NCBI RefSeq assembly: GCF_031458255.1
Contig: NZ_JAVDYC010000001.1
Location: 9,286,501 to 9,350,500 of the forward strand
Reading direction: 5' to 3'
Origin: Catenuloplanes niger
GTDB taxonomy: Bacteria; Actinomycetota; Actinomycetes; Mycobacteriales; Micromonosporaceae
Length of the DNA stretch: 64,000 nucleotides
Every line of letters begins with the position of its first letter. Position 1 is the stretch's first letter. Below are positions 1-64,000 of the stretch, in pieces. The notes under the pieces are model-generated. The model was not told the DNA's origin. It did not search any database and saw only the letters and a program-made list of their open reading frames with translations. The position numbers and the translations under genes were made by a program.

Positions 1-132
1 GCGGCCGCTTCCCGGCCGGATATCGCCTGGTCGAACAGCAGCAGCGTCTCGTCGAGCCCGGCGGCGCGCACCCGCGGTCGAGCGCACCGGGTCGGCAGCG
101 CCGCGCCGAGACCCGCAGGAACTGGTGAACGG

Positions 133-421
133 ATGGACGACCACGTACGGCCCGGCGCGCCGGCCGGGTACGGGGACGGGGACGTCGTGGCGTGCCGGCT
201 GCGACCGGCCGATCCGGACCACGTGCCGGTGGCCGGCGGACGTGCGGGCCGCTCTCGCCGCCGGTGGCCGGGACGCCGGCTTCGCGCGTTGCCGTCCGGC
301 CGAGCGCCGGCGGCTGCTGCAGCCGATCGAGGACGCCGTTCACGCCTTGACGCGTCGACGCCGCATCGAGGCGCTGGTCCGCGCCCTGCCGGCGGACGCC
401 GGCTGCGAGGATCCCGGTTGA
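133..421 (+). pseudogene. YdeI/OmdA-like remnant, frameshifted
   Basis: Two reading frames together resemble the end of a DUF1905/YdeI (OmdA, bacteriocin-protection) protein. Frame 1 from 133 reads YGDGDVVACRLRPADPDHVPV, the usual end of the DUF1905 barrel. Frame 2 continues with PADVRAALAAGG and a helical segment ending RRRRIEALVRALPA, as in the OmdA C-terminal domain (typically PADL..AL....RRI). The switch falls near 228-240 and corresponds to a one-base insertion. No upstream half of the family is visible in bases 1-130, so the gene looks decayed or cut by the window edge. The family match is from memory of the motif pattern and is moderate at best. Confidence 0.4.
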
Positions 422-434
422 CCGGGGTCGGTGG

Positions 435-1055
435 TTACCGGCGGCGGACCGCGTACCGCAGGTGGGTGACGCGTGGTGAGGTTTCGGCGCCGAGTTGGTG
501 GAGTTCGACGGTCGAGTCGTCGATGCCGTCGAACAGGCGGATGCCGGTGCCGAACAGGACGGGGGACAGCGCGATGGAGAATTCGTCGATCAGGCCGGCG
601 TTGAGGTACTGCAGGATCGTCCGGGCGCCGCCGGCGATGCGGACGTCGCGGTTGCCGGCGGCGGTGCGGGCGGCGTCGAGTGCCGCGTCGATGCCGTCGG
701 TGACGAAGTGGAAGGTGGTGCCGCCGGGCCGTTCCCACGGGTCTCGTCTGCCGTGGGTGACGACGAAGACGGGGGTGTGGAACGGTGCCTCGTCCGGCCA
801 GGCCGGCTCGCCGGCGTCGAACATGCGTCGGCCCATGACGGTCGCGCCGGTGCGGTCGAACGTCTCGCGGAGGATGTCGTTGTCGCGGCCCTGTTCGCCG
901 CCGGTGCCGAGGTGGAGGTTTTCCCGGAAGAACCGTTGCGGGAACACCCAGGACTGCAGCTTGACCCACTGCCGTCCCATCAGTTCGTCGGGTGATTCGG
1001 GGGCGATGAAGCCGTCCAGTGACATGGACACGCTGAAGAAGACGGTGCCGGCCAT
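435..1055 (-). CDS. RibD C-terminal/dihydrofolate-reductase-like family protein
   Basis: A 206-residue protein starting MAGTVFFSVSMSLDGFIA, the signature N-terminus of the RibD C-terminal (DHFR-fold) reductases. TVMGRRMFD (the GR.T/M-type motif), the DVRIAGGARTILQYL segment with its glycine-rich NADP-binding turn, and LIDEFSIALSPVLFGTG near the end complete the fold. These proteins are presumed NAD(P)H-dependent reductases of unknown substrate. The start overlaps the stop of the upstream SRPBCC gene by one base (TGATG), so the two are translationally coupled. It is the third gene of an ArsR-led operon, and this trio is common in actinomycetes. Confidence 0.85.
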   Translation of the reverse strand: MAGTVFFSVSMSLDGFIAPESPDELMGRQWVKLQSWVFPQRFFRENLHLGTGGEQGRDNDILRETFDRTGATVMGRRMFDAGEPAWPDEAPFHTPVFVVTHGRRDPWERPGGTTFHFVTDGIDAALDAARTAAGNRDVRIAGGARTILQYLNAGLIDEFSIALSPVLFGTGIRLFDGIDDSTVELHQLGAETSPRVTHLRYAVRRR

Positions 1056-1507
1056 CAGCGGGCCGTGGCGGTGACGTAGGCGGCGAGGTTGCCGAGGGTC
1101 TGCCGGCCGCCCTCGATCGCGTGGTACTTCTCGGCGGCCTCGTCGCGCTGGGCCTTGGTCGGGAAGACGGTGCGCATCTCGACGTGGGTGGCCGTGCCGT
1201 CGGCGGTGAAGGTCAGGACGGTTTCGAACGCGTTCGGGTCGCCGGGGGTCTCGCCGTGCAGCAGCGTGATCCGTTCGGGTGCGACGATCTCGGTCCAGGT
1301 GATCCACTCGGGGTAGTCGGTGCCGTCGGGGCCGTGCATGACGAACGTCCATTCGCCGCCGACGGTGAACCGGAAGGCGTGGGTGGTGGTGGTGAACCCG
1401 TCCGGGCCCCACCACCGGGACAGGTGCCGGACCTCGGTGAACGCTTCGAAGACCAGGTCGCGTGGTGCGTCGATGGTGCGGGAGACGAGGATTTCGCGGT
1501 CGGTCAT
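1055..1507 (-). CDS. SRPBCC/AHSA1-family protein
   Basis: 150 residues beginning MTDREILVSRTIDAPRDLVFEAFTE, the typical opening of the AHSA1 (activator of Hsp90 ATPase homologue) branch of the SRPBCC/START fold. W.GPDGFTTTTHAFRFTVGGEWTFVMHGPDG and the ending AAEKYHAIEGGRQTLGNLAAYV are also standard for this class. The fold has a deep hydrophobic ligand cavity, and the physiological ligand is unknown. It lies 3 nt downstream of the arsR-type gene and overlaps the RibD-like gene, so all three are expected on one transcript governed by the palindrome at 1865-1882. Confidence 0.88.
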   Translation of the reverse strand: MTDREILVSRTIDAPRDLVFEAFTEVRHLSRWWGPDGFTTTTHAFRFTVGGEWTFVMHGPDGTDYPEWITWTEIVAPERITLLHGETPGDPNAFETVLTFTADGTATHVEMRTVFPTKAQRDEAAEKYHAIEGGRQTLGNLAAYVTATAR

Positions 1508-1510
1508 CGG

Positions 1511-1858
1511 TCAGTTCTCCTGCCGTGTCTGCTTCAGGTCCTGGACGTAGGTGTCGAGCCGGTCGAAGCTGTCGTTCCAGAACCGCTCGAACCCGCCGAC
1601 CCATTCGTGGATCGGTTGCAGGCCGCGGGCGTCGAGGCCGTAGACGCGTTCCCGGCCCGCCTCCCGGACCTGGACCAGCCCGACCTCGCGGAGCACCCGC
1701 AGGTGTTTGGACGCCTGTGGCGCGCTCATGCCGAGTGCGCGGGCGAGGTCGGTGGCGGGGCGTTCGCCGGCGCGCAGCAGCGCCAGGATGTCCCGGCGCT
1801 GCGGTTCGGCTATCGCGTTGAACGCGTCCGAGGTCGTCGCTGCTCGTGCCATGACCAC
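1511..1858 (-). CDS. ArsR-family winged-helix repressor
   Basis: 115 residues. FNAIAEPQRRDILALLRAGERPATDLARALGMSAPQASKHLRVLREVGLVQVREAGRERVYGLD is a complete ArsR/SmtB winged helix with the recognition helix SAPQASKHLRVL. No cysteine metal site is present, so it belongs to the group that pairs with SRPBCC proteins rather than the metal sensors. The C-terminus (WVGGFERFWNDSFDRLDTYV) is the usual tail of that group. Start could be 1858 (MVMARA) or 1852 (MARA). An 18-bp perfect palindrome lies 7 nt upstream of the start, giving an obvious autoregulatory operator. Confidence 0.92.
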   Translation of the reverse strand: MVMARAATTSDAFNAIAEPQRRDILALLRAGERPATDLARALGMSAPQASKHLRVLREVGLVQVREAGRERVYGLDARGLQPIHEWVGGFERFWNDSFDRLDTYVQDLKQTRQEN

Positions 1859-1864
1859 ACTTTA

Positions 1865-1882
1865 TTTTCCCATATGGGAAAA
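1865..1882. promoter_or_regulatory. Perfect 18-bp palindrome, likely ArsR operator
   Basis: TTTTCCCATATGGGAAAA is perfectly self-complementary and AT-rich against a very GC-rich background. It sits in the 35-bp gap between the MFS stop (1894) and the arsR-type start (1858). Its position implies that the repressor blocks transcription or translation start of its own operon. The promoter itself must overlap the 3' end of the MFS gene. Confidence 0.8.
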
Positions 1883-1893
1883 CGTCAAGGGTC

Positions 1894-3261
1894 TCAGATC
1901 AGCTTCGGCGGGGTGTTGCCCGCGGCGACGATGGCGCGCCGGACCGGGACGAACAGCAGCAGCGCGAAGCCGGCGACGAAGAAGACCAGCAGGCTGATCA
2001 GGCCGATCCGGTAGCTGCTGGTCAGCTGGAAGACCAGGCCGAACAGCAGCGGCCCGAGCCACGACGTGCCCTTGTCACTGATCTCGTAGAAGCCGTAGTA
2101 CTCGCCCTCCTTGCCGGCCGGGATCAGCTGCGAGAACAGCGACCGCGACAGCGCCTGGCTGCCGCCCATCACCAGGCCGATGCACGCGCCGAGCACCATG
2201 AACGGCACCGGGGCCTCGGCCGGCAGCCAGAACGCGCCGAGGATGACGAACGTCCACAGCGCCAGGCTGGCCAGCACGGTCTTCCACGCGCCGATCACGG
2301 CCGCGACCCGGCCGAGCAGCAGCGCGCCGCCGAACGCGAGGAACTGCACGATCAGGATCGTGATGATCAGCGTGGACTGGCCGAGGCGCAGCTCCTCGGT
2401 GCCGTACTGGCTGGCGAGACTGATCACGGTCTGGATGCCGTCGTTGTAGACGAGGAACGCGGCCAGGAAGAACAACGTCAGCGGGTACGCGCGCATCTGC
2501 CTGATCGTGTGGCCGAGCTGCACGAACCCGTCGGTCAGCACGCCGCGCCCACCCCGGTCGGCGGCCGCCTCCGCGGACGGGCGCTCGGTGAGCCAGATCA
2601 GCGGTACGAGCGTGAACAGCGCCCACCAGACACCGGCGGACACGATGCACCAGCGCGCGATGTCCAGCGTCGACCGCGGGTCGTCCGGGTTCTCGAACAC
2701 GGTCAGCGCGACCAGGTTCAGCGCGAGCAGCAGGCCGCCGCCGAGGTAGCCCAGCGCCCAGCCGCGGCTGGAGATCCGGTCGCGTTCGTCCGGGCCGCCG
2801 AGCTGCGGCAGGAACGAGTTGTAGACGACGACGGACGCGCCGAGCGCGACGTTGCCGATCACGAACAGGGCGCCGCCGAGCAGGTATCGGTCGCCGGTCA
2901 CGAACGCCATCGCGATCGTCGCGCCGGCGCCGAGGAACGCGGTCCCGGCCAGCATCGTCTTCTTGTGCCGGGAGCGGTCCGCGATCGCGCCGGTGACCGG
3001 CAGCACGAACACGGTCAACAGCACCGACAGCGACACCAGGTACGGGTAGAACGAGCCGGGCGCGATCGGGAAACCCAGCGGGGAGACGGTCGCGTCGCAG
3101 GTGTCCGCGCCCAGCTCGCAGCCGGCCGCGACCTCGGTGACGCTGGTCAGGAACGGGCCGAGGAACACGGTGATCACCGTGGTGGAGAACGCGGACATCG
3201 CCCAGTCGTAGAAGTACCAGCCGGTGCGTTCCCGGCGGGTGGTCACCACAGCAGCAGTCAT
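1894..3261 (-). CDS. MFS transporter, UMF1/Atg22-like
   Basis: A 455-residue polytopic membrane protein. The N-terminus RRERTGWYFYDWAMSAFSTTVITVFLGPF is the hallmark of the UMF1 (vacuolar effluxer Atg22-like) branch of the major facilitator superfamily. Around twelve hydrophobic segments are visible, with a central cytoplasmic loop near residues 215-240 (ERPSAEAAADRGGRG). GAIADRSRHKKTMLAG matches the loop 2-3 MFS motif. The substrate is unknown; these proteins are proposed exporters of amino acids or other small metabolites. It is monocistronic as far as visible, and its 3' end abuts the ArsR operator. Confidence 0.88.
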   Translation of the reverse strand: MTAAVVTTRRERTGWYFYDWAMSAFSTTVITVFLGPFLTSVTEVAAGCELGADTCDATVSPLGFPIAPGSFYPYLVSLSVLLTVFVLPVTGAIADRSRHKKTMLAGTAFLGAGATIAMAFVTGDRYLLGGALFVIGNVALGASVVVYNSFLPQLGGPDERDRISSRGWALGYLGGGLLLALNLVALTVFENPDDPRSTLDIARWCIVSAGVWWALFTLVPLIWLTERPSAEAAADRGGRGVLTDGFVQLGHTIRQMRAYPLTLFFLAAFLVYNDGIQTVISLASQYGTEELRLGQSTLIITILIVQFLAFGGALLLGRVAAVIGAWKTVLASLALWTFVILGAFWLPAEAPVPFMVLGACIGLVMGGSQALSRSLFSQLIPAGKEGEYYGFYEISDKGTSWLGPLLFGLVFQLTSSYRIGLISLLVFFVAGFALLLFVPVRRAIVAAGNTPPKLI

Positions 3262-3277
3262 CAGGTGTCCAGATATG

Positions 3278-4036
3278 TCAGGCGGGCCAGACGCCGCGCT
3301 GGGTGTAGACGTCCCGGAGCACGTCGAGACGGTCGGTCATGATGCCGTCCACGCCGAGGTCGAGCAGCGCGTGCATCTGCGCGGGATCATCGATGGTCCA
3401 CACGTGGACCTGCAAGCCCTGCGCGTGCGCGGCCCGCACGAACCGGGTGTCGACGACCGGCAGCCGCCCGTACCGGACCGGGACCTGCGCGGCCACGACC
3501 GACGCGGGCAGCCGCAGCCGCCGGCCGGTCAGGGACGCGACCCGCAGCTTCGCGACCGTCCGCATGCCCATCGACGTGGCGATCCGCGGCGCGAGCGCGC
3601 GGATGCGGGTCAGCCGCGCGTCGGAGAAGCCGGCCAGCAGCACCCGGTCCTGCGCGACCACGGACTCGATCACCCGGACGGTGGGTTCCTCGGCGCCGTC
3701 GGCCTTGACGTCGATGTTGAACCGCACGTGCGGCCACGCGTCCAGGACCTCGTCCAGCCGGGGTACGGCGGCCGCGCCCGCGACCCGGACCGTCGACAGG
3801 TCCGCCCAGGTCAGCTCCGTCACCCGTTCCGGTCGGCCGGTGAGCCGCCGCAGGTCCGGGTCGTGGAAGATCACCGGGATGCCGTCCGCGGTGGTGTGCA
3901 CGTCGGTCTCCACGTACCGGTAGCCGAGCGCGACCGCACGGGCGAACGACTCGGCCGTGTTCTCCGGGCCGTCCGCGGCACCGCCGCGATGAGCGAACGC
4001 GATCGGCCGCGGCGTGTCCAGGTACGGGTGATCCAC
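3278..4036 (-). CDS. Glycerophosphodiester phosphodiesterase
   Basis: 252 residues from a GTG at 4036 (MDHPYLDTPRPIAFAHRGG). This start was chosen because the family begins just before the HRGG motif; longer in-frame versions to 4132 add only low-complexity residues. HRGGAADGPENT, YRYVETDVHTTADGIPVIFHDPDLRRLTG and the late VHVWTIDDPAQMHALLDLGVDGIMTDR carry the catalytic histidines, the metal-binding acidic residues and the C-terminal barrel strand of the GDPD TIM barrel. It hydrolyses glycerophosphodiesters to glycerol-3-phosphate and an alcohol. There is no signal peptide, so it is cytoplasmic. Confidence 0.93.
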   Translation of the reverse strand: MDHPYLDTPRPIAFAHRGGAADGPENTAESFARAVALGYRYVETDVHTTADGIPVIFHDPDLRRLTGRPERVTELTWADLSTVRVAGAAAVPRLDEVLDAWPHVRFNIDVKADGAEEPTVRVIESVVAQDRVLLAGFSDARLTRIRALAPRIATSMGMRTVAKLRVASLTGRRLRLPASVVAAQVPVRYGRLPVVDTRFVRAAHAQGLQVHVWTIDDPAQMHALLDLGVDGIMTDRLDVLRDVYTQRGVWPA

Positions 4037-4168
4037 CCGCGCAGTATGCCGGGTGGCCACCGTCGCGCGGGCATCCGGACGGTGAACAGATTTTGCGTCG
4101 GGAAGCCGACGGTCACGGCGCGCTGTCCCCACGTGCCCTCATGATCGCCGGTGCTTTAGGGTGTCCCG

Positions 4169-5617
4169 ATGCGCGTCCTGGCGATCGATTTCGGCACCTC
4201 CAACACCGTGGCCGTGGTGCGGGCGAACAACGGCCCGGCACGCGCACTGGTCTTCGACTCCTCGCCGCTGCTGCCGTCGTGCGTCTACCTGGACGGCAAC
4301 GGCCAGATCCGGACCGGCCGGGACGCGGAACGGTCCGCGCTGCACGACCCGTCCCGGTTCGAACCGAACCCGAAACGCCGCATCGACGACGGCGCGGTCC
4401 TGCTCGGCGGCGGTGAGGTCCCGGTCGCCCAGCTGATCGCCGCCGTGCTGCGCCGCGTCGGTGAGGAAGCCGCCCGGCACCTCGGCGGCGCACCCGACGA
4501 GCTGCGCATGACGCACCCCGCGCAGTGGGGCGAACGGCGCCGGGCCGCGCTGTTCGAGGCCGCCCGCCTGGCCGGGCTGCCGCAGCCGCGGCTGATCGCC
4601 GAACCGGTCGCGGCCGCCTCCTACTACACCGCGGTCCTCGGCGCGCACCTGGCACCCGGCCGCGCGCTGGCCATCTACGACCTCGGCGGTGGCACGTTCG
4701 ACGCGGCCGTGGTCCGGCACGCCGGCCCGGCCGGGTTCGAGGTCCTCGCCCAGCGCGGCCTGCACGACCTCGGCGGTCTCGACTTCGACCAGCTGCTCGT
4801 CGACCACCTCGGCCGCGCGTACGGCGCCGGCGCGAACCCGCTCTGGCAGGGCCTGATCGCGCCCCGCGACGCGGCCCAGCGCCGGCAGCGCACGCTGCTC
4901 TACGACGACGTGCGCGGCGCGAAGGAGTCGCTGTCGCGGGCCAACAGCGCGGACGTGCACGTGCCGTCGATGGACATCTCCGCGCACGTCACCCGCGAGG
5001 AGTTCGACGGGCTGCTGCGCCCGCACCTGGGCCGCACCGTCGACACGCTGCTGGAGACCGTCGCGGCCGCCCGGCTCGCCCCCACCCACCTGGCCGGGGT
5101 GTTCCTGGTCGGCGGCTCGTCGCGGATCCCGCTGGTCGCCAGCCTGCTGCACAACCGGCTCGGGGTCGCACCGACCACGCTGGAACAGCCGGAGACCGTC
5201 GTCGCCGAGGGCGCCGCCTACCACGGCGGGCCCGCGCCCACACCCGCGCAGCGGCCCGCGCCGGTGTCCGTGCCGCCGTACCGGCCGGTCGCCACGTCCG
5301 GTGGGCCGGCCTACCCGACGTCCGGGCCGCCGCAGATGCAGCCGCCCCCGCCGGTCATGCACCAGGCCCCGCCGCCGCCGATGCACCAGCAGCCGGTGAT
5401 GCACCCGCCGATGATGGCCAAGGGCCCGATCGCGCCGCCGCGGCCGCCGGTGATGACCGGCCCGAAACGCGTCTGGTACAAGGACCCGCGCTGGATCTGG
5501 GCGATCGCGCTGATCAACATCATCTGGATCCTGTGCTGCGTGTGCGTGTACGTGCTCCCGGAGTCCGAGACCGACGGGGGCCCCGGCTCCACCCCGACGC
5601 CGTACACCACATACTGA
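4169..5617 (+). CDS. Hsp70-like ATPase with C-terminal membrane anchor
   Basis: 482 residues. The actin-like ATPase core is complete: phosphate 1 LAIDFGTSNTVAVV (residues 4-17), phosphate 2 AIYDLGGGTFDAAVV (about 170-184) and the adenosine motif GVFLVGGSSRIPLVASLL (about 310-327). The substrate-binding domain of DnaK is missing. Instead there is a Pro/Met/Gln-rich linker (about 350-430, repeats such as PPPVMHQAPPPPMHQ) and one hydrophobic helix (WIWAIALINIIWILCCVCVYVLP) close to the end. This is an actinobacterial Hsp70-family variant, probably tethered to the membrane by its tail. The S66 peptidase gene follows after 4 nt. Client and function are unknown. Confidence 0.9.
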   Translation: MRVLAIDFGTSNTVAVVRANNGPARALVFDSSPLLPSCVYLDGNGQIRTGRDAERSALHDPSRFEPNPKRRIDDGAVLLGGGEVPVAQLIAAVLRRVGEEAARHLGGAPDELRMTHPAQWGERRRAALFEAARLAGLPQPRLIAEPVAAASYYTAVLGAHLAPGRALAIYDLGGGTFDAAVVRHAGPAGFEVLAQRGLHDLGGLDFDQLLVDHLGRAYGAGANPLWQGLIAPRDAAQRRQRTLLYDDVRGAKESLSRANSADVHVPSMDISAHVTREEFDGLLRPHLGRTVDTLLETVAAARLAPTHLAGVFLVGGSSRIPLVASLLHNRLGVAPTTLEQPETVVAEGAAYHGGPAPTPAQRPAPVSVPPYRPVATSGGPAYPTSGPPQMQPPPPVMHQAPPPPMHQQPVMHPPMMAKGPIAPPRPPVMTGPKRVWYKDPRWIWAIALINIIWILCCVCVYVLPESETDGGPGSTPTPYTTY

Positions 5618-5621
5618 CCCG

Positions 5622-6647
5622 ATGCGGATCCGGCCGGGCGCGCGCGTGGCGGTGCTGTCCCCGTCGTTCGCCGCGCCCGGCGTGTTCCCGCACGTCCACG
5701 AGCGCGCCATGCGCGTGCTGCGCGACCGGCTCGGCCTGATCCCGGTGGAGTACCCGACGACCCGGCGGACCGGTGCCTCCGCCGCGGCCCGCGCCGCGGA
5801 CCTGACCGCCGCGTGGACCGACCCGTCGATCGCCGCGATCATGGCGACGATCGGCGGGAACGACCAGATCACCGTGCTGCCGCACCTGGACCCGGCGGTG
5901 TTCACGTCGGTGCCGCCGACACCGTTCGCCGGCTTCAGCGACAACACCAACCTGCTCAACTGGCTGTGGTACCACGACATCCCGGCGCTGCACGGCGGGT
6001 CGACGCAGGTCCACCTCGCCCGGCCCGGCGGCCCGCACCCGGTCTCGCTCGGCTCGCTGACGCACGCGCTGTTCCACGGCGGCGACCTGGAGATCGCACC
6101 GGTGGACACGTTCGCCGAGGACGAACTCGACTGGGCCGGCCCGGCACCCGCGGACGGCCCCGCACCCACCCTCCCCGCACCGGAGTGGACCTGGCACCGC
6201 CCGGACCGGGTCGTCACCGGCCGGCTGTGGGGCGGCAACCTGGAGATCCTCGCCTGGACGCTGGCCGTGTCCCGGTTCGTCAAGCCCGCGTCCGCGTACG
6301 ACGGATGTGTGCTGCTGGTGGAGACCTCGCAGGAGACACCGTCCGCGACCGAGGTCTTCCGGACCCTGCGCAACATGGGCGAACGCGGCCTGCTGGCCCG
6401 CTTCCCGGCGATCATCGTCGGGCTGGCCAAGGCGACCAGCCTCAGCCACCCCCGGCCACCCGCCGTGCGCGACACCTACCGCCGGGAGCAGCGCGAGGCG
6501 GTCCTGCAGGCGGTCGGCACGTACGCGCCGGACGCCTGCGTGGTCTTCGACGTGCCGGTCGGGCACACCGACCCGCAGTACGTGCTCCCGTACGGCGGCC
6601 CGGTCACGGTCGACGGCCCCGGTCGGCGGCTGATCGCGCACTTCTGA
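5622..6647 (+). CDS. S66-family (LD-carboxypeptidase/MccF-like) peptidase
   Basis: 341 residues. VAVLSPSFAAPGVFP opens the S66 fold, IMATIGGNDQITVLPHLD is the conserved substrate loop, and PFAGFSDNTNLL contains the nucleophile serine (GFSD). WGGNLEIL and LLVETSQETPS supply the glutamate, and VPVGHTDPQYVLPYG the histidine of the Ser-Glu-His triad. Members cleave LD bonds in peptidoglycan or inactivate microcin C-like nucleotide antibiotics; the length and the W/Y-rich pocket fit the MccF side better, but this cannot be settled by eye. It probably shares the transcript of the Hsp70-like gene. Confidence 0.88.
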   Translation: MRIRPGARVAVLSPSFAAPGVFPHVHERAMRVLRDRLGLIPVEYPTTRRTGASAAARAADLTAAWTDPSIAAIMATIGGNDQITVLPHLDPAVFTSVPPTPFAGFSDNTNLLNWLWYHDIPALHGGSTQVHLARPGGPHPVSLGSLTHALFHGGDLEIAPVDTFAEDELDWAGPAPADGPAPTLPAPEWTWHRPDRVVTGRLWGGNLEILAWTLAVSRFVKPASAYDGCVLLVETSQETPSATEVFRTLRNMGERGLLARFPAIIVGLAKATSLSHPRPPAVRDTYRREQREAVLQAVGTYAPDACVVFDVPVGHTDPQYVLPYGGPVTVDGPGRRLIAHF

Positions 6648-6672
6648 CCGTGTCCCCGGCACCGGAACTGAG

Positions 6673-7506
6673 ATGATGGAACACATGCGGGTGGTGGTCA
6701 CGGGGGCGGCGGGCCTGGTCGGCACGGCGGCGGCGGAAGCACTGGACAAGGCCGGCTGGGCGGTGCGCGGCACCGACCGCACCCCCGGCCGGTGGGTCGA
6801 CGTCGTCGGTGACCTGCGCGACCCGCAGGTCCGCGCGGACGCGGTCCGTGACACCGACGCGCTCGTGCACGTCGCCGCGCTGCACGCACCCCACGTCGGC
6901 ACCGTCACCGACGCCGAGTTCTGGGCCGTCAACGTCGACGCGACCGCCGCGCTGCTCGGCGACGCCGCCCGCGCCGGCGTGCGCCGCCTCGTCTACATCA
7001 GCTCCACCAGCGTGTACGGGCACGCGCTCGTCGCGCAGGGCACCGCCGTCTGGGTCGACGAGGAACTCACCCCGAAACCCCGCGACGTGTACGACGACAC
7101 CACACTCGCCGCGGAACGCCTCATCGCGTCCGGCCCGATCCCGGCGATCGCGCTGCGGATCGCCCGCTGCTTCCCGGAACGCCCGCACGTGCTCGCCGGT
7201 CACCTGCTGCACCGCGCGGTCGGCGTCGGTGACGTCGCCGACGCGATCGTCCTCGCCGCCGGCCAGACCGCGGTCACCGGCGCCTACAACATCGCCGGCC
7301 CGTACCCGTTCACCCCCGGCGACTGCCGCGACCTGTTCCGCGACGCACCCACGCTGATCACGCAGCGGGTGCCCCGGGTCGCGGCCGCGTTCCGCGAACG
7401 CGGCTGGCGGCTGCCGGCCAGCATCGACCGCGTCTACGACTCCCGGGCCGCCGCCCGCGCGCTCGGCTACCGGCCCCGCTTCACCGCCCTCGACTTCCTC
7501 AGCTGA
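6673..7506 (+). CDS. NAD-dependent epimerase/dehydratase (extended SDR)
   Basis: Up to 277 residues; the true start may be 6685 (MRVVVTGAAGLVGTAAAE), which puts the Rossmann glycine motif at the N-terminus. LVHVAALHAPHVG and LVYISSTSVYGHAL are the usual extended-SDR strand 4 and catalytic-serine segments. The expected YxxxK is degenerate: the region reads VYDDTTLAAERL, so the lysine is replaced by threonine. That may mean altered or lost oxidoreductase activity. The protein is also shorter than typical sugar epimerases (about 310-330), mostly in the substrate domain. Substrate unknown. Confidence 0.82.
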   Translation: MMEHMRVVVTGAAGLVGTAAAEALDKAGWAVRGTDRTPGRWVDVVGDLRDPQVRADAVRDTDALVHVAALHAPHVGTVTDAEFWAVNVDATAALLGDAARAGVRRLVYISSTSVYGHALVAQGTAVWVDEELTPKPRDVYDDTTLAAERLIASGPIPAIALRIARCFPERPHVLAGHLLHRAVGVGDVADAIVLAAGQTAVTGAYNIAGPYPFTPGDCRDLFRDAPTLITQRVPRVAAAFRERGWRLPASIDRVYDSRAAARALGYRPRFTALDFLS

Positions 7507-7556
7507 CCCGGTCACCGCGCCACCCGCCCCACCACCCGCGCGTCTTACAGTGGTGC

Positions 7557-7946
7557 GTGCGGATTGTGATCGAGGATGGCGGGGACGTGCCGCCGTACGC
7601 GCAGATCAGGGACCAGGTCGCGGGCCTGGCCCGGGACGGTGACCTGGCGGCCGGGACACGGCTGCCGGCCGTGCGGGCGCTCGCCGAGCAGCTCGGGCTG
7701 GCGGTGAACACGGTCGCCCGCGCCTACCGGGAGCTGGAACAGGCCGGGCTGGTCGAGACCCGCGGACGGCACGGGACCGTGATCACCGCCCGGGCCGCCG
7801 GGGCGTCCACCGAGGCGCTGCGGCTCGCCGGGCAGTACGCGACGGCGACGCGGGCGCTCGGCGTACCACCGGAACAAGCTCTTGATCTGGTCAGGGCCGC
7901 GTTGGGCCTGCGGGCGGACACCACGCCCACGCGCGGGCGGCCATAG
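7557..7946 (+). CDS. GntR-family regulator, YtrA type
   Basis: 129 residues with a GTG start (VRIVIEDGGDVPPYAQI). PPYAQIRDQVAGLARDGDLAAGTRLPAVRALAEQLGLAVNTVARAYRELEQAGLVETRGRHGTVI is a full GntR winged helix. The short C-terminal extension (about 55 residues, two helices) is that of the YtrA subfamily, which normally controls ABC transporter genes. No transporter gene is adjacent here, so the target is unclear. A separate transcript is likely, since 50 bp of non-coding sequence precedes it. Confidence 0.9.
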   Translation: MRIVIEDGGDVPPYAQIRDQVAGLARDGDLAAGTRLPAVRALAEQLGLAVNTVARAYRELEQAGLVETRGRHGTVITARAAGASTEALRLAGQYATATRALGVPPEQALDLVRAALGLRADTTPTRGRP

Positions 7947-7981
7947 GCGCGACGGCGGAAAATCGGGCAGACTGCGACGGC

Positions 7982-8701
7982 ATGAGCGACGAGCGGATCG
8001 AGGCCAACGAGACCGTGGTGCCGCTGCTGGCGTGCACCGACATCGACGCGACGCTGGAGTTCTGGCCGGCGATGGGTTTCACCGTCACCTACCGGCAGAC
8101 GAAACCGTACCTGTACCTGGCGTTCGAGTGGAGCGGGTTCGCGCTGCACTACGGGCGCGCCGCCGCGGGAACCGAGGCGGGCGGCGGCTGCCTCGTCATG
8201 GTCGATACCGTCGCCGCCTACCACGCCGCGTTCACCGCGGCGATGCGCGACCGCTACGGGAAGGTCCTCGCGGCCGGGCAGCCGCGGATCAGCCGGTTCC
8301 GGCCCGGCGCGTCCCGGTTCACGATCACCGACCCGTCCGGGAACTCGATCGTGTTCATCCAGCGCGACGAACCGGTGTCGGTCGAGTACGGCGGGGCCAC
8401 ACACCTCACCGGGCTCGCCCGGGTGCTGGACAACGCCCGGATCCTGCGCGACTTCAAGAACGACGACCTGGCCGCGTTCCGGGCGCTGAACTCCGGGCTG
8501 CGCCGGCACGGCGACAGCGCCACCACGCTGGAACGCGCGACGGCGCTGGCCGCCCTGGTCGAGCTGTCGACCGCGCTCGGCGAACCCGGCAAGGCCGGCG
8601 AGTGGGGCGAACGGCTCGCCGGGATCACCCTGACCGGCGACGAGAGACGTCAGGTCCGTGACACCGTCGCCGACCCGGCGCTGCTCGACCCGTGGCTGTG
8701 A
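7982..8701 (+). CDS. VOC (glyoxalase/bleomycin-resistance) superfamily protein
   Basis: 239 residues. Residues about 10-125 form a vicinal-oxygen-chelate domain: VVPLLACTDIDATLEFWPAMGFTVTYRQ opens it, and SRFTITDPSGNSIVFIQRDEP closes it with the usual DPSGN/E motif, where the metal-ligand glutamate position is replaced by Ile/Val. The remaining 110 residues are helical (LARVLDNARILRDFKND...), as in a known actinobacterial subgroup of unknown function. Its 3' end overlaps the convergent flavoprotein gene by 52 bp. Confidence 0.85.
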   Translation: MSDERIEANETVVPLLACTDIDATLEFWPAMGFTVTYRQTKPYLYLAFEWSGFALHYGRAAAGTEAGGGCLVMVDTVAAYHAAFTAAMRDRYGKVLAAGQPRISRFRPGASRFTITDPSGNSIVFIQRDEPVSVEYGGATHLTGLARVLDNARILRDFKNDDLAAFRALNSGLRRHGDSATTLERATALAALVELSTALGEPGKAGEWGERLAGITLTGDERRQVRDTVADPALLDPWL

Positions 8702-10161
8702 ACCGGCTCGCCGAACCAGCGGGTCAGCGCCGCCCCGAGACCGTCGCCGTCCTCCCAGGCCACGTAGCCGTCCGGGCGGATCAGCATGCTGGCGTCACCG
8801 GCGCCGGCGACGACCGTGACCCGCCCGGCCCACCCGGCCGCGACGCGGGCATGCCGCCGGTCCGGCGTCGTGTCGATCAGCAGCGGGCGGCCGGTGCCGG
8901 TGAACTCCGACAGCGGGCGGCCGTCGACGGTCAGGTCCGGGGCCCAGCGGGTGGTGTGCGGGTAGGCGACGTCGGCACCGGAGATCAGCGCCGCGATCCG
9001 GGCGAGCGCGGGCGGATCCTGCAGCAGCTCACCGACCAGCGTCCGCAACGCGGTGATCTCCGGGCCGGGACCGACCAGGACGCCCTGGGCCGTGGTCTGC
9101 ATGGTGACCCGGGCACCGGCCGGGCGGCGCTCCGACTCGTACGTGTCGAGCAGCGCGGGCGGCGCCCAGCCGTGCACCGCGGCGGCGACCTTCCAGGACA
9201 GGTTGACCGCGTCCTGCAGACCCAGGTTCAGGCCGTTGCCGCCGATCGCGGAGTGCACGTGCGCGGCGTCACCGACCAGGAACACCCGGCCCGCCCGGTA
9301 GCGGTCGGCCAGCCGGGTGTTCCCGCCGGTCAGCCGCCGCACCGGCGTGACCTCCGGGAACGGGCCGGGCACGCCGACGACGCGCGTGAACGCGGCCCGG
9401 AACTCCTCCGCCGTCATCGGCGGCCCGCCGTCCGGTGACGGGCCGGCGTCGGCGCCGACCTCGGAGACGTTGACCATCACCCGGCCGTCGGGGAACGGGG
9501 CGAACGACACCATGCCGCGGTCCAGCCGGGTGTGCAGGAACGGCGGGATCTCACCGAACCCGGGGACCCGCAGCGCGCGCGTGTCCGGGTCGAGCGCGTC
9601 CGGGGCCAGGCGGACATGGACGGAACGGCTGACCGTGCGGTCGTGGGTGATCCCGGGAAACCCGATCCCGGCCAGCTTCCGCACCGTGCTGCGGCCACCG
9701 TCCGCGCCGATCAGCCACGAGCAGGCGTGGACCGTACCGTCGGCCGTGGTGACCGTGACACCGTCCGCGTCCTGGGACAGGGCCGTCACGGCACGACCGC
9801 GCACGACCCGCACCCCCAGCTCGGCGGCGCGCTCCGCGAGCACCTGCTCGACCCGGCGCTGCGGCACCAGGACGGTGTGGACCGGGTTGTCCGGCAGCCG
9901 GTGGAACGGCATCGGGAAGGCCGCGAACATGAAGTGATCGGCCGGGCGCGGGGGAGCGGCGTCACCGGTCAGCCGGGACAGCAGGCCACGCCGGTCGAGC
10001 AGCCGCACGATCTGGCCGACCATGCCGTTCGCGCGCATCTCCTCCCGCGGGGCGTGGTCGCGCTCCAGGACCAGCGGGCGGACGCCGGCGAGAGCGAGCT
10101 CCGCGGCGGCCATCAGGCCGTTGGGCCCCGCCCCGACGACGATCACATCGTGAAATTCCAT
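8650..10161 (-). CDS. FAD-dependent aromatic monooxygenase (PheA/TfdB family)
   Basis: 503 residues from an ATG at 10161 preceded by a good ribosome site (GGAGGGG). The start places the Rossmann motif DVIVVGAGPNGLMAAAELALAG at residue 5. CSWLIGADGGRSTVRKLAGI carries the DG motif and RVFLVGDAAHVHSAIGGNGLNLGLQDAVNLSWKVAA the GD motif of class A flavoprotein hydroxylases. The C-terminal 100 residues (LLIDTTPDRR...MLIRPDGYVAWE) form the thioredoxin-like domain of the PheA/TfdB/RdmE/rifampicin-monooxygenase group. Substrates of such enzymes are aromatic polyketides, phenols or rifamycins. The TetR gene upstream on the same strand is a candidate controller. Confidence 0.9.
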   Translation of the reverse strand: MEFHDVIVVGAGPNGLMAAAELALAGVRPLVLERDHAPREEMRANGMVGQIVRLLDRRGLLSRLTGDAAPPRPADHFMFAAFPMPFHRLPDNPVHTVLVPQRRVEQVLAERAAELGVRVVRGRAVTALSQDADGVTVTTADGTVHACSWLIGADGGRSTVRKLAGIGFPGITHDRTVSRSVHVRLAPDALDPDTRALRVPGFGEIPPFLHTRLDRGMVSFAPFPDGRVMVNVSEVGADAGPSPDGGPPMTAEEFRAAFTRVVGVPGPFPEVTPVRRLTGGNTRLADRYRAGRVFLVGDAAHVHSAIGGNGLNLGLQDAVNLSWKVAAAVHGWAPPALLDTYESERRPAGARVTMQTTAQGVLVGPGPEITALRTLVGELLQDPPALARIAALISGADVAYPHTTRWAPDLTVDGRPLSEFTGTGRPLLIDTTPDRRHARVAAGWAGRVTVVAGAGDASMLIRPDGYVAWEDGDGLGAALTRWFGEPVHSHGSSSAGSATVSRT

Positions 10162-10660
10162 GACAAAACCCCTCCGAGGGTACGGGTGAGCGCCCGGCGC
10201 GCGGTCGCGCGCAGGTTCGTGTTGTGTGTGTTCGTAGTGGTGTGGTGCCGCCGCGGTGCACGCGGCGGATCGGCGCCCGTGCCGGCCGGGCCGACGCTGT
10301 CCGTCCGTGTTCCGCCCGGCCGTGCCGGGCGGTCGGTGCCCGCGCGAGGGCTGCGGTGATGCCGGATCGATCGGGCAGCCGGTGGTGTGGCCCTCCGGCG
10401 GCGTGTCCCCGCTGCGGTCCCGGTGCGGCCGGGCGGGTGCGGTACGGTCCCGGCGCGGTGTGCCGCAAGGACGCGCTGACGCGTTCGTCGCGGTCCCGGC
10501 CCTCGACGCCCCGACCGGGTCCGGCATGTGCCGGGTCCGGTGCATGCCGGGGCGGCCCGCGCGCCGATGCGGTCCCTGGTGTGTCGGGGTGGCGTGCTGG
10601 ACGGTGCGGTGAGTGCGGTGCGGTGCGGTGCGGCCGGTGACCGTACCCGCCGATGTGCTC
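10162..10660. other. Non-coding 0.5 kb between TetR and monooxygenase genes
   Basis: No reading frame here has coding character; open frames are long only because of the base composition. The left end carries the ribosome site of the monooxygenase. The right end contains short GTGCG reiterations (about 10,600-10,630). No second copy of the TGCG-N5-CGCA boxes found upstream of the TetR gene was noticed. Confidence 0.5.
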
Positions 10661-11284
10661 CTAGGGTTTCCGGGCCGGCTCCGGGAGACCGGCCGCGAGC
10701 AGGGACAGGGCCTCGCGCAGCAGGTCCGTCATGGACTGCGCCGCGTCACGGGCGACGAACTGCTGCTGTGCCGCGTTGTGTGCCGCGGTGACCGCGCCCG
10801 CGACCAGGTTCGGATAGAGGTCACGGGACGGGTCCGTGCCGGTGCGCGCGGCGACCGCGGCCGCGATCTCCGCCTCCGCCCGGACGCCGGCGCGCAGCAT
10901 CTCGGCCCGCAGACCGGGTGACGCCATCATCGCCCGGATGCCGGCCGCCCACTCCGCCGGATCGGGGTGCTGCGGTTGCGCGATCACCTCCGGGCCCGGC
11001 GCGGTCTGCGCCAGGGCCGCGGCCGTGATCGCCGTCCACAGCGGCTCGCCGGCCGGGCGGGCCCGCAGGTCCGCCGCGAACTGGAGATGACGGTCGAGGT
11101 GCCGCGCCGCGACCGCCTCACCCTTGCTGGAGAAGTAGTTGTTGAACGTGCGCGGTGACACCCCGGCCGCGGCCGCGATGTCCTCCACCAGCACGTTCTC
11201 CGCGCCACGCTCCACGATCAGCCGGACCGCGGCCCAGCTCAGCGCGGCCCGGGTCGCCTGCTTCTTCTGCTCCCGCAACCCCAT
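10661..11284 (-). CDS. TetR-family regulator
   Basis: 207 residues: an N-terminal HTH (LREQKKQATRAALSWAAVRLIVERGAENVLVEDIAAAAGVSPRTFNNYFSSKGEAV, residues 3-60) followed by an all-helical ligand domain. The recognition helix SPRTFNNYFSSK is typical of the branch that regulates mycothiol/antibiotic-related oxidoreductases and pumps. The start is sharply defined by the ATG at 11284 with twin palindromic boxes immediately upstream. It lies upstream of, and in the same direction as, the monooxygenase gene, separated by 0.5 kb. Confidence 0.93.
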   Translation of the reverse strand: MGLREQKKQATRAALSWAAVRLIVERGAENVLVEDIAAAAGVSPRTFNNYFSSKGEAVAARHLDRHLQFAADLRARPAGEPLWTAITAAALAQTAPGPEVIAQPQHPDPAEWAAGIRAMMASPGLRAEMLRAGVRAEAEIAAAVAARTGTDPSRDLYPNLVAGAVTAAHNAAQQQFVARDAAQSMTDLLREALSLLAAGLPEPARKP

Positions 11285-11304
11285 GCCACCACGCTACACA
11301 AAAA

Positions 11305-11334
11305 TGCGCGTCCCGCAAAGATGCGTGGCACGCA
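11305..11334. promoter_or_regulatory. Two TGCG-N5-CGCA boxes, TetR operator
   Basis: TGCGCGTCCCGCA (11305-11317) and TGCGTGGCACGCA (11322-11334) are two half-palindromic boxes 17 bp apart, each followed by A-rich bases. The second is a perfect palindrome around one central base. They lie 21-50 bp upstream of the TetR start, in the gap to the next gene, which fits autoregulation by two dimers on one face of the helix. Confidence 0.7.
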
Positions 11335-11337
11335 AAA

Positions 11338-11787
11338 TTACTGCGGGGGCCGGACCATGATCTCGTCGATCGGCGGGTCATCCTTCTCGAACACGAACCC
11401 GTGCCGCTCGTACAGGCGCCGGGCCGCACTGCCCCGCAGCACCGTCAGCCGCACCGGCAGCCCGTCGCGGTCCGCCCGGTCCAGCAGCGCGCGCAGCACC
11501 GCCGTGCCCACGCCGGCGCCCTGCACCCGCGGATCCAGGTAGAAGTGCTCCAGCCAGTACCCGTCCGGCGCCGGCCGCAGCGCCACGCACCCGGCCGGCA
11601 CGCCACCCACCTCGATCACCCGCGTGTGCGCGGCCACGAACCCGTCCCGCAGCCGCTGCCGTACCCGCCGCTCGTCGAAGCGCCCGAGCCGCTCCAGATC
11701 CGGCCGCATCACCACGGCCCGCAACTCCACCAGCGCGTCCAGATCCGCATCCGACGCGGCCCGCACCGACCACTCCACCATGATCAT
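11338..11787 (-). CDS. GNAT-family N-acetyltransferase
   Basis: 149 residues; start at 11787 or 11781 (MVEWSVRAASDADLDALVELRAVVM). The central HFYLDPRVQGAGVGTAVLRALLDRA is motif A of the GNAT fold with the acetyl-CoA pyrophosphate loop (QGAGVG), and LRGSAARRLYERHGFVF is motif B. It is the plain single-domain type with an unknown acceptor. The 3' end lies immediately upstream of the TetR operator boxes. Confidence 0.9.
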   Translation of the reverse strand: MIMVEWSVRAASDADLDALVELRAVVMRPDLERLGRFDERRVRQRLRDGFVAAHTRVIEVGGVPAGCVALRPAPDGYWLEHFYLDPRVQGAGVGTAVLRALLDRADRDGLPVRLTVLRGSAARRLYERHGFVFEKDDPPIDEIMVRPPQ

Positions 11788-11876
11788 CAGGCTATCCGGC
11801 CCGCCCGGCGCCGCGTGGCCGGCCGCCGCGGGCCTCGTGGGGCTCGCCCGTCACGTTCCGTCCCGGGGCTTCCGCG

Positions 11877-12892
11877 TCAGTTCCGCTCGCCGCCGGTGAG
11901 GAGGGTGAGCAGGCCGGCGGGGGCGTCGGCGCCGAACATCAGGTCGAGGTTGGCGGCGGATTCGACGGCGAACCGCTCACTGCGGGGAAAGAGCGCCTGC
12001 TCGTAGGCGGTCAGGGCGGCTTCGACGTCGCCGGGGTGCGCGGCTATGGCCCTGCCGAGCTCGGAACCGTCGAACATGGCGAGGTTCGCGCCCTCGCCGG
12101 CGAACGGGGACATGAGGTGGGCGGCGTCGCCGAGGAGGGTGACGCCGGGAACCCGGTCCCAGCGGTGGCCGATCGGCAACGCGTTGATCGGGCGCAGAAC
12201 GGGCGCGGTGTCGCCGTCGGTGATCAGCGCGGTCAGCTCCGGCGCCCAGCCGTCGAACTCGGCGGCGACCCGCTCGGCGGTGACAGCGCCGGACATCCAC
12301 TCCTGCGGCGTGGCCAGCGCGATGTAGGAGTGCAGGACCCCGCCGGCCTCCCGGTGCGCGAGCACACCCTTGCCCGGCGCGACGGCAAACAGGGCGCCGT
12401 CGCCGACCGCTTTCGCGGCGGCCGGGTGCCGTTCGTCGGCGTCGCGCAGGTAGTTCTCGACGAAGGTGATGCCGGTGTATCGCGGTTGGGCGTTCGACAG
12501 CAGCGGGCGGATCCGGGACCAGGCACCGTCCGCGCCGACGAGCAGATCGGTGGTCACCGTCGGCCCGTGCGCGAAGGTCAGCTCATGCCGGCCGCCGCCG
12601 AGCGCCCTGACCCCGGTGACCTTGTGGTCCCACCGGATCGTGCCGGCCGGCAGCGATTCGAGCAGGATCCGGCGCAGGTCGCCGCGCAGGACCTCGGGTC
12701 GCACGCCGGTGCCGTCGTCGGGCTCGTCGAGCACGTGCGTGGCCTCGCCGCCCTCGTGGATGATCGCGCGGAACTCGTCGGTGAGACCGGCCTCCGCCAG
12801 AGCGAGCTGACCGTTGTATTCGTGCAGGTCCGGCTGGCCACCCTGGGTGCGGGCGTCCGCCGACTCGTCCGCCTCGTAGATGGTCGCGGAAA
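11877..12892 (-). pseudogene. TetX-like FAD monooxygenase, 5'-truncated
   Basis: The reading frame from about 12,892 to the stop at 11,877 reads TIYEADESADARTQGGQPDLHEYNGQLALAEAGL and continues through DLLVGADGAWSRIRPLL to GVTLLGDAAHLMSPFAGEGANLAMFDG, all typical of TetX-like flavoprotein monooxygenases. The first 35-40 residues, including the FAD-binding GxGxxG strand, are absent. Further upstream the frame is only the antisense of a TetR gene fragment (Arg-rich). Without the dinucleotide fold the product cannot bind FAD in the usual way. See the paired truncation at 12,893-13,420. Confidence 0.8.
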
Positions 12893-13420
12893 TACGACGT
12901 CGCCGTCGTACGCGCTCTGCCCGAGACGGATGCCGGTGCCTCTGCGCGCGACGCGATCCATGCCGTGACGCTCGCCGTCTACGAGGCGATCGAGAAGCAC
13001 CCGTGGGTCGCCGACCAGTTGACCCGCCCGCCGTGGCGCTCGGCGACGCTGCAGATCCTCGAACGCCTGGGCCGGCCGGTCGCCGCGCTCGGCATCGCGG
13101 CACCCGCCCAGTTCACCGCGGCCTCGGCGCTGCTGCTGCTGCACATCGTCGGTGCCGGCCGCCAGGAGGCGATCAACTCCCACTCCCCGGAGACCCACGC
13201 CGGCCGGCAGGACAACCTCGACCGCGTCGCCGCCGAGTGGGGACAGCTCGACGCCGCGGAGTACGCGTTCACCCGGACGATGGCCGCGCAGCTTCGCGAC
13301 CACGACGACCGCACCGAATTCCTCGCCGGGATCGACCTCATCCTCGGCGGCGTGGAGTACCTCGGGCACTCCACGGCCGGCACCACGCCCCAGCCGAGGG
13401 CCGGGACGCGGGTTCAGTAA
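12893..13420 (+). pseudogene. TetR-family regulator, 5'-truncated (ligand domain only)
   Basis: The frame reads VAVVRALPETDAGASARDAIHAVTLAVYEAIEKHPWVADQL and runs on to the TAA at 13,418. It corresponds to the C-terminal ligand domain of a TetR regulator (the AVYE..EKHPWV helix is characteristic). The N-terminal HTH, about 60-70 residues, is missing. An internal ATG/GTG could still give an approximately 150-residue product, but it could not bind DNA. It stands head-to-head with the truncated monooxygenase, as such regulators normally do, which suggests a single deletion removed both 5' ends and the shared promoter. Confidence 0.75.
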
Positions 13421-13500
13421 CGACGACCGGTGTGCGGGCTTCGCGGGACCTGAGCCCGGCGGCGCCTGGACCTTCGCGCGGCCCTTCCGGGCGGGACGGG

Positions 13501-13527
13501 CCGAGGCCGGCACGCAGCCGGCCTCGG
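13501..13527 (-). terminator. Hairpin after the dynamin operon
   Basis: CCGAGGCCGG (13501-13510) and CCGGCCTCGG (13518-13527) are perfect 10-bp arms around a 7-base loop. They lie 14 bp downstream of the stop at 13541. There is no U-tract, as is usual for GC-rich actinomycetes. Confidence 0.65.
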
Positions 13528-13540
13528 GGAATGTGTCCGG

Positions 13541-15550
13541 TCAGGCGGGCGGCGGTGCCCACCAGCGGGCCAACGCCGCGGTGGCCGGGTCGTCGGAGGA
13601 CTGCAGCGCGGTCCACGGGTCACCGGCCGGGTCGCCGGTGCCGGCGTAGTCGAGCAGGTCGGCCGGGGGCACCGTGGGAGCGGCGGCGAGCGGGTCGGTC
13701 CAGGCGGCCAGGTCGGCCGGGGAGAGACCGGCGGCCAGGTCCGCGGGGGACAGGGAGCCGAGCAGGTCCGGGTCGATCCACGGCGGGCCGTCGATCGGGT
13801 CGGGCGTCTCCACGGACAGCTCCGGCGGGAACGTGTCCCAGGTCGCGCCCTCGCCGTGATCGGCGAGGTCCGGGTCGACGCCGACCGGCGGCGTGGCACC
13901 GTAGTCCTCCTCGGACAACGGCGCGTCCGCGGGATCAAAATCCTCAGCGGGTACGTCGGCCCCGTCCGCGCCTGCCGCGTCGCCCTCGTCGCCGAGGTCC
14001 GGCGGGAACGCCGCGAACGGCGGCACCACACCCGGCTCGGCGGCATCGTCCGCCGTGGCGGGGACGCCGGCGGAGGCCACGTCGTCGTCGGCCCGCTCAG
14101 CGTCTCCGGCCGAGTAAGGGTCCCCAGCCGAGTCAGCGTCGCTGACCGAGTAGGAGTCGCCGGCCGGCTCGGGGAGATCGGCGGACGGCTGGGAGATGTC
14201 GTCGGGAACCGGGGTGCCGGCGAAGTCGGGCGCGTCGACCGGAACAGGGATGCCGGCGTCCGCCCCGGTGTCGTCGGCGTCGCCGAAGCCCTCCGGTGCG
14301 GCCGGTGCGCCGCCGCCGGAACCGGAGACGTCGTCCACCGTGTTCGCGTCCGCTGAACCGGACGATTCCGCGGCCGGGTTCGCCGTGTCGCCGCCGGTGT
14401 AGGCGTCGCCGAAACCCTCCTCCGCGGGCGGGACGAACTGCTCGCCACCGCCGGAGCCGGACGAGTCGACAGCCTCGCGCTCCGCCGAGCCGGGGACGGC
14501 CTCGCCCGCCGCCGGCGTCCGCGCGCCGGCCGGCTCCGTGCCGTCGGCCGGCGTCGTGCCGTCGGCCGGCGTCGTGGACCCGGCCGCCGGCTCCGCGCCG
14601 GATTCTGCGTCGGAGCCCGGCGGAAGCGACGGGCCCGGGGGGACGTCCGCGCCGGCGGAGGACTCCGCCGCGCCGGGGGACGAGCCGGCAATCGGGTCGC
14701 CGACGCCGGCCGAGGCATCCGGCGGCAGCGCGGGGCCCGGAACACCGGCGGAGGGGCCGACGGCGTCACCGAGCGACGGGCTCGCCGTCGTCGAACCGGG
14801 CTCCCCGGCCTCGCCGGACGTGGCGGCCGGGTCACCCGAGACCGGGCCCGCACCCGAGACCGGACCCTCGGCCGGGTCCGAACCGTCGTCCGGATCCGAC
14901 GCACCGGCCGAATCGGCCGGTGCCGCCGCGTCGCCGAAGCCCTCGGTCGCCGGCGGCTCCGCACCGATCGGTGCGTCCGCCGACGCGGGGTCACCGGCGC
15001 CGGCCGCGGGGTCGGCGACGTCGCCGGAATCAGCGGCACCGGCTGCGGAGTCGGCTGCATCAGTGGCATCGGCGCCGGGTCCGGCCGCGGAGTCGGCGCC
15101 ACCGTCGCCGGAACCGGCCGCGGGATCAGTGGAATCCGGGTCGCCGCCGGAATCCGCCACGGGATCACCGGCCGACGGCGAGCCGTCCGCGGTGACGTCC
15201 GCGCCCTCGGCGGCGTCCGGCTCGTCGGCGGCGCCGAAGCCCTCGGTGTACTCGTACGACTCGCCGCCGCCCGCGCCCGCGGCGGACGCCGCGAACGGGT
15301 CGTCCTCGCTGTACGCCGCCCCGAAACCCTCGGTCGCCGGCACCTCGTCCGGTGCCGTGGCCGGGTCCGCGGGGACCTCCGCGTCGTCCGGGAGGCCGGG
15401 GGTGTCGTAGGACGACGACGGCTCGTCGAAGGTCGGCAGGTCGTCGCCGAACGGGGAGTGCGAGTAGAGCGGGGCGCCGGGGCCGGTGACGTCGCCGGTG
15501 GTGTCGTCGTCCGGTGGTTCGCCGCCGGGCCAGTCCTGGTGGTCGGTCAC
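13541..15550 (-). CDS. Acidic, disordered EGFG-repeat protein of the dynamin operon
   Basis: 669 residues from the GTG at 15550, with GGAGGAG seven bases upstream and a GTGA overlap with the stop of the preceding GTPase gene. The protein is almost entirely Asp/Glu/Ala/Gly/Pro/Ser. I find no lysine and no cysteine in the translation, and only about four arginines. Five copies of a motif, [T/E/P]EGFG[A/D]A, are spaced irregularly (ATEGFGAAY, YTEGFGAAD, ATEGFGDAA, EEGFGDAY, PEGFGDAD). There is no signal peptide or membrane helix. The C-terminus has the doublet SPADLAAGLSPADLAAW and ends LARWWAPPPA. By position it may be the functional counterpart of IniB of mycobacteria, but no sequence homology can be claimed. 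Confidence 0.8.
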   Translation of the reverse strand: MTDHQDWPGGEPPDDDTTGDVTGPGAPLYSHSPFGDDLPTFDEPSSSYDTPGLPDDAEVPADPATAPDEVPATEGFGAAYSEDDPFAASAAGAGGGESYEYTEGFGAADEPDAAEGADVTADGSPSAGDPVADSGGDPDSTDPAAGSGDGGADSAAGPGADATDAADSAAGAADSGDVADPAAGAGDPASADAPIGAEPPATEGFGDAAAPADSAGASDPDDGSDPAEGPVSGAGPVSGDPAATSGEAGEPGSTTASPSLGDAVGPSAGVPGPALPPDASAGVGDPIAGSSPGAAESSAGADVPPGPSLPPGSDAESGAEPAAGSTTPADGTTPADGTEPAGARTPAAGEAVPGSAEREAVDSSGSGGGEQFVPPAEEGFGDAYTGGDTANPAAESSGSADANTVDDVSGSGGGAPAAPEGFGDADDTGADAGIPVPVDAPDFAGTPVPDDISQPSADLPEPAGDSYSVSDADSAGDPYSAGDAERADDDVASAGVPATADDAAEPGVVPPFAAFPPDLGDEGDAAGADGADVPAEDFDPADAPLSEEDYGATPPVGVDPDLADHGEGATWDTFPPELSVETPDPIDGPPWIDPDLLGSLSPADLAAGLSPADLAAWTDPLAAAPTVPPADLLDYAGTGDPAGDPWTALQSSDDPATAALARWWAPPPA

Positions 15551-17478
15551 GGGGCTCCTCCAGCGGTCGAAGCGGGGGCGGCGGGGGGCTTTGCGGCGGT
15601 CTTCACGGCGGCGCTGGCGGACGCGGGCGCCAGGCCGCGGGTCTTCACGAGCACCTCGTCGACCTGCTTGACGCGGGCGCGGAGCGCGTCCCGTTCGGCG
15701 GTCAGCGCGGCCTTCTTCTTCGCGCGGGTCGCCTTGTCCGTGGCGAGCGCCTGGTCGATCTTGCCGATGTGGTCGTCGAGTTCCTTCAGGCGGCGCTCGA
15801 TCGCGTCGTCCAGCGCGAGCGTCAACGCGTACTGCAGGTCGGTGAAGCGGTGCGCGACCTCGTCGGTGAGCGCGGCCCGGGACTCGCCGATCACCTCGCG
15901 CAGCCACACCTTGGCCTGCTGCCGGTCACCGGCGACGCGCCGCTTGTAGAGGATGAACGCGCCCGCGGCCAGGCCGATACCGACGCCGACGACCGGCAAC
16001 AGCAGGCCACCGCCGACGATCGCGGTCGCGCCGAGCGCGGACGCGCCGGCCATCGCGCCCCGGCCGGCCATCATCGCGATGCCACCGGCGGAGAGCGCGA
16101 CCATCACGTTGTCCGTACCGGCGTCGCGCTGGGGTTTGGTGTTCAGGGCGTGGCCGAGCTGGGCGTTGAGCCGGCCGAGGACGTGCTGCAGTTCGGCGGG
16201 CGGGAACGCGTGCGACAGCACCTCCTCGCCGACCTGCCGGAACCGGCGTTCCAGGTCCGCGGAGAGTTTCAGCGACACCGCGTGCAGCGCCGCGTCGACG
16301 TTCTGCGGCAGCGCCTCCAGCTCGTTGCGCTTGAACTTGTCGAGCTTGCCGAGGTAGTCCTCCTGCAGTTCGGACAGCGCGGTGCGCAGCCCGCCGGTGG
16401 ACTCGACCCGGGCCCGCTGCACGTGCGTGTTCAGCGCCAGCGACCACTGCCGGGAGTCGGTGCGTTTACGCGCCGCCAGCTGCTGCCGCTGTTCCTTGGC
16501 GCGCGCCGCGTCGGCCGGGTCCGGGTCGGTCGCGGTCATCTGCTCGCCGAGCGCCAGGTCACGGCGGACCATCTCGGAGCGCAGCGCGCGCAGCAGGTTC
16601 GCCCGGTCGAGCAGGCCGCGGCGGCCGGCGACCTGGCGCAGCGCCTTGGCCAGCTCGTCGATGCGGGCCTCCTTGGCCAGCTCGGCCGCGACCTCCGGCG
16701 GCATCTGCGCGGCCGTCTCCGCCAGCCGGGCCGACACCGGGAACCAGGGGGCGTTGCCGAACCGGGGCGCGTGCGTCTTCAGGTGTGCCTTGTCGTCGGC
16801 GAGGATGGTCCGCCAGCCCGGGTACGCGTCCGTCTTGGTCAGCGCGAACATGACGAGGTTGACGCGCTTCGACGCCTGGATGAGGAAGTCGAGTTCGGGC
16901 TGGGACAGCGGCGAGGACGCGTCGACGACGAACAGCAGCGCGGTCGCCTTCTCCGCGGCCGCGAGCGCGACCTCCGCGTGTGCCGGGTCGAGGCCGCCGG
17001 TGCCGGGCGTGTCGATCAGCGTGAGGTGCTGCAGCAACGGCGACGGGTAGCCGATCTGGATCCGGCGCGGCGGGCGGGTGCCCTCGGGCAGCACACCCCC
17101 GGCCGTACCCCAGTTGATCAGCCCGTCGATGCCGATCTCGATCGGGTGTTCCTGGCCGGGCTGCCACGCGCGGGCCTGCGGCGTCGGCGCCTCGGTCATC
17201 TCCAGGTACGCCGAGGTGGAGACCGCGACGTCGACCGGGGACAGGCCGGGCGCGCCGATCAGCGCGTTGACCAGCGAGGACTTGCCGCGCTTGGTCTCAC
17301 CGACGATGACGATCGCGGGCTTGTCCTGCTCGCGGCGGGACAGCTCGTCGAGGTCCGCGGCCGCGTCCGGCTCGACCGACCGCAGGTAGGCCAGCGCACC
17401 GTCGGAGGTCGCGGCGAGCTGCCGGGCGAGCGCCTGCACCGCCTCGGCGCCGGGTTTCGCTGCGGCGGGTGCGGTCAT
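15547..17478 (-). CDS. Dynamin-like GTPase (IniA/DynA-like)
   Basis: 643 residues. G1 is VIVGETKRGKSSLVNAL (about residue 56-72), G3 is LTLIDTPGTGG and G4 is FALTKTD, which together define a large dynamin-type GTPase. A hydrophobic paddle-like stretch (MVALSAGGIAMMAGRGAMAGASALGATAIVGGGLLLPVVGVGIGLAAGAFILY) near residue 460-515 would insert in the membrane, and long helices follow with a coiled-coil-like KKAALTAERDALRARVKQV region. ATG at 17478 overlaps the upstream stop (ATGA). With its neighbour it probably forms a heteromeric membrane-remodelling pair, as IniA/IniC or Streptomyces DynA/DynB do. Confidence 0.92.
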   Translation of the reverse strand: MTAPAAAKPGAEAVQALARQLAATSDGALAYLRSVEPDAAADLDELSRREQDKPAIVIVGETKRGKSSLVNALIGAPGLSPVDVAVSTSAYLEMTEAPTPQARAWQPGQEHPIEIGIDGLINWGTAGGVLPEGTRPPRRIQIGYPSPLLQHLTLIDTPGTGGLDPAHAEVALAAAEKATALLFVVDASSPLSQPELDFLIQASKRVNLVMFALTKTDAYPGWRTILADDKAHLKTHAPRFGNAPWFPVSARLAETAAQMPPEVAAELAKEARIDELAKALRQVAGRRGLLDRANLLRALRSEMVRRDLALGEQMTATDPDPADAARAKEQRQQLAARKRTDSRQWSLALNTHVQRARVESTGGLRTALSELQEDYLGKLDKFKRNELEALPQNVDAALHAVSLKLSADLERRFRQVGEEVLSHAFPPAELQHVLGRLNAQLGHALNTKPQRDAGTDNVMVALSAGGIAMMAGRGAMAGASALGATAIVGGGLLLPVVGVGIGLAAGAFILYKRRVAGDRQQAKVWLREVIGESRAALTDEVAHRFTDLQYALTLALDDAIERRLKELDDHIGKIDQALATDKATRAKKKAALTAERDALRARVKQVDEVLVKTRGLAPASASAAVKTAAKPPAAPASTAGGAP

Positions 17479-19160
17479 CGGTAACCTCCGTGGCCTGGGC
17501 GGAACTGGTGGGGCGGGCCTGGCTGAGGCGCACCGGGGTAGCCGGGAGTGTAGGGGCCGGGCGCTCGCCCGTACCCCGGCGGCGGTGGCGGCTGGTGTTG
17601 CCACGGCGCGGCCGTGGGCGCGGCACCGGAGACCGGGTGGGCCGAGTTCTGGCCGCGGACCTGCTGGGCGAGCAGGAAGAAGCCGCGGTGCGCGACCTGG
17701 GCGACGCGGGCCTGCGCGGGGCTGGCGCCGGCGACCGCGAAGACCCGCCACCGGTTCGCGGCGGCCAGCGCGGCCTGGGCCAGCTGCTCCACGCCCGCCT
17801 GCGGCATCTCCAGGATCCAGGCCGCGTCCGTGGTCAGCGCCAGCCGGGTCAGTTCCCGTTCCATCTGCTCGGGCAGCACGACCGCGCCGGAGGTGACGGA
17901 CTGGGCCGCCTCCAGCAGCCGCAGCCGGTGGTACTCCGGCTGCTGCAGCACCCGCTCGATCGCGTCGCGGAGCAGCTCCCGGTCCTGCTGGGCGGCGGCG
18001 TGCCCGGCCAGCCGCTCCAGGCTGGACAGCGCCCAGGCCGCCTTGATCGCGTCGGTACGCCAGCGGAACGCCTGGTCGAGGGTGTTGCGCAGCCGGGCGA
18101 AACCGGACGCCTGCAGCAGCAGCCGGACCAGCTCGCCGGAGCCGAGCTCGGGCTTGTTCGCGAACTGCGCGAGCGCGAAGCCGATGCCGTACAGGTCGAG
18201 CAGGCTCAGCAGCCGCTCGCGCTGCGCCTTCGACACCGGGCAGTCCCGGTTGACGAACAGGTCGACCGAGGCCATCAGCACCATGCGCTCGGTCTGCGAC
18301 AACCCGGCGAGGGTGCGCAGCGCCTCGCAGTCGGCCGCGGTCAGCCGGCCCGCCTCGGTCGTCTCCGCGAGCAGGCCGGCGATCGGCACCACCTCGGAGA
18401 CGACCCGGCGCAGCACCCCGGCCTGGTCGGAGGCGAGCGGCCCGGCGACCGGCCACGGGTCCGCGCCGCCCGCGACCAGCTTGTCGACCTTGTTGAACAG
18501 GCCGATCGAGTTGATCGGGTTGCCGGACAGCCGCGCGGAGACGGACTGGAACGTCGACAGCGCCGCGATGTCGTCCGCGCGGACCGCCTGGGTGAACACG
18601 TAGAGGACCGCCTCGGCGCCGGAGACCGCGGCGACCGAGTCGTCGTCCAGGTCGTCGTCGAGCGGCGCGTCCGGTGTCGCCTGATCGGGTGTCAGGTAGT
18701 TGGCCGACGCAGCCGAGATCGACTGGTTCGTCGACGACAGACCGGGCGTGTCGACCACGGTCAGGTCACGCAGCCGGTCGCTGGTCAGCGTCACGTCCAC
18801 GAACGCGATGTCCTCGCGCGGCACGCCGAGCTGCATCGGGATCATGCCCGACTCCTCCAGCGGGCGCGACACGCGCGAACCGTCCCGGCGGACCACGTCC
18901 AGCCGGTCGGCGGTGCCGTAGCGGAACTGGGTGACCACGCGCGTGCACTCGCCGACCGCGGTCGGCGCGACCCGGCGGCCGACGAGCGCGTTCACGAGTG
19001 TCGACTTTCCGGCCTTCAGCCGGCCGGCGACCGCGACCCGCAGCGCCTCGTCGAGGCGGCGCCGGACGGCGAGCACCTGCTGCGCGCTGACCGGCGACAG
19101 ACGCGGGCCGACCTCGTCACACAGCGCGGCGACCCGGTTGGTCAGGGGACCTTGCACCAC
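17475..19160 (-). CDS. Dynamin-like GTPase (IniC/DynB-like)
   Basis: 561 residues, starting at one of two adjacent GTG codons (19160/19157). G1 VAVAGRLKAGKSTLVNALVG (about residue 42-61), G3 LTVVDTPGLSS and G4 GLFNKVDKL are clear. The insertion LTPDQATPDAPLDDDLDDDS between G3 and G4 is unusually acidic. The rest is helical, ending in a Pro/Gly/Tyr-rich tail (PPPPPGYGRAPGPYTPGYPG). No strong membrane segment is visible, so membrane contact may depend on the partner GTPase. First gene of the operon, reading away from the divergent AAA/LuxR regulator. Confidence 0.92.
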   Translation of the reverse strand: MVQGPLTNRVAALCDEVGPRLSPVSAQQVLAVRRRLDEALRVAVAGRLKAGKSTLVNALVGRRVAPTAVGECTRVVTQFRYGTADRLDVVRRDGSRVSRPLEESGMIPMQLGVPREDIAFVDVTLTSDRLRDLTVVDTPGLSSTNQSISAASANYLTPDQATPDAPLDDDLDDDSVAAVSGAEAVLYVFTQAVRADDIAALSTFQSVSARLSGNPINSIGLFNKVDKLVAGGADPWPVAGPLASDQAGVLRRVVSEVVPIAGLLAETTEAGRLTAADCEALRTLAGLSQTERMVLMASVDLFVNRDCPVSKAQRERLLSLLDLYGIGFALAQFANKPELGSGELVRLLLQASGFARLRNTLDQAFRWRTDAIKAAWALSSLERLAGHAAAQQDRELLRDAIERVLQQPEYHRLRLLEAAQSVTSGAVVLPEQMERELTRLALTTDAAWILEMPQAGVEQLAQAALAAANRWRVFAVAGASPAQARVAQVAHRGFFLLAQQVRGQNSAHPVSGAAPTAAPWQHQPPPPPGYGRAPGPYTPGYPGAPQPGPPHQFRPGHGGYR

Positions 19161-19388
19161 GATTGGTCAGCCGCCCGTCTTCTCAGCCACAATGGCACTG
19201 TTGCGGCGCATCGCTTGGTCGATCCCTCCCGGCAGAGCGGCGAAGAGCGTCTGTGACACCCTCTAGTTGCGTGGCCCAAGACTATTAGGCCCTACGGTAC
19301 GAATATCCTGCCGGCGCAGGATCCCATGTTCGTGCCACCGTGCAACCGGCAGCATGGGCGGTGGCAGCGAGCTGGTGGGGGAGGACCC
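19161..19388. promoter_or_regulatory. Divergent promoter region with inverted repeat
   Basis: This 228-bp stretch must hold the promoters for the dynamin operon (minus) and the AAA/LuxR regulator (plus). Its strongest internal feature is ATCCTGCCGGCGCAGGAT (19305-19322): 7-bp perfect arms around CGGC, about 65 bp upstream of the regulator's probable TTG start. It is a candidate binding site for the LuxR-type HTH. The flanking CACCCTCTAGTTGC and GACTATTAGG segments are the most AT-rich part and may contain -10 elements. Confidence 0.55.
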
Positions 19389-22133
19389 TTGCACGAAACA
19401 GAGTCAGGCACGCACGTGATGCTGCCACCGGAGGGCCGGGACACGGCCACGGGGACGTCCGAGGTGCTGTCCGGCGCACAGCGCGCGCTGGCCGAACCGG
19501 GCCTCGTGGTGCTCACCGGCGGCCCCGGCGCGGGACGGACCCGGCTGCTCACCCAGCTCGGCGACGCGTTCTCCGGGCCGGTGTTCACCGGTGGCGGTCT
19601 CGCCACGCTGCGCGACGTGCCCGCGTTCGCGCTGACCAGGGCCGTGCGGGTGCGGCTGCCCGGCCAGGACGCGCCGCTGCTGGCCGAGGCCGTGCGGGCC
19701 CGGGTCCGTGGCGGTCTGCTCGTCCTCGACGACCTGCAGTGGGCCGACCCGCTCACGCTGGCCGCGCTGCCACTGATCGCGGCGCACACCCGGGTCGTGG
19801 TCGCGCTGCGCACCCCGCACCGGTTGCCCGGTGCGACGCTCGCCGCGCTCCGCGACGCGGCCGCGGCCTGGCTGCCCCTTCCGCCGCTGACCGGCGCGGA
19901 GGCGGCGGCGCTGGTCGGCCAGGTGGCGCCCGGGCTCGCCCCGGACGCGGTCGCGGCCGTGGTCCGCCAGGCCGGCGGCTCACCGCTGGCCTGCCAGGCG
20001 CTCGCCCGGCACGCGCAGCAGACCGGCACGGTCGACGACACCGTCGACCTGCGGTACGCGATCGCGGGTGCGCTCGCCGACCTGACCCGCCCGGCCCGGA
20101 CCGCGATGGCCGCGCTCGGCCTGCTCGGCCGGCCCGCACCGGCCCGGCTGCTCGGCTCCGGCGCGGCCGAACTCGCCGACAACGGCCTGATCGTGTCGCT
20201 GCCGTCGAGCATCCCGGCCGGTGACCCGGTCGAGTCGATCACCGGAACTCTTTCTGTCGTATCCGCGACAACAGCGCCGACCCGGGCCGACCTCGGCATG
20301 GTCGCGGCCGTCTCGCCGTACGTGGCCGAGGTCGCCGCCGGCATGCTCGACGCGGACGCCCGCACCGGCCTGCACCGGCGCCTCGCCCGGCTGGTCCCGC
20401 CGCGCGAAGCCGTCCGGCACCTGGCCGCGGCCGGTGACACCGGCGAGGCGTACCGGCTGGCGGTCTCCGCGTCCCGGACCACGAGCCGGGCCGGGGAACG
20501 CGCCGAGCTGCTGCTGCTCGCCTGCCGGCTGCCCGGCACGCTGCCGGAGCCGGGCGTGCGCGTCGCCGCGGCCCGCGCCGCGCTCGCCGCCGGCCAGCCC
20601 GCCGCGGCCGCGTCCGTCCTCGCCCCGCTGGAACACACGGTCGCGTCCGACGCCACCGTGGTCGAGGCCATGGTGCTGCGCGCCGAGGCGCTGCTGCAGG
20701 CCGGTGACCTCGACGGTGCCCGGCACAGCGCGGCCGCGGTCCCGGCCGGGCTCGCCCCGGAACTGCTCGCCGCCCGCGACCGGGTGCTGCTGCTGACCGA
20801 CCTCGCCGACGATCCCGCGCTCGCGGTCGGCACGGCCGCGTCCGTGATCGCCCGGCACGGCGAGACCCCGGCGCACACCGGCCTGCGGGCCGCGCTCGCC
20901 GCGGTCGCCGCGGCCCGCCGCGCGTACGGCTGGGAGAACGCGCTCGCCACCGCGACCGCGGCGGCCGGCGACGCCGGGGACGCGCTCACCGCCCGCTGGT
21001 CCGCGTGGGTGCTGGTCGAGACGCTCGCGGCGGACGGCCGGCTGCCGGAGGCCGCGCACCTCGCCCAGGTCGCGGCGCAGGCCTGCCAGGCCGACCTCGC
21101 GTACAGCTGGCAGACCCGGTTCGTCGCGGCCGGCCTGTGGGCGTCCGCGCTGCGCGGGCACGCGGTCACCGCGGTCCCGGCGCAGCCGCAGTCCCGGGTC
21201 GAGCCGGCCATCCCGGCGTTCGGCGCCGGCCTGCCGTCGCCCGGCGTGCCGCCGCGTGGCGTCGCGACCGTCCAGGCGACCGCGTCCGTGCCGGCCGTCG
21301 TCGAACCGGTCCTCGCCGACCTGGTCGTGCACCGGGCCGGGGACCTGATGGACCGGTCGCTGCCCGCGCTCGCCCGCGGCTACGCCGCCGCCGCGGCCGG
21401 ACTGGTCGAGGCGGACGCCGGGCTGCTCGGCGCGGCCCGGGCCCGGCTGGACGCGGCACCGCGCACGCCGGTCGCCGGCTGGGTCGCCGCCGAGGTCGCC
21501 TGGCTCGACGGGCAGCCGGACCGGGCCGCGTCCTGGGACCCGGACACCGACCGGATCCCGCTGCTGTCCGGCCTGCACCGGATCACCGCGCGCTGGGCCG
21601 CCCGGGACGGCGCACCGATCGACGTGGCCGGCCTCGAGTCCGCCGCCGGCGGGCCGACCGCGATCCACCAGACGCTGTCCGCGTTCGCCGCGTCGCCGTC
21701 CGCGGCACCGTCCGCGTTCGCCGCGTCCGCCGCCGCCTGGTCCAGCGTCGTACTCCGCGAACAGGTCCGCTGCCTGCTCGCGCAGGGCCTGCACGAGGAC
21801 GAGTCGGACCTGGCCGTCCGCGCGCTGCTCAACGCCGAGGACCTCGCCGAACGCGCCGGGCTGGTGGTGCTGCGCGGCCGCGCCCAGCGGGCACTGCGCC
21901 AGCACTCGGTGCGCCGCGACATCCGCGGCCCGCGCGCCGGCGACGACCTCACCGCCCGGGAGCAGCAGGTGATGCGGCTGGTCGCGGCCGGTGACCCGAC
22001 CCGCCGGATCGCCGGGCAGCTCGGCGTGTCCGCGGAGACGGTCGAGACGCACATCCGTTCCGCGATGCGCAAACTCGGCGCCCGGACCAGAACCGAAGCG
22101 GCGGTACGCGTCCGAGAGGCGCTGATGTCGTGA
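19389..22133 (+). CDS. AAA/STAND ATPase LuxR-family regulator (IniR-like)
   Basis: 914 residues from a TTG at 19389 with GGGGGAGGA six bases upstream; the in-frame ATG at 19326 lacks a ribosome site. Walker A is LTGGPGAGRTRLL (about residues 42-54), Walker B GLLVLDDLQWAD (about 118-130). A long helical TPR-like middle follows, and the C-terminal 60 residues DLTAREQQVMRLVAAGDPTRRIAGQLGVSAETVETHIRSAMRKLGARTR are a LuxR HTH. This is the LAL/MalT-type layout. It diverges from two dynamin GTPase genes, exactly as iniR (Rv0339c) is placed against iniBAC in mycobacteria, where the regulator responds to free trehalose. Direct homology is not proven here. Confidence 0.85.
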   Translation: MHETESGTHVMLPPEGRDTATGTSEVLSGAQRALAEPGLVVLTGGPGAGRTRLLTQLGDAFSGPVFTGGGLATLRDVPAFALTRAVRVRLPGQDAPLLAEAVRARVRGGLLVLDDLQWADPLTLAALPLIAAHTRVVVALRTPHRLPGATLAALRDAAAAWLPLPPLTGAEAAALVGQVAPGLAPDAVAAVVRQAGGSPLACQALARHAQQTGTVDDTVDLRYAIAGALADLTRPARTAMAALGLLGRPAPARLLGSGAAELADNGLIVSLPSSIPAGDPVESITGTLSVVSATTAPTRADLGMVAAVSPYVAEVAAGMLDADARTGLHRRLARLVPPREAVRHLAAAGDTGEAYRLAVSASRTTSRAGERAELLLLACRLPGTLPEPGVRVAAARAALAAGQPAAAASVLAPLEHTVASDATVVEAMVLRAEALLQAGDLDGARHSAAAVPAGLAPELLAARDRVLLLTDLADDPALAVGTAASVIARHGETPAHTGLRAALAAVAAARRAYGWENALATATAAAGDAGDALTARWSAWVLVETLAADGRLPEAAHLAQVAAQACQADLAYSWQTRFVAAGLWASALRGHAVTAVPAQPQSRVEPAIPAFGAGLPSPGVPPRGVATVQATASVPAVVEPVLADLVVHRAGDLMDRSLPALARGYAAAAAGLVEADAGLLGAARARLDAAPRTPVAGWVAAEVAWLDGQPDRAASWDPDTDRIPLLSGLHRITARWAARDGAPIDVAGLESAAGGPTAIHQTLSAFAASPSAAPSAFAASAAAWSSVVLREQVRCLLAQGLHEDESDLAVRALLNAEDLAERAGLVVLRGRAQRALRQHSVRRDIRGPRAGDDLTAREQQVMRLVAAGDPTRRIAGQLGVSAETVETHIRSAMRKLGARTRTEAAVRVREALMS

Positions 22134-22660
22134 CGTCTCCGGAGACGCCCCGGTACGTGCTGCCGAGCGCCACCGACGCCACGGTGGTGCTGCGCCGGCT
22201 GGCCCGCGACGGCTGGACCACCCGGGAGGGCTTCGCGCTGCCCGAGGCCGGCTGGGACGTCACCGCAGACAACCTCGTGCTGTTCGGCCGCGTCCCCGAC
22301 CTGGACACCGTCCAGCTCGTGGTGCTCGCGGCCGCCCGGGGCGCCGGCGTCATCGCGATCGCGGACGCCGGCGGCGACGTCGGCCGCGCGCTGATCGGCG
22401 ACCTGACCCGCCTCGGCCCGGTCCGCCGCGACACCGACGCGCCGGCCGCCGCACCGGAGACCGGCACGGTCGAGCAGCTCGCCCCGGAGCAGCGCGCGCT
22501 GCTCGACCGGCTGGCCAACGGCGAGACCATCGCGGCGGCCGCCGCGGCCGAGTTCATGTCGCTGCGCACCGCGAACCGGCGGATCGCCGAGGCCCGCAAG
22601 CTCCTCGGCGTCCGCAGCACCCGCGAGGCCGTGATGGCCTACCTGGAGAGCCGGGACTGA
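22130..22660 (+). CDS. Small LuxR-like HTH protein coupled to the AAA regulator
   Basis: 176 residues from a GTG that overlaps the regulator's TGA (GTGA). Residues 1-105 are an unrecognised alpha/beta domain (LVLFGRVPDLDTVQLVVLAAARGAGVIAIADA). The end, LAPEQRALLDRLANGETIAAAAAAEFMSLRTANRRIAEARKLLGVRSTREAV, has the length and pattern of a LuxR/NarL HTH. The N-terminal fold resembles a truncated receiver-like domain, but no phosphoacceptor aspartate motif is visible. Translational coupling suggests a stoichiometric partner of the large regulator. Confidence 0.75.
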   Translation: MTSPETPRYVLPSATDATVVLRRLARDGWTTREGFALPEAGWDVTADNLVLFGRVPDLDTVQLVVLAAARGAGVIAIADAGGDVGRALIGDLTRLGPVRRDTDAPAAAPETGTVEQLAPEQRALLDRLANGETIAAAAAAEFMSLRTANRRIAEARKLLGVRSTREAVMAYLESRD

Positions 22661-22661
22661 C

Positions 22662-23579
22662 CTACACCCCGGCCCCGGCCGGCGGCCGGAGCCGGGCCCG
22701 GCGGGCCTGCCACAGCACCGCGGCGGCGTAGACCGTCACCATCACCATGTCCACCGCCGCGAGCAGCGCACCCGCGTCCGTGGCCGTCTCGTCGACGGCC
22801 AGCGCACCGGCCGCGGCCGCGACCAGCAGCGCCGCCACGTTGCCCACCGCGTGCAGCACGATCGCGGCCTCCAGCCCACCGGTGCGGATCGTCAGCACCG
22901 AGGTCACCACCCCGAAGAAGACCAGGTCGGCCATGCCCCACGGCGTGCCGTAGCCGTGCAGCAGCCCGAACGCGACCGACGACACCGCGATCCCGGGCCA
23001 CGGCGACCGCGTCCACGAGCCGAACGCCTGGAGCAGCCAGCCACGGAACAGGTACTCCTCGCCGGCCGCCTGGAACGGCGTCAGCAGCACGACGACCACG
23101 GCGCCGAGCGCGAACCGCGGCCAGCCCACCCAGGTGAACGCCTCCGCCCCGGACGCGGGCAGCAGCAACAACACCCCGTACATCAACCCCACCGCGGGTA
23201 CGGCCAGCAGCACGCACCGGCCCAGCCAGCGCCACCGCAGCCGGCCCGCCACCGACGACACCGTGCCGGCCGGCCGACGCTGCACCCAGCGCGCCGCCAG
23301 CAGCACCACCGGGATCACCAGGCCCAGCCCGGCCAGGCCCACGGCGAGCTCGGCCTCGTCGCCGAGCGTCGGCCAGCCGAACTCGTCCCGCGGCGCACCC
23401 AGGCCCAGCCCGACGAACCCGGCCACGACGTACGGCCCGAGCGCGGCCACCAGCGCCCCGACGGCCACCAGCAGCGTGCCGGCCAGCGGCCGCCACCAGC
23501 GGTGCCGTGCGGTGCGCGCGAGCCGGTGGTAGGGAACCTGTGCGGCGGCCGTCTCCGGCGCGTCAAGCGTCGTCGTCAT
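22662..23579 (-). CDS. CPBP-family intramembrane metalloprotease
   Basis: 305 residues from the ATG at 23579 (MTTTLDAPETAAAQVPYHRLART). About eight hydrophobic segments. The CAAX-protease/bacteriocin-processing motifs are present: motif 1 AAGEEYLFRGWLLQAF (EExxxR), motif 2 SSVAFGLLHG (FxxxH) and motif 3 IVLHAVGN (HxxxN/D). These are glutamate/histidine intramembrane peptidases, with substrates usually unknown in actinomycetes. The stop lies 1 bp from the convergent HTH gene, and the start is 97 bp from the divergent histidine kinase. Confidence 0.92.
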   Translation of the reverse strand: MTTTLDAPETAAAQVPYHRLARTARHRWWRPLAGTLLVAVGALVAALGPYVVAGFVGLGLGAPRDEFGWPTLGDEAELAVGLAGLGLVIPVVLLAARWVQRRPAGTVSSVAGRLRWRWLGRCVLLAVPAVGLMYGVLLLLPASGAEAFTWVGWPRFALGAVVVVLLTPFQAAGEEYLFRGWLLQAFGSWTRSPWPGIAVSSVAFGLLHGYGTPWGMADLVFFGVVTSVLTIRTGGLEAAIVLHAVGNVAALLVAAAAGALAVDETATDAGALLAAVDMVMVTVYAAAVLWQARRARLRPPAGAGV

Positions 23580-23676
23580 GCCGTCCAGCATTCCGGCGCG
23601 CCGGCCCGGTCTCATCGGCCGTGGACACGAACCCTGTCTCTATCCTCGGGTAGAGAAGCCCATACGATGTGCGGCG

Positions 23677-26211
23677 ATGAGCCCGACGCGCACCGACTGG
23701 CTGCTGCCGCTGGCCCTCGGCGCGGTGCAGCTCGGCGTGTGGCCCGGCCCCGCGCTGTTCGGCCGGCCGCCCGCGGTGATCGCGCTGGTGCTCGCCACGA
23801 CCGCGGTCGTCGTCGCCGCGCTCGGTTTCCGGCGCGTCCGGCCGGTCGGCACCGCGGTCGTCACCCACGCCGCGGTCGCGGTCGTGCAGGTGGGCGCGGA
23901 CCCGCTCGGCGCGGACGGCGCCTCGCTCGCCGACGTGCTCACCGTGGCGCCGCTGATCGCGCTGTTCTCCGTCGCGGCCTGGACCGGCACGCGGACCACC
24001 CTGACCGTCACCGTGACGCTCACCGCCGCGACGATGGCCGCGAACGCGGCCACGCCCGCCTACTACGCCGGGGAGAGCGGTGCCGGGCTGGTCCTGCTCG
24101 TCCTCGCGGACGCGCTGGTCGCGGCGCTCGTCGCGCTGTTCGGGCACCGGCGGCGGGTGTGGCGGCGCGGCCGGGAGACCGCCCGGCGGCGTCTCGCCGA
24201 GGCCGAGACCGCCCGCGCCGAGGCCGCGCGCGCGGAACGGCACCGGCTCGCCCGGGAACTGCACGACGTCAGCGCCCACCACCTGACCGCGATCGTGGTC
24301 ACCGTGACCGCGGCCCGCCGGCTCGCGGAGAAACGGCCGGAGCTCGGCGCGGAGGCGCTGACGTTCGCGGCGCAGGCGGCCCGCCGCACCCTGGACACGC
24401 TCGTCGACCTCGTCGCGGTGATGCGGTCCGCGGACGCGGCCGGTGACCTCCCGGCCCGGCTGGCCGCGCTCGCGGCCGAGTTCCAGCGGCTCGGCCAGCC
24501 GGTCACGCTCGACCCCGGCACGCCCGGCGCGGTCCCGGCCGACGTCGCCGACGCGACCTTCGCGATCGTGCGCGAGGCCCTGACCAACACGCTGCGGTAC
24601 GCCCCCGGCGGCGCGGTCCTGATCCGGGTCGCGGCACCCGCCGACACGGTCGAGGTGACCGTGGCGAACGCGGCGGCGACCCGCGCGTCCGACGCGGACG
24701 GCGTCGGCTCCGGCAGCGGCCTGGCCGGCGCCCGCGCCCGCGCCGCGCAGCTCGGTGGCACGCTCACCGCCGGCCCGGACCGCGACGGCTGGCGGGTCAC
24801 GGCCCGGCTGCCGCTGACCGCGGAGACCGCACCGCCCCGGTGGCGGCGGGCCTGGCAGGGGCGGGCCGCGTCGGTGCGCGGGTATCTCACCGACGCGCTG
24901 GTCGCGGTCATGCTCGCGATGGGCAGCGTCGCGGTCCTGCTGATCGACCCGGCCCTGACCACCCGCGGTGACCACGGCACCGCGCTCGCGGCCGGCGCGG
25001 TCCTGATCCTGCACGCCGGGCTGCTGACCTGGGCGCACCGCGCGCCGTGGCGGACGCTCGGCGCGATCCTCGCCGTGCTGATCGGCTGGGCCGGGCTGGC
25101 CGCGGCCGGCGTGCTGCCGGCCGGCTCGCTGAGCGCGCTGATGCTCGCCGGGTTCGTCGAGGCCTACGCGATCTACGTGGTCGCCGCGCACGGCCGAGGC
25201 CGGGCCGCGTGGACGTGGCTCGTCGCGCCCGTCACCGGTGCCGTCGCCGGTCTCGCGATCGCGGCCGGCGCGATCACGGAGGTCGCCGCGACCGACCCCA
25301 CCGACTACGACGGCACCGCCGAACGCGCCGTCATCACGGTCGCGATGGCCGCGTTCTTCGGCGGGCTGCTGACGGTGCCGCTGCTGGCGGCCTGGGTCGC
25401 CGGCGCGAGCTGGCGGCGCCGCCGCACCCGCCTGCGGGACCGCGAACGCGACGTCGTGCTCGCCGCGACCGTCTCCGCGGCCGGCGAGGCACTCGCGGAA
25501 CGCTGGCGGATCGCGGCCGAACTCCGCACCACGGTCCTCGCCCGCGCCACCGACGTCCTCACCGCCGCCACCGCGACGCTGCCCGCCGGCCCGGCACCGG
25601 TCGCCGGGCCCGCCGGTGAGGCCGGCTCGGTGGGTGCCGGGGACCGGGCCGGCGGGCCGGACGACACCGCGGCGCGGCTGGACGCGGTGCTGACCGCGGC
25701 GCGGACGACGCTGGCCGCGATGCGGGAGCTGCTCGGCAGCCTGCGCGGCGGTGCGCGGGCCGGTGAGGCGGCGCCGGCGGCGGAGACCGCGCCGCAGCCG
25801 ACCGCCGCGCAGATCGGCGCGCTCTGCGAGGCGCAGCGGGCGAACGGCCGCGCGGTGATGCTGCGGTATGCCACGCCGGTCCCCCCGCTGCCGCCGGGTG
25901 TGGACGTGTCCGCGTACCGGCTGGTGGAGGCGGCGCTGGCGCTGCCCGGGCCCGGACCGCTGGAGGTCGTCATCGGGGTGACCGGCGGGCTGCGGATCTT
26001 CCTGAACCGGATTCCGGTGCTGGCCGACCCGCGTGCCGCCGCCGGCCTGCGCGGCCGCGTCGACGCGGTCGGTGGCACGATGACGGTGCACCCGGCCGGC
26101 GAGACCGACATCCTGCTGCCGCTGGCCGCCCCGCCGCCGGTCACGTCGACCGGCGGGCGTCCGCCGGTGGTGGTCACGAGCGAGGAGGTGCGGCCATCGC
26201 CGTCCGAGTGA
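23677..26211 (+). CDS. Histidine kinase with fused pseudokinase module
   Basis: 844 residues, roughly twice the length of a NarL-type kinase. Module 1: about five membrane segments (residues 8-155), a HisKA_3 dimerisation helix ERHRLARELHDVSAHHLTA with His196, and an HATPase with the N box FAIVREALTNTLRYA and the glycine box GSGSGLAGARARAAQLGG. Module 2 (about 385-844): five further membrane segments, then ERWRIAAELRTTVLARATDVL aligned to the HisKA_3 helix but with Arg617 in the histidine place. It also has a degenerate N box (AYRLVEAALAL) and no recognisable ATP lid. It looks like an internal duplication with a dead second kinase. Coupled to the response regulator by GTGA. Confidence 0.9.
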   Translation: MSPTRTDWLLPLALGAVQLGVWPGPALFGRPPAVIALVLATTAVVVAALGFRRVRPVGTAVVTHAAVAVVQVGADPLGADGASLADVLTVAPLIALFSVAAWTGTRTTLTVTVTLTAATMAANAATPAYYAGESGAGLVLLVLADALVAALVALFGHRRRVWRRGRETARRRLAEAETARAEAARAERHRLARELHDVSAHHLTAIVVTVTAARRLAEKRPELGAEALTFAAQAARRTLDTLVDLVAVMRSADAAGDLPARLAALAAEFQRLGQPVTLDPGTPGAVPADVADATFAIVREALTNTLRYAPGGAVLIRVAAPADTVEVTVANAAATRASDADGVGSGSGLAGARARAAQLGGTLTAGPDRDGWRVTARLPLTAETAPPRWRRAWQGRAASVRGYLTDALVAVMLAMGSVAVLLIDPALTTRGDHGTALAAGAVLILHAGLLTWAHRAPWRTLGAILAVLIGWAGLAAAGVLPAGSLSALMLAGFVEAYAIYVVAAHGRGRAAWTWLVAPVTGAVAGLAIAAGAITEVAATDPTDYDGTAERAVITVAMAAFFGGLLTVPLLAAWVAGASWRRRRTRLRDRERDVVLAATVSAAGEALAERWRIAAELRTTVLARATDVLTAATATLPAGPAPVAGPAGEAGSVGAGDRAGGPDDTAARLDAVLTAARTTLAAMRELLGSLRGGARAGEAAPAAETAPQPTAAQIGALCEAQRANGRAVMLRYATPVPPLPPGVDVSAYRLVEAALALPGPGPLEVVIGVTGGLRIFLNRIPVLADPRAAAGLRGRVDAVGGTMTVHPAGETDILLPLAAPPPVTSTGGRPPVVVTSEEVRPSPSE

Positions 26212-26858
26212 TCGTGGTCGACGACCAGCCGATGCTGCTGGCCGGATTCGTCGCCATCATCGACGCCGAGGACGACCTGGAGGTCGTCGGTACCGCGGCC
26301 GACGGTGCCGCCGCGGTCGAGCTGGCCGCCGCGGTCCGCCCGGACGTGGTCGTCATGGACATCCGCATGCCCGGGATGGACGGCCTGGCCGCGACCCGGC
26401 TGGTCACCGCGGCCGACGATCCGCCGCGGGTGCTGGTGCTGACCACGTTCGACCTGGACGCGTACGTGTTCGAGGCGCTGCGCGCCGGCGCGTCCGGCTT
26501 CCTGCTCAAGGACGCCGACCCGGACGAGTTGCTGGCCGCGATCCGGGTCATCGCCGGCGGCGAGGCGCTGCTCGACCCGGCCGTCACCGGCCGGCTGATC
26601 GAGGCCTTCGCCACCGGCGTGACCCCGTCACCGGCCCCGGAGCGCCCGGAACTGGCCGTGCTCACGCCGCGCGAACGGGAGGTGCTGACGCTGATCGCCG
26701 AGGGCCTGTCCAACGCGGAGATCGCCGCCCGGCTCGGCGTCGGCGTCGGCACCGTGAAGACGCACGTGAACGCGCTCCTCACCAAGATCGGCGTTCGGGA
26801 CCGGGTGCAGGCGACGATCCTCGCGTACGACGTGGGCCTGGTCCGGCCCCGTTCCTGA
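26208..26858 (+). CDS. NarL/FixJ-family response regulator
   Basis: 216 residues starting at the GTG that overlaps the kinase stop (GTGA). Receiver: MIVVDDQPMLLAGF (acidic pair DD), VVMDIRMPGMDG with the phosphoacceptor Asp, VLTTFD and FLLKDADPDEL with the Lys. The LuxR-type output is LTPREREVLTLIAEGLSNAEIAARLGVGVGTVKTHVNALLTKIGVRDRVQA. The start is tight against strand 1. A better-spaced ribosome site (GAGGAGG, 26182-26188) precedes an in-frame ATC at 26196, but coupled initiation at GTG is the simpler reading. Partner of the double-module kinase. Confidence 0.93.
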   Translation: MIVVDDQPMLLAGFVAIIDAEDDLEVVGTAADGAAAVELAAAVRPDVVVMDIRMPGMDGLAATRLVTAADDPPRVLVLTTFDLDAYVFEALRAGASGFLLKDADPDELLAAIRVIAGGEALLDPAVTGRLIEAFATGVTPSPAPERPELAVLTPREREVLTLIAEGLSNAEIAARLGVGVGTVKTHVNALLTKIGVRDRVQATILAYDVGLVRPRS

Positions 26859-26873
26859 CCGGTGACCGGCCGG

Positions 26874-27665
26874 CTACGGTTTGCGGGCCACCGCACCGTA
26901 GCCGTCGACCACGGGCGCGTCCGGGGACTCCGGGCGCCACCGGGAGATCGACACCAGGCCGGGTTCCAGCATCTCCAGCCCGTCGAAGCAGCGGGCGACC
27001 TGCTCCGGGCTGCGCAGCACGTACGGCACCGCGCCGGTGTCGTCGTAGCCCTGCTGGGCCTCGTCGAAGCCGGCGCTGGTGTTCGTGCTGTCCCACAGGA
27101 TCAGGTAGCTGCCGGACGGGACGCCGGCCATCACCCGGGAGACGATCGAGACGACCTCGTCGTCGTCGGCGACGTGGCCGAGCACGCCCATGAACATGAC
27201 CGCGACCGGCCGCTGGAGGTTCAGCACGTTCGCCGCGTCCGACAGGATCAGCTCCGGGTCGTGGAAGTCCGCGTCGATGTACGCGGTGACGCCCTCCGGC
27301 GTGGTGTTGGTCAGCAGCGCGCGGGCGTGCGCCAGCACCAGCGGGTCGTTGTCGACGTAGACGATCCGCGCGTCCGGTGCGACCCGCTGCGCGACCTCGT
27401 GCGTGTTCTCCATGGTCGGCAGGCCGGTGCCGATGTCCAGGAACTGGCGGATGCCGCCCTCGCCCGCGACGTGCTGGACCGCGCGCATCAGGAACTTCCG
27501 GGACGCCTTGGCCAGGTCGACGATGCCCGGGAACGCCTGCACGTACGCGTCGCCGGCCTCCCGGTCGACCGCGTAGTTGTCCTTGCCGCCCATCCAGTAG
27601 TTCCAGATCCGCGCCGAGTGCGGCACGTTCTCGTCGATCTTCGACGCGGGCAGGTCATCGCTCAC
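26874..27665 (-). CDS. SAM-dependent methyltransferase, PF04672 family
   Basis: 263 residues from GTG 27665 (VSDDLPASKIDENVPHSARIWNYWMGGKDNYAVDR). The motif PHSARIWNYWMGGKDNY is diagnostic for this actinobacterial SAM-methyltransferase family. IRQFLDIGTGLPTMENTHEVAQ is the SAM-binding loop and ARIVYVDNDPLVLAHARALL the acidic strand-2 loop. The acceptor is unknown; many copies occur per genome in actinomycetes. I preferred 27665 over the longer frame to 27707 because GAGGTG lies upstream and the family starts just before D..P.SAR. Confidence 0.9.
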   Translation of the reverse strand: MSDDLPASKIDENVPHSARIWNYWMGGKDNYAVDREAGDAYVQAFPGIVDLAKASRKFLMRAVQHVAGEGGIRQFLDIGTGLPTMENTHEVAQRVAPDARIVYVDNDPLVLAHARALLTNTTPEGVTAYIDADFHDPELILSDAANVLNLQRPVAVMFMGVLGHVADDDEVVSIVSRVMAGVPSGSYLILWDSTNTSAGFDEAQQGYDDTGAVPYVLRSPEQVARCFDGLEMLEPGLVSISRWRPESPDAPVVDGYGAVARKP

Positions 27666-27734
27666 CGGAAAACACCTCACAGTCCACAGGGGAATCTCGC
27701 CGTACACCGTAGCCGCTCCGCTTACGATGCGCCG

Positions 27735-28226
27735 ATGCAGATTTCCCTGTGGGTGCCCTACGACGAGCGACGGCTGCGTCGCACGATCACGTTCCTCGCC
27801 CGGTCGCAGCTGAGGGCGGTCCGGATCATCGGCGCGGTGCCGGTCCCGCTCGGTGTGCTGCTGATCGTGCTGGATCCCACGCTGCCCCTCGCGTACGTCT
27901 CGGTGATCATCGGTTTGTTCCTGCTCTTCGCCGCGGGTCCGATCACGGTGGCCCGGTCGGTGCGCGCGCAGTCCCGGACGATCCGTGACGGCCAGCAGCT
28001 GACGCTGGACGACGAGTGGGTGACGGTGACCTACCCGCTCGCCGAGTCCCGGTTCCGGTGGGCCGGCCTGGACACGGTGATCGAGACCCCCGAGGTCTGG
28101 TACGCGATGTTCGGCAGGTTCCAGGCGATCGCGATCCCCAAGGCGGAGATGACCGACGGCCAGCGGGCGGAGTTCGCCGCGTTCGTCGCCCGCCTGTGGG
28201 CCGCACCGCCCGTCCCGGCCGCCTGA
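27735..28226 (+). CDS. YcxB-like membrane protein
   Basis: 163 residues from the ATG at 27735 (MQISLWVPYDERRLRRTITFLAR). Two membrane helices (about 37-75: AVRIIGAVPVPLGVLLIVL and YVSVIIGLFLLFAAG). The cytoplasmic half has ESRFRWAGLDTVIETPEVWYAMFGRFQAIAIPKAEMTDGQRAEFAAFV, the pattern of the YcxB-like C-terminal domain (a PH-like fold). Function unknown. A strong hairpin directly follows the stop. Confidence 0.8.
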   Translation: MQISLWVPYDERRLRRTITFLARSQLRAVRIIGAVPVPLGVLLIVLDPTLPLAYVSVIIGLFLLFAAGPITVARSVRAQSRTIRDGQQLTLDDEWVTVTYPLAESRFRWAGLDTVIETPEVWYAMFGRFQAIAIPKAEMTDGQRAEFAAFVARLWAAPPVPAA

Positions 28227-28230
28227 CGAG

Positions 28231-28263
28231 CCGGTGCGCCGGATCCGGGAGCCGGCGCACCGG
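28231..28263. terminator. Bidirectional terminator hairpin
   Basis: CCGGTGCGCCGG (28231-28242) and CCGGCGCACCGG (28252-28263) are perfect 12-bp arms with a 9-base loop. They lie between the convergent YcxB-like gene (ends 28226) and acyl-CoA-dehydrogenase-like gene (ends 28272), so they can serve both. Confidence 0.8.
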
Positions 28264-28271
28264 GTGGACGG

Positions 28272-29378
28272 TCAGACGAACGGCCAGCCGGCGGGCTGAC
28301 CGACCGCGAGGCGGCCGGGGAGCGTCCACTGGGTGGTGGACAGGTTCGCGGCCTGAGCGGCGGCCATGCCGTCGCGGAAGACGCGGCCGAGCCGGTTGTC
28401 CCGGTAGAGCGGGTCGGAGCCGCCCAGCTCGTACATGGACACCAGCACGGCCCGGGACGTCTCGGTGACCAGGCACATCGCGCCGCGTACCGCCGCGCGT
28501 TGCTCGTCGCCGGTCGGCTGTCCGGCGATGACCGTGCGGTCCAGGTCGCGCTGGGCCGTCAGCAGCAGGCCGCGCGCGGCGGCGACCTGGGACAGCGCGC
28601 GGCCGACCGCGGACGTCAGGTGGTCCTTCTCGGCCAGCAGGACGCCGTCCATGCCGCGCTTGACGCGCGCGATCGCGATCACCTCGTCGATCGCGGCCTG
28701 CGCCATGCCGATCAGCACGGCCGCGCAGCCGGGCATCAGCAGGTTCACGGCGGGCAGCCGGTACGCCGGGCGGTCCACCCACGGCGCCGCGAACAGCGCC
28801 TGCGTCATGTGCGCCGGGACGAACACGTCCTCGGCGAGCACCGCGTTGCTGTCCGAGGCGCGCATGCCGACCGCGTCCCAGGTGTCGAGCACGGTCACGT
28901 CGGCCGCGGGCAGCACGCAGAAACGCAGGCCGACCTCGGGGTCCGCGCCGGCCAGCAGGAACCATTCGGCCAGGTGCGCGCCGCTGACGATCTTCCACCG
29001 GCCGGTGATCCGGTAGCCGCCGTCGGCCGGGGTCAGCGTGCCGGGCTGCCCGGAGTGGGCGATCAGCGGGTCCCGGCCGCCGCCCCAGATCCGGGCGACG
29101 CCCTCCTCGGGCAGCCAGCCGGTGCCGAAGCCGACGTTGAGGTTCCACAGCACCCAGGCGGTCGGCCCGTCGATGCGCGCGATCCGGGCGTAGACGTCGA
29201 GCGCGTCCGCGACGGTCGCCTCGTACCCGCCCATCGCGGCCGGGGTGAACAGCCGGAACGCGCCTCGGTCGCGCAGCTCCGCGACCAGTTCCGGCGCGAT
29301 GCGGCCGTCGGCCTCGGCGGGGTCGCGGTACTTCTCGATCGCCGGGCGCAGCAGCTCGGGCAGTTCGCTGATGGACAC
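28272..29378 (-). CDS. Acyl-CoA dehydrogenase-family flavoprotein
   Basis: 368 residues from GTG 29378 (GGAAGAG upstream). The N-terminal helical domain begins ELPELLRPAIEKYRDPAEADGRIAPELVAELRDRGAFRLFTPAAMGGYEA. A beta domain (GGYRITGRWKIVSGAHLAEWFLLAGA; DTWDAVGMRASDSNAVLAEDVFVP) and the C-terminal helical bundle follow. The catalytic glutamate of true acyl-CoA dehydrogenases is not evident. The sequence resembles the group D two-component flavin monooxygenases (HpaB/HsaA/DszC type) that share the fold and are often annotated as acyl-CoA dehydrogenase. No flavin reductase gene is adjacent. Confidence 0.8.
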   Translation of the reverse strand: MSISELPELLRPAIEKYRDPAEADGRIAPELVAELRDRGAFRLFTPAAMGGYEATVADALDVYARIARIDGPTAWVLWNLNVGFGTGWLPEEGVARIWGGGRDPLIAHSGQPGTLTPADGGYRITGRWKIVSGAHLAEWFLLAGADPEVGLRFCVLPAADVTVLDTWDAVGMRASDSNAVLAEDVFVPAHMTQALFAAPWVDRPAYRLPAVNLLMPGCAAVLIGMAQAAIDEVIAIARVKRGMDGVLLAEKDHLTSAVGRALSQVAAARGLLLTAQRDLDRTVIAGQPTGDEQRAAVRGAMCLVTETSRAVLVSMYELGGSDPLYRDNRLGRVFRDGMAAAQAANLSTTQWTLPGRLAVGQPAGWPFV

Positions 29379-29475
29379 GATCTCTTCCTTCCGTACGGGC
29401 CCCAGGTTCGGGCCCTCCACGGACGAGATGCGGCTCGCGACCGGGAACTGCGCTCCGGCGCGCGTGATCCAGGTC

Positions 29476-30390
29476 TCAGGCGCGCGCCGCCGCGCCGTAG
29501 GCGAGGCCCAGCCGGGCGACCCGCCCCTCGCGCAGGCTCAGCAGCCAGGCGAACCGGGGCGGGCAGTGATCCGGATCGGACGACGGGTTGATGAAGTCGC
29601 CCTCCCAGAGCATCACGTCGCGGCTGCCGGTCGCGTCGTGCAGCGTCGCGGTCACGCCGGCGCCCATCGTCCGGTCGATCATGGCGCGTGCCGCGGCCCG
29701 GTCGCCGCGCAGCCAGCCCCGGAAGACCACGGCCAGGTCCGGCCGGAACCAGTCCTCGATGATCCGGTGGTAGCCGCCGGCGTGGATCACCGCGAAGTGC
29801 TGCTCGGCCTCCTGGCGCATCGCCGCGGCGTCCGCGTCCGCGTCCCGGAACGCGTCACCGGCGGTCTCGCGCAGCGACCGGGCCAAGATCCGGCGGCCGT
29901 CGCGCAACCGGCTGCCGACCGTGTCCTCGCTGATGCCGCACAGGTGGGAGATCTGCGTGTAGGTCGACATGCCGGTGAAGTACCGCAGCAGCATCACCTC
30001 ACGGATCGGGCCGGACAGGCGCGCGATCGCGTGCCACACCCAGTCGCGGGTGCCGGCGCGGTCCAGCAGCTCGTCCGGCCCGGCCGCCGCCGGCATCCAC
30101 GGTTCCGGGTCCGCGACCGGCGCCGGGACCCGGGTCCGCAGCCGCATCCGGCAGGCGTTGCGGGTGATCGCGCGCAGCCACGCACCGGCCGCGTCCGGCA
30201 CTCGCAGGCTCGCGATCTGCCGGAACGCGGTGATCATCGCGTCCTGGACGGCGTCGTCGGCCTCGTCGGTGTAGCCGAGCACCCCGATCGCGGTGATGCG
30301 CATCGACATCCGGTGCCGCTCGGCCAGCGCGGCGAACGCGGCCACGTCGCCGGCCTGCGCGGCTCGCGCCAGGTCTCCGTCCGTCTCCAT
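29476..30390 (-). CDS. ECF-type sigma factor with SnoaL-like tail
   Basis: 304 residues from ATG 30390 (METDGDLARAAQAGDVAAFAALAERH); GTG 30399 is possible. Region 2 is AERHRMSMRITAIGVLGYTDEADDAVQDAMITAFRQIASLR. Region 4 is RLSGPIREVMLLRYFTGMSTYTQISHLCGISEDTVGSRLRDGRRIL. About 120 residues follow region 4 (HFAVIHAGGYHRIIEDWFRPDLAVVFRGWLRGDRAAARAMIDRTMG...), a SnoaL-like alpha/beta-barrel domain. Such extended ECF factors usually lack an anti-sigma factor and are controlled through the SnoaL domain. No anti-sigma gene is adjacent here. Confidence 0.88.
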   Translation of the reverse strand: METDGDLARAAQAGDVAAFAALAERHRMSMRITAIGVLGYTDEADDAVQDAMITAFRQIASLRVPDAAGAWLRAITRNACRMRLRTRVPAPVADPEPWMPAAAGPDELLDRAGTRDWVWHAIARLSGPIREVMLLRYFTGMSTYTQISHLCGISEDTVGSRLRDGRRILARSLRETAGDAFRDADADAAAMRQEAEQHFAVIHAGGYHRIIEDWFRPDLAVVFRGWLRGDRAAARAMIDRTMGAGVTATLHDATGSRDVMLWEGDFINPSSDPDHCPPRFAWLLSLREGRVARLGLAYGAAARA

Positions 30391-30449
30391 CCGCGCCACT
30401 GTAATCCACGGCCCGGCCACCCCCGGCCGTGACGGAACCCGCGGGCCGC

Positions 30450-31118
30450 TCAGGATCGCAGCCGGGTCCAGGTCCCCTCGGAGATCACCTCGACCGTGCC
30501 GTCGACGACCGCGACGGCGGTCTGTTCGTCGATGGCGTAGGCCGGGTTGTCGATGGTGGCGGCCCATCGTTCCGCGTCGGCCATGGTGTTTCCCGGGAAC
30601 GCGTCCAGGTGCGGGAAGATCGAGAAGTCGACCAGGCCGAGGGCCCGGTCGTCCGGTGCCGCCGGCCACTCGACGAAGTAGTCGCCGATCCGCGGGGTCA
30701 TCACCATGCTGCCGGCGCTCACGCCCACCCAGACCGTGCCGGGCAGCGACGGCAGCAGCCCGGCCAGCCCGGATTGCCGCATCCAGTGGCACAGGTAGGT
30801 CGCGTCGCCGCCGTCGGCCAGGAGCACGTCGGCCCGCCGTACCCACGGCTCCCACCGGTCCCGGCCGACGGTCGGCAGCGCGGTCAGTTCCAGGACGCCG
30901 AGCGATGCCCAGCCGAGGCCGGACAGGTACCGCCAGTCCGCGGCCGGGTCGGCGGCCAGTAGCCCGCGTACCGATTCGGGGCCGCACATCGGGTGCCCCC
31001 ACTGCGCGGTCGGGATGCACAGCGCCCGGCTCCGCTCGATCGGCTTGCCGAGGAGCCGGACGAGCGCCGCGCGGATGCTGGCGTTCGTCACCCCACCGGA
31101 CGTGAGCAGCAACTTCAC
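30450..31118 (-). CDS. Peptidase E-like (S51 family) protein
   Basis: 222 residues from GTG 31118 with GGAGG nearby (VKLLLTSGGVTNASIRAALVRLLG). The S51 fold markers are LLADGGDATYLCHWMRQSGL and VWVGVSAGSMVMTPRIG, where the serine nucleophile lies in GVSAGS. FSIFPHLD supplies the expected histidine. Family members hydrolyse Asp-X dipeptides (peptidase E) or cyanophycin; this short form is common in actinomycetes and its substrate is unknown. Confidence 0.88.
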   Translation of the reverse strand: MKLLLTSGGVTNASIRAALVRLLGKPIERSRALCIPTAQWGHPMCGPESVRGLLAADPAADWRYLSGLGWASLGVLELTALPTVGRDRWEPWVRRADVLLADGGDATYLCHWMRQSGLAGLLPSLPGTVWVGVSAGSMVMTPRIGDYFVEWPAAPDDRALGLVDFSIFPHLDAFPGNTMADAERWAATIDNPAYAIDEQTAVAVVDGTVEVISEGTWTRLRS

Positions 31119-31185
31119 GGCGCCTCCGGTCACGCGTACGAATCCGTCAGACGGCAGTGTAGGACCGGGGCGTGCGAGGGTGCGG

Positions 31186-32145
31186 TCAACGACGGTGCAG
31201 GGTGTGCCCGGGGGTGCAGCCGTACGCGGCGTGGTAGCGGTCGGTGAAGCGGCCGAGGCCGGCGAAGCCCCAGCGGGCCGCGATCTCGGCGACGCCGACC
31301 GTGCCGGGCGCGGCGTGGAACAGGTCGCGGTGTGCGTGGGCGAGGCGGACGCGGCGCAGGTAGGCGACCGGTGTGGTGTCCAGGTGGCGGCGGAACGCCA
31401 GCCGCAGCGCGCGCATGGAGACGTGTGCGGCGTCGGCGATGTCGGCGAGGCTGATCGTCAGGTGGGCGCCGGACTCGATGTAGGCGATCGCGCGCCGGAG
31501 CGCGGCCGGGTGGGCGTCGTGCCGGTCCTCGATGGTCGGGTCGACCAGCACGTTGCTGGGGAACGCGGACAGCGCGGCGGCGGCGAGCACCCGGCTGACC
31601 GAGTCGGCCAGCAGCGGTGCGCCGGCGGCGGTCCCGGCGTTGCGCCGGGCGAAGTCGAACGTGTGCGACCAGCGGCGGCCCAGGGCGGCGCTGATCGGCC
31701 GGGACCCGGTGAACCGGACGGGCGTGCCGGACTCCGCCTCGGCGATCTGGTTGATCAGGCGGTAGTCGATCCGGGCGAACGCCGCGTCGACGGCGTACAC
31801 GGCCGTGTCGTACTCACAGCCGGGGTCGCCGAGCAGGTAGAGGTCGCCGGTGACGTAGCGGTCGCTGCGGCGGTGGTCACGGTAGGTCATCGTGCCGGCC
31901 CGGACGCGGCCGACCACGAGCATGCCGAGCGGCGGTGCGGTGGCGTGGAAGTACAGCGGGAAGGACACCCGGTGCAGTTCGGTCGCGCCGAGGACCTGCT
32001 GGGCGACCCGGATCCGCCGATGCGGGCCGGACGCCGCGATCCGGGCGGTCCGGTAGGCCGCTCTGATCGCTTCGTACGCGACGTCGGGGTCGGCGGACTC
32101 GAGCACGAACCGGTGCGGCATGCGCGCCTCCCACGGAGTGGCCAT
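31186..32145 (-). CDS. AraC-family transcriptional regulator
   Basis: 319 residues; ATG 32145, or 32121 if the family start MPHRFVLESAD is used. The N-terminal two thirds resemble the AraC-binding-like domain of AraC/XylS members (FPLYFHATAPPLGMLVVGRVRAG). The C-terminal 100 residues carry both HTH units: AIAYIESGAHLTISLADIADAAHVSMRALRLAFRRHLDTTPVAYLRRVRLAHAHRDL and VGVAEIAARWGFAGLGRFTDRYHAAYGCTPGHTL. A 45-bp gap separates it from the acyltransferase gene; no metabolic target is apparent. Confidence 0.92.
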   Translation of the reverse strand: MATPWEARMPHRFVLESADPDVAYEAIRAAYRTARIAASGPHRRIRVAQQVLGATELHRVSFPLYFHATAPPLGMLVVGRVRAGTMTYRDHRRSDRYVTGDLYLLGDPGCEYDTAVYAVDAAFARIDYRLINQIAEAESGTPVRFTGSRPISAALGRRWSHTFDFARRNAGTAAGAPLLADSVSRVLAAAALSAFPSNVLVDPTIEDRHDAHPAALRRAIAYIESGAHLTISLADIADAAHVSMRALRLAFRRHLDTTPVAYLRRVRLAHAHRDLFHAAPGTVGVAEIAARWGFAGLGRFTDRYHAAYGCTPGHTLHRR

Positions 32146-32190
32146 GCTATCAACGATCGACCCGGGTGACCGTGACGTCCGGCGGGGCAG

Positions 32191-32961
32191 TTATCCGGTA
32201 CGCCGGTGCGCGCGCGAGACGTCCGCCGGGCGGGTCGGGTCGTGGTGGCGGGGCCGGTCCGGTTCGTCCGCCCGCAGCGGCGCGAGCGTGGCCGCGATCG
32301 CGTCGATGATCCGGTCGGTGGCGCGCTGGGCGTCGCCGGGGACGTCCGCGGCCAGGCCGGTGAGGTCGACCGGCGTGCCGAACCCGACCCGCACGACCGG
32401 GCGCCGGCGCAGGTCGTGGAGGACGGCGCGGGCGTTGGTGGCGGCCCGCCCGTCGTACGGGATCAGCTCGTGCCCGCCCCACTGCGCGACCGGGATCACC
32501 GGCGCGCCGGTGATCAGCGCGAGCCGGGCCGCGCCGGTCTTGCCGCGTTCCGGCCACAGGCCCGGGTCCAGCCCGATCCGGCCCTCCGGGTAGATCAGCA
32601 CCACCGAGCCCTCGCGCAGCGCGGCCGCGGCGTCGTCGAGCGCGCGGGCCGCGGTGGTGCTGCGCCGGTCCACCCGGATCTGCCCGGACGCCCGCATCAG
32701 GGAGCCGAGCACCGGGGTGCGGAACACGCCGCCGGTCGCCATGATCCGCGGGGCGATCCCGGCGGTCCGGCAGGCGGCCATCATGACGACCGGGTCGACC
32801 GGGCTGATGTGGTTCGCGGCCAGGATCAGCGGGCCGCGGCGCAGCGCCGGCGGGACGTCACCGGTGACGCGCAGCCGGGCGGTCGCGCCGACCACGCCAC
32901 GCGCGGCCAGCAGCAGGCCGCGCCAGACGCCGGGCGCGGTCCACGGGGTGGTGTCGGTCAC
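32191..32961 (-). CDS. Lysophospholipid (1-acylglycerol-3-phosphate-type) acyltransferase
   Basis: 256 residues from GTG 32961 (VTDTTPWTAPGVWRGLLLAARGVVGATARLRV). Motif 1 is ILAANHISPVDPVVMM with the H(X4)D catalytic pair. Motif 3 is VVLIYPEGRIGLDPGLWPERGKTGAARLALITGAPVIPV (PEG box). The class esterifies lysophosphatidic acid or related lipids at the membrane. The C-terminus has a short Arg/Asp/Pro tail. The frame is open upstream to 33120 but shows no coding pattern there. Confidence 0.9.
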   Translation of the reverse strand: MTDTTPWTAPGVWRGLLLAARGVVGATARLRVTGDVPPALRRGPLILAANHISPVDPVVMMAACRTAGIAPRIMATGGVFRTPVLGSLMRASGQIRVDRRSTTAARALDDAAAALREGSVVLIYPEGRIGLDPGLWPERGKTGAARLALITGAPVIPVAQWGGHELIPYDGRAATNARAVLHDLRRRPVVRVGFGTPVDLTGLAADVPGDAQRATDRIIDAIAATLAPLRADEPDRPRHHDPTRPADVSRAHRRTG

Positions 32962-33122
32962 GTCAAGATCCTGCCAGCAGCGGTACGGCCGGGCGCCCAC
33001 CGTACCCGCGTGGTGTTTTTCGGTTGTCGGCCTTGAGTCGCCGCTGGTGGCCGCCGTTGGTGGGGGAGCAGGGCCCGCCGGCCCGGGACCAACGGCCCTG
33101 ATCACGCCGGCCGGGGCCACGT

Positions 33123-33149
33123 ATCATCTACTACGGCTCGTAGTATGAT
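33123..33149. promoter_or_regulatory. Dyad upstream of cydA, BlaI/CopY-like operator
   Basis: TACTACG (33129-33135), gct, CGTAGTA (33139-33145) form a perfect 7-bp dyad, extended outwards by ATCA (33123-33126) and TGAT (33146-33149). A further half-like GTAGTAGAAACCGTAG follows to 33170. The TACTAC..GTAGTA pattern resembles operators of BlaI/MecI/CopY winged-helix repressors. The usual Rex half-sites (TTGTGA/TCACAA) expected for cyd genes are not present. The dyad ends 33 bp before the cydA start. Confidence 0.7.
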
Positions 33150-33182
33150 TGTGTGTAGTAGAAACCGTAGGGTGGGGGAGCT

Positions 33183-34595
33183 TTGGACGCGTTGGATGTC
33201 GCGCGGTGGCAGTTCGGTGTCACCACCGTCTACCACTTCCTCTTCGTCCCGATCACGATCGGCATGTCGCTGCTCGTCGCGATCATGCAGACGATCTGGT
33301 ACCGGACGCGCGACGAGAAGTGGCTGCGCCTGACCAAGTTCTTCGGGAAGCTCTTCCTGATCAACTTCGCGATGGGCATCGTGACCGGCATCGTGCAGGA
33401 GTTCCAGTTCGGCATGAACTGGTCGGACTACTCCCGCTTCGTCGGTGACGTCTTCGGTTCGCTGCTGGCCATCGAGGCGCTCGTCGCGTTCTTCCTCGAA
33501 TCGACGTTCCTCGGCCTGTGGATCTTCGGCTGGGACCGGCTGCCGAAGCCGATCCACCTGGCCACGATCTGGGCCGCGTCGATCGGCACGATCCTGAGCA
33601 TGTACTTCATCCTCGCGGCGAACTCCTGGATGCAGAACCCGGTCGGCTTCCACATCAACCCGGACACCGGCCGCGCGGAGCTGAACTCGATCGGCGCGCT
33701 GCTGACCAACAAGGTCACCCTCGCGACGTTCCCGCACACGTTCTTCGGCGCGCTGATGGTCGCCGGCGGCCTGATCGTGGCGGTCGCGCTCTGGCACCTC
33801 TACCGCGGCAAGGACGAGCAGAAGCCGGCGTTCCGCACGGCCCTGACGTTCGGCGGCTGGGTCACCGTCCTGGCCACCGCGGGCACGCTCGTCTCCGGCG
33901 ACTTCCAGGGCAAGATCATGACCGAGGTACAGCCGATGAAGATGGCCGCGGCCGAGGGACTCTACGAGACGACCAGCTCCGCACCGTTCTCGCTGCTGAC
34001 CATCGGCAGCCTGGACGGCAGCCGGGAGGTCTTCGCGATCACCATCCCGGACCTGCTGTCCTGGCTCGGCAAGGGCGACATCCACGCGGAGATCGAGGGC
34101 ATCAACAACCTCCAGGAGCAGTACAGCGCGCAGTACGGCGCCGGCGTCAACTACGCGCCGATCATCCCGGTCACGTACTGGTCGTTCCGCATGATGATCT
34201 TCTTCGGCCTGGCCGCCGGCGCGCTCGCGCTGCTCACCCTCTGGATGACCCGCAAGGGCCGCACCCCGACCAGCAAGCTGCTGCTGACCGCCGTGCTCAC
34301 GCTGCCGATCCTGCCGCTGGTCGCGAACTCCTTCGGCTGGATCTTCACCGAGATGGGCCGCCAGCCGTGGCTGGTCTTCGGCGAGATGCTCACCCGCGAC
34401 GGCGTGTCCCGCAGCGTCTCGATGGCCGAAGTGATCACCTCGTTCACCACGTTCACGCTGCTCTACGCCGCGCTCGCGGTCGTCGAGGTGAAACTGCTGC
34501 TCAAGTACGCCAAGGGCGGCCTGCCGGAGATCCACCCCGAACCCGACGACGACGAGAAGGACGACGCCGATCGTCCGCTCGCGTTCGCGTACTGA
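33183..34595 (+). CDS. cydA: Cytochrome bd oxidase subunit I
   Basis: 470 residues from a TTG start preceded by GGGGGAG. MDALDVARWQFGVTTVYHFLFVPITIGMS is the conserved N-terminus with the heme-ligand His18 (E. coli His19). VTGIVQEFQFGMNWSDYSRFVGDVFGSLLAIEALVAFFLESTFLGLWIFGWDRLP holds the conserved Glu residues of the proton path, and LATFPHTFFGALMVAGG carries the second heme histidine. The quinol-binding Q loop is short compared with E. coli CydA (522 residues). This is the high-affinity, non-proton-pumping quinol oxidase of the membrane. Operon with cydB; no cydCD follows. Confidence 0.98.
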   Translation: MDALDVARWQFGVTTVYHFLFVPITIGMSLLVAIMQTIWYRTRDEKWLRLTKFFGKLFLINFAMGIVTGIVQEFQFGMNWSDYSRFVGDVFGSLLAIEALVAFFLESTFLGLWIFGWDRLPKPIHLATIWAASIGTILSMYFILAANSWMQNPVGFHINPDTGRAELNSIGALLTNKVTLATFPHTFFGALMVAGGLIVAVALWHLYRGKDEQKPAFRTALTFGGWVTVLATAGTLVSGDFQGKIMTEVQPMKMAAAEGLYETTSSAPFSLLTIGSLDGSREVFAITIPDLLSWLGKGDIHAEIEGINNLQEQYSAQYGAGVNYAPIIPVTYWSFRMMIFFGLAAGALALLTLWMTRKGRTPTSKLLLTAVLTLPILPLVANSFGWIFTEMGRQPWLVFGEMLTRDGVSRSVSMAEVITSFTTFTLLYAALAVVEVKLLLKYAKGGLPEIHPEPDDDEKDDADRPLAFAY

Positions 34596-34615
34596 TCGCG
34601 CTAGGAGACACGATC

Positions 34616-35659
34616 GTGGATCTCGCAACCTTCTGGTTCATCCTCATCGGCGTGCTGTTCGTCGGCTACTTCGTGCTGGAGGGCTTCGACTTCGGCGTCG
34701 GCATGCTGCTGCCCGTGCTCGGCCGCGACGACCGGGAACGCCGCGTCGTCATCAACACCATCGGCCCGGTCTGGGACGGCAACGAGGTCTGGCTGATCAC
34801 CGCCGGCGGCGCCATGTTCGCCGCGTTCCCCGAGTGGTACGCCACGCTGTTCTCCGGCTTCTACCTGCCGCTGCTGCTGATCCTGGTCGCGCTGATCGTC
34901 CGCGCGGTCGGCTTCGACTACCGCGGCAAGCGCACCGACGCCGCGTGGAAGCGCAACTGGGACATCGCGATCATCTTCGGGTCGTACGCGCCGGCGCTGC
35001 TCTGGGGTGTCGCGTTCGCGAACATCGTCCGCGGCGTGCCGATCGACGGCAACTTCGACTACACCGGCGGATTCTTCAACCTGCTCAACCCGTACGCGCT
35101 GCTCGGCGGCGTCACCATGGTCGCGCTCTGCCTCACCCACGGCGCGGTGTTCCTGGCGCTGAAGACCGAGGGCGACATCCGCGTCCGGGCCAACCGGATC
35201 GCCGGCCGGGCCGGGCTGGTCACCGCGGTCCTCGCGGTCGCGTTCCTCGCCTGGACCGTGACCTCGTTCGGCGGCAACGCGGCGTCCGTGGCGACCGCGG
35301 TGGTGGCCGCGCTCGCGCTGGTCGGCGCGCTGCTGGCGAACCGGGCCGGCCGCGAGGGCTGGGCCTTCGTCGGCACCGCGATCACCATCGGGCTGGCCGT
35401 GGTCACGCTGTTCACCGTGCTGTTCCCGAACGTGATGCCGTCCTCGACCGACCCGGCGAACACGCTGACGATCGCGAACGCGTCCTCCACCCCGTACACG
35501 CTGAAGATCATGACGTGGGTGGCGCTGCTGGTCACCCCGGTCGTGCTGCTCTACCAGGGCTGGACCTACTGGGTGTTCCGCAAGCGGATCGGCGTGCACC
35601 ACATCCCGGACGACGGCGCCGTCTCCTCCCCGGCGGGGTCCGCGATCGGCGGGGCGTAG
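34616..35659 (+). CDS. cydB: Cytochrome bd oxidase subunit II
   Basis: 347 residues from GTG 34616 with AGGAGA upstream, 20 bp after cydA. MDLATFWFILIGVLFVGYFVLEGFDFGVGMLLPVLGRDDRERRVVINTIGPVWDGNEVWLITAGGAMFAAFPEWYATLFSGFYLPL is the strongly conserved CydB N-terminus, and about nine membrane helices follow. It stabilises the heme b595/d site and forms the dimer with CydA. The CydDC heme/thiol exporter normally needed for assembly is not encoded next to it and must lie elsewhere. Confidence 0.98.
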   Translation: MDLATFWFILIGVLFVGYFVLEGFDFGVGMLLPVLGRDDRERRVVINTIGPVWDGNEVWLITAGGAMFAAFPEWYATLFSGFYLPLLLILVALIVRAVGFDYRGKRTDAAWKRNWDIAIIFGSYAPALLWGVAFANIVRGVPIDGNFDYTGGFFNLLNPYALLGGVTMVALCLTHGAVFLALKTEGDIRVRANRIAGRAGLVTAVLAVAFLAWTVTSFGGNAASVATAVVAALALVGALLANRAGREGWAFVGTAITIGLAVVTLFTVLFPNVMPSSTDPANTLTIANASSTPYTLKIMTWVALLVTPVVLLYQGWTYWVFRKRIGVHHIPDDGAVSSPAGSAIGGA

Positions 35660-35660
35660 C

Positions 35661-36269
35661 TCACCGCACGCTGAGCCCGAGGGCGCCGGCGATCTGCACC
35701 GCACCCGCGGTGTCGATCACGGCGCCCTTCAGCGTCACGGTCAGCGGGTCGAGCGCGCTCAGCTCACTGCCGCGCAGGTCGGCCCCGCTGAGATCGGCGC
35801 CCCGGAACGACGCGCCGGCCAGGTCGACCCCGGCCAGCGTGGCGTGCGCGGCCTTGACGCCGGACAGGTCCGCCTCCCGCATCCGCACCCCCGTGATCGA
35901 CGACTTCCGCAGGTCGGCCCCGGCCAGCGACACGAACGACCAGTCCCCGCCGACGGCGGTGAACAGGCCGAACGTGCAGTCCTCGAAGACGCTGCCGACC
36001 AGCTTGCAGTCCTCCAGCCGGACCTCGAAGAACGAACACCCCACGAACACACAGTTCACCATGGCGGTACGGACGTGCGCGCCCGCGTTGAACCGGCACT
36101 GCGTGAACACGCACTCGGTGAAGCTCGCCCCCGTGCTCGCCGCCTCGGTCAGGTCCACCCCGGTGAACGCGACCCGCTCGTGCACCTGACCGGACAGGTC
36201 GTCCAGCGCCCAGTCGGCGTCGTGGATCGCGGATTCGGTGCGGGGAAGCCGGGTCGGGTCGATCGCCAT
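35661..36269 (-). CDS. Pentapeptide-repeat protein
   Basis: 202 residues from ATG 36269 (MAIDPTRLPRTESAIHDADWALDDL). Residues about 30-175 are pentapeptide repeats of the A(D/N)LXX kind, in two blocks: FTGVDLTEAASTGASFTECVFTQCRFNAG and SLAGADLRKSSITGVRMREADLSGVKAAHATLAGVDLAGASFRGADLSGADLRGSEL. The protein would fold as a right-handed quadrilateral helix. The Qnr/MfpA group mimics DNA and protects gyrase, but this cannot be assigned here. Convergent with cydB, with a single base between the stop codons. Confidence 0.92.
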   Translation of the reverse strand: MAIDPTRLPRTESAIHDADWALDDLSGQVHERVAFTGVDLTEAASTGASFTECVFTQCRFNAGAHVRTAMVNCVFVGCSFFEVRLEDCKLVGSVFEDCTFGLFTAVGGDWSFVSLAGADLRKSSITGVRMREADLSGVKAAHATLAGVDLAGASFRGADLSGADLRGSELSALDPLTVTLKGAVIDTAGAVQIAGALGLSVR

Positions 36270-36374
36270 GCCCGGCAGCGTATCGGCACCACCGCGGCGG
36301 GAGGACCCGGACAGGCCGCCACGCGGACACACCGGCGACGGGATACCCGGCCGGACCCGGCGTATCGTCGCCGG

Positions 36375-36947
36375 GTGACTTCACCGGTGATCACCCAGGC
36401 GGTACCGGACGACCGGGAGCGGGTCGTCGCCACGTTCGTCGCGGCGTTCGAGGCCGACCCGGTGCTGCGGCACCTGTTCCCCGGCGACTCCTACCCGGAG
36501 CTCGCGCCCGCGTTCGCCGCGCACCTGTTCGACCGGCGGGTCGCGTCCGGCACGGTCTGGCTCGCCGACGGCGGCGCCGCGGTCGCGATGTGGGACCCGC
36601 CCGGCCCCGCCACCGCGGCCCCGCCGGCCGCGTCCTACCTGCCCGCGGACGCGGCGGCCCGGGTCGACGCCTACGACGCGGTGATCCACCCGCACCTGCC
36701 GTCCGGGCCGCACTGGTACCTGGGCGTGCTCGCCCGCGACCCGGCGCACGCCGGCCGGCGGCTCGGCCGCACCGTGATGGAGGCGGGCCTGCGGCGCGCG
36801 GCCGCGGACGGCGTCCCCGCCTACCTGGAGACCGCGACGGCCGCGAACGTCGCCATGTACCGGCGCAGCGGCTGGACCGTCGAGAGCGAGCTCGACGCGA
36901 ACGGCGTCGACGCCTGGATCCTGCGGCATCCGGGCCTGCCGTCCTAA
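36375..36947 (+). CDS. GNAT-family acetyltransferase
   Basis: 190 residues from GTG 36375 (VTSPVITQAVPDDRERVVATFVAAFEADPVLRHLFP). HWYLGVLARDPAHAGRRLGRTVMEAGLRRAAADGVPAYLETATAANVAMYRRSGWTVESE contains strand 4, the acetyl-CoA loop (GRRLGR in place of Q/RxxGxG/A) and motif B. The N-terminal half (AFxxDPxxRxxxP) matches the actinobacterial group of GNATs related to puromycin acetyltransferase. Acceptor unknown. Confidence 0.9.
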   Translation: MTSPVITQAVPDDRERVVATFVAAFEADPVLRHLFPGDSYPELAPAFAAHLFDRRVASGTVWLADGGAAVAMWDPPGPATAAPPAASYLPADAAARVDAYDAVIHPHLPSGPHWYLGVLARDPAHAGRRLGRTVMEAGLRRAAADGVPAYLETATAANVAMYRRSGWTVESELDANGVDAWILRHPGLPS

Positions 36948-37001
36948 GTGGTCCATTACCATCGGCGTGTTCCGGAACGGACACGCTGACGGGGGCACCG
37001 G

Positions 37002-38759
37002 ATGGGTGAGCAATGGCCGGACGGCGGGCCGTGGGTCGTGGTGCCCACGTCCGCCGAGGTCGACTGGGAGGCCGCGGTCGCGGCGCTGACGGCCGCGGCG
37101 TCGGTACGGGTCGCGGCCGTCGCGATCGGCGGCTCCGGCGGACCGGTGCGCGCGAGCGTGGCCACGTGGACGGAACTGCGCGACACCGACCCGGACCCGC
37201 TCACGCTGGCCGAGACGTGCGACCTCGTCGCGGTGCTCGCCCGGACGCACGGGCTGGTGCTGGTCGCGGGCGTGCCCGGCCTGCTCGTCCCGGTGGGCCG
37301 GGCCGGCTGGACGATGACGGACCTGGCCGCGCGGCTGGGCGCCCCGGTCGTGGTGGTCACCGGCGACGGGCCGGACGCGGCGAACCACACCACGCTCGCA
37401 CTCGACGCACTGACCACCCGCGGCCTGGCCGGCACGGTCGTCACGGTCGGCGGCCCACCACCGGGTGACGCGCGACCCGAGTTCGGTTCCCCACCGGCCG
37501 TGCCTGCCCCGGCGGAGTCGGCCGGCTCTGGGCGAGCCGCGTCCGTGACGCCTCCCGTCGTGCCTGACCCGGCGCGGTCCAACCCGGCGGAGTCGGCCGG
37601 CTCTGGGCAAGCCGTAGCCGCGACGCCTCCGGCCGCGACGCCTCCGGCCGTGCCGGAAGCGCCGGCAGGAGGACCGGCCATGGCCGAGGATCTGCCGGTC
37701 ACGTCGCACCCGCCCGCGGACACGGACGGTCCGCGGGCACGGGCCGGTTCCCCGGAGCCGGCGGATTCCCCGGAGCTGGCGGAACGGCTGCCGGTGACGC
37801 CGGCCGGGCGGATTCCCGCCGGCGTCGGTGTCCCGGGCCGGGAGGCGGCGCGCGGATTCCTCGACCCGATCCTGCACGCCTCCACCGGCCGAGCCGCCGC
37901 ACCCGCACCCGCGCCCGCAGCCGCACCGGCGGGCCCGCCGGTGCCGGTGACCGGTGGGACGCGGGTGGCGCTCGCCCTGATCGCGCTGTTCGTGACCATG
38001 TCGCTGGCCGCGGTCGGGCTGGCCTTCTGTGACCGGCCGGACGAGCGGCCGCAGGTGACCGCCGAGACCTCCGTCGCGCCGCGGTGGCGGGACACGCCAC
38101 CGCCGGCACCGACACCGTCGTTCACCGGCGTGCCGGTGACACGGTTCTGCCCGGTGGACGCGTTGCCGGGCCCGCCGACCCGGCCGAGCCCGCGGGTGAC
38201 CGACCGCGTCGACGCGGCCTGGGAACGGATCGAGAAGTGGCTGGCCGCCAAGGCGCCGGAGAGCCACGCGTCGCTGCGGCCGGGCGCCGGCGTCGCCGAT
38301 ATCGACGCGGCCCAGCGGCGGATGTCGGTGCCGTTCCCACCGGATCTGGTCGCGTCGCTGCTGCGGCACAACGGCACCGGCAACGGCGTCGCGGGTTTCC
38401 CGCTGCCGTTCATGCACCCGCCGATGACCGTGGCCGAGACGGTCGACGCCTGGCAGTCGCTCTGCGAGACCGCCGCCACCTACCACACCCCCGGCGACGC
38501 GTCGTGGTGGGACAACGAGTACGTCCCGTTCGCCCGCGCCGGCGACGGCGGATATCTCCTGGTCGACCAGCGGAAACCGGCCGTCACCGGCCGCGTCGTC
38601 GAGTTCTACGACGAGGACGGCGTGCGTTTCAGCGGCTGGCCGTCCTCCGTCGCGGACCTCCTCGAACAGGTCGCCACCGCGCTGGAGACCGGCGAGCCGT
38701 TCGCCGGCCGTTACCGCCCGGCCCTGGCCGGCGACCGCCTGGAGTGGATCATCCGCTGA
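37002..38759 (+). CDS. BioD-like domain/membrane helix/SMI1-KNR4 fusion protein
   Basis: 585 residues in three parts. Residues 1-150 follow the C-terminal half of dethiobiotin synthetase: LVLVAGVPGLLVPVGRAGWTMTDLAARLGAPVVVVTGDGPDAANHTTLALDALTTRGLAGTVV, including the NHT segment. The P-loop of BioD is absent, so it is probably not catalytic. Residues 150-320 are Pro/Ala/Glu-rich linker with repeats (PAESAGSG twice). One membrane helix (VALALIALFVTMSLAAVGLAFC) lies near 330. The last 190 residues are an SMI1/KNR4 (SUKH) domain: DAAQRRMSVPFPPDLVASLLRHNGTGNG, WWDNEYVPFARAGDGGYLLVDQRK, GWPSSVADLLEQV. SUKH domains are common in immunity proteins against polymorphic toxins. Confidence 0.85.
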   Translation: MGEQWPDGGPWVVVPTSAEVDWEAAVAALTAAASVRVAAVAIGGSGGPVRASVATWTELRDTDPDPLTLAETCDLVAVLARTHGLVLVAGVPGLLVPVGRAGWTMTDLAARLGAPVVVVTGDGPDAANHTTLALDALTTRGLAGTVVTVGGPPPGDARPEFGSPPAVPAPAESAGSGRAASVTPPVVPDPARSNPAESAGSGQAVAATPPAATPPAVPEAPAGGPAMAEDLPVTSHPPADTDGPRARAGSPEPADSPELAERLPVTPAGRIPAGVGVPGREAARGFLDPILHASTGRAAAPAPAPAAAPAGPPVPVTGGTRVALALIALFVTMSLAAVGLAFCDRPDERPQVTAETSVAPRWRDTPPPAPTPSFTGVPVTRFCPVDALPGPPTRPSPRVTDRVDAAWERIEKWLAAKAPESHASLRPGAGVADIDAAQRRMSVPFPPDLVASLLRHNGTGNGVAGFPLPFMHPPMTVAETVDAWQSLCETAATYHTPGDASWWDNEYVPFARAGDGGYLLVDQRKPAVTGRVVEFYDEDGVRFSGWPSSVADLLEQVATALETGEPFAGRYRPALAGDRLEWIIR

Positions 38760-38768
38760 GCGGGCGGC

Positions 38769-39146
38769 TCAGAACGTGTGGTGGACCGCCTCGACGTTGT
38801 GGCCGTCCGGGTCGCGCAGGAACACCGCGTAGTAACCCGGGTGGTACTCCGGCCAGATCCGTGGTGGGTGCAGCACCTGGGCGCCGGCCGCGACCGCGGC
38901 CCGGTGGACCGCGTCGACCGCGGCCCGGCCGGGTGCCGGGAACGCGATGTGCAGCTCGCGCGTCTCCGGGCCGCCGGACGGGCTGAGCCAGAAGCCGGGC
39001 TCGTCGCCGAGACCGAGACCGACCACGATCGACGGGGGCACGGGGAAGCGTTTCACCTCCCGCATGCCGATCGGGCCGAACACCCCGAGGTAGAAGGCCA
39101 GCGACTTCTCCACGTCCGTGACCTGGACGCCCACGTGATCGAACAT
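38769..39146 (-). CDS. VOC-family protein (glyoxalase-like)
   Basis: 125 residues from ATG 39146 (MFDHVGVQVTDVEKSLAFYLGVFGPIGM). A single VOC unit pair: HVGVQVTD opens, ELHIAFPAPGRAAVDAVHRAAVAAGAQVLHPPRIWPEYHPGYYAVFLRDPDGHNVEAVHH closes. The metal ligands (His in DHVGV, His in ELHIAF, Glu in NVEAV) are in place, so it may be a functional metallo-VOC enzyme. Its promoter region is shared with the divergent ABC-F gene and contains an 8-bp inverted repeat. Confidence 0.88.
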   Translation of the reverse strand: MFDHVGVQVTDVEKSLAFYLGVFGPIGMREVKRFPVPPSIVVGLGLGDEPGFWLSPSGGPETRELHIAFPAPGRAAVDAVHRAAVAAGAQVLHPPRIWPEYHPGYYAVFLRDPDGHNVEAVHHTF

Positions 39147-39159
39147 GCCGGTCACGCTA

Positions 39160-39187
39160 GCAACCGGCACCGACAAAAACCGGTTGC
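39160..39187. promoter_or_regulatory. Inverted repeat between VOC and ABC-F genes
   Basis: GCAACCGG (39160-39167) and CCGGTTGC (39180-39187) are perfect 8-bp arms separated by 12 bases that include an A5 run. The element starts 14 bp upstream of the VOC start and lies in the divergent promoter region, so an operator for an unlinked regulator is the simplest reading. Confidence 0.55.
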
Positions 39188-39237
39188 GCCGGGCCGGGCC
39201 CCCGGGGCAGTCTTGGGCCGTAACCGACCGGGGGAGG

Positions 39238-39294
39238 GTGAGCGCGGAACATGTGATTCCCGACGGGTTCGTGCCGTGCCGCCAGCAGCAGTAG
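39238..39294 (+). CDS. Putative leader peptide of the ABC-F gene
   Basis: An 18-codon frame, MSAEHVIPDGFVPCRQQQ, starts at GTG 39238 and ends TAG 39292-39294, 43 bp before the ABC-F ATG. A GGGGGAGG purine tract abuts the GTG, which is closer than ideal. An internal GTG at 39253 (MIPDGFVPCRQQQ) is an alternative start. The 3' end of the frame lies in a potential hairpin: GCCGC plus GCAG pair with CTGC plus GCGGC around the TAG codon. Ribosome-mediated attenuation through short upstream frames is known for antibiotic-resistance ABC-F genes, which is the basis for this call. Confidence 0.45.
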   Translation: MSAEHVIPDGFVPCRQQQ

Positions 39295-39337
39295 GGCTGC
39301 CGCGGCGTGATCGCCACGCGTACCGCTGGGGTGTCTC

Positions 39338-40918
39338 ATGTTGAAAGCCGTCTCACTGTCCGTCTCGTTCGCCGCCGAGCCGCTGTTCGCCGGCGTCGAC
39401 CTCACGCTCGGCCCCGGTGACCGGGTCGGGCTGGTCGGGCCGAACGGGGCCGGCAAGTCCACGCTGCTGCGCGTGCTGACCGGGCACCTGACCCCGGACA
39501 CCGGGCACGTCACGCTGTCGCCCGGCACCACGGTCGGCTACTTCGCGCAGCAGGTCCCGGACCCGGAGCAGACCGTCGGCGACTACCTCGCGGGCGGGCT
39601 CGGCGAGGTGCACCGCGTCGCCGCCCGCATGCACGACCTCGAGCGGCAGCTGGCCACGGCGGGGCCACGGCTGCTCGACGAATACGGCCGGGTCCAGGAA
39701 CGCTGGACCGACCTGCGCGGCTGGGAGGCCACCAACCGGCTCGCCGAGGTCCGGCAGCGCCTCGACGTCGCGCACCTGACCGACGACACCCCGCTGTGGC
39801 GGGTCTCCGGCGGCGAACAGGCCCGGCTCACGCTCGCCCGGGTGCTGCTGTCCACGCCGGAGACCGGCGAGCAGATCCTGATCCTGGACGAGCCGACGAA
39901 CCACCTGGACGCGGACGGCATCGACTGGCTGGGCCGGTGGCTGGCCGGTTTCCCCGGCGGGCTGCTGGTCGTCAGCCACGACCGGGCGTTCCTGGACCGG
40001 ACCGTGACCCGCGTCGTCGAGCTCGACGGCATCCACACCGAGCCGCAACGGTACGAAGGGGGCTACACCGCGTACCGCGCGGAGAGGACGCGCCGCTGGC
40101 AGGCACTGCTGCTCGACTACGAGGCACAGCAGAAGGACCTGCGCCGCTGGGAGGACGACATCGCGCGCACCCGGCAGCACGCGCTCGGCGTCGAGACCAC
40201 CGTGCGCAAGGGCCTGGGCACGGACCAGCTCCGGCGGTACGCGAAGAAGGTCGCCAAGAAGGCCAAGGCACGCGAACGGCGGCTGCGCCGGCAGATGGAG
40301 TCGGCACGGTGGATCGCGCAGCCGCAGACCCGCCCGCCGCTGACGCTCGCGTTCCCGCAGGTGGAGGCCACGGCGCTGTCCGCGCGCGGGATCTCCGTAC
40401 GTACCCTGCTGCACGATGTGGATCTGGACGTGCGCGGTGCCGAGCGGGTGCGGATCACCGGGCCGAACGGGTCCGGGAAGACCACGCTGCTGCGGGTCCT
40501 CGCCGGGCAGCTGACCCCGGACGCGGGCGAGGTGACCGGCGGGCCGGTGTCGCTGCTGCCGCAGACACACGACACGCTGCGCACCCGCGTGACCGTGCTG
40601 GAGCACTTCCGGGCGCACGTGCCGGTCTACGCGGACGAGGCGGAAGCGCTGCTGGACGCGCACCTGTTCGGCCCGGAGACCTGGGACGCGCCGCTGGCCA
40701 CACTGTCCGCGGGGGAGCTGCGCCGGCTGCTGCTGGCCATCATGGTCAACTCGACGTCGCGGGTGCTGCTGCTGGACGAGCCGACGAACTATCTGGACTT
40801 CGACGCGCTCGACGTGGTCGAGGAGGCGCTCCGCGCCTACCACGGCACGTTGATCGTGGTCACCCACGACGCGTACTTCGCCCGCGCGATCGGGCTGGAC
40901 CGGGAGGTTTCCCTATGA
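39338..40918 (+). CDS. ABC-F family ATPase, possible ribosome-protection type
   Basis: 526 residues with two ABC domains and no membrane segments. Domain 1: Walker A GLVGPNGAGKSTLL, signature VSGGEQARLTLARVLL, Walker B ILILDEPTNHLD. Domain 2: Walker A ITGPNGSGKTTLL, signature LSAGELRRLLLAIM, Walker B VLLLDEPTNYLD. The interdomain linker (about 240-320) is long, basic and helical (RRYAKKVAKKAKARERRLRRQMES), as in ABC-F factors that reach into the ribosomal P/E site. Resistance factors of macrolide/lincosamide producers (TlrC, OleB, LmrC type) share this build, but housekeeping EttA-like roles cannot be excluded. The SDR gene is coupled by ATGA. Confidence 0.92.
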   Translation: MLKAVSLSVSFAAEPLFAGVDLTLGPGDRVGLVGPNGAGKSTLLRVLTGHLTPDTGHVTLSPGTTVGYFAQQVPDPEQTVGDYLAGGLGEVHRVAARMHDLERQLATAGPRLLDEYGRVQERWTDLRGWEATNRLAEVRQRLDVAHLTDDTPLWRVSGGEQARLTLARVLLSTPETGEQILILDEPTNHLDADGIDWLGRWLAGFPGGLLVVSHDRAFLDRTVTRVVELDGIHTEPQRYEGGYTAYRAERTRRWQALLLDYEAQQKDLRRWEDDIARTRQHALGVETTVRKGLGTDQLRRYAKKVAKKAKARERRLRRQMESARWIAQPQTRPPLTLAFPQVEATALSARGISVRTLLHDVDLDVRGAERVRITGPNGSGKTTLLRVLAGQLTPDAGEVTGGPVSLLPQTHDTLRTRVTVLEHFRAHVPVYADEAEALLDAHLFGPETWDAPLATLSAGELRRLLLAIMVNSTSRVLLLDEPTNYLDFDALDVVEEALRAYHGTLIVVTHDAYFARAIGLDREVSL

Positions 40919-41721
40919 CCCATGTCGCCCTTGTGACCGGCGCCAACCAGGGCATCGGCGCGGCCGTCGCGGAGGCGCTCGCGACCCGCGGCGACGCGGT
41001 GCTGCTGACCGCGCTGCCGATGCCGCCGTCCGCGCACCGGCCGGACCCGACCATGCCACCGTCCTACGCCGCGGACCGGGCCCGGACCTGCGAACCGGTC
41101 CTGGAACGCATCCGCGCGGCCGGCGGCACCGCGGCCGCGGTCGAGGCGGACCTGACCGACCCGGACGTGGCCGGGCGGCTGTTCGACGCGGCCGAGGACG
41201 CGTTCGGGCCGGTCGACATCCTGGTCAACAACGCCAGCGGCTGGCAGGCCGACACGTTCAGCGCCGACGGCACCGACAAGTTCGGCCGGCCGCTGGTGCC
41301 GGTGACCGCGGCCGGGTTCGACCACCAGTTCGCCGTGGACACCCGCGCACCCGCACTGCTGATCGCCGAGTTCGCCCGCCGGCACGCGGCCCGCGGCGCA
41401 CGCTGGGGACGGATCGTGGGCCTGACCTCCGGCTCACCGAAGGGCTTCCCCGGGGAGGCGTCCTACGGCGCGGCGAAGGCCGCGCACGAGAACTACACGA
41501 TGACGGCCGCGACCGAACTGGCGCAGCTCGGCATCACCGCGAACATGGTCCACCCACCGGTCACCGACACCGGCTGGGTGACCCCGGCCGTCGCCGCCGC
41601 CGTCGAGGCCGACCCGCACTGGCTCGGGCTCGCCCGGCCCGCCGAGGTGGCCGAGGTCATCGCATGGCTGACCTCGGACGCGGCCCGCCGGGTCACCGGT
41701 CACCGCATCGAGATGCGGTGA
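40915..41721 (+). CDS. Short-chain dehydrogenase/reductase
   Basis: 268 residues. VALVTGANQGIGAAVAEAL gives the TGxxxGxG cofactor loop, VDILVNNASGWQ the NNAG-like motif, GRIVGLTSGSPKG the catalytic-serine strand and SYGAAKAAHENY the YxxxK pair. An insertion of about 20 residues after strand 2 (LPMPPSAHRPDPTMPPSYAADRA) marks a subgroup often annotated as 3-oxoacyl-ACP reductase-like. The start overlaps the ABC-F stop (ATGA), suggesting co-regulation with the resistance-like ATPase. Confidence 0.92.
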   Translation: MTHVALVTGANQGIGAAVAEALATRGDAVLLTALPMPPSAHRPDPTMPPSYAADRARTCEPVLERIRAAGGTAAAVEADLTDPDVAGRLFDAAEDAFGPVDILVNNASGWQADTFSADGTDKFGRPLVPVTAAGFDHQFAVDTRAPALLIAEFARRHAARGARWGRIVGLTSGSPKGFPGEASYGAAKAAHENYTMTAATELAQLGITANMVHPPVTDTGWVTPAVAAAVEADPHWLGLARPAEVAEVIAWLTSDAARRVTGHRIEMR

Positions 41722-41732
41722 CCGGCGCTCGC

Positions 41733-42449
41733 CTACACGTCCCGTAACTCGGCCAGGCGCGCCTCGACCTCGGCGAGCTCGGCGCGCAGCTTCTCCGCCT
41801 GCTGCTCCGCCTCGGCCCGCTCCGACGACAGGATCGCCTCGACCGCCTCGTGCACGCCCGGCACGTCCACCAAGGCCACGATCTTGAGGGCCTCGGCGGG
41901 CTTCACCACGTACGGCTTGGCGAGGGCCTTGGTGCCCTGCTGCGCCGCGACCGTCCACTCGCCGTTGTCGTAGGCCAGCGTCACGGTCAGGCCCGCCGGG
42001 CCCTTGGGCTTGACCGCCTTCGCCGCCGCCTTCTTCACCGGCGGTTTCGGCGCCTCCGGCGTCTCCGTCACTGTGCTCTGCTCCTCGATGGTCGTCTTCT
42101 TCTCCGGCACCGGCCGCTCCCGCACCACCATGAACTCCGGCTCCGGTGCCGGCGGCTCCACCTCCGGCGCGGGCTCGGGCTCGGCGGCCTTGCGGCCGGT
42201 CGCGCCCTTCGGCGGGATGGTCAGGTCGGCGGGGGAGAACGGCAGCTCGTCACGGCCGAACCGGACCACGACGAACTCCTCCGACGTCTCCGGGTCCTGC
42301 AGCTCGATCACCTGACCGATCTGACCCGCGATCTGACCGGCGGACTCGGTGAACATCACCTTCGGCTTCCGGCCGCCCGCCAGGGTCTGCTTGATCTGGT
42401 GCAACTCGTCCGGCGTCAGTCCGCGTATCGCGGCTCCTGCGGCAGCCAT
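41733..42449 (-). CDS. DUF6319-like protein with C-terminal coiled coil
   Basis: 238 residues. A conserved N-terminal small beta domain (LTPDELHQIKQTLAGGRKPKVMFTESAGQIAGQIGQVIELQDPETSEEFVVVRFGRDELPFSPADLTIP) is followed by a Pro/Glu/Lys-rich linker. Then come a second small domain (GLTVTLAYDNGEWTVAAQQGTKALAKPYVVKPAEALKIVALVD) and a terminal coiled coil (SSERAEAEQQAEKLRAELAEVEARLAELRDV). This matches my recollection of the actinobacterial DUF6319 family. The pattern of charged linker and coiled coil suggests a scaffold or nucleoid-associated role, but none is known. Confidence 0.7.
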   Translation of the reverse strand: MAAAGAAIRGLTPDELHQIKQTLAGGRKPKVMFTESAGQIAGQIGQVIELQDPETSEEFVVVRFGRDELPFSPADLTIPPKGATGRKAAEPEPAPEVEPPAPEPEFMVVRERPVPEKKTTIEEQSTVTETPEAPKPPVKKAAAKAVKPKGPAGLTVTLAYDNGEWTVAAQQGTKALAKPYVVKPAEALKIVALVDVPGVHEAVEAILSSERAEAEQQAEKLRAELAEVEARLAELRDV

Positions 42450-42548
42450 CAGACTCCTCTTCCGTACACACGTCCAATGGCCGCATTCTTACCAGGCCCC
42501 ACCGACACTTCCACCATTGCCCTGCGCCACAAGGACTTCCGAACGCGC

Positions 42549-42592
42549 ACGTGCCGGCCGGCACCCGTCGCACGGGGCACCGGCCGGCACGT
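42549..42592 (-). terminator. Long hairpin after the DUF2690-like gene
   Basis: ACGTGCCGGCCGG (42549-42561) and CCGGCCGGCACGT (42580-42592) are perfect 13-bp arms. The inner part adds CCCGT/ACGGG pairing. It lies 32 bp downstream of the stop at 42624 and 100 bp upstream of the DUF6319 gene on the same strand, so it should terminate the secreted-protein transcript. Confidence 0.75.
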
Positions 42593-42623
42593 TCACACGT
42601 CGATCAGCGGGTCGCGAAAGACC

Positions 42624-43058
42624 TCAGTACCAGCCCGTGCACGCGATCTCGACCCGGTCGTGGGCCTTACCGCACGCCCGCATCACATGGCCGGCGTCGT
42701 TGTACGCGGTCGTGTAGTCCTGGGTGCCGCCGTACGGGATGCTGTCCACACCCAGCTGCGTGTGCCCGGCACCGCGGGTAGGCGCCCAGTCCACCCAGAT
42801 CTGGTCTCCCCACACCCCGTTGGAGATGCGGCCCCAGGCGCAGCGTGTCGAGGTGTGGTACCGCAGCTCGATCTTCCGGTTCCAGACGTAGACCGCCGGC
42901 ACCGGCGTCCGGTTCAGGGCCGGGTCCCAGACCCCCGCGTCGGGGCCCGCCGGGCAGGTCCACGCGGCCGCCTGCGCGGCCTGCGGGAATCCGACGATGA
43001 GCGTGGCCGCGACCGCCGCCGAGGCGGCCAGAGTCCCGAGCCGTCGTAACACACGCAT
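42624..43058 (-). CDS. Secreted DUF2690 (YjfA)-like protein
   Basis: 144 residues with a clear Sec signal peptide (RRLGTLAASAAVAATLIVGFPQAAQA-A, cleavage near residue 31). The mature part, WNRKIELRYHTSTRCAWGRISNGVWGDQIWVDWAP, has the ELRYS..C.AAWGRI pattern of DUF2690/YjfA secreted proteins. Cysteines at the start of the mature region (WTCPAG), in STRCAWG, VMRACGKA and IACTGWY could form two disulphides. Function unknown; monocistronic, with its own terminator. Confidence 0.8.
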   Translation of the reverse strand: MRVLRRLGTLAASAAVAATLIVGFPQAAQAAAWTCPAGPDAGVWDPALNRTPVPAVYVWNRKIELRYHTSTRCAWGRISNGVWGDQIWVDWAPTRGAGHTQLGVDSIPYGGTQDYTTAYNDAGHVMRACGKAHDRVEIACTGWY

Positions 43059-43185
43059 GCGCTCTCCTCACGTCCCGGCGACATCGTCGCCGACATCGAT
43101 GCCTTACCGGCAGCGACGTTACGGAGAAGCGGCACGCACCTCACGACACCTGTTGCGGGTACAGCGGCGTCCGCGCGGGAGCTGG

Positions 43186-44106
43186 CTACAGACCGAGCAC
43201 GTCCCGGGCGCCCTGACGCAGCAGCGCGGCCGCGACGGACGTGCCCAGCGTGATCGGGTCGGACGCCCACTCGTGCACGTCCAGCACGGTCTTGCCGTCC
43301 AGACTGATCACCCGGGCGCGCAGGCTCAGGCGGCCGTCCGGCTCGGTGCGGGCCAGCGCCCCGATCGGACTGTGACAGTTGCCCTGCAGGATGTGCAGCA
43401 TCGTCCGCTCGGCCGTGGTCTCCCGCACCGCCCGCGGATCGTCCAGGCACGCCACCAGATCCCGCAGCTCGGAGTCGTCCTGCCGGACCTGGATCACCAG
43501 CGTGCCGGCGCCGACCGCGGGCACGATCGTGTCCGTCCCGATCGGATGCGTGATCCGCTCCGGCCGCCCGATGCGCTCCAGCCCGGACACCGCCAGCAGC
43601 AACGCGTCGTACTCACCGGCGTCCAGCTTCGCCAGCCGCGAGTTCGCGTTACCGCGGATCGGCACCGGCGTCAGATGCGGCCAGTGCAGCGCCATCTGCG
43701 CCACCCGCCGCACCGCCGACGTACCCACCCGGGTCCCGGCCGGCAGCGCGTCGATGGACAGCCCACCCGGATGCACCAGACAGTCCCGGACGTCGTCGCG
43801 CGCCATGAACGCGGCCATCACCGTCCCGGCCGGCGCCGGCCGGTCACCAGGCACGTCCTTCACACAGTGCACCGCGAGATCGACCCGGCCGTCCAGCAGC
43901 GCGGCGTCGACCTCCTTGGTGAACGCGCCCTTCCCACCGAGCGCGGCCAGGCTGCCCTGCCACCGGTCACCGCTGGTCGTCATCGACACGACCTCGACGG
44001 CGACGTCCGGATGGGCCTCCGCCAGCCGCGCCTTGACCCGCTCCACCTGGGCGAGCGCCATCGGCGAGTTCCGCGTCCCGACGCGCACCACACGCGAAAC
44101 AGACAT
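43186..44106 (-). CDS. hemC: Hydroxymethylbilane synthase (porphobilinogen deaminase), divergent
   Basis: 306 residues. [19 protein letters not shown] (N-terminal arginine), [13 protein letters not shown] with the catalytic Asp, [53 protein letters not shown] with the substrate-binding arginines, and [10 protein letters not shown] with the dipyrromethane-cofactor cysteine are all present. The protein condenses four porphobilinogen units in tetrapyrrole synthesis. It departs from the norm at two core motifs: RGNANSRL instead of RGNVDTRL, and [16 protein letters not shown] instead of PAVGQGALAIE. No other hem gene is nearby, so it may be a second, specialised copy. Confidence 0.88.
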
Positions 44107-44203
44107 GCCCGCAGATTAGTCCTTCACCCCCGGCCCCCGGCAGCCAGCCCGCCGGAAAGAGCACGATCCCGCGTACGCCACCGGAACGCCTCGTGGGAGG
44201 GTG

Positions 44204-44845
44204 TCACGGCCAGGCCGTGAACCGTTTCCGCACCTCGGCGATCTGATCGTCGCTCAGCCCGTACGCGTGGAACTCCCGGTCCGGCATCCGGTCCAGCCGC
44301 GGCCGGATCCGGGCGATGTCCTCCGCCTCGATCTCCGGGTCGACCGCGCGGGCCAGCCCGATCAGCGTGGCCGCGTCCGTGTCCGCCAGGAACGCGGCCA
44401 CGTCGATGTAGTCGCGCGGCTCCGCCCGGGACACCAGCGCCGACACCTTCCACGCCCGCAGGTCCGCCAGGTCCATCACCGGCCCGATCAGGTCCAGCAC
44501 CACGGGTGAACGCGCCCGGTGCAGCTCACCGAGACTGACCCGGATCACGATCCCGGACCGCCCCGGATCGGTGATCTCCAGTTCGGCCAGGTGATACCCG
44601 AGGTAGCCGGTCTCGTCCTCGATCTCCGCGACCAGGAACCCGTCGGCCCGCAGCGCCTCGGCCACCAGCCGCGTCGCGGCCGGAACCGAGCCGGCCACGT
44701 CACTGAACAGGTCCACGTCCTCGGTCGGCCGGTGCACCACGCCGTGCGCGATCAGCGCGAGACCGCCGCCGAGCGCGAAACCGTGCCGGTTCGCCACGGC
44801 GAGCGCGATCCGGGCGATGCGCGCATGCGCGGGGTGCAGCCGCAT
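44204..44845 (-). CDS. AbiEii/AbiGii-type nucleotidyltransferase
   Basis: 213 residues from ATG 44845. FALGGGLALIAHGVVHRPTEDVDLFSDV contains the GG and DxD-like (TEDVDLF) motifs of the polymerase-beta-type nucleotidyltransferases in the AbiEii/DUF1814 class. VMDLADLRAWKVSALVSRAEPRDYIDVAAFL is the conserved KxxAL..R...RDYxD segment. AbiEii toxins modify tRNA or NTP pools and are neutralised by a paired antitoxin. It starts 7 bp after the stop of the upstream small gene, forming a tight two-gene unit. Confidence 0.88.
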   Translation of the reverse strand: MRLHPAHARIARIALAVANRHGFALGGGLALIAHGVVHRPTEDVDLFSDVAGSVPAATRLVAEALRADGFLVAEIEDETGYLGYHLAELEITDPGRSGIVIRVSLGELHRARSPVVLDLIGPVMDLADLRAWKVSALVSRAEPRDYIDVAAFLADTDAATLIGLARAVDPEIEAEDIARIRPRLDRMPDREFHAYGLSDDQIAEVRKRFTAWP

Positions 44846-44852
44846 CCGTGGG

Positions 44853-45221
44853 TCAGGCCGCGGCGGGCCAGGCCAGGTCGCGCACCGCGGCCAGCTGCGG
44901 GAAACGCTCCTGCCAGGCGGTGCGCACACCCCGCGGCAGGTGCAGGTCGGACCAGGCCGCACGCAGCAGGCGCGCGCTCAGCAGCGACCGCAGCTCCTCG
45001 TGCCGGACCGCCTCACGCAGCACGATCTCGTACGCCCGGCCGCGCGACCACGGGTCGTCCAGGTCGAACCGCCGCTGGTCGACGGCCTGCCACACCATCC
45101 GGTGCGGCAGCTCGACCAGGCCCGCCTCCGGACCGGCCAGCTCGTCCAGCGCGTCCACCACGAGCGCGGCCCGGCCCGGCCGGGCGCGGCCGGGGGAGCG
45201 CAGTGCGGTGGTGGTCGCCAT
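44853..45221 (-). CDS. Small protein paired with AbiEii nucleotidyltransferase
   Basis: 122 residues. The sequence LVELPHRMVWQAVDQRRFDLDDPWSRGRAYEIVLREAVRHEELRSLLSARLLRAAWSDLHLPRGVRTAWQERFP is one I associate with actinobacterial genes placed immediately before AbiEii-type nucleotidyltransferases. There is no HTH of the AbiEi kind. By position it is a candidate antitoxin or targeting partner, but this rests on context only. Confidence 0.65.
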   Translation of the reverse strand: MATTTALRSPGRARPGRAALVVDALDELAGPEAGLVELPHRMVWQAVDQRRFDLDDPWSRGRAYEIVLREAVRHEELRSLLSARLLRAAWSDLHLPRGVRTAWQERFPQLAAVRDLAWPAAA

Positions 45222-45268
45222 GCGGTCATGGTAACCCCCGCCCCGACCAGGGAAGAAGCCGTGACGTC

Positions 45269-45835
45269 TCAGAACAGCTCGTCCAGGTGGGCGTCGATCG
45301 CGGCGAGCGCGTCGTCGGGCGCCAGGTGACCGAGCAGCAGGGGAGCGCGGAGACCGTCGATCAGGGCGAGCAACCGGGTCGCCGCGACCGGCGGATGACC
45401 GAAACCGGCCAGGTGCCGGGTGAAGAACTCGCGGGCGCCGCGATCACCGACGCGCAGCGCCGCGGCCACCTGCGGATCACCGGCGGCCACGCCCAGGAAC
45501 GCCAGCGCGACCCGGGCGTCGGCCCGGCCCGGCTCGGCGAACGGCAGCATCTGGGTGACCAGCGTGCGGGCCGACTCGCGCGGGCCGGCGGTGGGGGAGA
45601 CCGCGGCCAGCACGCGGGCCCGGAACCGCTCGTTGATCCGGGTCAGCGCGAACAGCACCATCTCCTCCCGGGTCGCGAAGCAGCGCTGCACCGCGCCGAG
45701 CGACACGCCCGCCGCGGCCGCGGTCTCGCGCATGGTCGCGGCGGCCAGGCCGCGTTCCTCGACCAGCCGCAGCAGCGCGTCGGCGATCTCGGCGCGGCGG
45801 GCGTCCAGATCCACGGCTCGTGGCACGCGGATCAC
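45269..45835 (-). CDS. TetR-family regulator
   Basis: 188 residues. The HTH is RRAEIADALLRLVEERGLAAATMRETAAAAGVSLGAVQRCFATREEMVLFAL (residues 13-64), with the recognition helix SLGAVQRCFATRE. The C-terminal domain (ARTLVTQMLPF... HLDELF) is of the TetR_C BetI-like kind. The gene diverges from an alpha/beta-hydrolase gene, and the 70-bp intergenic region contains two CGATACA-based operator boxes, so control of both genes is expected. Confidence 0.92.
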   Translation of the reverse strand: MIRVPRAVDLDARRAEIADALLRLVEERGLAAATMRETAAAAGVSLGAVQRCFATREEMVLFALTRINERFRARVLAAVSPTAGPRESARTLVTQMLPFAEPGRADARVALAFLGVAAGDPQVAAALRVGDRGAREFFTRHLAGFGHPPVAATRLLALIDGLRAPLLLGHLAPDDALAAIDAHLDELF

Positions 45836-45843
45836 CTCCTAAC

Positions 45844-45887
45844 CGATACAAGCGTATTGACAACGCCTATACGATACACCTGTATCG
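45844..45887. promoter_or_regulatory. Two CGATACA operator boxes for the TetR regulator
   Basis: CGATACA-cc-TGTATCG (45872-45887) is a palindrome with perfect 7-bp arms. CGATACA-ag-CGTATTG (45844-45859) is a weaker second copy 28 bp away. Both lie between the divergent TetR (start 45835) and alpha/beta-hydrolase (start 45906) genes. Confidence 0.78.
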
Positions 45888-45905
45888 AACGAGGGGAGAA
45901 GCACC

Positions 45906-46820
45906 ATGACCACCGTCCAGTACGCCCACTACGGTGACGTCCGCATCGCCTACGAACGGTTCGGCGAGACCGGCGACCCACTGCTGCTCATCGGCGGCCA
46001 CGGACGACCCTCCACCTGGATCCCGGACGGCTTCTGCCACGCGCTCGTCGACGCCGGCTTCACCGTCGTCCGCTTCGACAACCGCGACAGCGGCCTCTCC
46101 ACCCACTTCGACTCGCACACCGCGGCCGGATACGTCAGCGCCGTCCTGCGCCGCACCCGCCGCCCGCCGTACCCGGTCACCGCGTTCGCCGACGACGCCG
46201 CCGCGGTCCTCGACGCCAACGACTGGCCCGCCGCCCACCTCGTCGGCGGCTCCATGGGCATCGGCATCGCGCTGCTCCTCGCCGCCCGCGCACCCGACCG
46301 CGTCCACAGCATGAACCTGCTCACCGGCGGCTACATGCACCAACACCGCATCCTGCGCTACACCCGCTTCGCCACACTGCTCAGCATCGCCGGACGCCGA
46401 TTCCCACCCGGCCCCGAGGGGGAGGCCGAGATGACCGTCGCCGTCATGCGCATGCTCGCCTCACCGCACGCACTCGACCGCTTCGACGACGACCTCGCCC
46501 GCGACATCGGCCGCCGCAGCCACGCCCGCCACCCGCACGACCCGGCCGCCGACCGCCGCCAGATCGCGGCCGGCCGCACCGGCGAACCGTGGCCGTTCGA
46601 TGCTCTGCCCGACGTACCCATCCAGATCATCAACGGCCTCGACGATCCGATGATCCGCGCCACCGGCGGCCTAGACCTGGCCCGCCGCCTGCGGGCCCCG
46701 ATCAGGTTCTATCCCGACATGGGGCACGACCTGCCGAAACATCTGTGGGGCACGCTGGCGGCGGACATCCGCGCGCTCGCTGACCGCCGGAGCGTTCCGG
46801 AGACCCGGCCGGCTGCCTGA
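45906..46820 (+). CDS. Alpha/beta hydrolase
   Basis: 304 residues. The fold markers are PLLLIGGHGRPSTWIPDGF (oxyanion strand; the usual HGxP is GGHG), VVRFDNRDSGLSTH, and the nucleophile elbow AHLVGGSMGIGIALLLAARAPDRV with Ser in GGSMG. INGLDDPMI supplies the acid and YPDMGHDLP the histidine. This is the DNRDSG subgroup that includes aclacinomycin methylesterase-like and other small-ester hydrolases. Substrate unknown; regulated by the divergent TetR. Confidence 0.92.
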   Translation: MTTVQYAHYGDVRIAYERFGETGDPLLLIGGHGRPSTWIPDGFCHALVDAGFTVVRFDNRDSGLSTHFDSHTAAGYVSAVLRRTRRPPYPVTAFADDAAAVLDANDWPAAHLVGGSMGIGIALLLAARAPDRVHSMNLLTGGYMHQHRILRYTRFATLLSIAGRRFPPGPEGEAEMTVAVMRMLASPHALDRFDDDLARDIGRRSHARHPHDPAADRRQIAAGRTGEPWPFDALPDVPIQIINGLDDPMIRATGGLDLARRLRAPIRFYPDMGHDLPKHLWGTLAADIRALADRRSVPETRPAA

Positions 46821-47384
46821 CCCGGTCCGGCGCGCTTCCGGCGAAGTTCGATAATGTACATTATGTCAACTTGACACCTCGGCGGGCGAGAGAGGCGCTC
46901 CCCGAAAGCACCCGGAAACCCCGAGGACCCAAACCCGGAAGATCATTCGAAGGTACGGCCGGCCACGCGTCCCCGGCGGCGCCCGCACTCCCACGGCGTC
47001 GCGGCCGGGCCGCCGGTGACGCACCGGCCGGCCACGAGACGCGCGCGACGGCGATCCGCACTCACGGCGGGAGGTGCACGACGACACCGACGACGCGCGA
47101 GCACGGTCCAGCGGCACGCATGCGCTGGACATGCGAGCGCGCCGGCCGATTCCGCGGGTGCCCGGAGGTGGCTTCGTGGCACGAGGGCCTCGCGCCCCTG
47201 CCCCGCTCGAATGGGCCCCGGAACGGGCGGTGCGTGATCGTCGCGCGCGTGTCGTGGCCGGTCCGGGTGGCCGTGCGCGTCGGCCGCGGTGTCGTGGGAG
47301 TGCGGGTACGGGTCGGACGTGTGGCCGACCGTACCGGCGAAGGATTTTCTGGCTTTTACGGGTTTTTGCTGCATAATATTCCTT
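46821..47384. other. 564-bp non-coding region with dif and dif-like sites
   Basis: No frame in this stretch shows coding character. It carries the dif-type sequence at 46844-46871 near its left end and the 10-6-10 palindrome at its right end, which runs into the recombinase gene. Between them the sequence is ordinary GC-rich DNA, turning AT-rich from about 47,340 to 47,385, which probably includes the recombinase promoter. Confidence 0.7.
46844..46871 (+). other. dif: Chromosome dimer resolution site (dif), predicted
   Basis: The 28-bp site consists of the XerC-side arm AAGTTCGATAA (46844-46854), the centre TGTACA (46855-46860) and the XerD-side arm TTATGTCAACT (46861-46871). E. coli dif ends its left arm with ATAA, has the centre TGTATA and the right arm TTATGTTAAAT; B. 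subtilis has the right arm TTATGTAAACT. The 11-6-11 layout, ATAA/TTATG core and right-arm sequence therefore all agree. A second small palindrome, GTCAACTTGAC, overlaps the right arm. The site implies the replication terminus of a circular chromosome. Confidence 0.85.
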
Positions 47385-47392
47385 ATGCAGCA
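47367..47392. repeat. Perfect 10-6-10 palindrome, Xer-type core, over the recombinase start
   Basis: TGCTGCATAA (47367-47376), centre TATTCC (47377-47382) and TTATGCAGCA (47383-47392). The arms are perfectly inverted and the centre is 6 bp. The inner bases are ATAA and TTATG exactly as in dif. The ATG of the tyrosine recombinase gene (47385-47387) lies in the right arm. It may be a recombination site, an autoregulatory binding site, or both. Confidence 0.8.
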
Positions 47393-48413
47393 CATACCGG
47401 ACGTAACGGGCGAACGTGACGAGAAGCTCATCGTGCTGATCGACGAGTTCCTGGCGGCGCGGGCGATCCGGAAGCCGTCGGCGCACACGCTCGCCGCCTA
47501 CCGGCGTGACCTGACCGCGATCGCCCGGCTGCTCGCCGACGGTGATCTCGTCCCCGACGGCACCGCTCCCCTCCCCCTGGCCACGCTGCCCATCTCGGCC
47601 GTGACCGCGCGGTCGTTGCGCTCCGCGTTCGCGCACTTCGCCGCGCCGCGTGCCGCCGCGTCGGTCTACCGCGCCTGGTCGACGTGGAACAGCTTCTTCG
47701 CGTTCCTGGTCGCGGACGGGCGGGTGCCGGGCAACCCGATGTCCGCGGTCGACAAGCCGCGCGTGCCGACGCCCACGCCGAAACCGTTGCGTGGCGAGGA
47801 GACGCCGGAGAAGTTGCTGGAGGCGGTGGCCGAGGCCCCGGACGGCCGGCAGCGGCACCCGTGGCCGGAGCGGGACCTGGTCGTGCTGGCCCTGGCGCTG
47901 TGTGCCGGCCTGCGCCTGGCCGAGCTGCTCGACCTGCGGGTCGGCTCGGTCGTCGGGCGTGCCGGTGAGCGCCGGGTGGAGGTGCTGGGCAAGGGCGGCC
48001 GGCCGCGGTCGGTGCCGATCGAGCCGGAGCTGGACGCGCTGGTCGAACGCTACCTGGAGTCGCGGCGCCGGCGGTTCGGCACGCGCACGGTGACGCGCGA
48101 GTCGCCGCTGCTGGTGGACCGGTTCTCCGCGCCGTTGCGCCGTGGCGGCCTGCAGTACCTGGTGGAGTCCTGCTACCGGCGGGCCGGCATCGTCGACCGG
48201 GTCCCGGCCGGCGCCCAGCTGCACGCGCTGCGGCACACGTTCGCGACCCGGCTGGCCGAGGACGGCGCCAGCGCCTCCGAGATCATGCGGCTGCTGGGCC
48301 ACGCCACGTTGACGACGAGCCAGAACTACATCGACGTGACCGCCGGCCAGCAGCGCGCCGCCATCAAGGCCAACCGTACGAACCGCGCGCTCGCCCGCCT
48401 CGCCGCCGAGTAG
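47385..48413 (+). CDS. Tyrosine recombinase, XerC/XerD-like
   Basis: 342 residues. The start at ATG 47385 (MQHIPDVTGERDEKLIVLIDEFLAARAIRKPSAHTLAAYRRDL) fits the N-terminal SAM-like domain. All catalytic residues are in place: Arg177 (GLRLAEL), Lys203 (GKGGRPR), His280/Arg283 (HALRH), His306 (LGHAT) and Tyr315 (SQNYIDV). There is no Shine-Dalgarno sequence, and the ATG sits inside a palindrome with a -10-like CATAAT 12 bp upstream, so a leaderless transcript is plausible. It is longer than XerC/XerD (about 300) because of an extended linker (TPTPKPLRGEETPEKLLEAVAEAPDGRQ). It is the obvious candidate to act at the adjacent sites. Confidence 0.92.
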   Translation: MQHIPDVTGERDEKLIVLIDEFLAARAIRKPSAHTLAAYRRDLTAIARLLADGDLVPDGTAPLPLATLPISAVTARSLRSAFAHFAAPRAAASVYRAWSTWNSFFAFLVADGRVPGNPMSAVDKPRVPTPTPKPLRGEETPEKLLEAVAEAPDGRQRHPWPERDLVVLALALCAGLRLAELLDLRVGSVVGRAGERRVEVLGKGGRPRSVPIEPELDALVERYLESRRRRFGTRTVTRESPLLVDRFSAPLRRGGLQYLVESCYRRAGIVDRVPAGAQLHALRHTFATRLAEDGASASEIMRLLGHATLTTSQNYIDVTAGQQRAAIKANRTNRALARLAAE

Positions 48414-48459
48414 CACCGGTCCCGTGCCCGGGGTAGCGCCGGGGTGCACACTGGTGGGT

Positions 48460-48948
48460 GTGAGTTATGACCCGCAGCCGCAGGATCCGTTCGGGGACAC
48501 GGCGCGCCTCTCCCCCGGTTCGTCTCCGTGGCGCGAGCCCGATCCGACGAAGCACGACCTGGCGCCCTACAGCGCGCCGCCCGCGGCTCCGATTCCGGCT
48601 CCGGTGCCGCCGGTGCCGTCGCCACCGGTGTTTCAGCAGGTGCAGCCGTTCTATCCGCCGCCGGCGGCGTACGGTCCGCCGGCGCGGCCGGTGAAGTCGA
48701 CCGGGGCGGCGGTGATGCTGGAGCTGTTCCTGGGCCTGTTCGGGCTGTTCGGCGTCGGTGCGCTGTATGCCGGGCGGGCCGGGCTGGGCGTGACGCTGAT
48801 GGTGAGTTACTGGCTGCTGTTCTGGGTGAACGTGGCGCTCGCGTTCGTGCTGATCGGGCTGGTCACGGGGCCGCTGACCTGGCTCTTCTACATGGTCATG
48901 GCCCCGGTGCTGGCAGCTCGCGCGGTCGACCAGCACAACGCCTACTGA
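48460..48948 (+). CDS. TM2-like membrane protein with proline-rich N-terminus
   Basis: 162 residues from GTG 48460 (VSYDPQPQDPFGDTARLSPG). The first 80 residues are Pro/Ala-rich and disordered. Two or three hydrophobic helices follow (VMLELFLGLFGLFGVGALYAG, VTLMVSYWLLFWVNVALAFVLIGLVTGPLTWLFYMVMAPVLAA). The G.FGVHxFYLG-like spacing of TM2 proteins is recognisable (GLFGVGALYAGRAGLG), but it is loose. Function unknown. Confidence 0.75.
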   Translation: MSYDPQPQDPFGDTARLSPGSSPWREPDPTKHDLAPYSAPPAAPIPAPVPPVPSPPVFQQVQPFYPPPAAYGPPARPVKSTGAAVMLELFLGLFGLFGVGALYAGRAGLGVTLMVSYWLLFWVNVALAFVLIGLVTGPLTWLFYMVMAPVLAARAVDQHNAY

Positions 48949-49059
48949 AGCTCCCCCTTCGCGGCCACCTCCCCTCGCGACCGCGCTCACGCCGGGACGG
49001 ACCCGGGTAGTCACCGCGCCACCGCCCGCAACCACGCGATTCACCGACCCATGCTCCGC

Positions 49060-49225
49060 CACGCTCGGCCCGGCCGTGCTCGGCCCGGCCCGGCCCGGCC
49101 TGGCTGGTTGAGGCGGGCCTGGCCGAGAGCCGAGGCTGGCTGAGCCGAGGCTGGCTGACCTGCCGCGGCCTGGCCGCGCTCGGCCGAACGGACCGTGGCT
49201 GAGCCACGCTCGGCCGGGCCAGGGT
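49060..49225. repeat. Low-complexity GCTCGGCC/GGCTGGCTGA repeat tract
   Basis: The tract is built from variants of CGCTCGGCC and CGGCCTGGC. It includes an exact 15-bp tandem duplication, GCCGAGGCTGGCTGA at 49129-49143 and 49144-49158. ACGCTCGGCC recurs at both ends of the tract (about 49061 and 49205). Confidence 0.7.
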
Positions 49226-49323
49226 CCGGTTATCCGAGGTCCAGAGCGTGCCTCGCCTCCGTGTCCGAAATATCGCCTTAAAGCAGGGTGATCGCCCGTA
49301 CCGACGCGCACCCGAAACCCCGC

Positions 49324-49396
49324 TGGATCATTGACCGATGCGAAAACGCGCCGAATCGGGGCTGTGGACCTCGTTTTCGCATCGGTCAATGATCCA
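49324..49396. repeat. 25-bp perfect inverted repeat
   Basis: The left arm (49324-49348, beginning TGGATCATTGACC and ending GCGAAAACG) is exactly complementary to the right arm (49372-49396, beginning CGTTTTCGC and ending GGTCAATGATCCA). The spacer is 23 bases. The arms are notably less GC-rich than the surroundings. The element ends 59 bp before the DUF559-type gene. Confidence 0.9.
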
Positions 49397-49455
49397 CGCA
49401 GGTGGGTTGTCCACAGGGGCGGCGCAACACGTGCGGGATTCGGCACGATGGCGGG

Positions 49456-50340
49456 ATGCGTGCGGTGCCCTGGCAGTGTCGGCTGACCCCGTTCCGGCGC
49501 AGGGACGCGGTCGGCGCGGGCCTGCTGACCGCGGCGGAGCTCCGGGGGCCGCAGTGGCACCGTCTCTACCACGGGGTGTACATCGAGCGTTCCGCCTTCG
49601 AGCCCGGCAACCACCGGATGTGGTGCGAGGCCGCCCAGCTGCTGCTGCCACCCGGCGCGGCGATCGGCGGCCGGAGCGCGGCGCACCTCCGGAACGTCGA
49701 TCTCCTGGAGCGCGGCGCGCCGGTGACCGTGGTCGTCCCCCACCGCACGAGCCTGCGCGCCCAGCCGATGCTGCGCGTGATCCGGGGTGAGCTGTCGCGC
49801 GGGGACGCGGAGTCGTTCATCGGGCTGCGGGTGACCACGCCGTTGCGGACGGCCTTCGACCTGGGGCGCGCCGCCGATCGGGTGCAGGCCGTGATCGCGG
49901 TGGACGCCATGCTGCACCGCGGGCTGGTCACCGTGGCGGACCTGGGTCGGGTGGCCGACGCGCACCCGGGCTGGCGTGGCGTCATGCGCTTTCGCGGAGT
50001 CGTCGCCGAGGCGGAGCCGAACGCCGAATCGCCGATGGAGACCCGGCTGCGGCTGATCATCGTGGACGCCGGGTTGCCGCGGCCGGTGGCGCAGTGGCAC
50101 GTCCGGGACCGGGAGGGACGCTTGATCGGCCGGGTCGACCTCGCCTACCCGGAGCTGGAGCTCGCGATCGAGTACGAGGGTGACCACCACCGCGGCAGGG
50201 CGACCTTCCGGAAGGACGTCGTGCGGTTCAACCGCATGCAGGCGGCGGGGTGGACCGCGCTCCGGTTCACGGCGGACGACGTGTTCCAGCGGCCGCAGAA
50301 GATCGTCGACGACGTGCGGCGCGCGATGGGGTGCCGGTGA
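49456..50340 (+). CDS. DUF559-type/AbiEi-like protein with endonuclease fold
   Basis: 294 residues from ATG 49456 (MRAVPWQCRLTPFRRRDAVGAGLLTAAELRGPQWHRLYHGVYI). The N-terminal 80 residues resemble the wHTH of AbiEi-type antitoxins (L...G...R...GVY). The C-terminal 100 residues, ESPMETRLRLIIVDAGLPRPVAQWHVRDREGRLIGRVDLAYPELELAIEYEGDHHR...RFNRMQAAGWTALRFTADDVFQRPQKIV, have the E...D...E.(E/D)G PD-(D/E)xK layout of DUF559, a Vsr-like nuclease fold. Such genes occur in many copies in actinomycetes. A long palindrome precedes it. Confidence 0.82.
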   Translation: MRAVPWQCRLTPFRRRDAVGAGLLTAAELRGPQWHRLYHGVYIERSAFEPGNHRMWCEAAQLLLPPGAAIGGRSAAHLRNVDLLERGAPVTVVVPHRTSLRAQPMLRVIRGELSRGDAESFIGLRVTTPLRTAFDLGRAADRVQAVIAVDAMLHRGLVTVADLGRVADAHPGWRGVMRFRGVVAEAEPNAESPMETRLRLIIVDAGLPRPVAQWHVRDREGRLIGRVDLAYPELELAIEYEGDHHRGRATFRKDVVRFNRMQAAGWTALRFTADDVFQRPQKIVDDVRRAMGCR

Positions 50341-50509
50341 CGGCGCTGTCGTGAGCGGAGTTGCCCAAGGTGCCGGTGGGATCTGCGCCTTCAGCGGTTA
50401 CCTCCGATCGCTCGAAGTATTGCCGTGACGGGTGACGGCGGGTCGGTCTCGTAGCCGGGCGATGAACGCCTCTCGGCCGACGTGCTCCTCGCCGTGATCG
50501 GGGAGTCTT

Positions 50510-51241
50510 ATGGCCCCCCGTGATCGAGAAGCGCCTGGACGGGCTCGATCCATACGTCGATTGGCGAAGAACGTGACCTTCAACGAGACGGCCGATGACC
50601 CGTCGGTTTCCACGGCAGCGAAGCGGTGGCGTCGCCGTACGGTCTTCGTCGCGGCCGCCGTGATGACCGCGGGCACGCTCACCGGGGTGGGAGTGATGGC
50701 CGGCGCGGCCGCCGAGCCCGTGGCCGCCCCACCCGAGCCCGCCGTCCCGTCCACGCTGCCGGACAGCACCGTGATGCAGAACCGGCTCTCCGAGCTCAAC
50801 ACCTGGATCATCACGCAGCCCGACGTGCACGCGAACGGTTACGTCGCGTCGGTGAACGACGCGCAGGCGGGTTCCACGGTCCTGCTCTGGCACGGTGCGG
50901 CGAACCGGACGCAGCGGGCCATCACGGAGAAGGCGGTCGGGCTCGGCATCACCGTGACCGTCCAGCAGCGAAAGCACAGCCTGGCCGACATCAATCGCGG
51001 GCAGCGAGCTCTGCACGGCCTCAGCGGCCGCGGGCTGTTCGCCAACTTCACGGTCAACTCCACCTCGGGCGTCACGGCCGACTTCGACGGCATCATCGTC
51101 TACGGCGACTACATCAACCCGCCCGCCGGAGGCCGCACCGAGGCGGACGCGGCGCTCGCGGAGGCCGTATCCCGGGCGATCGGCGTCACGGTGTCCATCC
51201 GGCCCGGCGGGGTCATCATCCCGGCAATAGCCACTCCCTGA
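50510..51241 (+). CDS. Exported protein of unknown function
   Basis: 243 residues from ATG 50510 (GGGGAG upstream), or 222 from GTG 50573 (VTFNETADDPSV). One hydrophobic segment (RRTVFVAAAVMTAGTLTGVGVMAGAAAEPVAA) near residues 43-75 acts as a signal or anchor. The exported part, LSELNTWIITQPDVHANGYVASVNDAQAGSTVLLWHGAANRTQRAITEKAVGLGITVTVQQRKHSLADINRGQRAL, is globular alpha/beta. I do not recognise a family. Confidence 0.7.
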   Translation: MAPRDREAPGRARSIRRLAKNVTFNETADDPSVSTAAKRWRRRTVFVAAAVMTAGTLTGVGVMAGAAAEPVAAPPEPAVPSTLPDSTVMQNRLSELNTWIITQPDVHANGYVASVNDAQAGSTVLLWHGAANRTQRAITEKAVGLGITVTVQQRKHSLADINRGQRALHGLSGRGLFANFTVNSTSGVTADFDGIIVYGDYINPPAGGRTEADAALAEAVSRAIGVTVSIRPGGVIIPAIATP

Positions 51242-51268
51242 CCGGTCACCGGTCGTGGGTGGGTGTGG

Positions 51269-52246
51269 TCAGCTGCGGCGTCGGGCGCGGGCGGCCCAGA
51301 TGGTGTAGGCCGGGTCGCGGTCGAGGTTGTGGCGGTCGCGGTCGTAGCGGCGGGTGGTGCGTGGGTCGGCGTGGCCCATCGCGTCCTGGACGTCCTCCAG
51401 CGGTACGCCCTCGGCGCGGGCCGTGGTCGCGAACGCGTGCCGCAGCGAGTGCGGGGACAGCTGTTCCCATGCGGGGATGCCGGCGTCCCGGGCGAGCTGG
51501 CGGACCAGGCGGAAGACGGCGTGCCGGTCGAGGCGGCCGCCGCGGGCGGTGACGAACAGTGGCCCGTCGAGGTCGCCGACCGCGACGCCGGCGGCGGCCG
51601 CGCGGGCGTGCAGGTAGGCGTCGACGGCCGCGGACGTACCCGGGGTGAGGGCGCGTCGTCTGGCCTTTCCGCCCTTGCCGGTGAAGCGGACCGCGCGGTG
51701 GCCGCGTTCGTAGCCGAGGTCGGTGACGTCGAGGCCGCAGAGTTCGCCGACGCGCAGGCCGAGGTCGGCGAGGAGGGCGATGACCGCGCGGGTACGGTCC
51801 GCGGTCGGGCCGGTGGCGGCGTCGGCGGCGGCGAGGAGCGCGTCGACCTCGGCCGGGGCGAGGCCGACGGTGCCGGAGTGGTCACGGTCGACGTGCGGCC
51901 GGTCGGCGCCGGAGACCGGGTTGCCGGGGACGGCGTCGAGGCGGTGCAGGAACTCGTACCAGCTGGACATGGCGGAGAGCTTGCGGGCGACGGTGGTCGC
52001 GGCGAGCGTGGTCTCCAGCTGCCGTGCATATGCGTTGACGTGCAGGAACGTGGCCGCGAGCGGGGACAGGCCGTGGGTGTCGCACCAGGCGAGCCAGCCG
52101 GTGATGTCGCGTTTGTAGGCGGCGCGGGTGTGCGCGGACAGCCGCCGGTTGGCCAGCCACGCGTCGGTGAAGTCGGCCGCGCCGCCGGTGTCGAGCTCAC
52201 GGCGGGCGGCGGGGATGACGGTGCCGATCTCCACGAGCAAAACCAT
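51269..52246 (-). CDS. Tyrosine recombinase/integrase, XerD-like
   Basis: 325 residues. An N-terminal core-binding domain (DFTDAWLANRRLSAHTRAAYKRDITGWLAWCDTHGL) is followed by a complete catalytic domain: Arg165 (GLRVGEL), Lys191 (GKGGKAR), His266/Arg269 (HSLRH), His292 (MGHADPRTT) and Tyr301 (RRYDRD). The CDTHG loop and the length are closer to mobile-element or actinobacterial Xer-like integrases than to XerC/D proper. It is convergent with the exported protein and no attachment site is evident next to it. With the recombinase at 47385 it brackets the dif-containing region. Confidence 0.9.
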   Translation of the reverse strand: MVLLVEIGTVIPAARRELDTGGAADFTDAWLANRRLSAHTRAAYKRDITGWLAWCDTHGLSPLAATFLHVNAYARQLETTLAATTVARKLSAMSSWYEFLHRLDAVPGNPVSGADRPHVDRDHSGTVGLAPAEVDALLAAADAATGPTADRTRAVIALLADLGLRVGELCGLDVTDLGYERGHRAVRFTGKGGKARRRALTPGTSAAVDAYLHARAAAAGVAVGDLDGPLFVTARGGRLDRHAVFRLVRQLARDAGIPAWEQLSPHSLRHAFATTARAEGVPLEDVQDAMGHADPRTTRRYDRDRHNLDRDPAYTIWAARARRRS

Positions 52247-52382
52247 GCCACGGTACGCCCGGGAGCGCCCGCCCGGGGGCCTCGTGTCCCCCGCTGTTCC
52301 TCAACTCTATCGGTGGCCGGGACCGGTTTCCCTCGTACCCTGGTCCGATTTTTTGCCGTCCGGCCGTGCCTAGGGTGGCCTG

Positions 52383-52883
52383 GTGACGGACACCGCATTG
52401 CAGTCGGAGCTGATCGAGATGGGCCGCGTCGACCTGGAGGTCACGAGGGCGGCCCTCGACCAGGAGGATCATGAGGCGCAGTTGGCGTGGCGGCGGGTGA
52501 CGGCCGCGCACGCGGAGCGGCTCGCCGAGATTCTGGAGGTGCACGGCTGGCCCGGTGACGACCTGGTCGGCCGGGAGGCGTCGCAGGCCGCGTGGAAGGT
52601 GGCGCAGCACGCCGATCACCGCCTCGACGTGCAGCGGCTGGCGTTGACCATGCTGGCCGAGGCGGTGGCGGAGGGCCGCGCCGCCGCGCGTGACCTGGCG
52701 TTCCTGACCGACCGGGTGCGGGTCAACGAGGGCCGGCGGCAGGTCTACGGCACGCAGATCGCCGGGGTTCGTGACGGCCGGCCGGTGCCGTGGCCGCTGG
52801 AGGAGCCGGAGCGGATGGAGGAGTTGCGCGCCGCCGCGGGCATCGAGTCGTTCGCGGCGCAGACCGGCGTGCCGGCCGCCTGA
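52383..52883 (+). CDS. DUF6624-like protein
   Basis: 166 residues from GTG 52383. The pattern ILEVHGWPGDDLVGREASQAAWKVAQHADHRLDVQRLALTMLAEAVAEGRAAARDLAFLTDRVRVNEGRRQVYGTQIAGVRDGRPVPWPLEEPERMEELRAAAGI is the DUF6624 family: GWPG..LVG..A..AAW..AQHAD, LTDRV.v..G..Q.YGTQ, PLEdP..v..RR...G. Function unknown. The conserved histidine and the invariant DRV...G..Q.YGTQ segment suggest an enzyme-like pocket. Confidence 0.82.
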   Translation: MTDTALQSELIEMGRVDLEVTRAALDQEDHEAQLAWRRVTAAHAERLAEILEVHGWPGDDLVGREASQAAWKVAQHADHRLDVQRLALTMLAEAVAEGRAAARDLAFLTDRVRVNEGRRQVYGTQIAGVRDGRPVPWPLEEPERMEELRAAAGIESFAAQTGVPAA

Positions 52884-52975
52884 CCCACGCGCGGCCCGGC
52901 CGGCGCACAGCAAACCCGACGCGGGCCGGGCCCCAGCGCGGTCAGACCGGGACGCGGCCTGACCGGCGTGCCGGT

Positions 52976-53722
52976 CTAACCGACGCGCAGCAGGGCGGCT
53001 GTGGCGTTGTCGTGGCCGCCGGCCGTGAGGGAGTCGTCGATCAGGCCGCGGGCCGCGTCGCCGAGCGGCTTGCGCAGGTGCTCGTCGATGCGGTGATGGT
53101 CGACCTGTTCGGCGACTCCGTCGGTGCAGACGAGATAGGTGTCGCCGGGTCGCAGCGTGACCGCGATCAGGTCCGCCTCGGGTTCGTCGGGGTGCCCGGC
53201 GTATCGGTGCAGCTGGTAGCGGGCCGCGTGGGCCTGCGGCGAGTCGTGCGGGTACCAGCCGTTGACCGCGCCCAGCCAGGCGGCGGTGTGGTCGGTGGTG
53301 AGCAGTTCGAGCAGTGTCCCCCGGCGGCGGTAGACGCGGGAGTCGCCGAGCTGGACGATCCAGGCGAGGTCGCCGTGGCCGGGGACGAGCGCGGTCAGCG
53401 TGCATCCGGTGAGTTCACCGCCGAGCGCGCGCCCGGCCGCCCGTACCTCGCGTTGCACGGCCGCGACGGCGTCTCGCAGCGTCTCCGCGCTCGGCCGGGC
53501 CGGGACCGCCGCGACGAACGTCGTGATCGCGGTCCGGCCGGCCGCCGCGCTTCCCCGGCCCGCGCCCATCCCGTCCGCGACCGCGGCGAAGTCGCCGATG
53601 TGCAGCACGTCGAAGTTGGCCGGGTACCGGTTGCCCGCACAGGTCGCGCCTGCGACGGTCAGCCGCAGGGCCGGGTGCGGCAGGCGGCGCTCGTCGTGGA
53701 TGGTCGTGCGCATGCCGCTCAT
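52976..53722 (-). CDS. PP2C-family serine/threonine protein phosphatase
   Basis: 248 residues; ATG 53722 overlaps the TetR stop (ATGA), and ATG 53713 is the alternative. GDFAAVADGMGAGRGS (metal-binding Asp-Gly), CTLTALVPGHGDLAWIVQLGDSRVYRRRGTLLELLTTDHT, YLVCTDGVAEQVD and GGHDNATAALLRVG give the four metal-ligand motifs of PPM phosphatases. It is soluble and single-domain. Linkage to a TetR regulator is unusual for PP2C genes. Confidence 0.92.
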   Translation of the reverse strand: MSGMRTTIHDERRLPHPALRLTVAGATCAGNRYPANFDVLHIGDFAAVADGMGAGRGSAAAGRTAITTFVAAVPARPSAETLRDAVAAVQREVRAAGRALGGELTGCTLTALVPGHGDLAWIVQLGDSRVYRRRGTLLELLTTDHTAAWLGAVNGWYPHDSPQAHAARYQLHRYAGHPDEPEADLIAVTLRPGDTYLVCTDGVAEQVDHHRIDEHLRKPLGDAARGLIDDSLTAGGHDNATAALLRVG

Positions 53723-54333
53723 CCTGCCGGGCGGTCGTGGGCCGGCGCGCCACGGCCGTGGACCAGCGGCAGGAAGATCTCGTCGATGATCTCGACGAGG
53801 ACGTCGTCCGGGACGGACGGGATGCCGCGCAGCGCGTACTCGCCACGCAGCAGCGTCATCGGGAGCGCGGCGACGCGGGGGTGGACGGCGGTGGGGGCGG
53901 CCTCGCCGCGTGCGACGGCGCGGCTGAGCAGGGTGAGCCAGGCGGCGTTCATCGGGCCGGCGCCGGCCTGGTCGCGGAGCAGGTCCAGCAGCGCGGGTTC
54001 GTCGGCGGCCGCGGCCAGCAGGTCGCGCAGGACGGTGCCGTGCGGGGACGACCAGGTGGCGTTGGCGCGGCGGAGCAGTTCCAGCGCGTCGGCGCGCAGG
54101 CTGCCGGTGTCCGGGGCGGGGGTGCGGGCGACGGCGAGGTGTTTGTAGGCGGCGATGCCGAGGGCGGCGCGGTGCGGCCAGCGGCGGTAGATCGCGTTCT
54201 TGTTGGTGCCGGCGCGGCGGGCGACCCGGTCCATGGTCATGCCCGCGTATCCGGACGTGCTGAGTTCCTCGGCGGCGGCGCGGAGGATCGCCGTCTCCAG
54301 TTCGGTGCCCCGCCGCCGCTGCCCTTCCGCCAT
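53719..54333 (-). CDS. TetR-family regulator
   Basis: 204 residues from ATG 54333 (MAEGQRRRGTELETAILRAAAEELSTSGYAGMTMDRVARRAGTNKNAIYRRWPHRAALGIAAYKHL). The HTH has the recognition helix NKNAIYRRWPHR, common in TetR_C_16/AcrR-like members. It is coupled to the PP2C gene and diverges from the TIM-barrel gene at 54382. The 48-bp gap between the two starts contains a GGTACG-CCC-CGTACC dyad. Confidence 0.92.
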   Translation of the reverse strand: MAEGQRRRGTELETAILRAAAEELSTSGYAGMTMDRVARRAGTNKNAIYRRWPHRAALGIAAYKHLAVARTPAPDTGSLRADALELLRRANATWSSPHGTVLRDLLAAAADEPALLDLLRDQAGAGPMNAAWLTLLSRAVARGEAAPTAVHPRVAALPMTLLRGEYALRGIPSVPDDVLVEIIDEIFLPLVHGRGAPAHDRPAG

Positions 54334-54350
54334 GGCACGAAGTCTACTAC

Positions 54351-54365
54351 GGTACGCCCCGTACC
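54351..54365. promoter_or_regulatory. GGTACG-N3-CGTACC dyad, TetR operator
   Basis: GGTACG (54351-54356) and CGTACC (54360-54365) are 6-bp arms with a CCC spacer. The dyad lies between the divergent TetR and TIM-barrel genes and just upstream of the latter's GGAGG ribosome site (54371-54375). Confidence 0.65.
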
Positions 54366-54381
54366 CTATTGGAGGTTTGGC

Positions 54382-55419
54382 ATGCGCGCCTGGGGCGTCA
54401 CCTACGACACCGGCTTCACCCATCTCGGCACCACCACGCACGAGCCGTTCGACCCGGTCGTCGTCGCCCGGGACATGCGGATCATCCGCGAGGACCTGCA
54501 CGCCGACGCGGTCCGGATCACCGGCGGCGTCGCGGACCGGCTGGAGGTCGCCGCGCGGGCCGCGGCCGCCGCCGGCCTGGAGGTCTGGTACTGCCCCTTC
54601 ACGAATGACCTGACCACGGAGGAGCTGCTGGCATTCGTCCTGGACGCGGCGGAGCGCGCCGAGCGGATCCGGCGCGACGGAGCGACCGTCCGCTTCCTCA
54701 CCGGCTCGGAGATCAGCATCATGACGATCGGGCTGATGCCCGGCGACACCCTCACCGAGCGGGCGGCGGCCGTCACCGACCCGGCGCGGATCCGCGCCGT
54801 CCTGCCGGGCGTGCAGCGGGCGACCAACGCGCTGCTGGCCCGCGCCGCCGCGGGTGCGCGCGAGCGGTTCGGCGGTCTCATAGGGTACGCGTCGCTCCCT
54901 GTGGAGGCGGTGGACTGGACGCCGTTCGACATCGTCGCCACCGACGCCGGCTACCGCGACGCGGGCACCGCCGCGGCCCTGCCCGCGAACCTCGCCGCCC
55001 TGGCCGCGCACGGCAAACCGGTCGCGATCACGGAGTTCGGCTGCGCGGCCTTCACCGGCGCCGCGGACCGGGGCAGCCGCTCGGACATCATCGGCTACGA
55101 CGCACGCACCGCCCGGCCCGCCCGGCTGACCGAGACCGTCACGCGTGACGAACCCGAGCAGGCCCGCTACGTTCGTGAGCTGCTCGACGTCTACGACGCC
55201 GGTGGCGTGGACACCGCCTTCGTGTACACGTTCGCCTGCCGGCACCTGCCCACCTCCGACGACCCGGACCGCGACTTCGACCTGGGCAGCTTCGGGATCG
55301 TGCGGGTGCTCCCGCCGGGCCGCACCGGGACCGCGTACCCGGGGATGCCGTGGGAGCCGAAGGCCGCCTTCCACGCGCTGGCCGAGTACGGCCGCGCCCG
55401 TGCCGCGGCTGCCTCCTGA
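54382..55419 (+). CDS. TIM-barrel (glycoside-hydrolase-like) protein
   Basis: 345 residues, ATG 54382 with GGAGG seven bases upstream. MRAWGVTYDTGFTHLGTTTHEPFDPVVVARDMRIIREDLHADAVRITGG opens with the strand-helix rhythm of a TIM barrel. AHGKPVAITEFGCAAFTGAADRG resembles the strand-7 ITEFG nucleophile motif of clan-A glycoside hydrolases. VDTAFVYTFACRHLPTSDDPDRDFDLGSFGIVRVLP is the last strand region. There is no signal peptide, so it is cytosolic. Similar actinomycete proteins are often labelled abortive infection protein without evidence. Likely repressed by the divergent TetR. Confidence 0.75.
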   Translation: MRAWGVTYDTGFTHLGTTTHEPFDPVVVARDMRIIREDLHADAVRITGGVADRLEVAARAAAAAGLEVWYCPFTNDLTTEELLAFVLDAAERAERIRRDGATVRFLTGSEISIMTIGLMPGDTLTERAAAVTDPARIRAVLPGVQRATNALLARAAAGARERFGGLIGYASLPVEAVDWTPFDIVATDAGYRDAGTAAALPANLAALAAHGKPVAITEFGCAAFTGAADRGSRSDIIGYDARTARPARLTETVTRDEPEQARYVRELLDVYDAGGVDTAFVYTFACRHLPTSDDPDRDFDLGSFGIVRVLPPGRTGTAYPGMPWEPKAAFHALAEYGRARAAAAS

Positions 55420-55469
55420 GCGGCCGCCCCGGCGTACCCGCAGGTCAGGCACGTCGTCAAGAATGGGCT

Positions 55470-55500
55470 TTGACTCTCCACCCACTGGAAGCCGCAGGCT
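55470..55500 (+). promoter_or_regulatory. MerR-type promoter with 19-bp spacer
   Basis: A -35 TTGACT (55470-55475) and a weak -10 CAGGCT (55495-55500) are separated by 19 bp, the over-long spacer that MerR activators correct by DNA distortion. The spacer contains an imperfect dyad (CTCCA.CC..CTGGAAG). The MerR gene starts 8 bp downstream, suggesting autoregulation. Confidence 0.6.
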
Positions 55501-55507
55501 GATCGCC

Positions 55508-56404
55508 GTGACCGACGAGCTCTACACGATCGGGCAGCTGGCCCGGCGCACCGGACTGCCGGTGCGGACCATCCGGTTCTGGTCGGACAGCGACCTGCTG
55601 CCGCCGACCACGCGGTCCGCGGGCGGCTACCGGCTCTACGACGCGGCCGCGGTGGCCCGGCTGGAGCTGGTGCGGACGCTGCGCGAGCTGGGCCTCGGCC
55701 TGGACGTGGTGCAGCAGGTGCTGGCCCGGCAGCGGACCGTCGCGGACGTGGCGGCCGCGCACGTGCGGGCGCTGGACGCCGAGATCCAGTTGCTGCGGGT
55801 GCGGCGGGCGGTGCTGGCGTCGGTCGCGGCCCGGAACAGCACGACGGAGGAGATGAGACTCATGCACAAGCTGGCCCAGCTGTCCGCGCGGGAGCGGCAG
55901 GAACTGATCGACGAGTACGTGGACGCCACGTTCGGCGGCGTCGACCCGCAGAGCCCGGGCTACGGGATCGCGGCCGGCATGCGGCAGTTGTCCCTGCCGG
56001 ACGATCCGACGCCCGCGCAGGTCGACGCGTGGGTGGAGCTGGCCGAGCTGGTCACCGACGCGGACTTCCGGGCCCGGACCCGGCAGATGGCGGTGGCCGG
56101 CGAGACGTCGCAGGCGCGGCTGACGGCGGCCTACGACTTCAACGCGGTCCAGGAGAAGGCCGGCGGCGCGCTCGCCGGCGGGGTCGCGCCGGACTCCGCG
56201 CGCGGCCAGGAGATCGCCCGGGAGCTGGTGGGCGATCTCGGGACGGAGGAGCGCCGGCGGCTCGCGGACGAAATGGCGATCTTCACGGACCTGCGGGTGG
56301 AGCGCTACTGGACGCTGCTCGGCACGATCAACGGCTGGGAGCCGTTCACCCCGAAGGTGCCCGCGTTCCTCTGGCTGATCGACGCGCTGCGCGCCGGGGC
56401 CTGA
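55508..56404 (+). CDS. MerR-family regulator with large ligand domain
   Basis: 298 residues from GTG 55508. The N-terminal winged helix ELYTIGQLARRTGLPVRTIRFWSDSDLLPPTTRSAGGYRLYDAAAVARLELVRTLRELGLGLDVVQQVL is a full MerR domain. Residues 120-298 are helical (HKLAQLSARERQELIDEYVDATFGG...; ERYWTLLGTINGWEPFTPKVPAFLWLIDAL), in the style of TipAS-like drug-binding domains but longer. The conserved W and aromatic positions near the end suggest a hydrophobic ligand. The 3' end overlaps the convergent EamA gene by 100 bp. Confidence 0.88.
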   Translation: MTDELYTIGQLARRTGLPVRTIRFWSDSDLLPPTTRSAGGYRLYDAAAVARLELVRTLRELGLGLDVVQQVLARQRTVADVAAAHVRALDAEIQLLRVRRAVLASVAARNSTTEEMRLMHKLAQLSARERQELIDEYVDATFGGVDPQSPGYGIAAGMRQLSLPDDPTPAQVDAWVELAELVTDADFRARTRQMAVAGETSQARLTAAYDFNAVQEKAGGALAGGVAPDSARGQEIARELVGDLGTEERRRLADEMAIFTDLRVERYWTLLGTINGWEPFTPKVPAFLWLIDALRAGA

Positions 56405-57318
56405 CCGGCCGGCACCGGCGCGGCGACGGGTTCCGGTGCCAGGGCGGCCGGTGCCACGGCGGCCGGCGCCGGCTTCCGGGCCGGCAGCTGCAGGATCACC
56501 ACCGCGGCCAGGATCGCGGCGCCGCCGGCCAGCTGCGCCGCGGTCAGCCGCTCACCGAACACCAGCGCGGTCGACAGGACCGTGATCGCCGGTTCCAGGC
56601 CGCACAGGATCGCGGCCGTGGACGCGCCGACGAGACGCACGCCGGCGAACATCGCGGCGATCGGCAGCACCGTGCCGATCACCGCGATCACCGGCACCCA
56701 CAGCCAGGCCGACGCGGCGCCGGGGGCGTGCAGTCCCCCGGTCGCCGCGCCGCCCAGCGCGAGGCTGACCGCGGCCGACGAGCACACGATCGCGGTCAGC
56801 AGGAACACGTCCAGGTCCGCGGGCAGCGTCTCGGACACGGTCAGGTAGACCGCGTACGTACCGGCCGCGGTCAACGCGAGCAGCACACCCAGCCCGCCGT
56901 CGAAGCCGGCACCGAGCAGCATGACCAGCCCGCCGCCGGACACGGCCAGCGCGAGCACCCGCCGCCGGTCCGCGCGCGCCCGGCGCAGCGACACACCCAG
57001 GATCAGGGTCAGCGCCGGGTACGTGTAGAGCAGCAGCGCGGCCAGCGACGCGTCGATCATCGAGACCGCGCCGAAGTACGCCGCGCCCTGCAACGCGTAG
57101 CCGATCGCGCCCAGCCCGACGCAGACCGCGAGCGTGCGGCCCGGCAGGCGGACCGGGCGGCGCCGGATCGCGACGATCGCCCACAGCAGCAGCGCGGCCA
57201 GCGCGAACCGGACCGTCAGCATCGTCGTCACGGACAGTCCACCGGCGTACGCCTGCTTCGCGAACAGCGGCGCCAGCCCGAAGCCGGACGCCGCGACCAG
57301 GCACAACACGAATCCCAC
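56305..57318 (-). CDS. EamA/DMT-family transporter
   Basis: 337 residues with ten hydrophobic segments in two EamA repeats. Repeat 1 spans about residues 2-135 (VLCLVAASGFGLAPLFAKQAYAGGLSVTTMLTVRFALAALLLW; AAYFGAVSMIDASLAALLLYTYPALTLILGV). Repeat 2 spans about 145-280 (IAAMFAGVRLVGASTAAILCGLEPAITVLSTALVFGERLTAAQLAGGAAILAAVVIL). A 60-residue Ala/Pro-rich tail follows. Such proteins export amino acids or other metabolites. It diverges from a LysR regulator with a shared operator. Confidence 0.9.
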   Translation of the reverse strand: MGFVLCLVAASGFGLAPLFAKQAYAGGLSVTTMLTVRFALAALLLWAIVAIRRRPVRLPGRTLAVCVGLGAIGYALQGAAYFGAVSMIDASLAALLLYTYPALTLILGVSLRRARADRRRVLALAVSGGGLVMLLGAGFDGGLGVLLALTAAGTYAVYLTVSETLPADLDVFLLTAIVCSSAAVSLALGGAATGGLHAPGAASAWLWVPVIAVIGTVLPIAAMFAGVRLVGASTAAILCGLEPAITVLSTALVFGERLTAAQLAGGAAILAAVVILQLPARKPAPAAVAPAALAPEPVAAPVPAGQAPARSASISQRNAGTFGVNGSQPLIVPSSVQ

Positions 57319-57360
57319 CGGATGACGGTAAGCAGCGACGATCTAGAGAGGTAGCCTTGG

Positions 57361-57383
57361 TTTCCTTGACCAGCCGAAGGAAA
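57361..57383. promoter_or_regulatory. LysR-type dyad in the EamA/LysR divergent region
   Basis: TTTCCTT (57361-57367) and AAGGAAA (57377-57383) are perfect 7-bp arms with a 9-base spacer, and the dyad contains the T-N11-A core of LysR boxes. It is flanked by CCTTGG on both sides (57355 and 57385 regions) and ends just before the LysR TTG start at 57388. Confidence 0.7.
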
Positions 57384-57387
57384 AACC

Positions 57388-58305
57388 TTGGTCACTTTGC
57401 ATCAGCTCCGGTGCTTCCTGGCCACCGTCGAACACGGCTCGTTCACCGCCGCCGCGGCCGCGCTCGGCTACGCCCAGCCGTCGCTGTCCGAGCAGGTCAG
57501 ACTGCTGGAGCAGGGCATCGACGCACGCCTGTTCCGGCGGGCCGGGCGCGGCCTGACCCCGACCGAGGCCGCGCACGCGCTGATCCCGCACGCCACCGCC
57601 GCGCTGGCCGCGGTCGACGCCGGCACCCGCGCGGTCGCCGGCGTCCGCGAGGTCCTCACCGGCACGGTCCGGTTCGGTGTCTTCGGCACCGCGCGCCTCT
57701 ATCTCGGCGCCGGCCTGGTCGAGGACGTGCTGCGCCGGCATCCCGGCATCCGGCTCGAACTCGCCGGCCTGAACTCCGCGCAGATCGCCGCCCAGCTGCG
57801 CCGCGGCACGCTGGAAGCGGCCGTGATCGCGCTGTCCGGGTCGTCCACCCAGGGGCTCGCGGTCACGCCGGTGATGCGCGACGAACTCGTCTACGTCAGC
57901 GCCGACCCGGAGCGCCTCACCCAGGCCGTCACGCCCGCCCGGCTCGCGGCCGCGCCGCTGGTGCTGCCGGACGTCAGCTTCCGCGACGACGACACCACCC
58001 GGCGCCGGCTCGCCCGCGACCTGCAGGCACACGGCCACCAGCTGACCACGCGGGTGGAGGTCGAGGACCCGGAGACCGCGCTGGAGATCGCGGCCCGCGG
58101 CCTCGCCGACACCGTCACCTGGCGCGGGGTGCTGCGCGCCCACCGGCTGCCGGACGGGCTCGGCTGGACGTCGCTGCGGCCCCGCCGATACGAGACGTTC
58201 GCGATCGCGCACCGGCCCGACGCCGTGCTCTCCCCCGCGGTCCGCGCGGTCGCGGAGCTGGTCACCACCCGCATGCGGGACCTGGACGCGCAGGTCCGAA
58301 GCTGA
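57388..58305 (+). CDS. LysR-family regulator
   Basis: 305 residues from TTG 57388 (LVTLHQLRCFLATVEHGSFTAAAAALGYAQPSLSEQVRLLEQGIDARLFRRAGRGLTPTEA), with GAAGGA upstream. The wHTH (residues 3-62) and a periplasmic-binding-like effector domain (VRFGVFGTARLYLGAGLVEDVLRRHPGIRLELAGLNSAQIAAQLRRGTLEAAVIAL) are standard. The EamA transporter gene across the shared dyad is the likely target, the common arrangement for LysR/exporter pairs. Confidence 0.93.
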   Translation: MVTLHQLRCFLATVEHGSFTAAAAALGYAQPSLSEQVRLLEQGIDARLFRRAGRGLTPTEAAHALIPHATAALAAVDAGTRAVAGVREVLTGTVRFGVFGTARLYLGAGLVEDVLRRHPGIRLELAGLNSAQIAAQLRRGTLEAAVIALSGSSTQGLAVTPVMRDELVYVSADPERLTQAVTPARLAAAPLVLPDVSFRDDDTTRRRLARDLQAHGHQLTTRVEVEDPETALEIAARGLADTVTWRGVLRAHRLPDGLGWTSLRPRRYETFAIAHRPDAVLSPAVRAVAELVTTRMRDLDAQVRS

Positions 58306-58344
58306 TGTGGCAACGACCGTCCGTACGCCGGTAGGTTTTTGCGA

Positions 58345-59115
58345 ATGAGTACCGAGTTGGGTCTGGACTACGCCGGGCACCTGTCCGCCCTGCGCGGCGC
58401 CGTCGGCCGCCTCGTCGATCTCGTCGCGGACGCCGACCCGGCCACCGCCGTGCCCGCCTGCCCCGGCTGGGACCTCGGCACGCTCTCCGGCCACATCGGC
58501 GCCACCCACCGCTGGGCCGAGGCCATGGTCGCCTCCGGCATGCCGCGCCGGCTGCCGTTCGACGCGTTCGCCGCCGAGGTCCCGCACGAGGCCGGCGAGC
58601 TGACCGTCTGGCTGCTCGTCGGCGCGCAGCGCCTGCTCGCCACGCTCGAGTCGACCGACCCGGACCGGCCGGTCTGGACGTTCGGTCACGACCGGCGCGC
58701 GGCCGGCTGGCCCCGGCGCATGCTGCACGAGGCGGTCGTGCACGGCCTCGACGCGGCCGAGGCGCTGCGGCAGCCGACCCAGGTCGACGCCGCGATAGCG
58801 CGGGACGGCATCGAGGAGTTCCTCGGCACGATGCTGCACCACCCCACCATCCAGCGCCGCCTGCAGCCGGCCGACGGCACACCGCTGACCGGCACGCTGA
58901 TCCTGGCCGCGGCGGACACCGGCGAGATCTGGCGGGTCGACCTCGGCCCGGCCGGCTCCCGCTGGCGCCGCGTCACCAGCACCGCCGACGGCGACGCGGT
59001 CGTCCTCGGCGGCATCGCCGAGCTCTACCTCTACCTGTGGCACCGCGTCCCGGCCCCGACCGTGATGGGCTCCCCGGACCTGGTCGCCCAGTGGTCACGG
59101 GCAACCACCCTGTAG
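58345..59115 (+). CDS. Maleylpyruvate isomerase-family (DinB-like, mycothiol-type) protein
   Basis: 256 residues from ATG 58345. YAGHLSALRGAVGRLVDLVADADPATAVPACPGWDLGTLSGHIGATHRWAEAMV is the signature N-terminus of the mycothiol-dependent maleylpyruvate isomerase family: PxCPGWD, the GHIG..HRW helix with a metal-binding histidine, and the later HEAVVHGLDAAEAL (HRxDAE-like second ligand set). Members are metal-dependent mycothiol transferases; the substrate is unknown. Confidence 0.88.
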   Translation: MSTELGLDYAGHLSALRGAVGRLVDLVADADPATAVPACPGWDLGTLSGHIGATHRWAEAMVASGMPRRLPFDAFAAEVPHEAGELTVWLLVGAQRLLATLESTDPDRPVWTFGHDRRAAGWPRRMLHEAVVHGLDAAEALRQPTQVDAAIARDGIEEFLGTMLHHPTIQRRLQPADGTPLTGTLILAAADTGEIWRVDLGPAGSRWRRVTSTADGDAVVLGGIAELYLYLWHRVPAPTVMGSPDLVAQWSRATTL

Positions 59116-59175
59116 GGGCCCGGAAGCGGGAGAACAGCTGGTGTGATTGGCGCCCGCGCGTGCTCATGGTGCATA

Positions 59176-59260
59176 TTGGGACGCGACAGCGACTGGCGGC
59201 ACGGGGATGGCAGTGACCATCGGGGAGCTCGTCGTGGGACGTCGACCGCCTGGGCGCCCA
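59176..59260 (+). ncRNA. ZTP (pfl) riboswitch upstream of folD
   Basis: The leader contains the conserved elements of the ZTP/ZMP riboswitch in order: GGGACGCGACAGCGACTGGCGG (59178 onward) as the 5' junction, CCATCGGGGAGC (about 59217-59228) as the pseudoknot/junction strand and CCGCCTGGGC (59246-59255) as the hallmark 3' strand. The sensor ends about 20 bp before the folD start, so the GCGCCCACGGGTGC segment and the GGAG ribosome site follow directly and probably form the expression platform. The riboswitch senses ZMP/ZTP, which accumulate when 10-formyl-THF is short, and turns on one-carbon genes such as folD. Confidence 0.85.
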
Positions 59261-59277
59261 CGGGTGCAGGAGTTCTC

Positions 59278-60135
59278 ATGTCTGCCCGACTTCTCCCTGG
59301 CAAGCCCGTCGCCGACGCCGTCCTGGAGGACGTCACCGCGCGCGTCGCCGCACTGAAGGCCAAGGGCGTGACGCCCGCGCTCGCGACGATCCTGGTCGGC
59401 GACGACGACGCGAGCGCCGGATACATCCGCATCAAGCAGAAGCAGGCCGGCGAGCTGGGCTTCGTGTCGCCGCACGCGCACCTGCCCGGCGACGTCACCC
59501 AGGAGGAGCTGGAGCGGGTCATCCGCGGCTTCAACGACGACAAGGACGTGCACGGCCTGCTCGTGCAGTACCCGATCCCGGGCCACCTCGACTACGACCG
59601 GGCGCTGCAGGTGATGGACCCGGACATGGACGTCGACGGCCTCCACCCGCTGAACATGGGGCGGCTCGCGCTCGGCCTGCCCGGCCCGCTGCCGTGCACA
59701 CCGGCCGGCATCGAGGCGCTGCTCGCCCACTACGACATCCCGGTCGCCGGCCGCGAGGTCGTCATCCTCGGCCGCGGCGCCACGCTCGGCCGTCCCCTCG
59801 CGATGCTGCTGGCGCAGAAGCGGCCGACCGCGAACGCGGCCGTCACCGTCGTGCACACCGGCGTCGCCGACTGGCCGCGGTACACGCAGCGCGCCGACGT
59901 GCTGATCGCCGCCGCCGGCGTGCCCGGCATCATCCAGCCGGAGCACGTCAAGCCGGGCGCGGTCGTGGTCGGCGGCGGCGTCCGCTACGAGGGCCGCCGG
60001 ATCCTGCCGGACGTCGACGAGAGCTGCGCCGAGGTCGCCGGCGCGATCACCCCGCGGGTCGGCGGCGTCGGCCCGACCACGGTCGCGATGCTGTTCCGCA
60101 ACGCGGTCGCGGCCGCGGAACGCGCCACCGCCTGA
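59278..60135 (+). CDS. folD: Methylene-THF dehydrogenase/methenyl-THF cyclohydrolase
   Basis: 285 residues from ATG 59278 (MSARLLPGKPVADAVLEDVTARVAALKAKGVTPALATILVGDDDASAGYIRIKQKQAGELGF). The catalytic lysine motif YIRIKQK (usual YVxxKxK), GLLVQYPIP, DMDVDGLHPLNMGRLALG, PCTPAGIEALL and the Rossmann segment GREVVILGRGATLGRPLAMLL are all present, ending in GGVGPTTVAMLFRNAV. It interconverts 5,10-methylene-, methenyl- and 10-formyl-THF with NADP. Expression is expected to be controlled by the ZTP riboswitch, and an excellent terminator follows. Confidence 0.97.
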   Translation: MSARLLPGKPVADAVLEDVTARVAALKAKGVTPALATILVGDDDASAGYIRIKQKQAGELGFVSPHAHLPGDVTQEELERVIRGFNDDKDVHGLLVQYPIPGHLDYDRALQVMDPDMDVDGLHPLNMGRLALGLPGPLPCTPAGIEALLAHYDIPVAGREVVILGRGATLGRPLAMLLAQKRPTANAAVTVVHTGVADWPRYTQRADVLIAAAGVPGIIQPEHVKPGAVVVGGGVRYEGRRILPDVDESCAEVAGAITPRVGGVGPTTVAMLFRNAVAAAERATA

Positions 60136-60144
60136 CCCGTTCAC

Positions 60145-60171
60145 GCCCGGGAGCACACCGTGCTCCCGGGC
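60145..60171 (+). terminator. Intrinsic terminator of folD
   Basis: GCCCGGGAGCAC (60145-60156), loop ACC, GTGCTCCCGGGC (60160-60171), followed by TGTTTCGGTT. Perfect 12-bp stem with a 3-base loop. Confidence 0.92.
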
Positions 60172-60205
60172 TGTTTCGGTTGCGGGCCGTGAGAGGGTTT
60201 CCCGC

Positions 60206-60870
60206 ATGCGAGGCATGACGGGGAACTTCGAGGTCCATCTGACCGGGCGCGCGGACGACCACCACCGGATGGCCGAGGTCGCCGCACCCGAGGGCATGAA
60301 GTTGACCGACATCGTCCTCGACCGCGGGCGCACCCCGGCACAGCCGATGCTCACCTTCACGCTCAAGGGTTCCTGGGACGAGGTGCGCGCCCAGGTGCAG
60401 GACCGCCGGCACCGGCTCGCCCAGCACGGGGTGTACGCCGTCCGGGAGAAGATCGAGGCGGATCCGAACAACCCGGCCGTGCCCCGGACGGACGCGGACG
60501 CGGCCGCCGATCCCGACCACCGGTACTTCGAGCACCACCTCAAGCTGCGACTGCCGGACGCCGCACCGGATCGGCTCGCCGCGATCACCGCGCTCGTCAC
60601 CCCGCACCAGGCCCGGCTGTCCCGCAACGCCCGGCGCCGCGACGCCGACGGCGAGCACCGGTTCGTCACCCAGCGCTGCCACCGGGTGGGCCGGATCACC
60701 GCCCGGTCCCGGCTGGCCGCGCTGCGCGACGCGCTGGCCGGCTACGAGATCGTCGAGGTCGAGGAGGAGTACGTCGTCCACGACACCGCGCTGCACCTCG
60801 ACGACGGCTGGCTCGATGCACCGGCACCGCCGGCCCGCTCCGCACCGCCGCCCCGGCCGGGCCGGGCCGG
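60206..60870 (+). CDS. Conserved protein upstream of nucleotidyltransferase (frame continues into shift)
   Basis: From ATG 60206: GNFEVHLTGRADDHHRMAEVAAPEGMKLTDIVLDRGRTPAQPMLTF and later DHRYFEHHLKLRLPD...RFVTQRCHRVGRITARSRLAALRDAL...EVEEEYVVHDTALHLDDGWLDA. About 215 residues are convincingly coding. After about 60,860 the same frame turns to Arg/Ser/Pro nonsense through to 61213, while the correct coding pattern resumes in another frame. I recall similar proteins in streptomycetes next to nucleotidyltransferase genes; their role is unknown. The end given is where coding character is lost, not a stop codon. Confidence 0.65.
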
Positions 60871-60871
60871 C

Positions 60872-61719
60872 ACCCCGCCACCTACCTGCCGATCGAGCCC
60901 GGCACGCCCGGCGTCCGGCAGCACGCCGTCTTCGAACCGCGGATGGCCGTCCACATCCAGGAGGCGATCAAACCGGGTGAGCCGGTCTTCGACGACCCGC
61001 AGCGGGCCGCCCGCTGGCTCGGCGCCCGCCGCGCCGCCATGCACCGTATGCTGCACGCGATCGCCGGGTCCGAGTGGGCGACGCAGGTCGTGCTGCGCGG
61101 CAGCGTGGCGCTCCGGGCCCAGCTCGGCGACGCCGCCCGCGAACCCGGCGACGTCGACCTGGTCGTCATCCCGGAGACCGTGGCGGACCACCCGGACCTG
61201 CGCGAGTTCCTGACCGCGGCGGCGCCCGTGCCGGAACGCGTCCGTTGGGAGATCATCTGGGCGTACGACGACGCGCCCGGCTGGCGGCTGGTCTGCCCGG
61301 TCCCGGTCGACGGGGCACCGGACACGTCCGTGCAGATCGACGTCGTCTTCGGCGAGGCGCTGCCGATGGCCCCGGAACCGCTGGCCCTGGCGCCGGACAC
61401 GGTCGTGCTCGCGGCCCCGCCGGCGCTCGCGCTCGGCTGGAAGCTGCGCTGGCTGGAGTCGGACTCCTACCCGCAGGGCAAGGACCTCTACGACGCGGTA
61501 CTGCTCGCCGAGCACACCACGGTCGACCCGGCGATGGTCCGGGACCTGCTCCGCCCGGAGATCATGCACGAGGCCGACCGGTTCGGGCCGGACTCGGTGG
61601 AACGATGGTCCGTCGACTGGGACAACTTCCGCCTGGAATATCCGCACATCACCGGCGACGACAGCGCCTGGAAACAACGCCTGATCACCGCACTGCGCCG
61701 GTCGTACGGGATGGACTAG
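60872..61719 (+). CDS. Nucleotidyltransferase (AbiEii-like); start unclear
   Basis: From the ATG at 60943 the product is 258 residues: MAVHIQEAIKPGEPVFDDPQRAARWLGARRAAMHRMLHAIAGSEWATQVVLRGSVALRAQLGDAAREPGDVDLVVIPE. LRGSVAL...EPGDVDLVV is the GS...DxD motif of minimal nucleotidyltransferases, and ALGWKLRWLESDSYPQGKDLYDAVLLAE is the KL..L....KDxYD segment of the AbiEii class. Coding character extends upstream of this ATG in the same frame (TYLPIEPGTPGVRQHAVFEPR, from about 60,880) without a start codon. Either the gene is fused to its upstream neighbour and split by a one-base deletion, or its own start has been lost. Confidence 0.75.
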
Positions 61720-61728
61720 CGTCGACGC

Positions 61729-62523
61729 GTGAGCCTGATCGAGCTGCACGAGGCCGCCGGCTGCGAGCCGGTGGTGTGGGGTCCGGACCGGACACGGGAC
61801 TGGTGGCGGGCGTGGACCGCGTCGACGCGGGTGTCCGGCGCGGAGTTCCGGGTGCTGGCCCGCGACACCACCGGCGGGTGCGTGGCACTGTGGCTGGTCG
61901 ACGCGAACCCGCCGGTCGTCTACCTCGGCGCGGACGGGGAGGCGGCGGTGCTCGCGGCCGACCTCGACGACTACGCGGCGCTGCTGGCCTCCGGGGCGAC
62001 ACCGGGCGCCGCGGCGGCGGCCGGGTTGCCGGCCGTGCGGGCGGCTCAGGCGGCGTACCCGGAGTTCCCGGCGCACGCGTGGCGGCCGGAGCCGGTGGCC
62101 GCCATCCGGTGGGCGACCGCCGACGACGCCGAGGACCTCACCACCCTGATCGCCACCATGGGGTACGAGGTGGGCGCGGCCGACGTGGCCGGGCGGCTGC
62201 GGACGTTGCCGGACAGCGGGCACGCCGTCTACGTGGCCGTCACCGACCGGATCACCGGATGGGTGCACGTACTCATCTCGCACAGCCTGATCGTCGGCAC
62301 CCGCGCGGAACTCGGCGGGCTCGCGGTCGCGCAGACGCGGGCCGGGGCCGGGAGCGCATTGCTGGCCACCGCGGAACGGTGGGCGGTACGGCACGGCGCG
62401 ACCAGCATGTACGTCCGGTCCGGTGCGCACCGCACGGAGGCGCACGGGTTCTACGGCCGGCGCGGCTACACCGTGCGCACCACGCAGCTCGCGCTCACGA
62501 AGCCACTGACTCCGCCAGACTGA
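61729..62523 (+). CDS. SUKH-like domain fused to GNAT acetyltransferase
   Basis: 264 residues from GTG 61729. Residues 1-115 (LIELHEAAGCEPVVWGPDRTRDWWRAWTAS...ALWLVDANPPVVYLGADGEAAVLAADLDDYAALLASG) have the SMI1/KNR4-like PVVYLG..GE..VLA.DLDD...LLA pattern. Residues about 120-264 are a GNAT domain: IRWATADDAEDLTTLIATMGYE, ELGGLAVAQTRAGAGSALLATAERWAVRHGATSMYVRSGAHRTEAHGFYGRRGY with the acetyl-CoA loop TRAGAG. The fusion is unusual; see findings. The 3' end overlaps the convergent gene by 29 bp. Confidence 0.82.
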   Translation: MSLIELHEAAGCEPVVWGPDRTRDWWRAWTASTRVSGAEFRVLARDTTGGCVALWLVDANPPVVYLGADGEAAVLAADLDDYAALLASGATPGAAAAAGLPAVRAAQAAYPEFPAHAWRPEPVAAIRWATADDAEDLTTLIATMGYEVGAADVAGRLRTLPDSGHAVYVAVTDRITGWVHVLISHSLIVGTRAELGGLAVAQTRAGAGSALLATAERWAVRHGATSMYVRSGAHRTEAHGFYGRRGYTVRTTQLALTKPLTPPD

Positions 62524-63562
62524 GCCGGATCACGCCGTCCGCGGCGACCGCGGCGGAACCGGTCACCCGGAACTCCAGCGTGCCGTCCCGCCGGGTGCCG
62601 TCCAGCAGCGTCGCGCGGAACCCGACCGTGCCCGGCGACGTGGTGACCAGCTCGGTGCCGCGCACCTCCACGCGCGGCGCGCGCAGCAGCGTCCAGGCCG
62701 CCGCGTTCGCGAGCGGCACCGGCGCGGCACGCAGATCGAACGGGCAGTCGGTCATGTACGGGTCGGTCCGCGTCGCACACCGGGACAGGCGCGCGTCCAG
62801 CGCGGCCAGCACCCGCCGGTTCCACGCGGCGACGTCCGGCGCGGATGCTGCGCCGTCCGGCGCGGCTACGGCACCGCCCGGCACGGACGCGGTGGTGTCC
62901 GGCGTGGACGCGCCCGGCGCCGGTGGGGCGCCGACCGGCTCGGCGGGCGCCGGCATCCGGAGCACGGCGAGGAGGCCGGTGACCGCGACAACGACCAGCG
63001 CGGCGACCACCACGACGGCGACGATTCCGGCGCGCGGCCGGGCACGCCGCGGGCCGACCCCGTCCAGGCCCGCCTCAACCGGGCCGCCCGCGACCGGGCC
63101 GCCCGCGACCGGGCTGGCTGCCGTTGTGCTCGCCGGCGCCGGGACGGGCGACGCCACGCTCGCCGGTGGCGCGCTTGCCGGCGCCGGGATCGTCGATGCC
63201 TCCTGCTGCTGGCGGCCGAGGGCACGCTCACATTCAGCGCTCACCGCCGGCACGTTCGGCGCCGGCACGCTCGCCGGCGTCGTGGTGAGCGCGGGCTGGG
63301 GCGGTGCGGAGATGAGGAGCGGCTGCGGGCGCGGAGTCAGCGCGACCGGTCCGTTCTGCTCGCTCGGCGGCACCACGGCGCCGTCGAGCACGGTGATCGC
63401 CGTGTCGCCGTCCGGGACGCCGGGCGACCCGGACGAGCCGGGATGCTGCGCGGACAGCGGCGTGAGCTGCCGCGGTCCGCGCACCGGGAACCGGGTGCCG
63501 CACTCCGCGCACGTCACGGCGGCATCCGCAGGTCGCGGCGCACCGCACGAAGAGCAGGACAT
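62495..63562 (-). CDS. Zinc-ribbon membrane protein of unknown function
   Basis: 355 residues from ATG 63562 (MSCSSCGAPRPADAAVTCAECGTRFPV). Two CxxC pairs form an N-terminal zinc ribbon. About 130 Pro/Ala/Thr-rich residues follow, then one membrane helix (AGIVAVVVVAALVVVAVTGLLAVL, near residue 195) and an extracytoplasmic domain (AAWNRRVLAALDARLSRCATRTDPYMTDCPFDLRAA...VEVRGTELVTTSPGTVGFRATLLDGTRRDGTLEFRVTG) that looks like a small beta domain with one cysteine pair. Plausibly a sensor or cell-envelope protein; no family recognised. Confidence 0.8.
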   Translation of the reverse strand: MSCSSCGAPRPADAAVTCAECGTRFPVRGPRQLTPLSAQHPGSSGSPGVPDGDTAITVLDGAVVPPSEQNGPVALTPRPQPLLISAPPQPALTTTPASVPAPNVPAVSAECERALGRQQQEASTIPAPASAPPASVASPVPAPASTTAASPVAGGPVAGGPVEAGLDGVGPRRARPRAGIVAVVVVAALVVVAVTGLLAVLRMPAPAEPVGAPPAPGASTPDTTASVPGGAVAAPDGAASAPDVAAWNRRVLAALDARLSRCATRTDPYMTDCPFDLRAAPVPLANAAAWTLLRAPRVEVRGTELVTTSPGTVGFRATLLDGTRRDGTLEFRVTGSAAVAADGVIRLSLAESVAS

Positions 63563-63857
63563 CTCAGGCACCTCGCGCTGGTCCGGGGTTTGGTGCACCG
63601 TCGGCACTCCCGAACCGCACCTGAGCAGAAACCCGCCACCGATCCACCCCGCCGCCGAATCCACCGCGCCGGAGGGAGGAACCCCAACGGCCCCCAGCGC
63701 ATGCGCGGACAGCAGGGACGAGCCCGCTCCGCCGACCGGCCGCCGCTGACGCACCAGCGGCCCGAAGGATCGCCGGCGCACCCAGGGCCGCACCACGGCC
63801 GCACCGGGGACGAGCCGCGTCGGCCGCCCGGTGACGCGGCAGCTGCCCGGGAGGTCG

Positions 63858-64000
63858 TCAGTGGGCCGGGGCCGGCTGTGGGAGCGGGGTGCGCAGGCCC
63901 GTGGTGACCAGCAGCGTGACGGTGATGGAGAGGACCGCCATCACCGTGATGCCGATCGCGGCGGACCCGGCCAGTTCGGCGGCCGCGCCGGCCACGGTGG
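63858..64000 (-). CDS. Membrane transporter, C-terminal end only
   Basis: The last 47 codons of a gene entering from the right edge: AAELAGSAAIGITVMAVLSITVTLLVTTGLRTPLPQPAPAH-stop. A single membrane helix followed by a short Pro-rich cytoplasmic tail fits the last helix of an MFS permease. The product cannot be named further. Confidence 0.6.
   Translation of the reverse strand, partial: TVAGAAAELAGSAAIGITVMAVLSITVTLLVTTGLRTPLPQPAPAH

Follow-up and report, generated by a model that had tools for sequence, protein, structure and literature searches.

A bacterial chromosome is generally believed to rely on a single system for resolving dimers. In its canonical form, XerCD/dif, two recombinases act on a heterotypic 28-bp site at the terminus, laid out as two 11-bp arms around a 6-bp centre (11-6-11) with an ATAA/TTAT core. 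Systems built on a single recombinase are already known as well. XerS/difSL of streptococci and lactococci is described as a site–gene module at the terminus with an atypical 31-bp site (PMC5357621). XerH/difH of the epsilon-proteobacteria likewise pairs one recombinase with a terminal, usually gene-linked site, XerH being described as the only ubiquitous Xer protein of these bacteria (PMC2731167). For XerL/dif of Legionellales, one Xer recombinase is reported, with plasmid-borne relatives and a terminal site whose arms are long uninterrupted inverted repeats (10 and 12 bp), the gene in Legionella lying more than 400 kb from the site (PMC9765430).

A locus of the actinobacterium Catenuloplanes niger resembles each of these systems in part. 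We use difX and XerX as working names for its palindromic site and the tyrosine recombinase belonging to it. With XerCD/dif it shares the 28-bp layout, the core and the terminal position; with XerS/difSL and XerH/difH, a single recombinase and a terminal site linked to its gene; and with XerL/dif, the single recombinase, the terminus, plasmid-borne relatives and the long inverted repeats. It departs from XerCD/dif, a heterotypic site with two recombinases, and XerX falls in a clade separate from both. difX does not have the 31-bp layout of difSL, XerX is not a sole ubiquitous Xer protein as XerH is, and, unlike the site of XerL/dif, difX lies near both canonical dif and xerX in genomes where XerC and XerD are also present. 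Such coexistence with XerCD/dif was not found among the literature matches listed, and no title among them concerns a second site or an extra Xer recombinase beside dif in actinobacteria; the suggestion of an earlier note on this DNA that the system is undescribed agrees with these matches, which leave subscription journals mostly uncovered. In one survey, dif was predicted in 66 of 66 Actinobacteria, and its ‘two dif’ wording concerns Vibrio and phage ORFs (PMC3025954).

The window, by which we mean the whole stretch of 64,000 nucleotides analysed, carries TGCTGCATAATATTCCTTATGCAGCA at positions 47367–47392, with the perfect 10-bp arms and 6-bp centre that the earlier note had described and at the distance of 496 bp from dif that it had given. 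In Xer notation, difX occupies 47366–47393 on the forward strand as TTGCTGCATAA-TATTCC-TTATGCAGCAC (left arm 47366–47376, centre 47377–47382, right arm 47383–47393), an 11-6-11 site whose arms agree at 10 of 11 positions. Canonical heterotypic dif, AAGTTCGATAA-TGTACA-TTATGTCAACT, lies on the same strand at 46844–46871 and is similar to the Frankia dif given in PMC3025954. The two sites had been said to share their inner bases, and they are indeed the only occurrences of ATAA-N6-TTAT in the window. By first-order Markov simulation, a perfect 10-6-10 palindrome is expected 0.56 times per 64 kb, which makes symmetry by itself no rarity; ATAA-N6-TTAT cores are expected 0.0016 times per 64 kb, and none with at least 9 of 10 arm positions matching arose in 40 Mb of sequence simulated in the same way. 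Allowing up to three mismatches, the window holds no further copy of TGCTGCATAATATTCCTTATGCAGCA, 100 shuffles yielded none, and the genome-wide search that the earlier note had proposed found no second copy in the 9.74-Mb genome. The palindrome is genuine, single-copy and beyond chance.

The gene xerX (47385–48413, forward strand) encodes a tyrosine recombinase of 342 residues with both domains usual for the Xer type, PF00589 (E 2.8e-22) and PF02899. R177, K203, H280, R283, H306 and Y315, presumably the catalytic residues judging from the XerD spacing, are invariant in 22 of 22 aligned sequences. XerX stays far under the cut-offs of the XerC model TIGR02224 (157 against 335 bits) and of the XerD model TIGR02225 (135.9 against 330 bits, a cut-off also unmet by most XerC and XerD proteins of the 16 genomes searched), and equally far under that of the XerS model NF003462 (67.7 against 267 bits). 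A misnamed XerC or XerD is ruled out by these scores together with the separate clade in the tree. The structure model is of moderate quality (mean pLDDT 78.6, pTM 0.55), with the general fold alone recognisable, and it matches XerH structures at that level only. XerX is not the only Xer recombinase of its host, which also encodes canonical XerC (L176) and XerD (L177). In this XerC, which is 458 residues long from the chosen Met, a long Ala/Pro/Gly-rich insert separates the N-terminal from the catalytic part, and because of the insert the protein shows up as two pieces in the model search.

For the comparison across genomes, families carry arbitrary labels (f1, f2, f3, f18 and f19). We take f1 to be the Micromonosporaceae, from the genera of its named loci; f18 may be the Streptosporangiaceae, which is only a guess. 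Conservation of the palindrome and of its position at orthologous loci, the check that the earlier note had called for, holds for the named loci: difX sits at the xerX start codon in 80 of 80 from the Micromonosporaceae, the ones retained from 502 confirmed loci. Micromonospora, Actinoplanes, Salinispora and Plantactinospora are among the genera these 80 come from, and the closest relative with a name is Catenuloplanes japonicus. The 14 inner bases are all kept in 71 of these loci, 13 of them in five and 12 in four. difX is the strongest conserved block there, about 10 bases just upstream being conserved more weakly, and the same criterion gave one off-site symmetric hit, a dissimilar one, in 1.25 Mb of the 80 loci.

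Searches of 150 f1 genomes agree with this. Some XerX match at E 0.001 was present in 146, and 76 belong to the orthologous group (E 4.4e-79 or better; in G110 a TGA falls inside the matched stretch), 62 of them with at least 67% identity. An exact match to TGCATAA-N6-TTATGCA is present in 63 of the 150 genomes, at one place each, and one to its reversed control in none. Sixty-one of the 63 sites adjoin a close xerX, the distance between the beginning of the site and that of the protein match being −4 to 167 bp, and 61 of the 62 genomes whose XerX reaches 67% identity or more have the exact site; the 62nd, G092 (L016), has difX with one inner change. As to the other two, the best XerX match in G115 is no better than 3e-21, and the match in G004 lies 1.7 Mb from xerX and was judged to be due to chance.

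Beyond the close orthologs, XerX relatives at E 1e-30 were found in 25 of 296 genomes of the class (18 in f18, three in f1, two in f2, one each in f3 and f19), mostly with symmetric sites. Arms and centres differ in f18, in f3 and in the diverged genera of f1, as in TTTCCACATAA-CTACCC-TTATGTGGAAA, TTTCAGCATAA-GTGACA-TTATGCTGAAA, ATCCAGGATAA-TATGTA-TTATCCTGGAT and TTGATGGATAA-TCGCGG-TTATCCATCAC. Among 80 f18 genomes, 27 have XerX, 24 an exact site and 22 both; the exact site is lacking from five genomes with XerX (G457, G477, G388, G362 and G468), three of which, G457, G388 and G362, carry an inexact one. Symmetric sites without a XerX match at E 1e-30 occur in G186 and G491 (contigs C162/L187 and C34/L188). 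Twelve of 14 diverged f1 genomes have the site by the full criterion, mostly with 8–9 of 11 arm positions matching, and G062 has a weaker one with 7 of 11. No symmetric site was found in 20 kb near xerX in G007 (f1), G338 (f19) and G468 (f18), nor on the 7.4-kb xerX contig of G477. Three f18 loci contain a gene for a multi-pass membrane protein of about 450 residues, read from the sequence (L164 2440–3834, L162 2528–3922 and L183 2223–3566), which separates difX from xerX or, in the case of an inverted xerX, adjoins difX.

Arm symmetry persists across this divergence. Across 23 distinct lineage sites (25 typed), the arms match at 225 of 253 positions compared with 184 after shuffling (0 of 5000 shuffles), a figure that is biased upward because the sites were partly picked for symmetry. 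Within the Micromonosporaceae, no arm covariation beyond column composition was detected (365 of 462 matches against 364.2 shuffled; 80 loci, 42 distinct arm pairs).

difX tracks canonical dif more closely than it tracks xerX. By pattern, dif was found in 74 of the 80 named loci, within 1.5 kb of difX in 73 of them, and on the same contig as 61 of the 63 exact f1 sites, within 1.5 kb of 59 (median 443 bp; the exceptions are G112 at 2.3 kb and G009 at 5.4 kb). All 16 exact f18 sites with dif on their contig lie 298–1291 bp from it; xerX is 193 bp to 6.1 kb from the site in 15 of these genomes, and the 16th, G186, has no detected XerX and a site 498 bp from dif. Where gene and site have parted, difX stays about 0.24–1.8 kb from dif and xerX is up to 9.5 kb off or on the wrong side. 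In G319, G328 and G485 (f18), the site lies past the 3′ end of xerX; in five further f18 genomes (L223–L227), it is 0.4–0.7 kb from dif and 4.8–7.7 kb from the xerX catalytic motif; in the diverged f1 genus of G012, it is up to 1.8 kb from dif. The site of G004, which was sought beside dif with other members as a guide, is 285 bp from dif and 9.5 kb from xerX. The orientation of dif relative to difX varies.

dif-bearing genomes without XerX are common (31 of 97 in f1, 28 of 45 in f18), and 6-kb dif neighbourhoods from such genomes served as a control (17 of the 31 in f1 and 14 of the 28 in f18, plus the short G186 contig). The symmetric site was absent from 31 of these 32 neighbourhoods, G186 being the exception. 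In 30 genomes chosen for few contigs, 12 of them with rounded chromosome lengths, the distance of xerX from dnaA was expressed as a fraction of the half chromosome; it is 0.94–0.995 in 29 and 0.76 in G032. In these respects difX resembles dif, being terminal and present once per chromosome, and the central claim of the earlier note, that a symmetric site of the Xer type belongs with a single recombinase in the terminus region, is supported by its conservation, its linkage to xerX and dif, and the distance from dnaA.

Ten of the 27 f18 genomes with XerX have no dif of the exact pattern. Eight of these were checked for XerC and XerD (G477 and G498 were left out): at one mismatch, dif is absent from five, and G446, G466 and G487 have only single-mismatch hits elsewhere in the genome. 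A search with the XerD model returned one strong XerC/XerD hit in each of the eight, as opposed to two in each of eight dif-bearing comparison genomes, where XerC and XerD are thus both present. By the tree, the remaining recombinase is XerD in all eight; XerC was not found. XerX matches in G204, G406, G446, G466 and G487 are preceded by a symmetric site at 62–87 bp, that of G388 by one at about 30 bp and that of G362 at about 1.1 kb. In G468 and G487, xerX lies at 0.504 and 0.4996 of its contig; the GC skew sampled was too noisy to place the terminus, and no dnaA turned up in a quick look at contig starts. Absence of XerC and dif beside xerX fits a replacement of XerCD/dif by XerX/difX, which has probably taken place at least once, though the loss may also be independent of XerX. 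XerD is kept without XerC or dif in G204, G406, G446, G466, G487, G362, G468 and G388, with a TAG near its end in G487, and this persistence is not accounted for by the XerX/difX model.

We consider it likely that XerX/difX is a homotypic Xer recombinase with its site, serving terminus or dimer resolution beside XerCD/dif and, in genomes from which XerC and dif seem to be missing, probably taking its place. Each of the symmetric 11-bp arms of difX would be bound by one XerX monomer; a tetramer would synapse the sites of sister chromosomes, or of a chromosome dimer, cleave them and exchange strands across the 6-bp centre, so that dimers would be resolved or termini unlinked where replication ends and FtsK would deliver the DNA. 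XerX/difX would act beside XerCD/dif in most lineages that have XerX, and probably in its stead in those where XerC and dif were not found. Layout, symmetry, single copy, terminal position and the drift of the centre all fit one recombinase that would act between sister copies. If so, an actinobacterial group appears to keep two distinct dimer-resolution systems within a few hundred bases of each other, and certain relatives appear to have switched from one to the other, which would make the replacement of a core chromosome-maintenance function and the need for a site near dif directly testable. The finding would be of relevance for annotating and engineering the genomes of Micromonospora, Actinoplanes and Salinispora, and XerX/difX may supply a new orthogonal recombinase–site pair.

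In the Micromonosporaceae, difX overlaps the beginning of xerX. As the earlier note had pointed out, the ATG (47385–47387, forward strand) lies within the right arm and a −10-like CATAAT (47372–47377, forward strand) in the left arm, seven bases before it, as part of a possible leaderless promoter; the ATG is in frame and the reading frame open in 80 of 80 named loci. No sigma-70 promoter with a −35 box was found in 46800–48500, and no Shine–Dalgarno-like motif precedes the in-arm ATG in any of the 80 loci, nine of which have an alternative, Shine–Dalgarno-preceded start within 25 codons. Leaderless initiation of xerX and its self-repression are plausible in this family, as a trait secondary to the role at the terminus; because difX overlaps promoter and start codon there, xerX would probably be repressed by its own product bound to difX. 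The locus would also allow tests of how the site on which a recombinase acts can double as promoter and start codon of the recombinase gene. A further claim, that recombination would swap the DNA upstream of xerX, found no support: with a single difX per genome, the partners would be sister copies, and a crossover within 47377–47382 between identical sister sites would restore xerX after every round. An invertible or promoter-swapping switch is ruled out by the same copy number.

This overlap could also be read as the whole purpose of the palindrome, which would then be no more than an operator through which the recombinase controls its own synthesis while acting elsewhere, for example at dif. 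Such a reading gains from the position of the site over the start codon in all 80 Micromonosporaceae loci and about 30–103 bp upstream of the protein match in several other lineages. Yet difX has Xer 11-6-11 geometry and an ATAA/TTAT core, and autoregulation cannot be all it is for, because elsewhere it lies kilobases upstream of the gene, as in many f18 genomes, 9.5 kb from it, as in G004, or past its 3′ end, as in G319, G328 and G485; of these displaced sites, all that share a contig with dif are no more than 1.3 kb away from it. A pure autoregulatory operator is rejected on this ground, and we rate an operator for a recombinase working at another site as quite improbable. XerX might, on the other hand, be an accessory factor or a partner of XerD that substitutes for XerC at dif or difX, for which the retention of XerD where XerC was not found and the closeness of difX to dif would speak; the (near-)symmetric arms of difX, unlike the XerD arm of dif (TTATGTCAA), the different centres of the two sites and the many dif-bearing genomes that lack XerX make a role of this kind highly improbable.

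The ancestry of XerX bears on a third view, namely that xerX and difX are a domesticated remnant of plasmid multimer resolution or of an IMEX-like integration at or near dif, with little function now. A tree of 57 proteins places XerX in a clade of its own, separate from XerC and XerD and adjacent to mycobacterial plasmid recombinases, although its exact neighbours are unsure because the program flagged long branches; G388 has a XerX relative (37% identity) that does not belong to the clade of XerX and plasmid proteins. Plasmid records with XerX relatives number 33, at about 37–41% identity. On one of three named plasmids read, a mycobacterial one (L181), a symmetric site, GTCGTGGATAA-CGACTG-TTATCCATGAG, stands at 3902, just upstream of the gene; none was found on the other two (L180 and L182). 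Mobility genes are moreover reported near about a quarter of dif sites in PMC2731167. A mere remnant nevertheless sits badly with family-wide conservation, with one difX per genome and one other symmetric hit in the flanks of the 80 loci, with invariance of the presumed catalytic residues in 22 sequences, and with the lack of any phage relative at E 1e-10, by which a phage origin is rejected. Nor does the window contain an element flanked by two dif-like sites, as an IMEX would be; it holds one symmetric site and one dif. Plasmid origin is compatible with a single-recombinase system, absence of function is not, and we regard the remnant as unlikely. Our reading of XerX/difX as a working recombinase and site can be widened to a proposal towards which we lean only slightly: an independent, horizontally transferable dimer-resolution system, related to plasmid recombinases, that would settle no farther than about 1 kb from dif, run parallel to XerCD/dif, be autoregulated in the Micromonosporaceae and have pushed out XerC and dif in some members of another actinobacterial family, with the replacement seen at several stages.

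Two other features of the neighbourhood deserve mention. Downstream of the xerX locus, TGGATCATTGACCGATGCGAAAACG forms a perfect 25-bp inverted repeat (49324–49348 and 49372–49396) with a 23-bp spacer. A second, different tyrosine recombinase, P0002, is encoded on the reverse strand at 51269–52246, about 4.4 kb from dif; no common symmetric site was found upstream of it in the window and 18 other loci. Recombinases scoring like P0002 sit near the terminus of many genomes, whether or not these have XerX, for instance 1.8 kb from dif in G452 and 0.8–4.7 kb from xerX in G446, G466 and G468.
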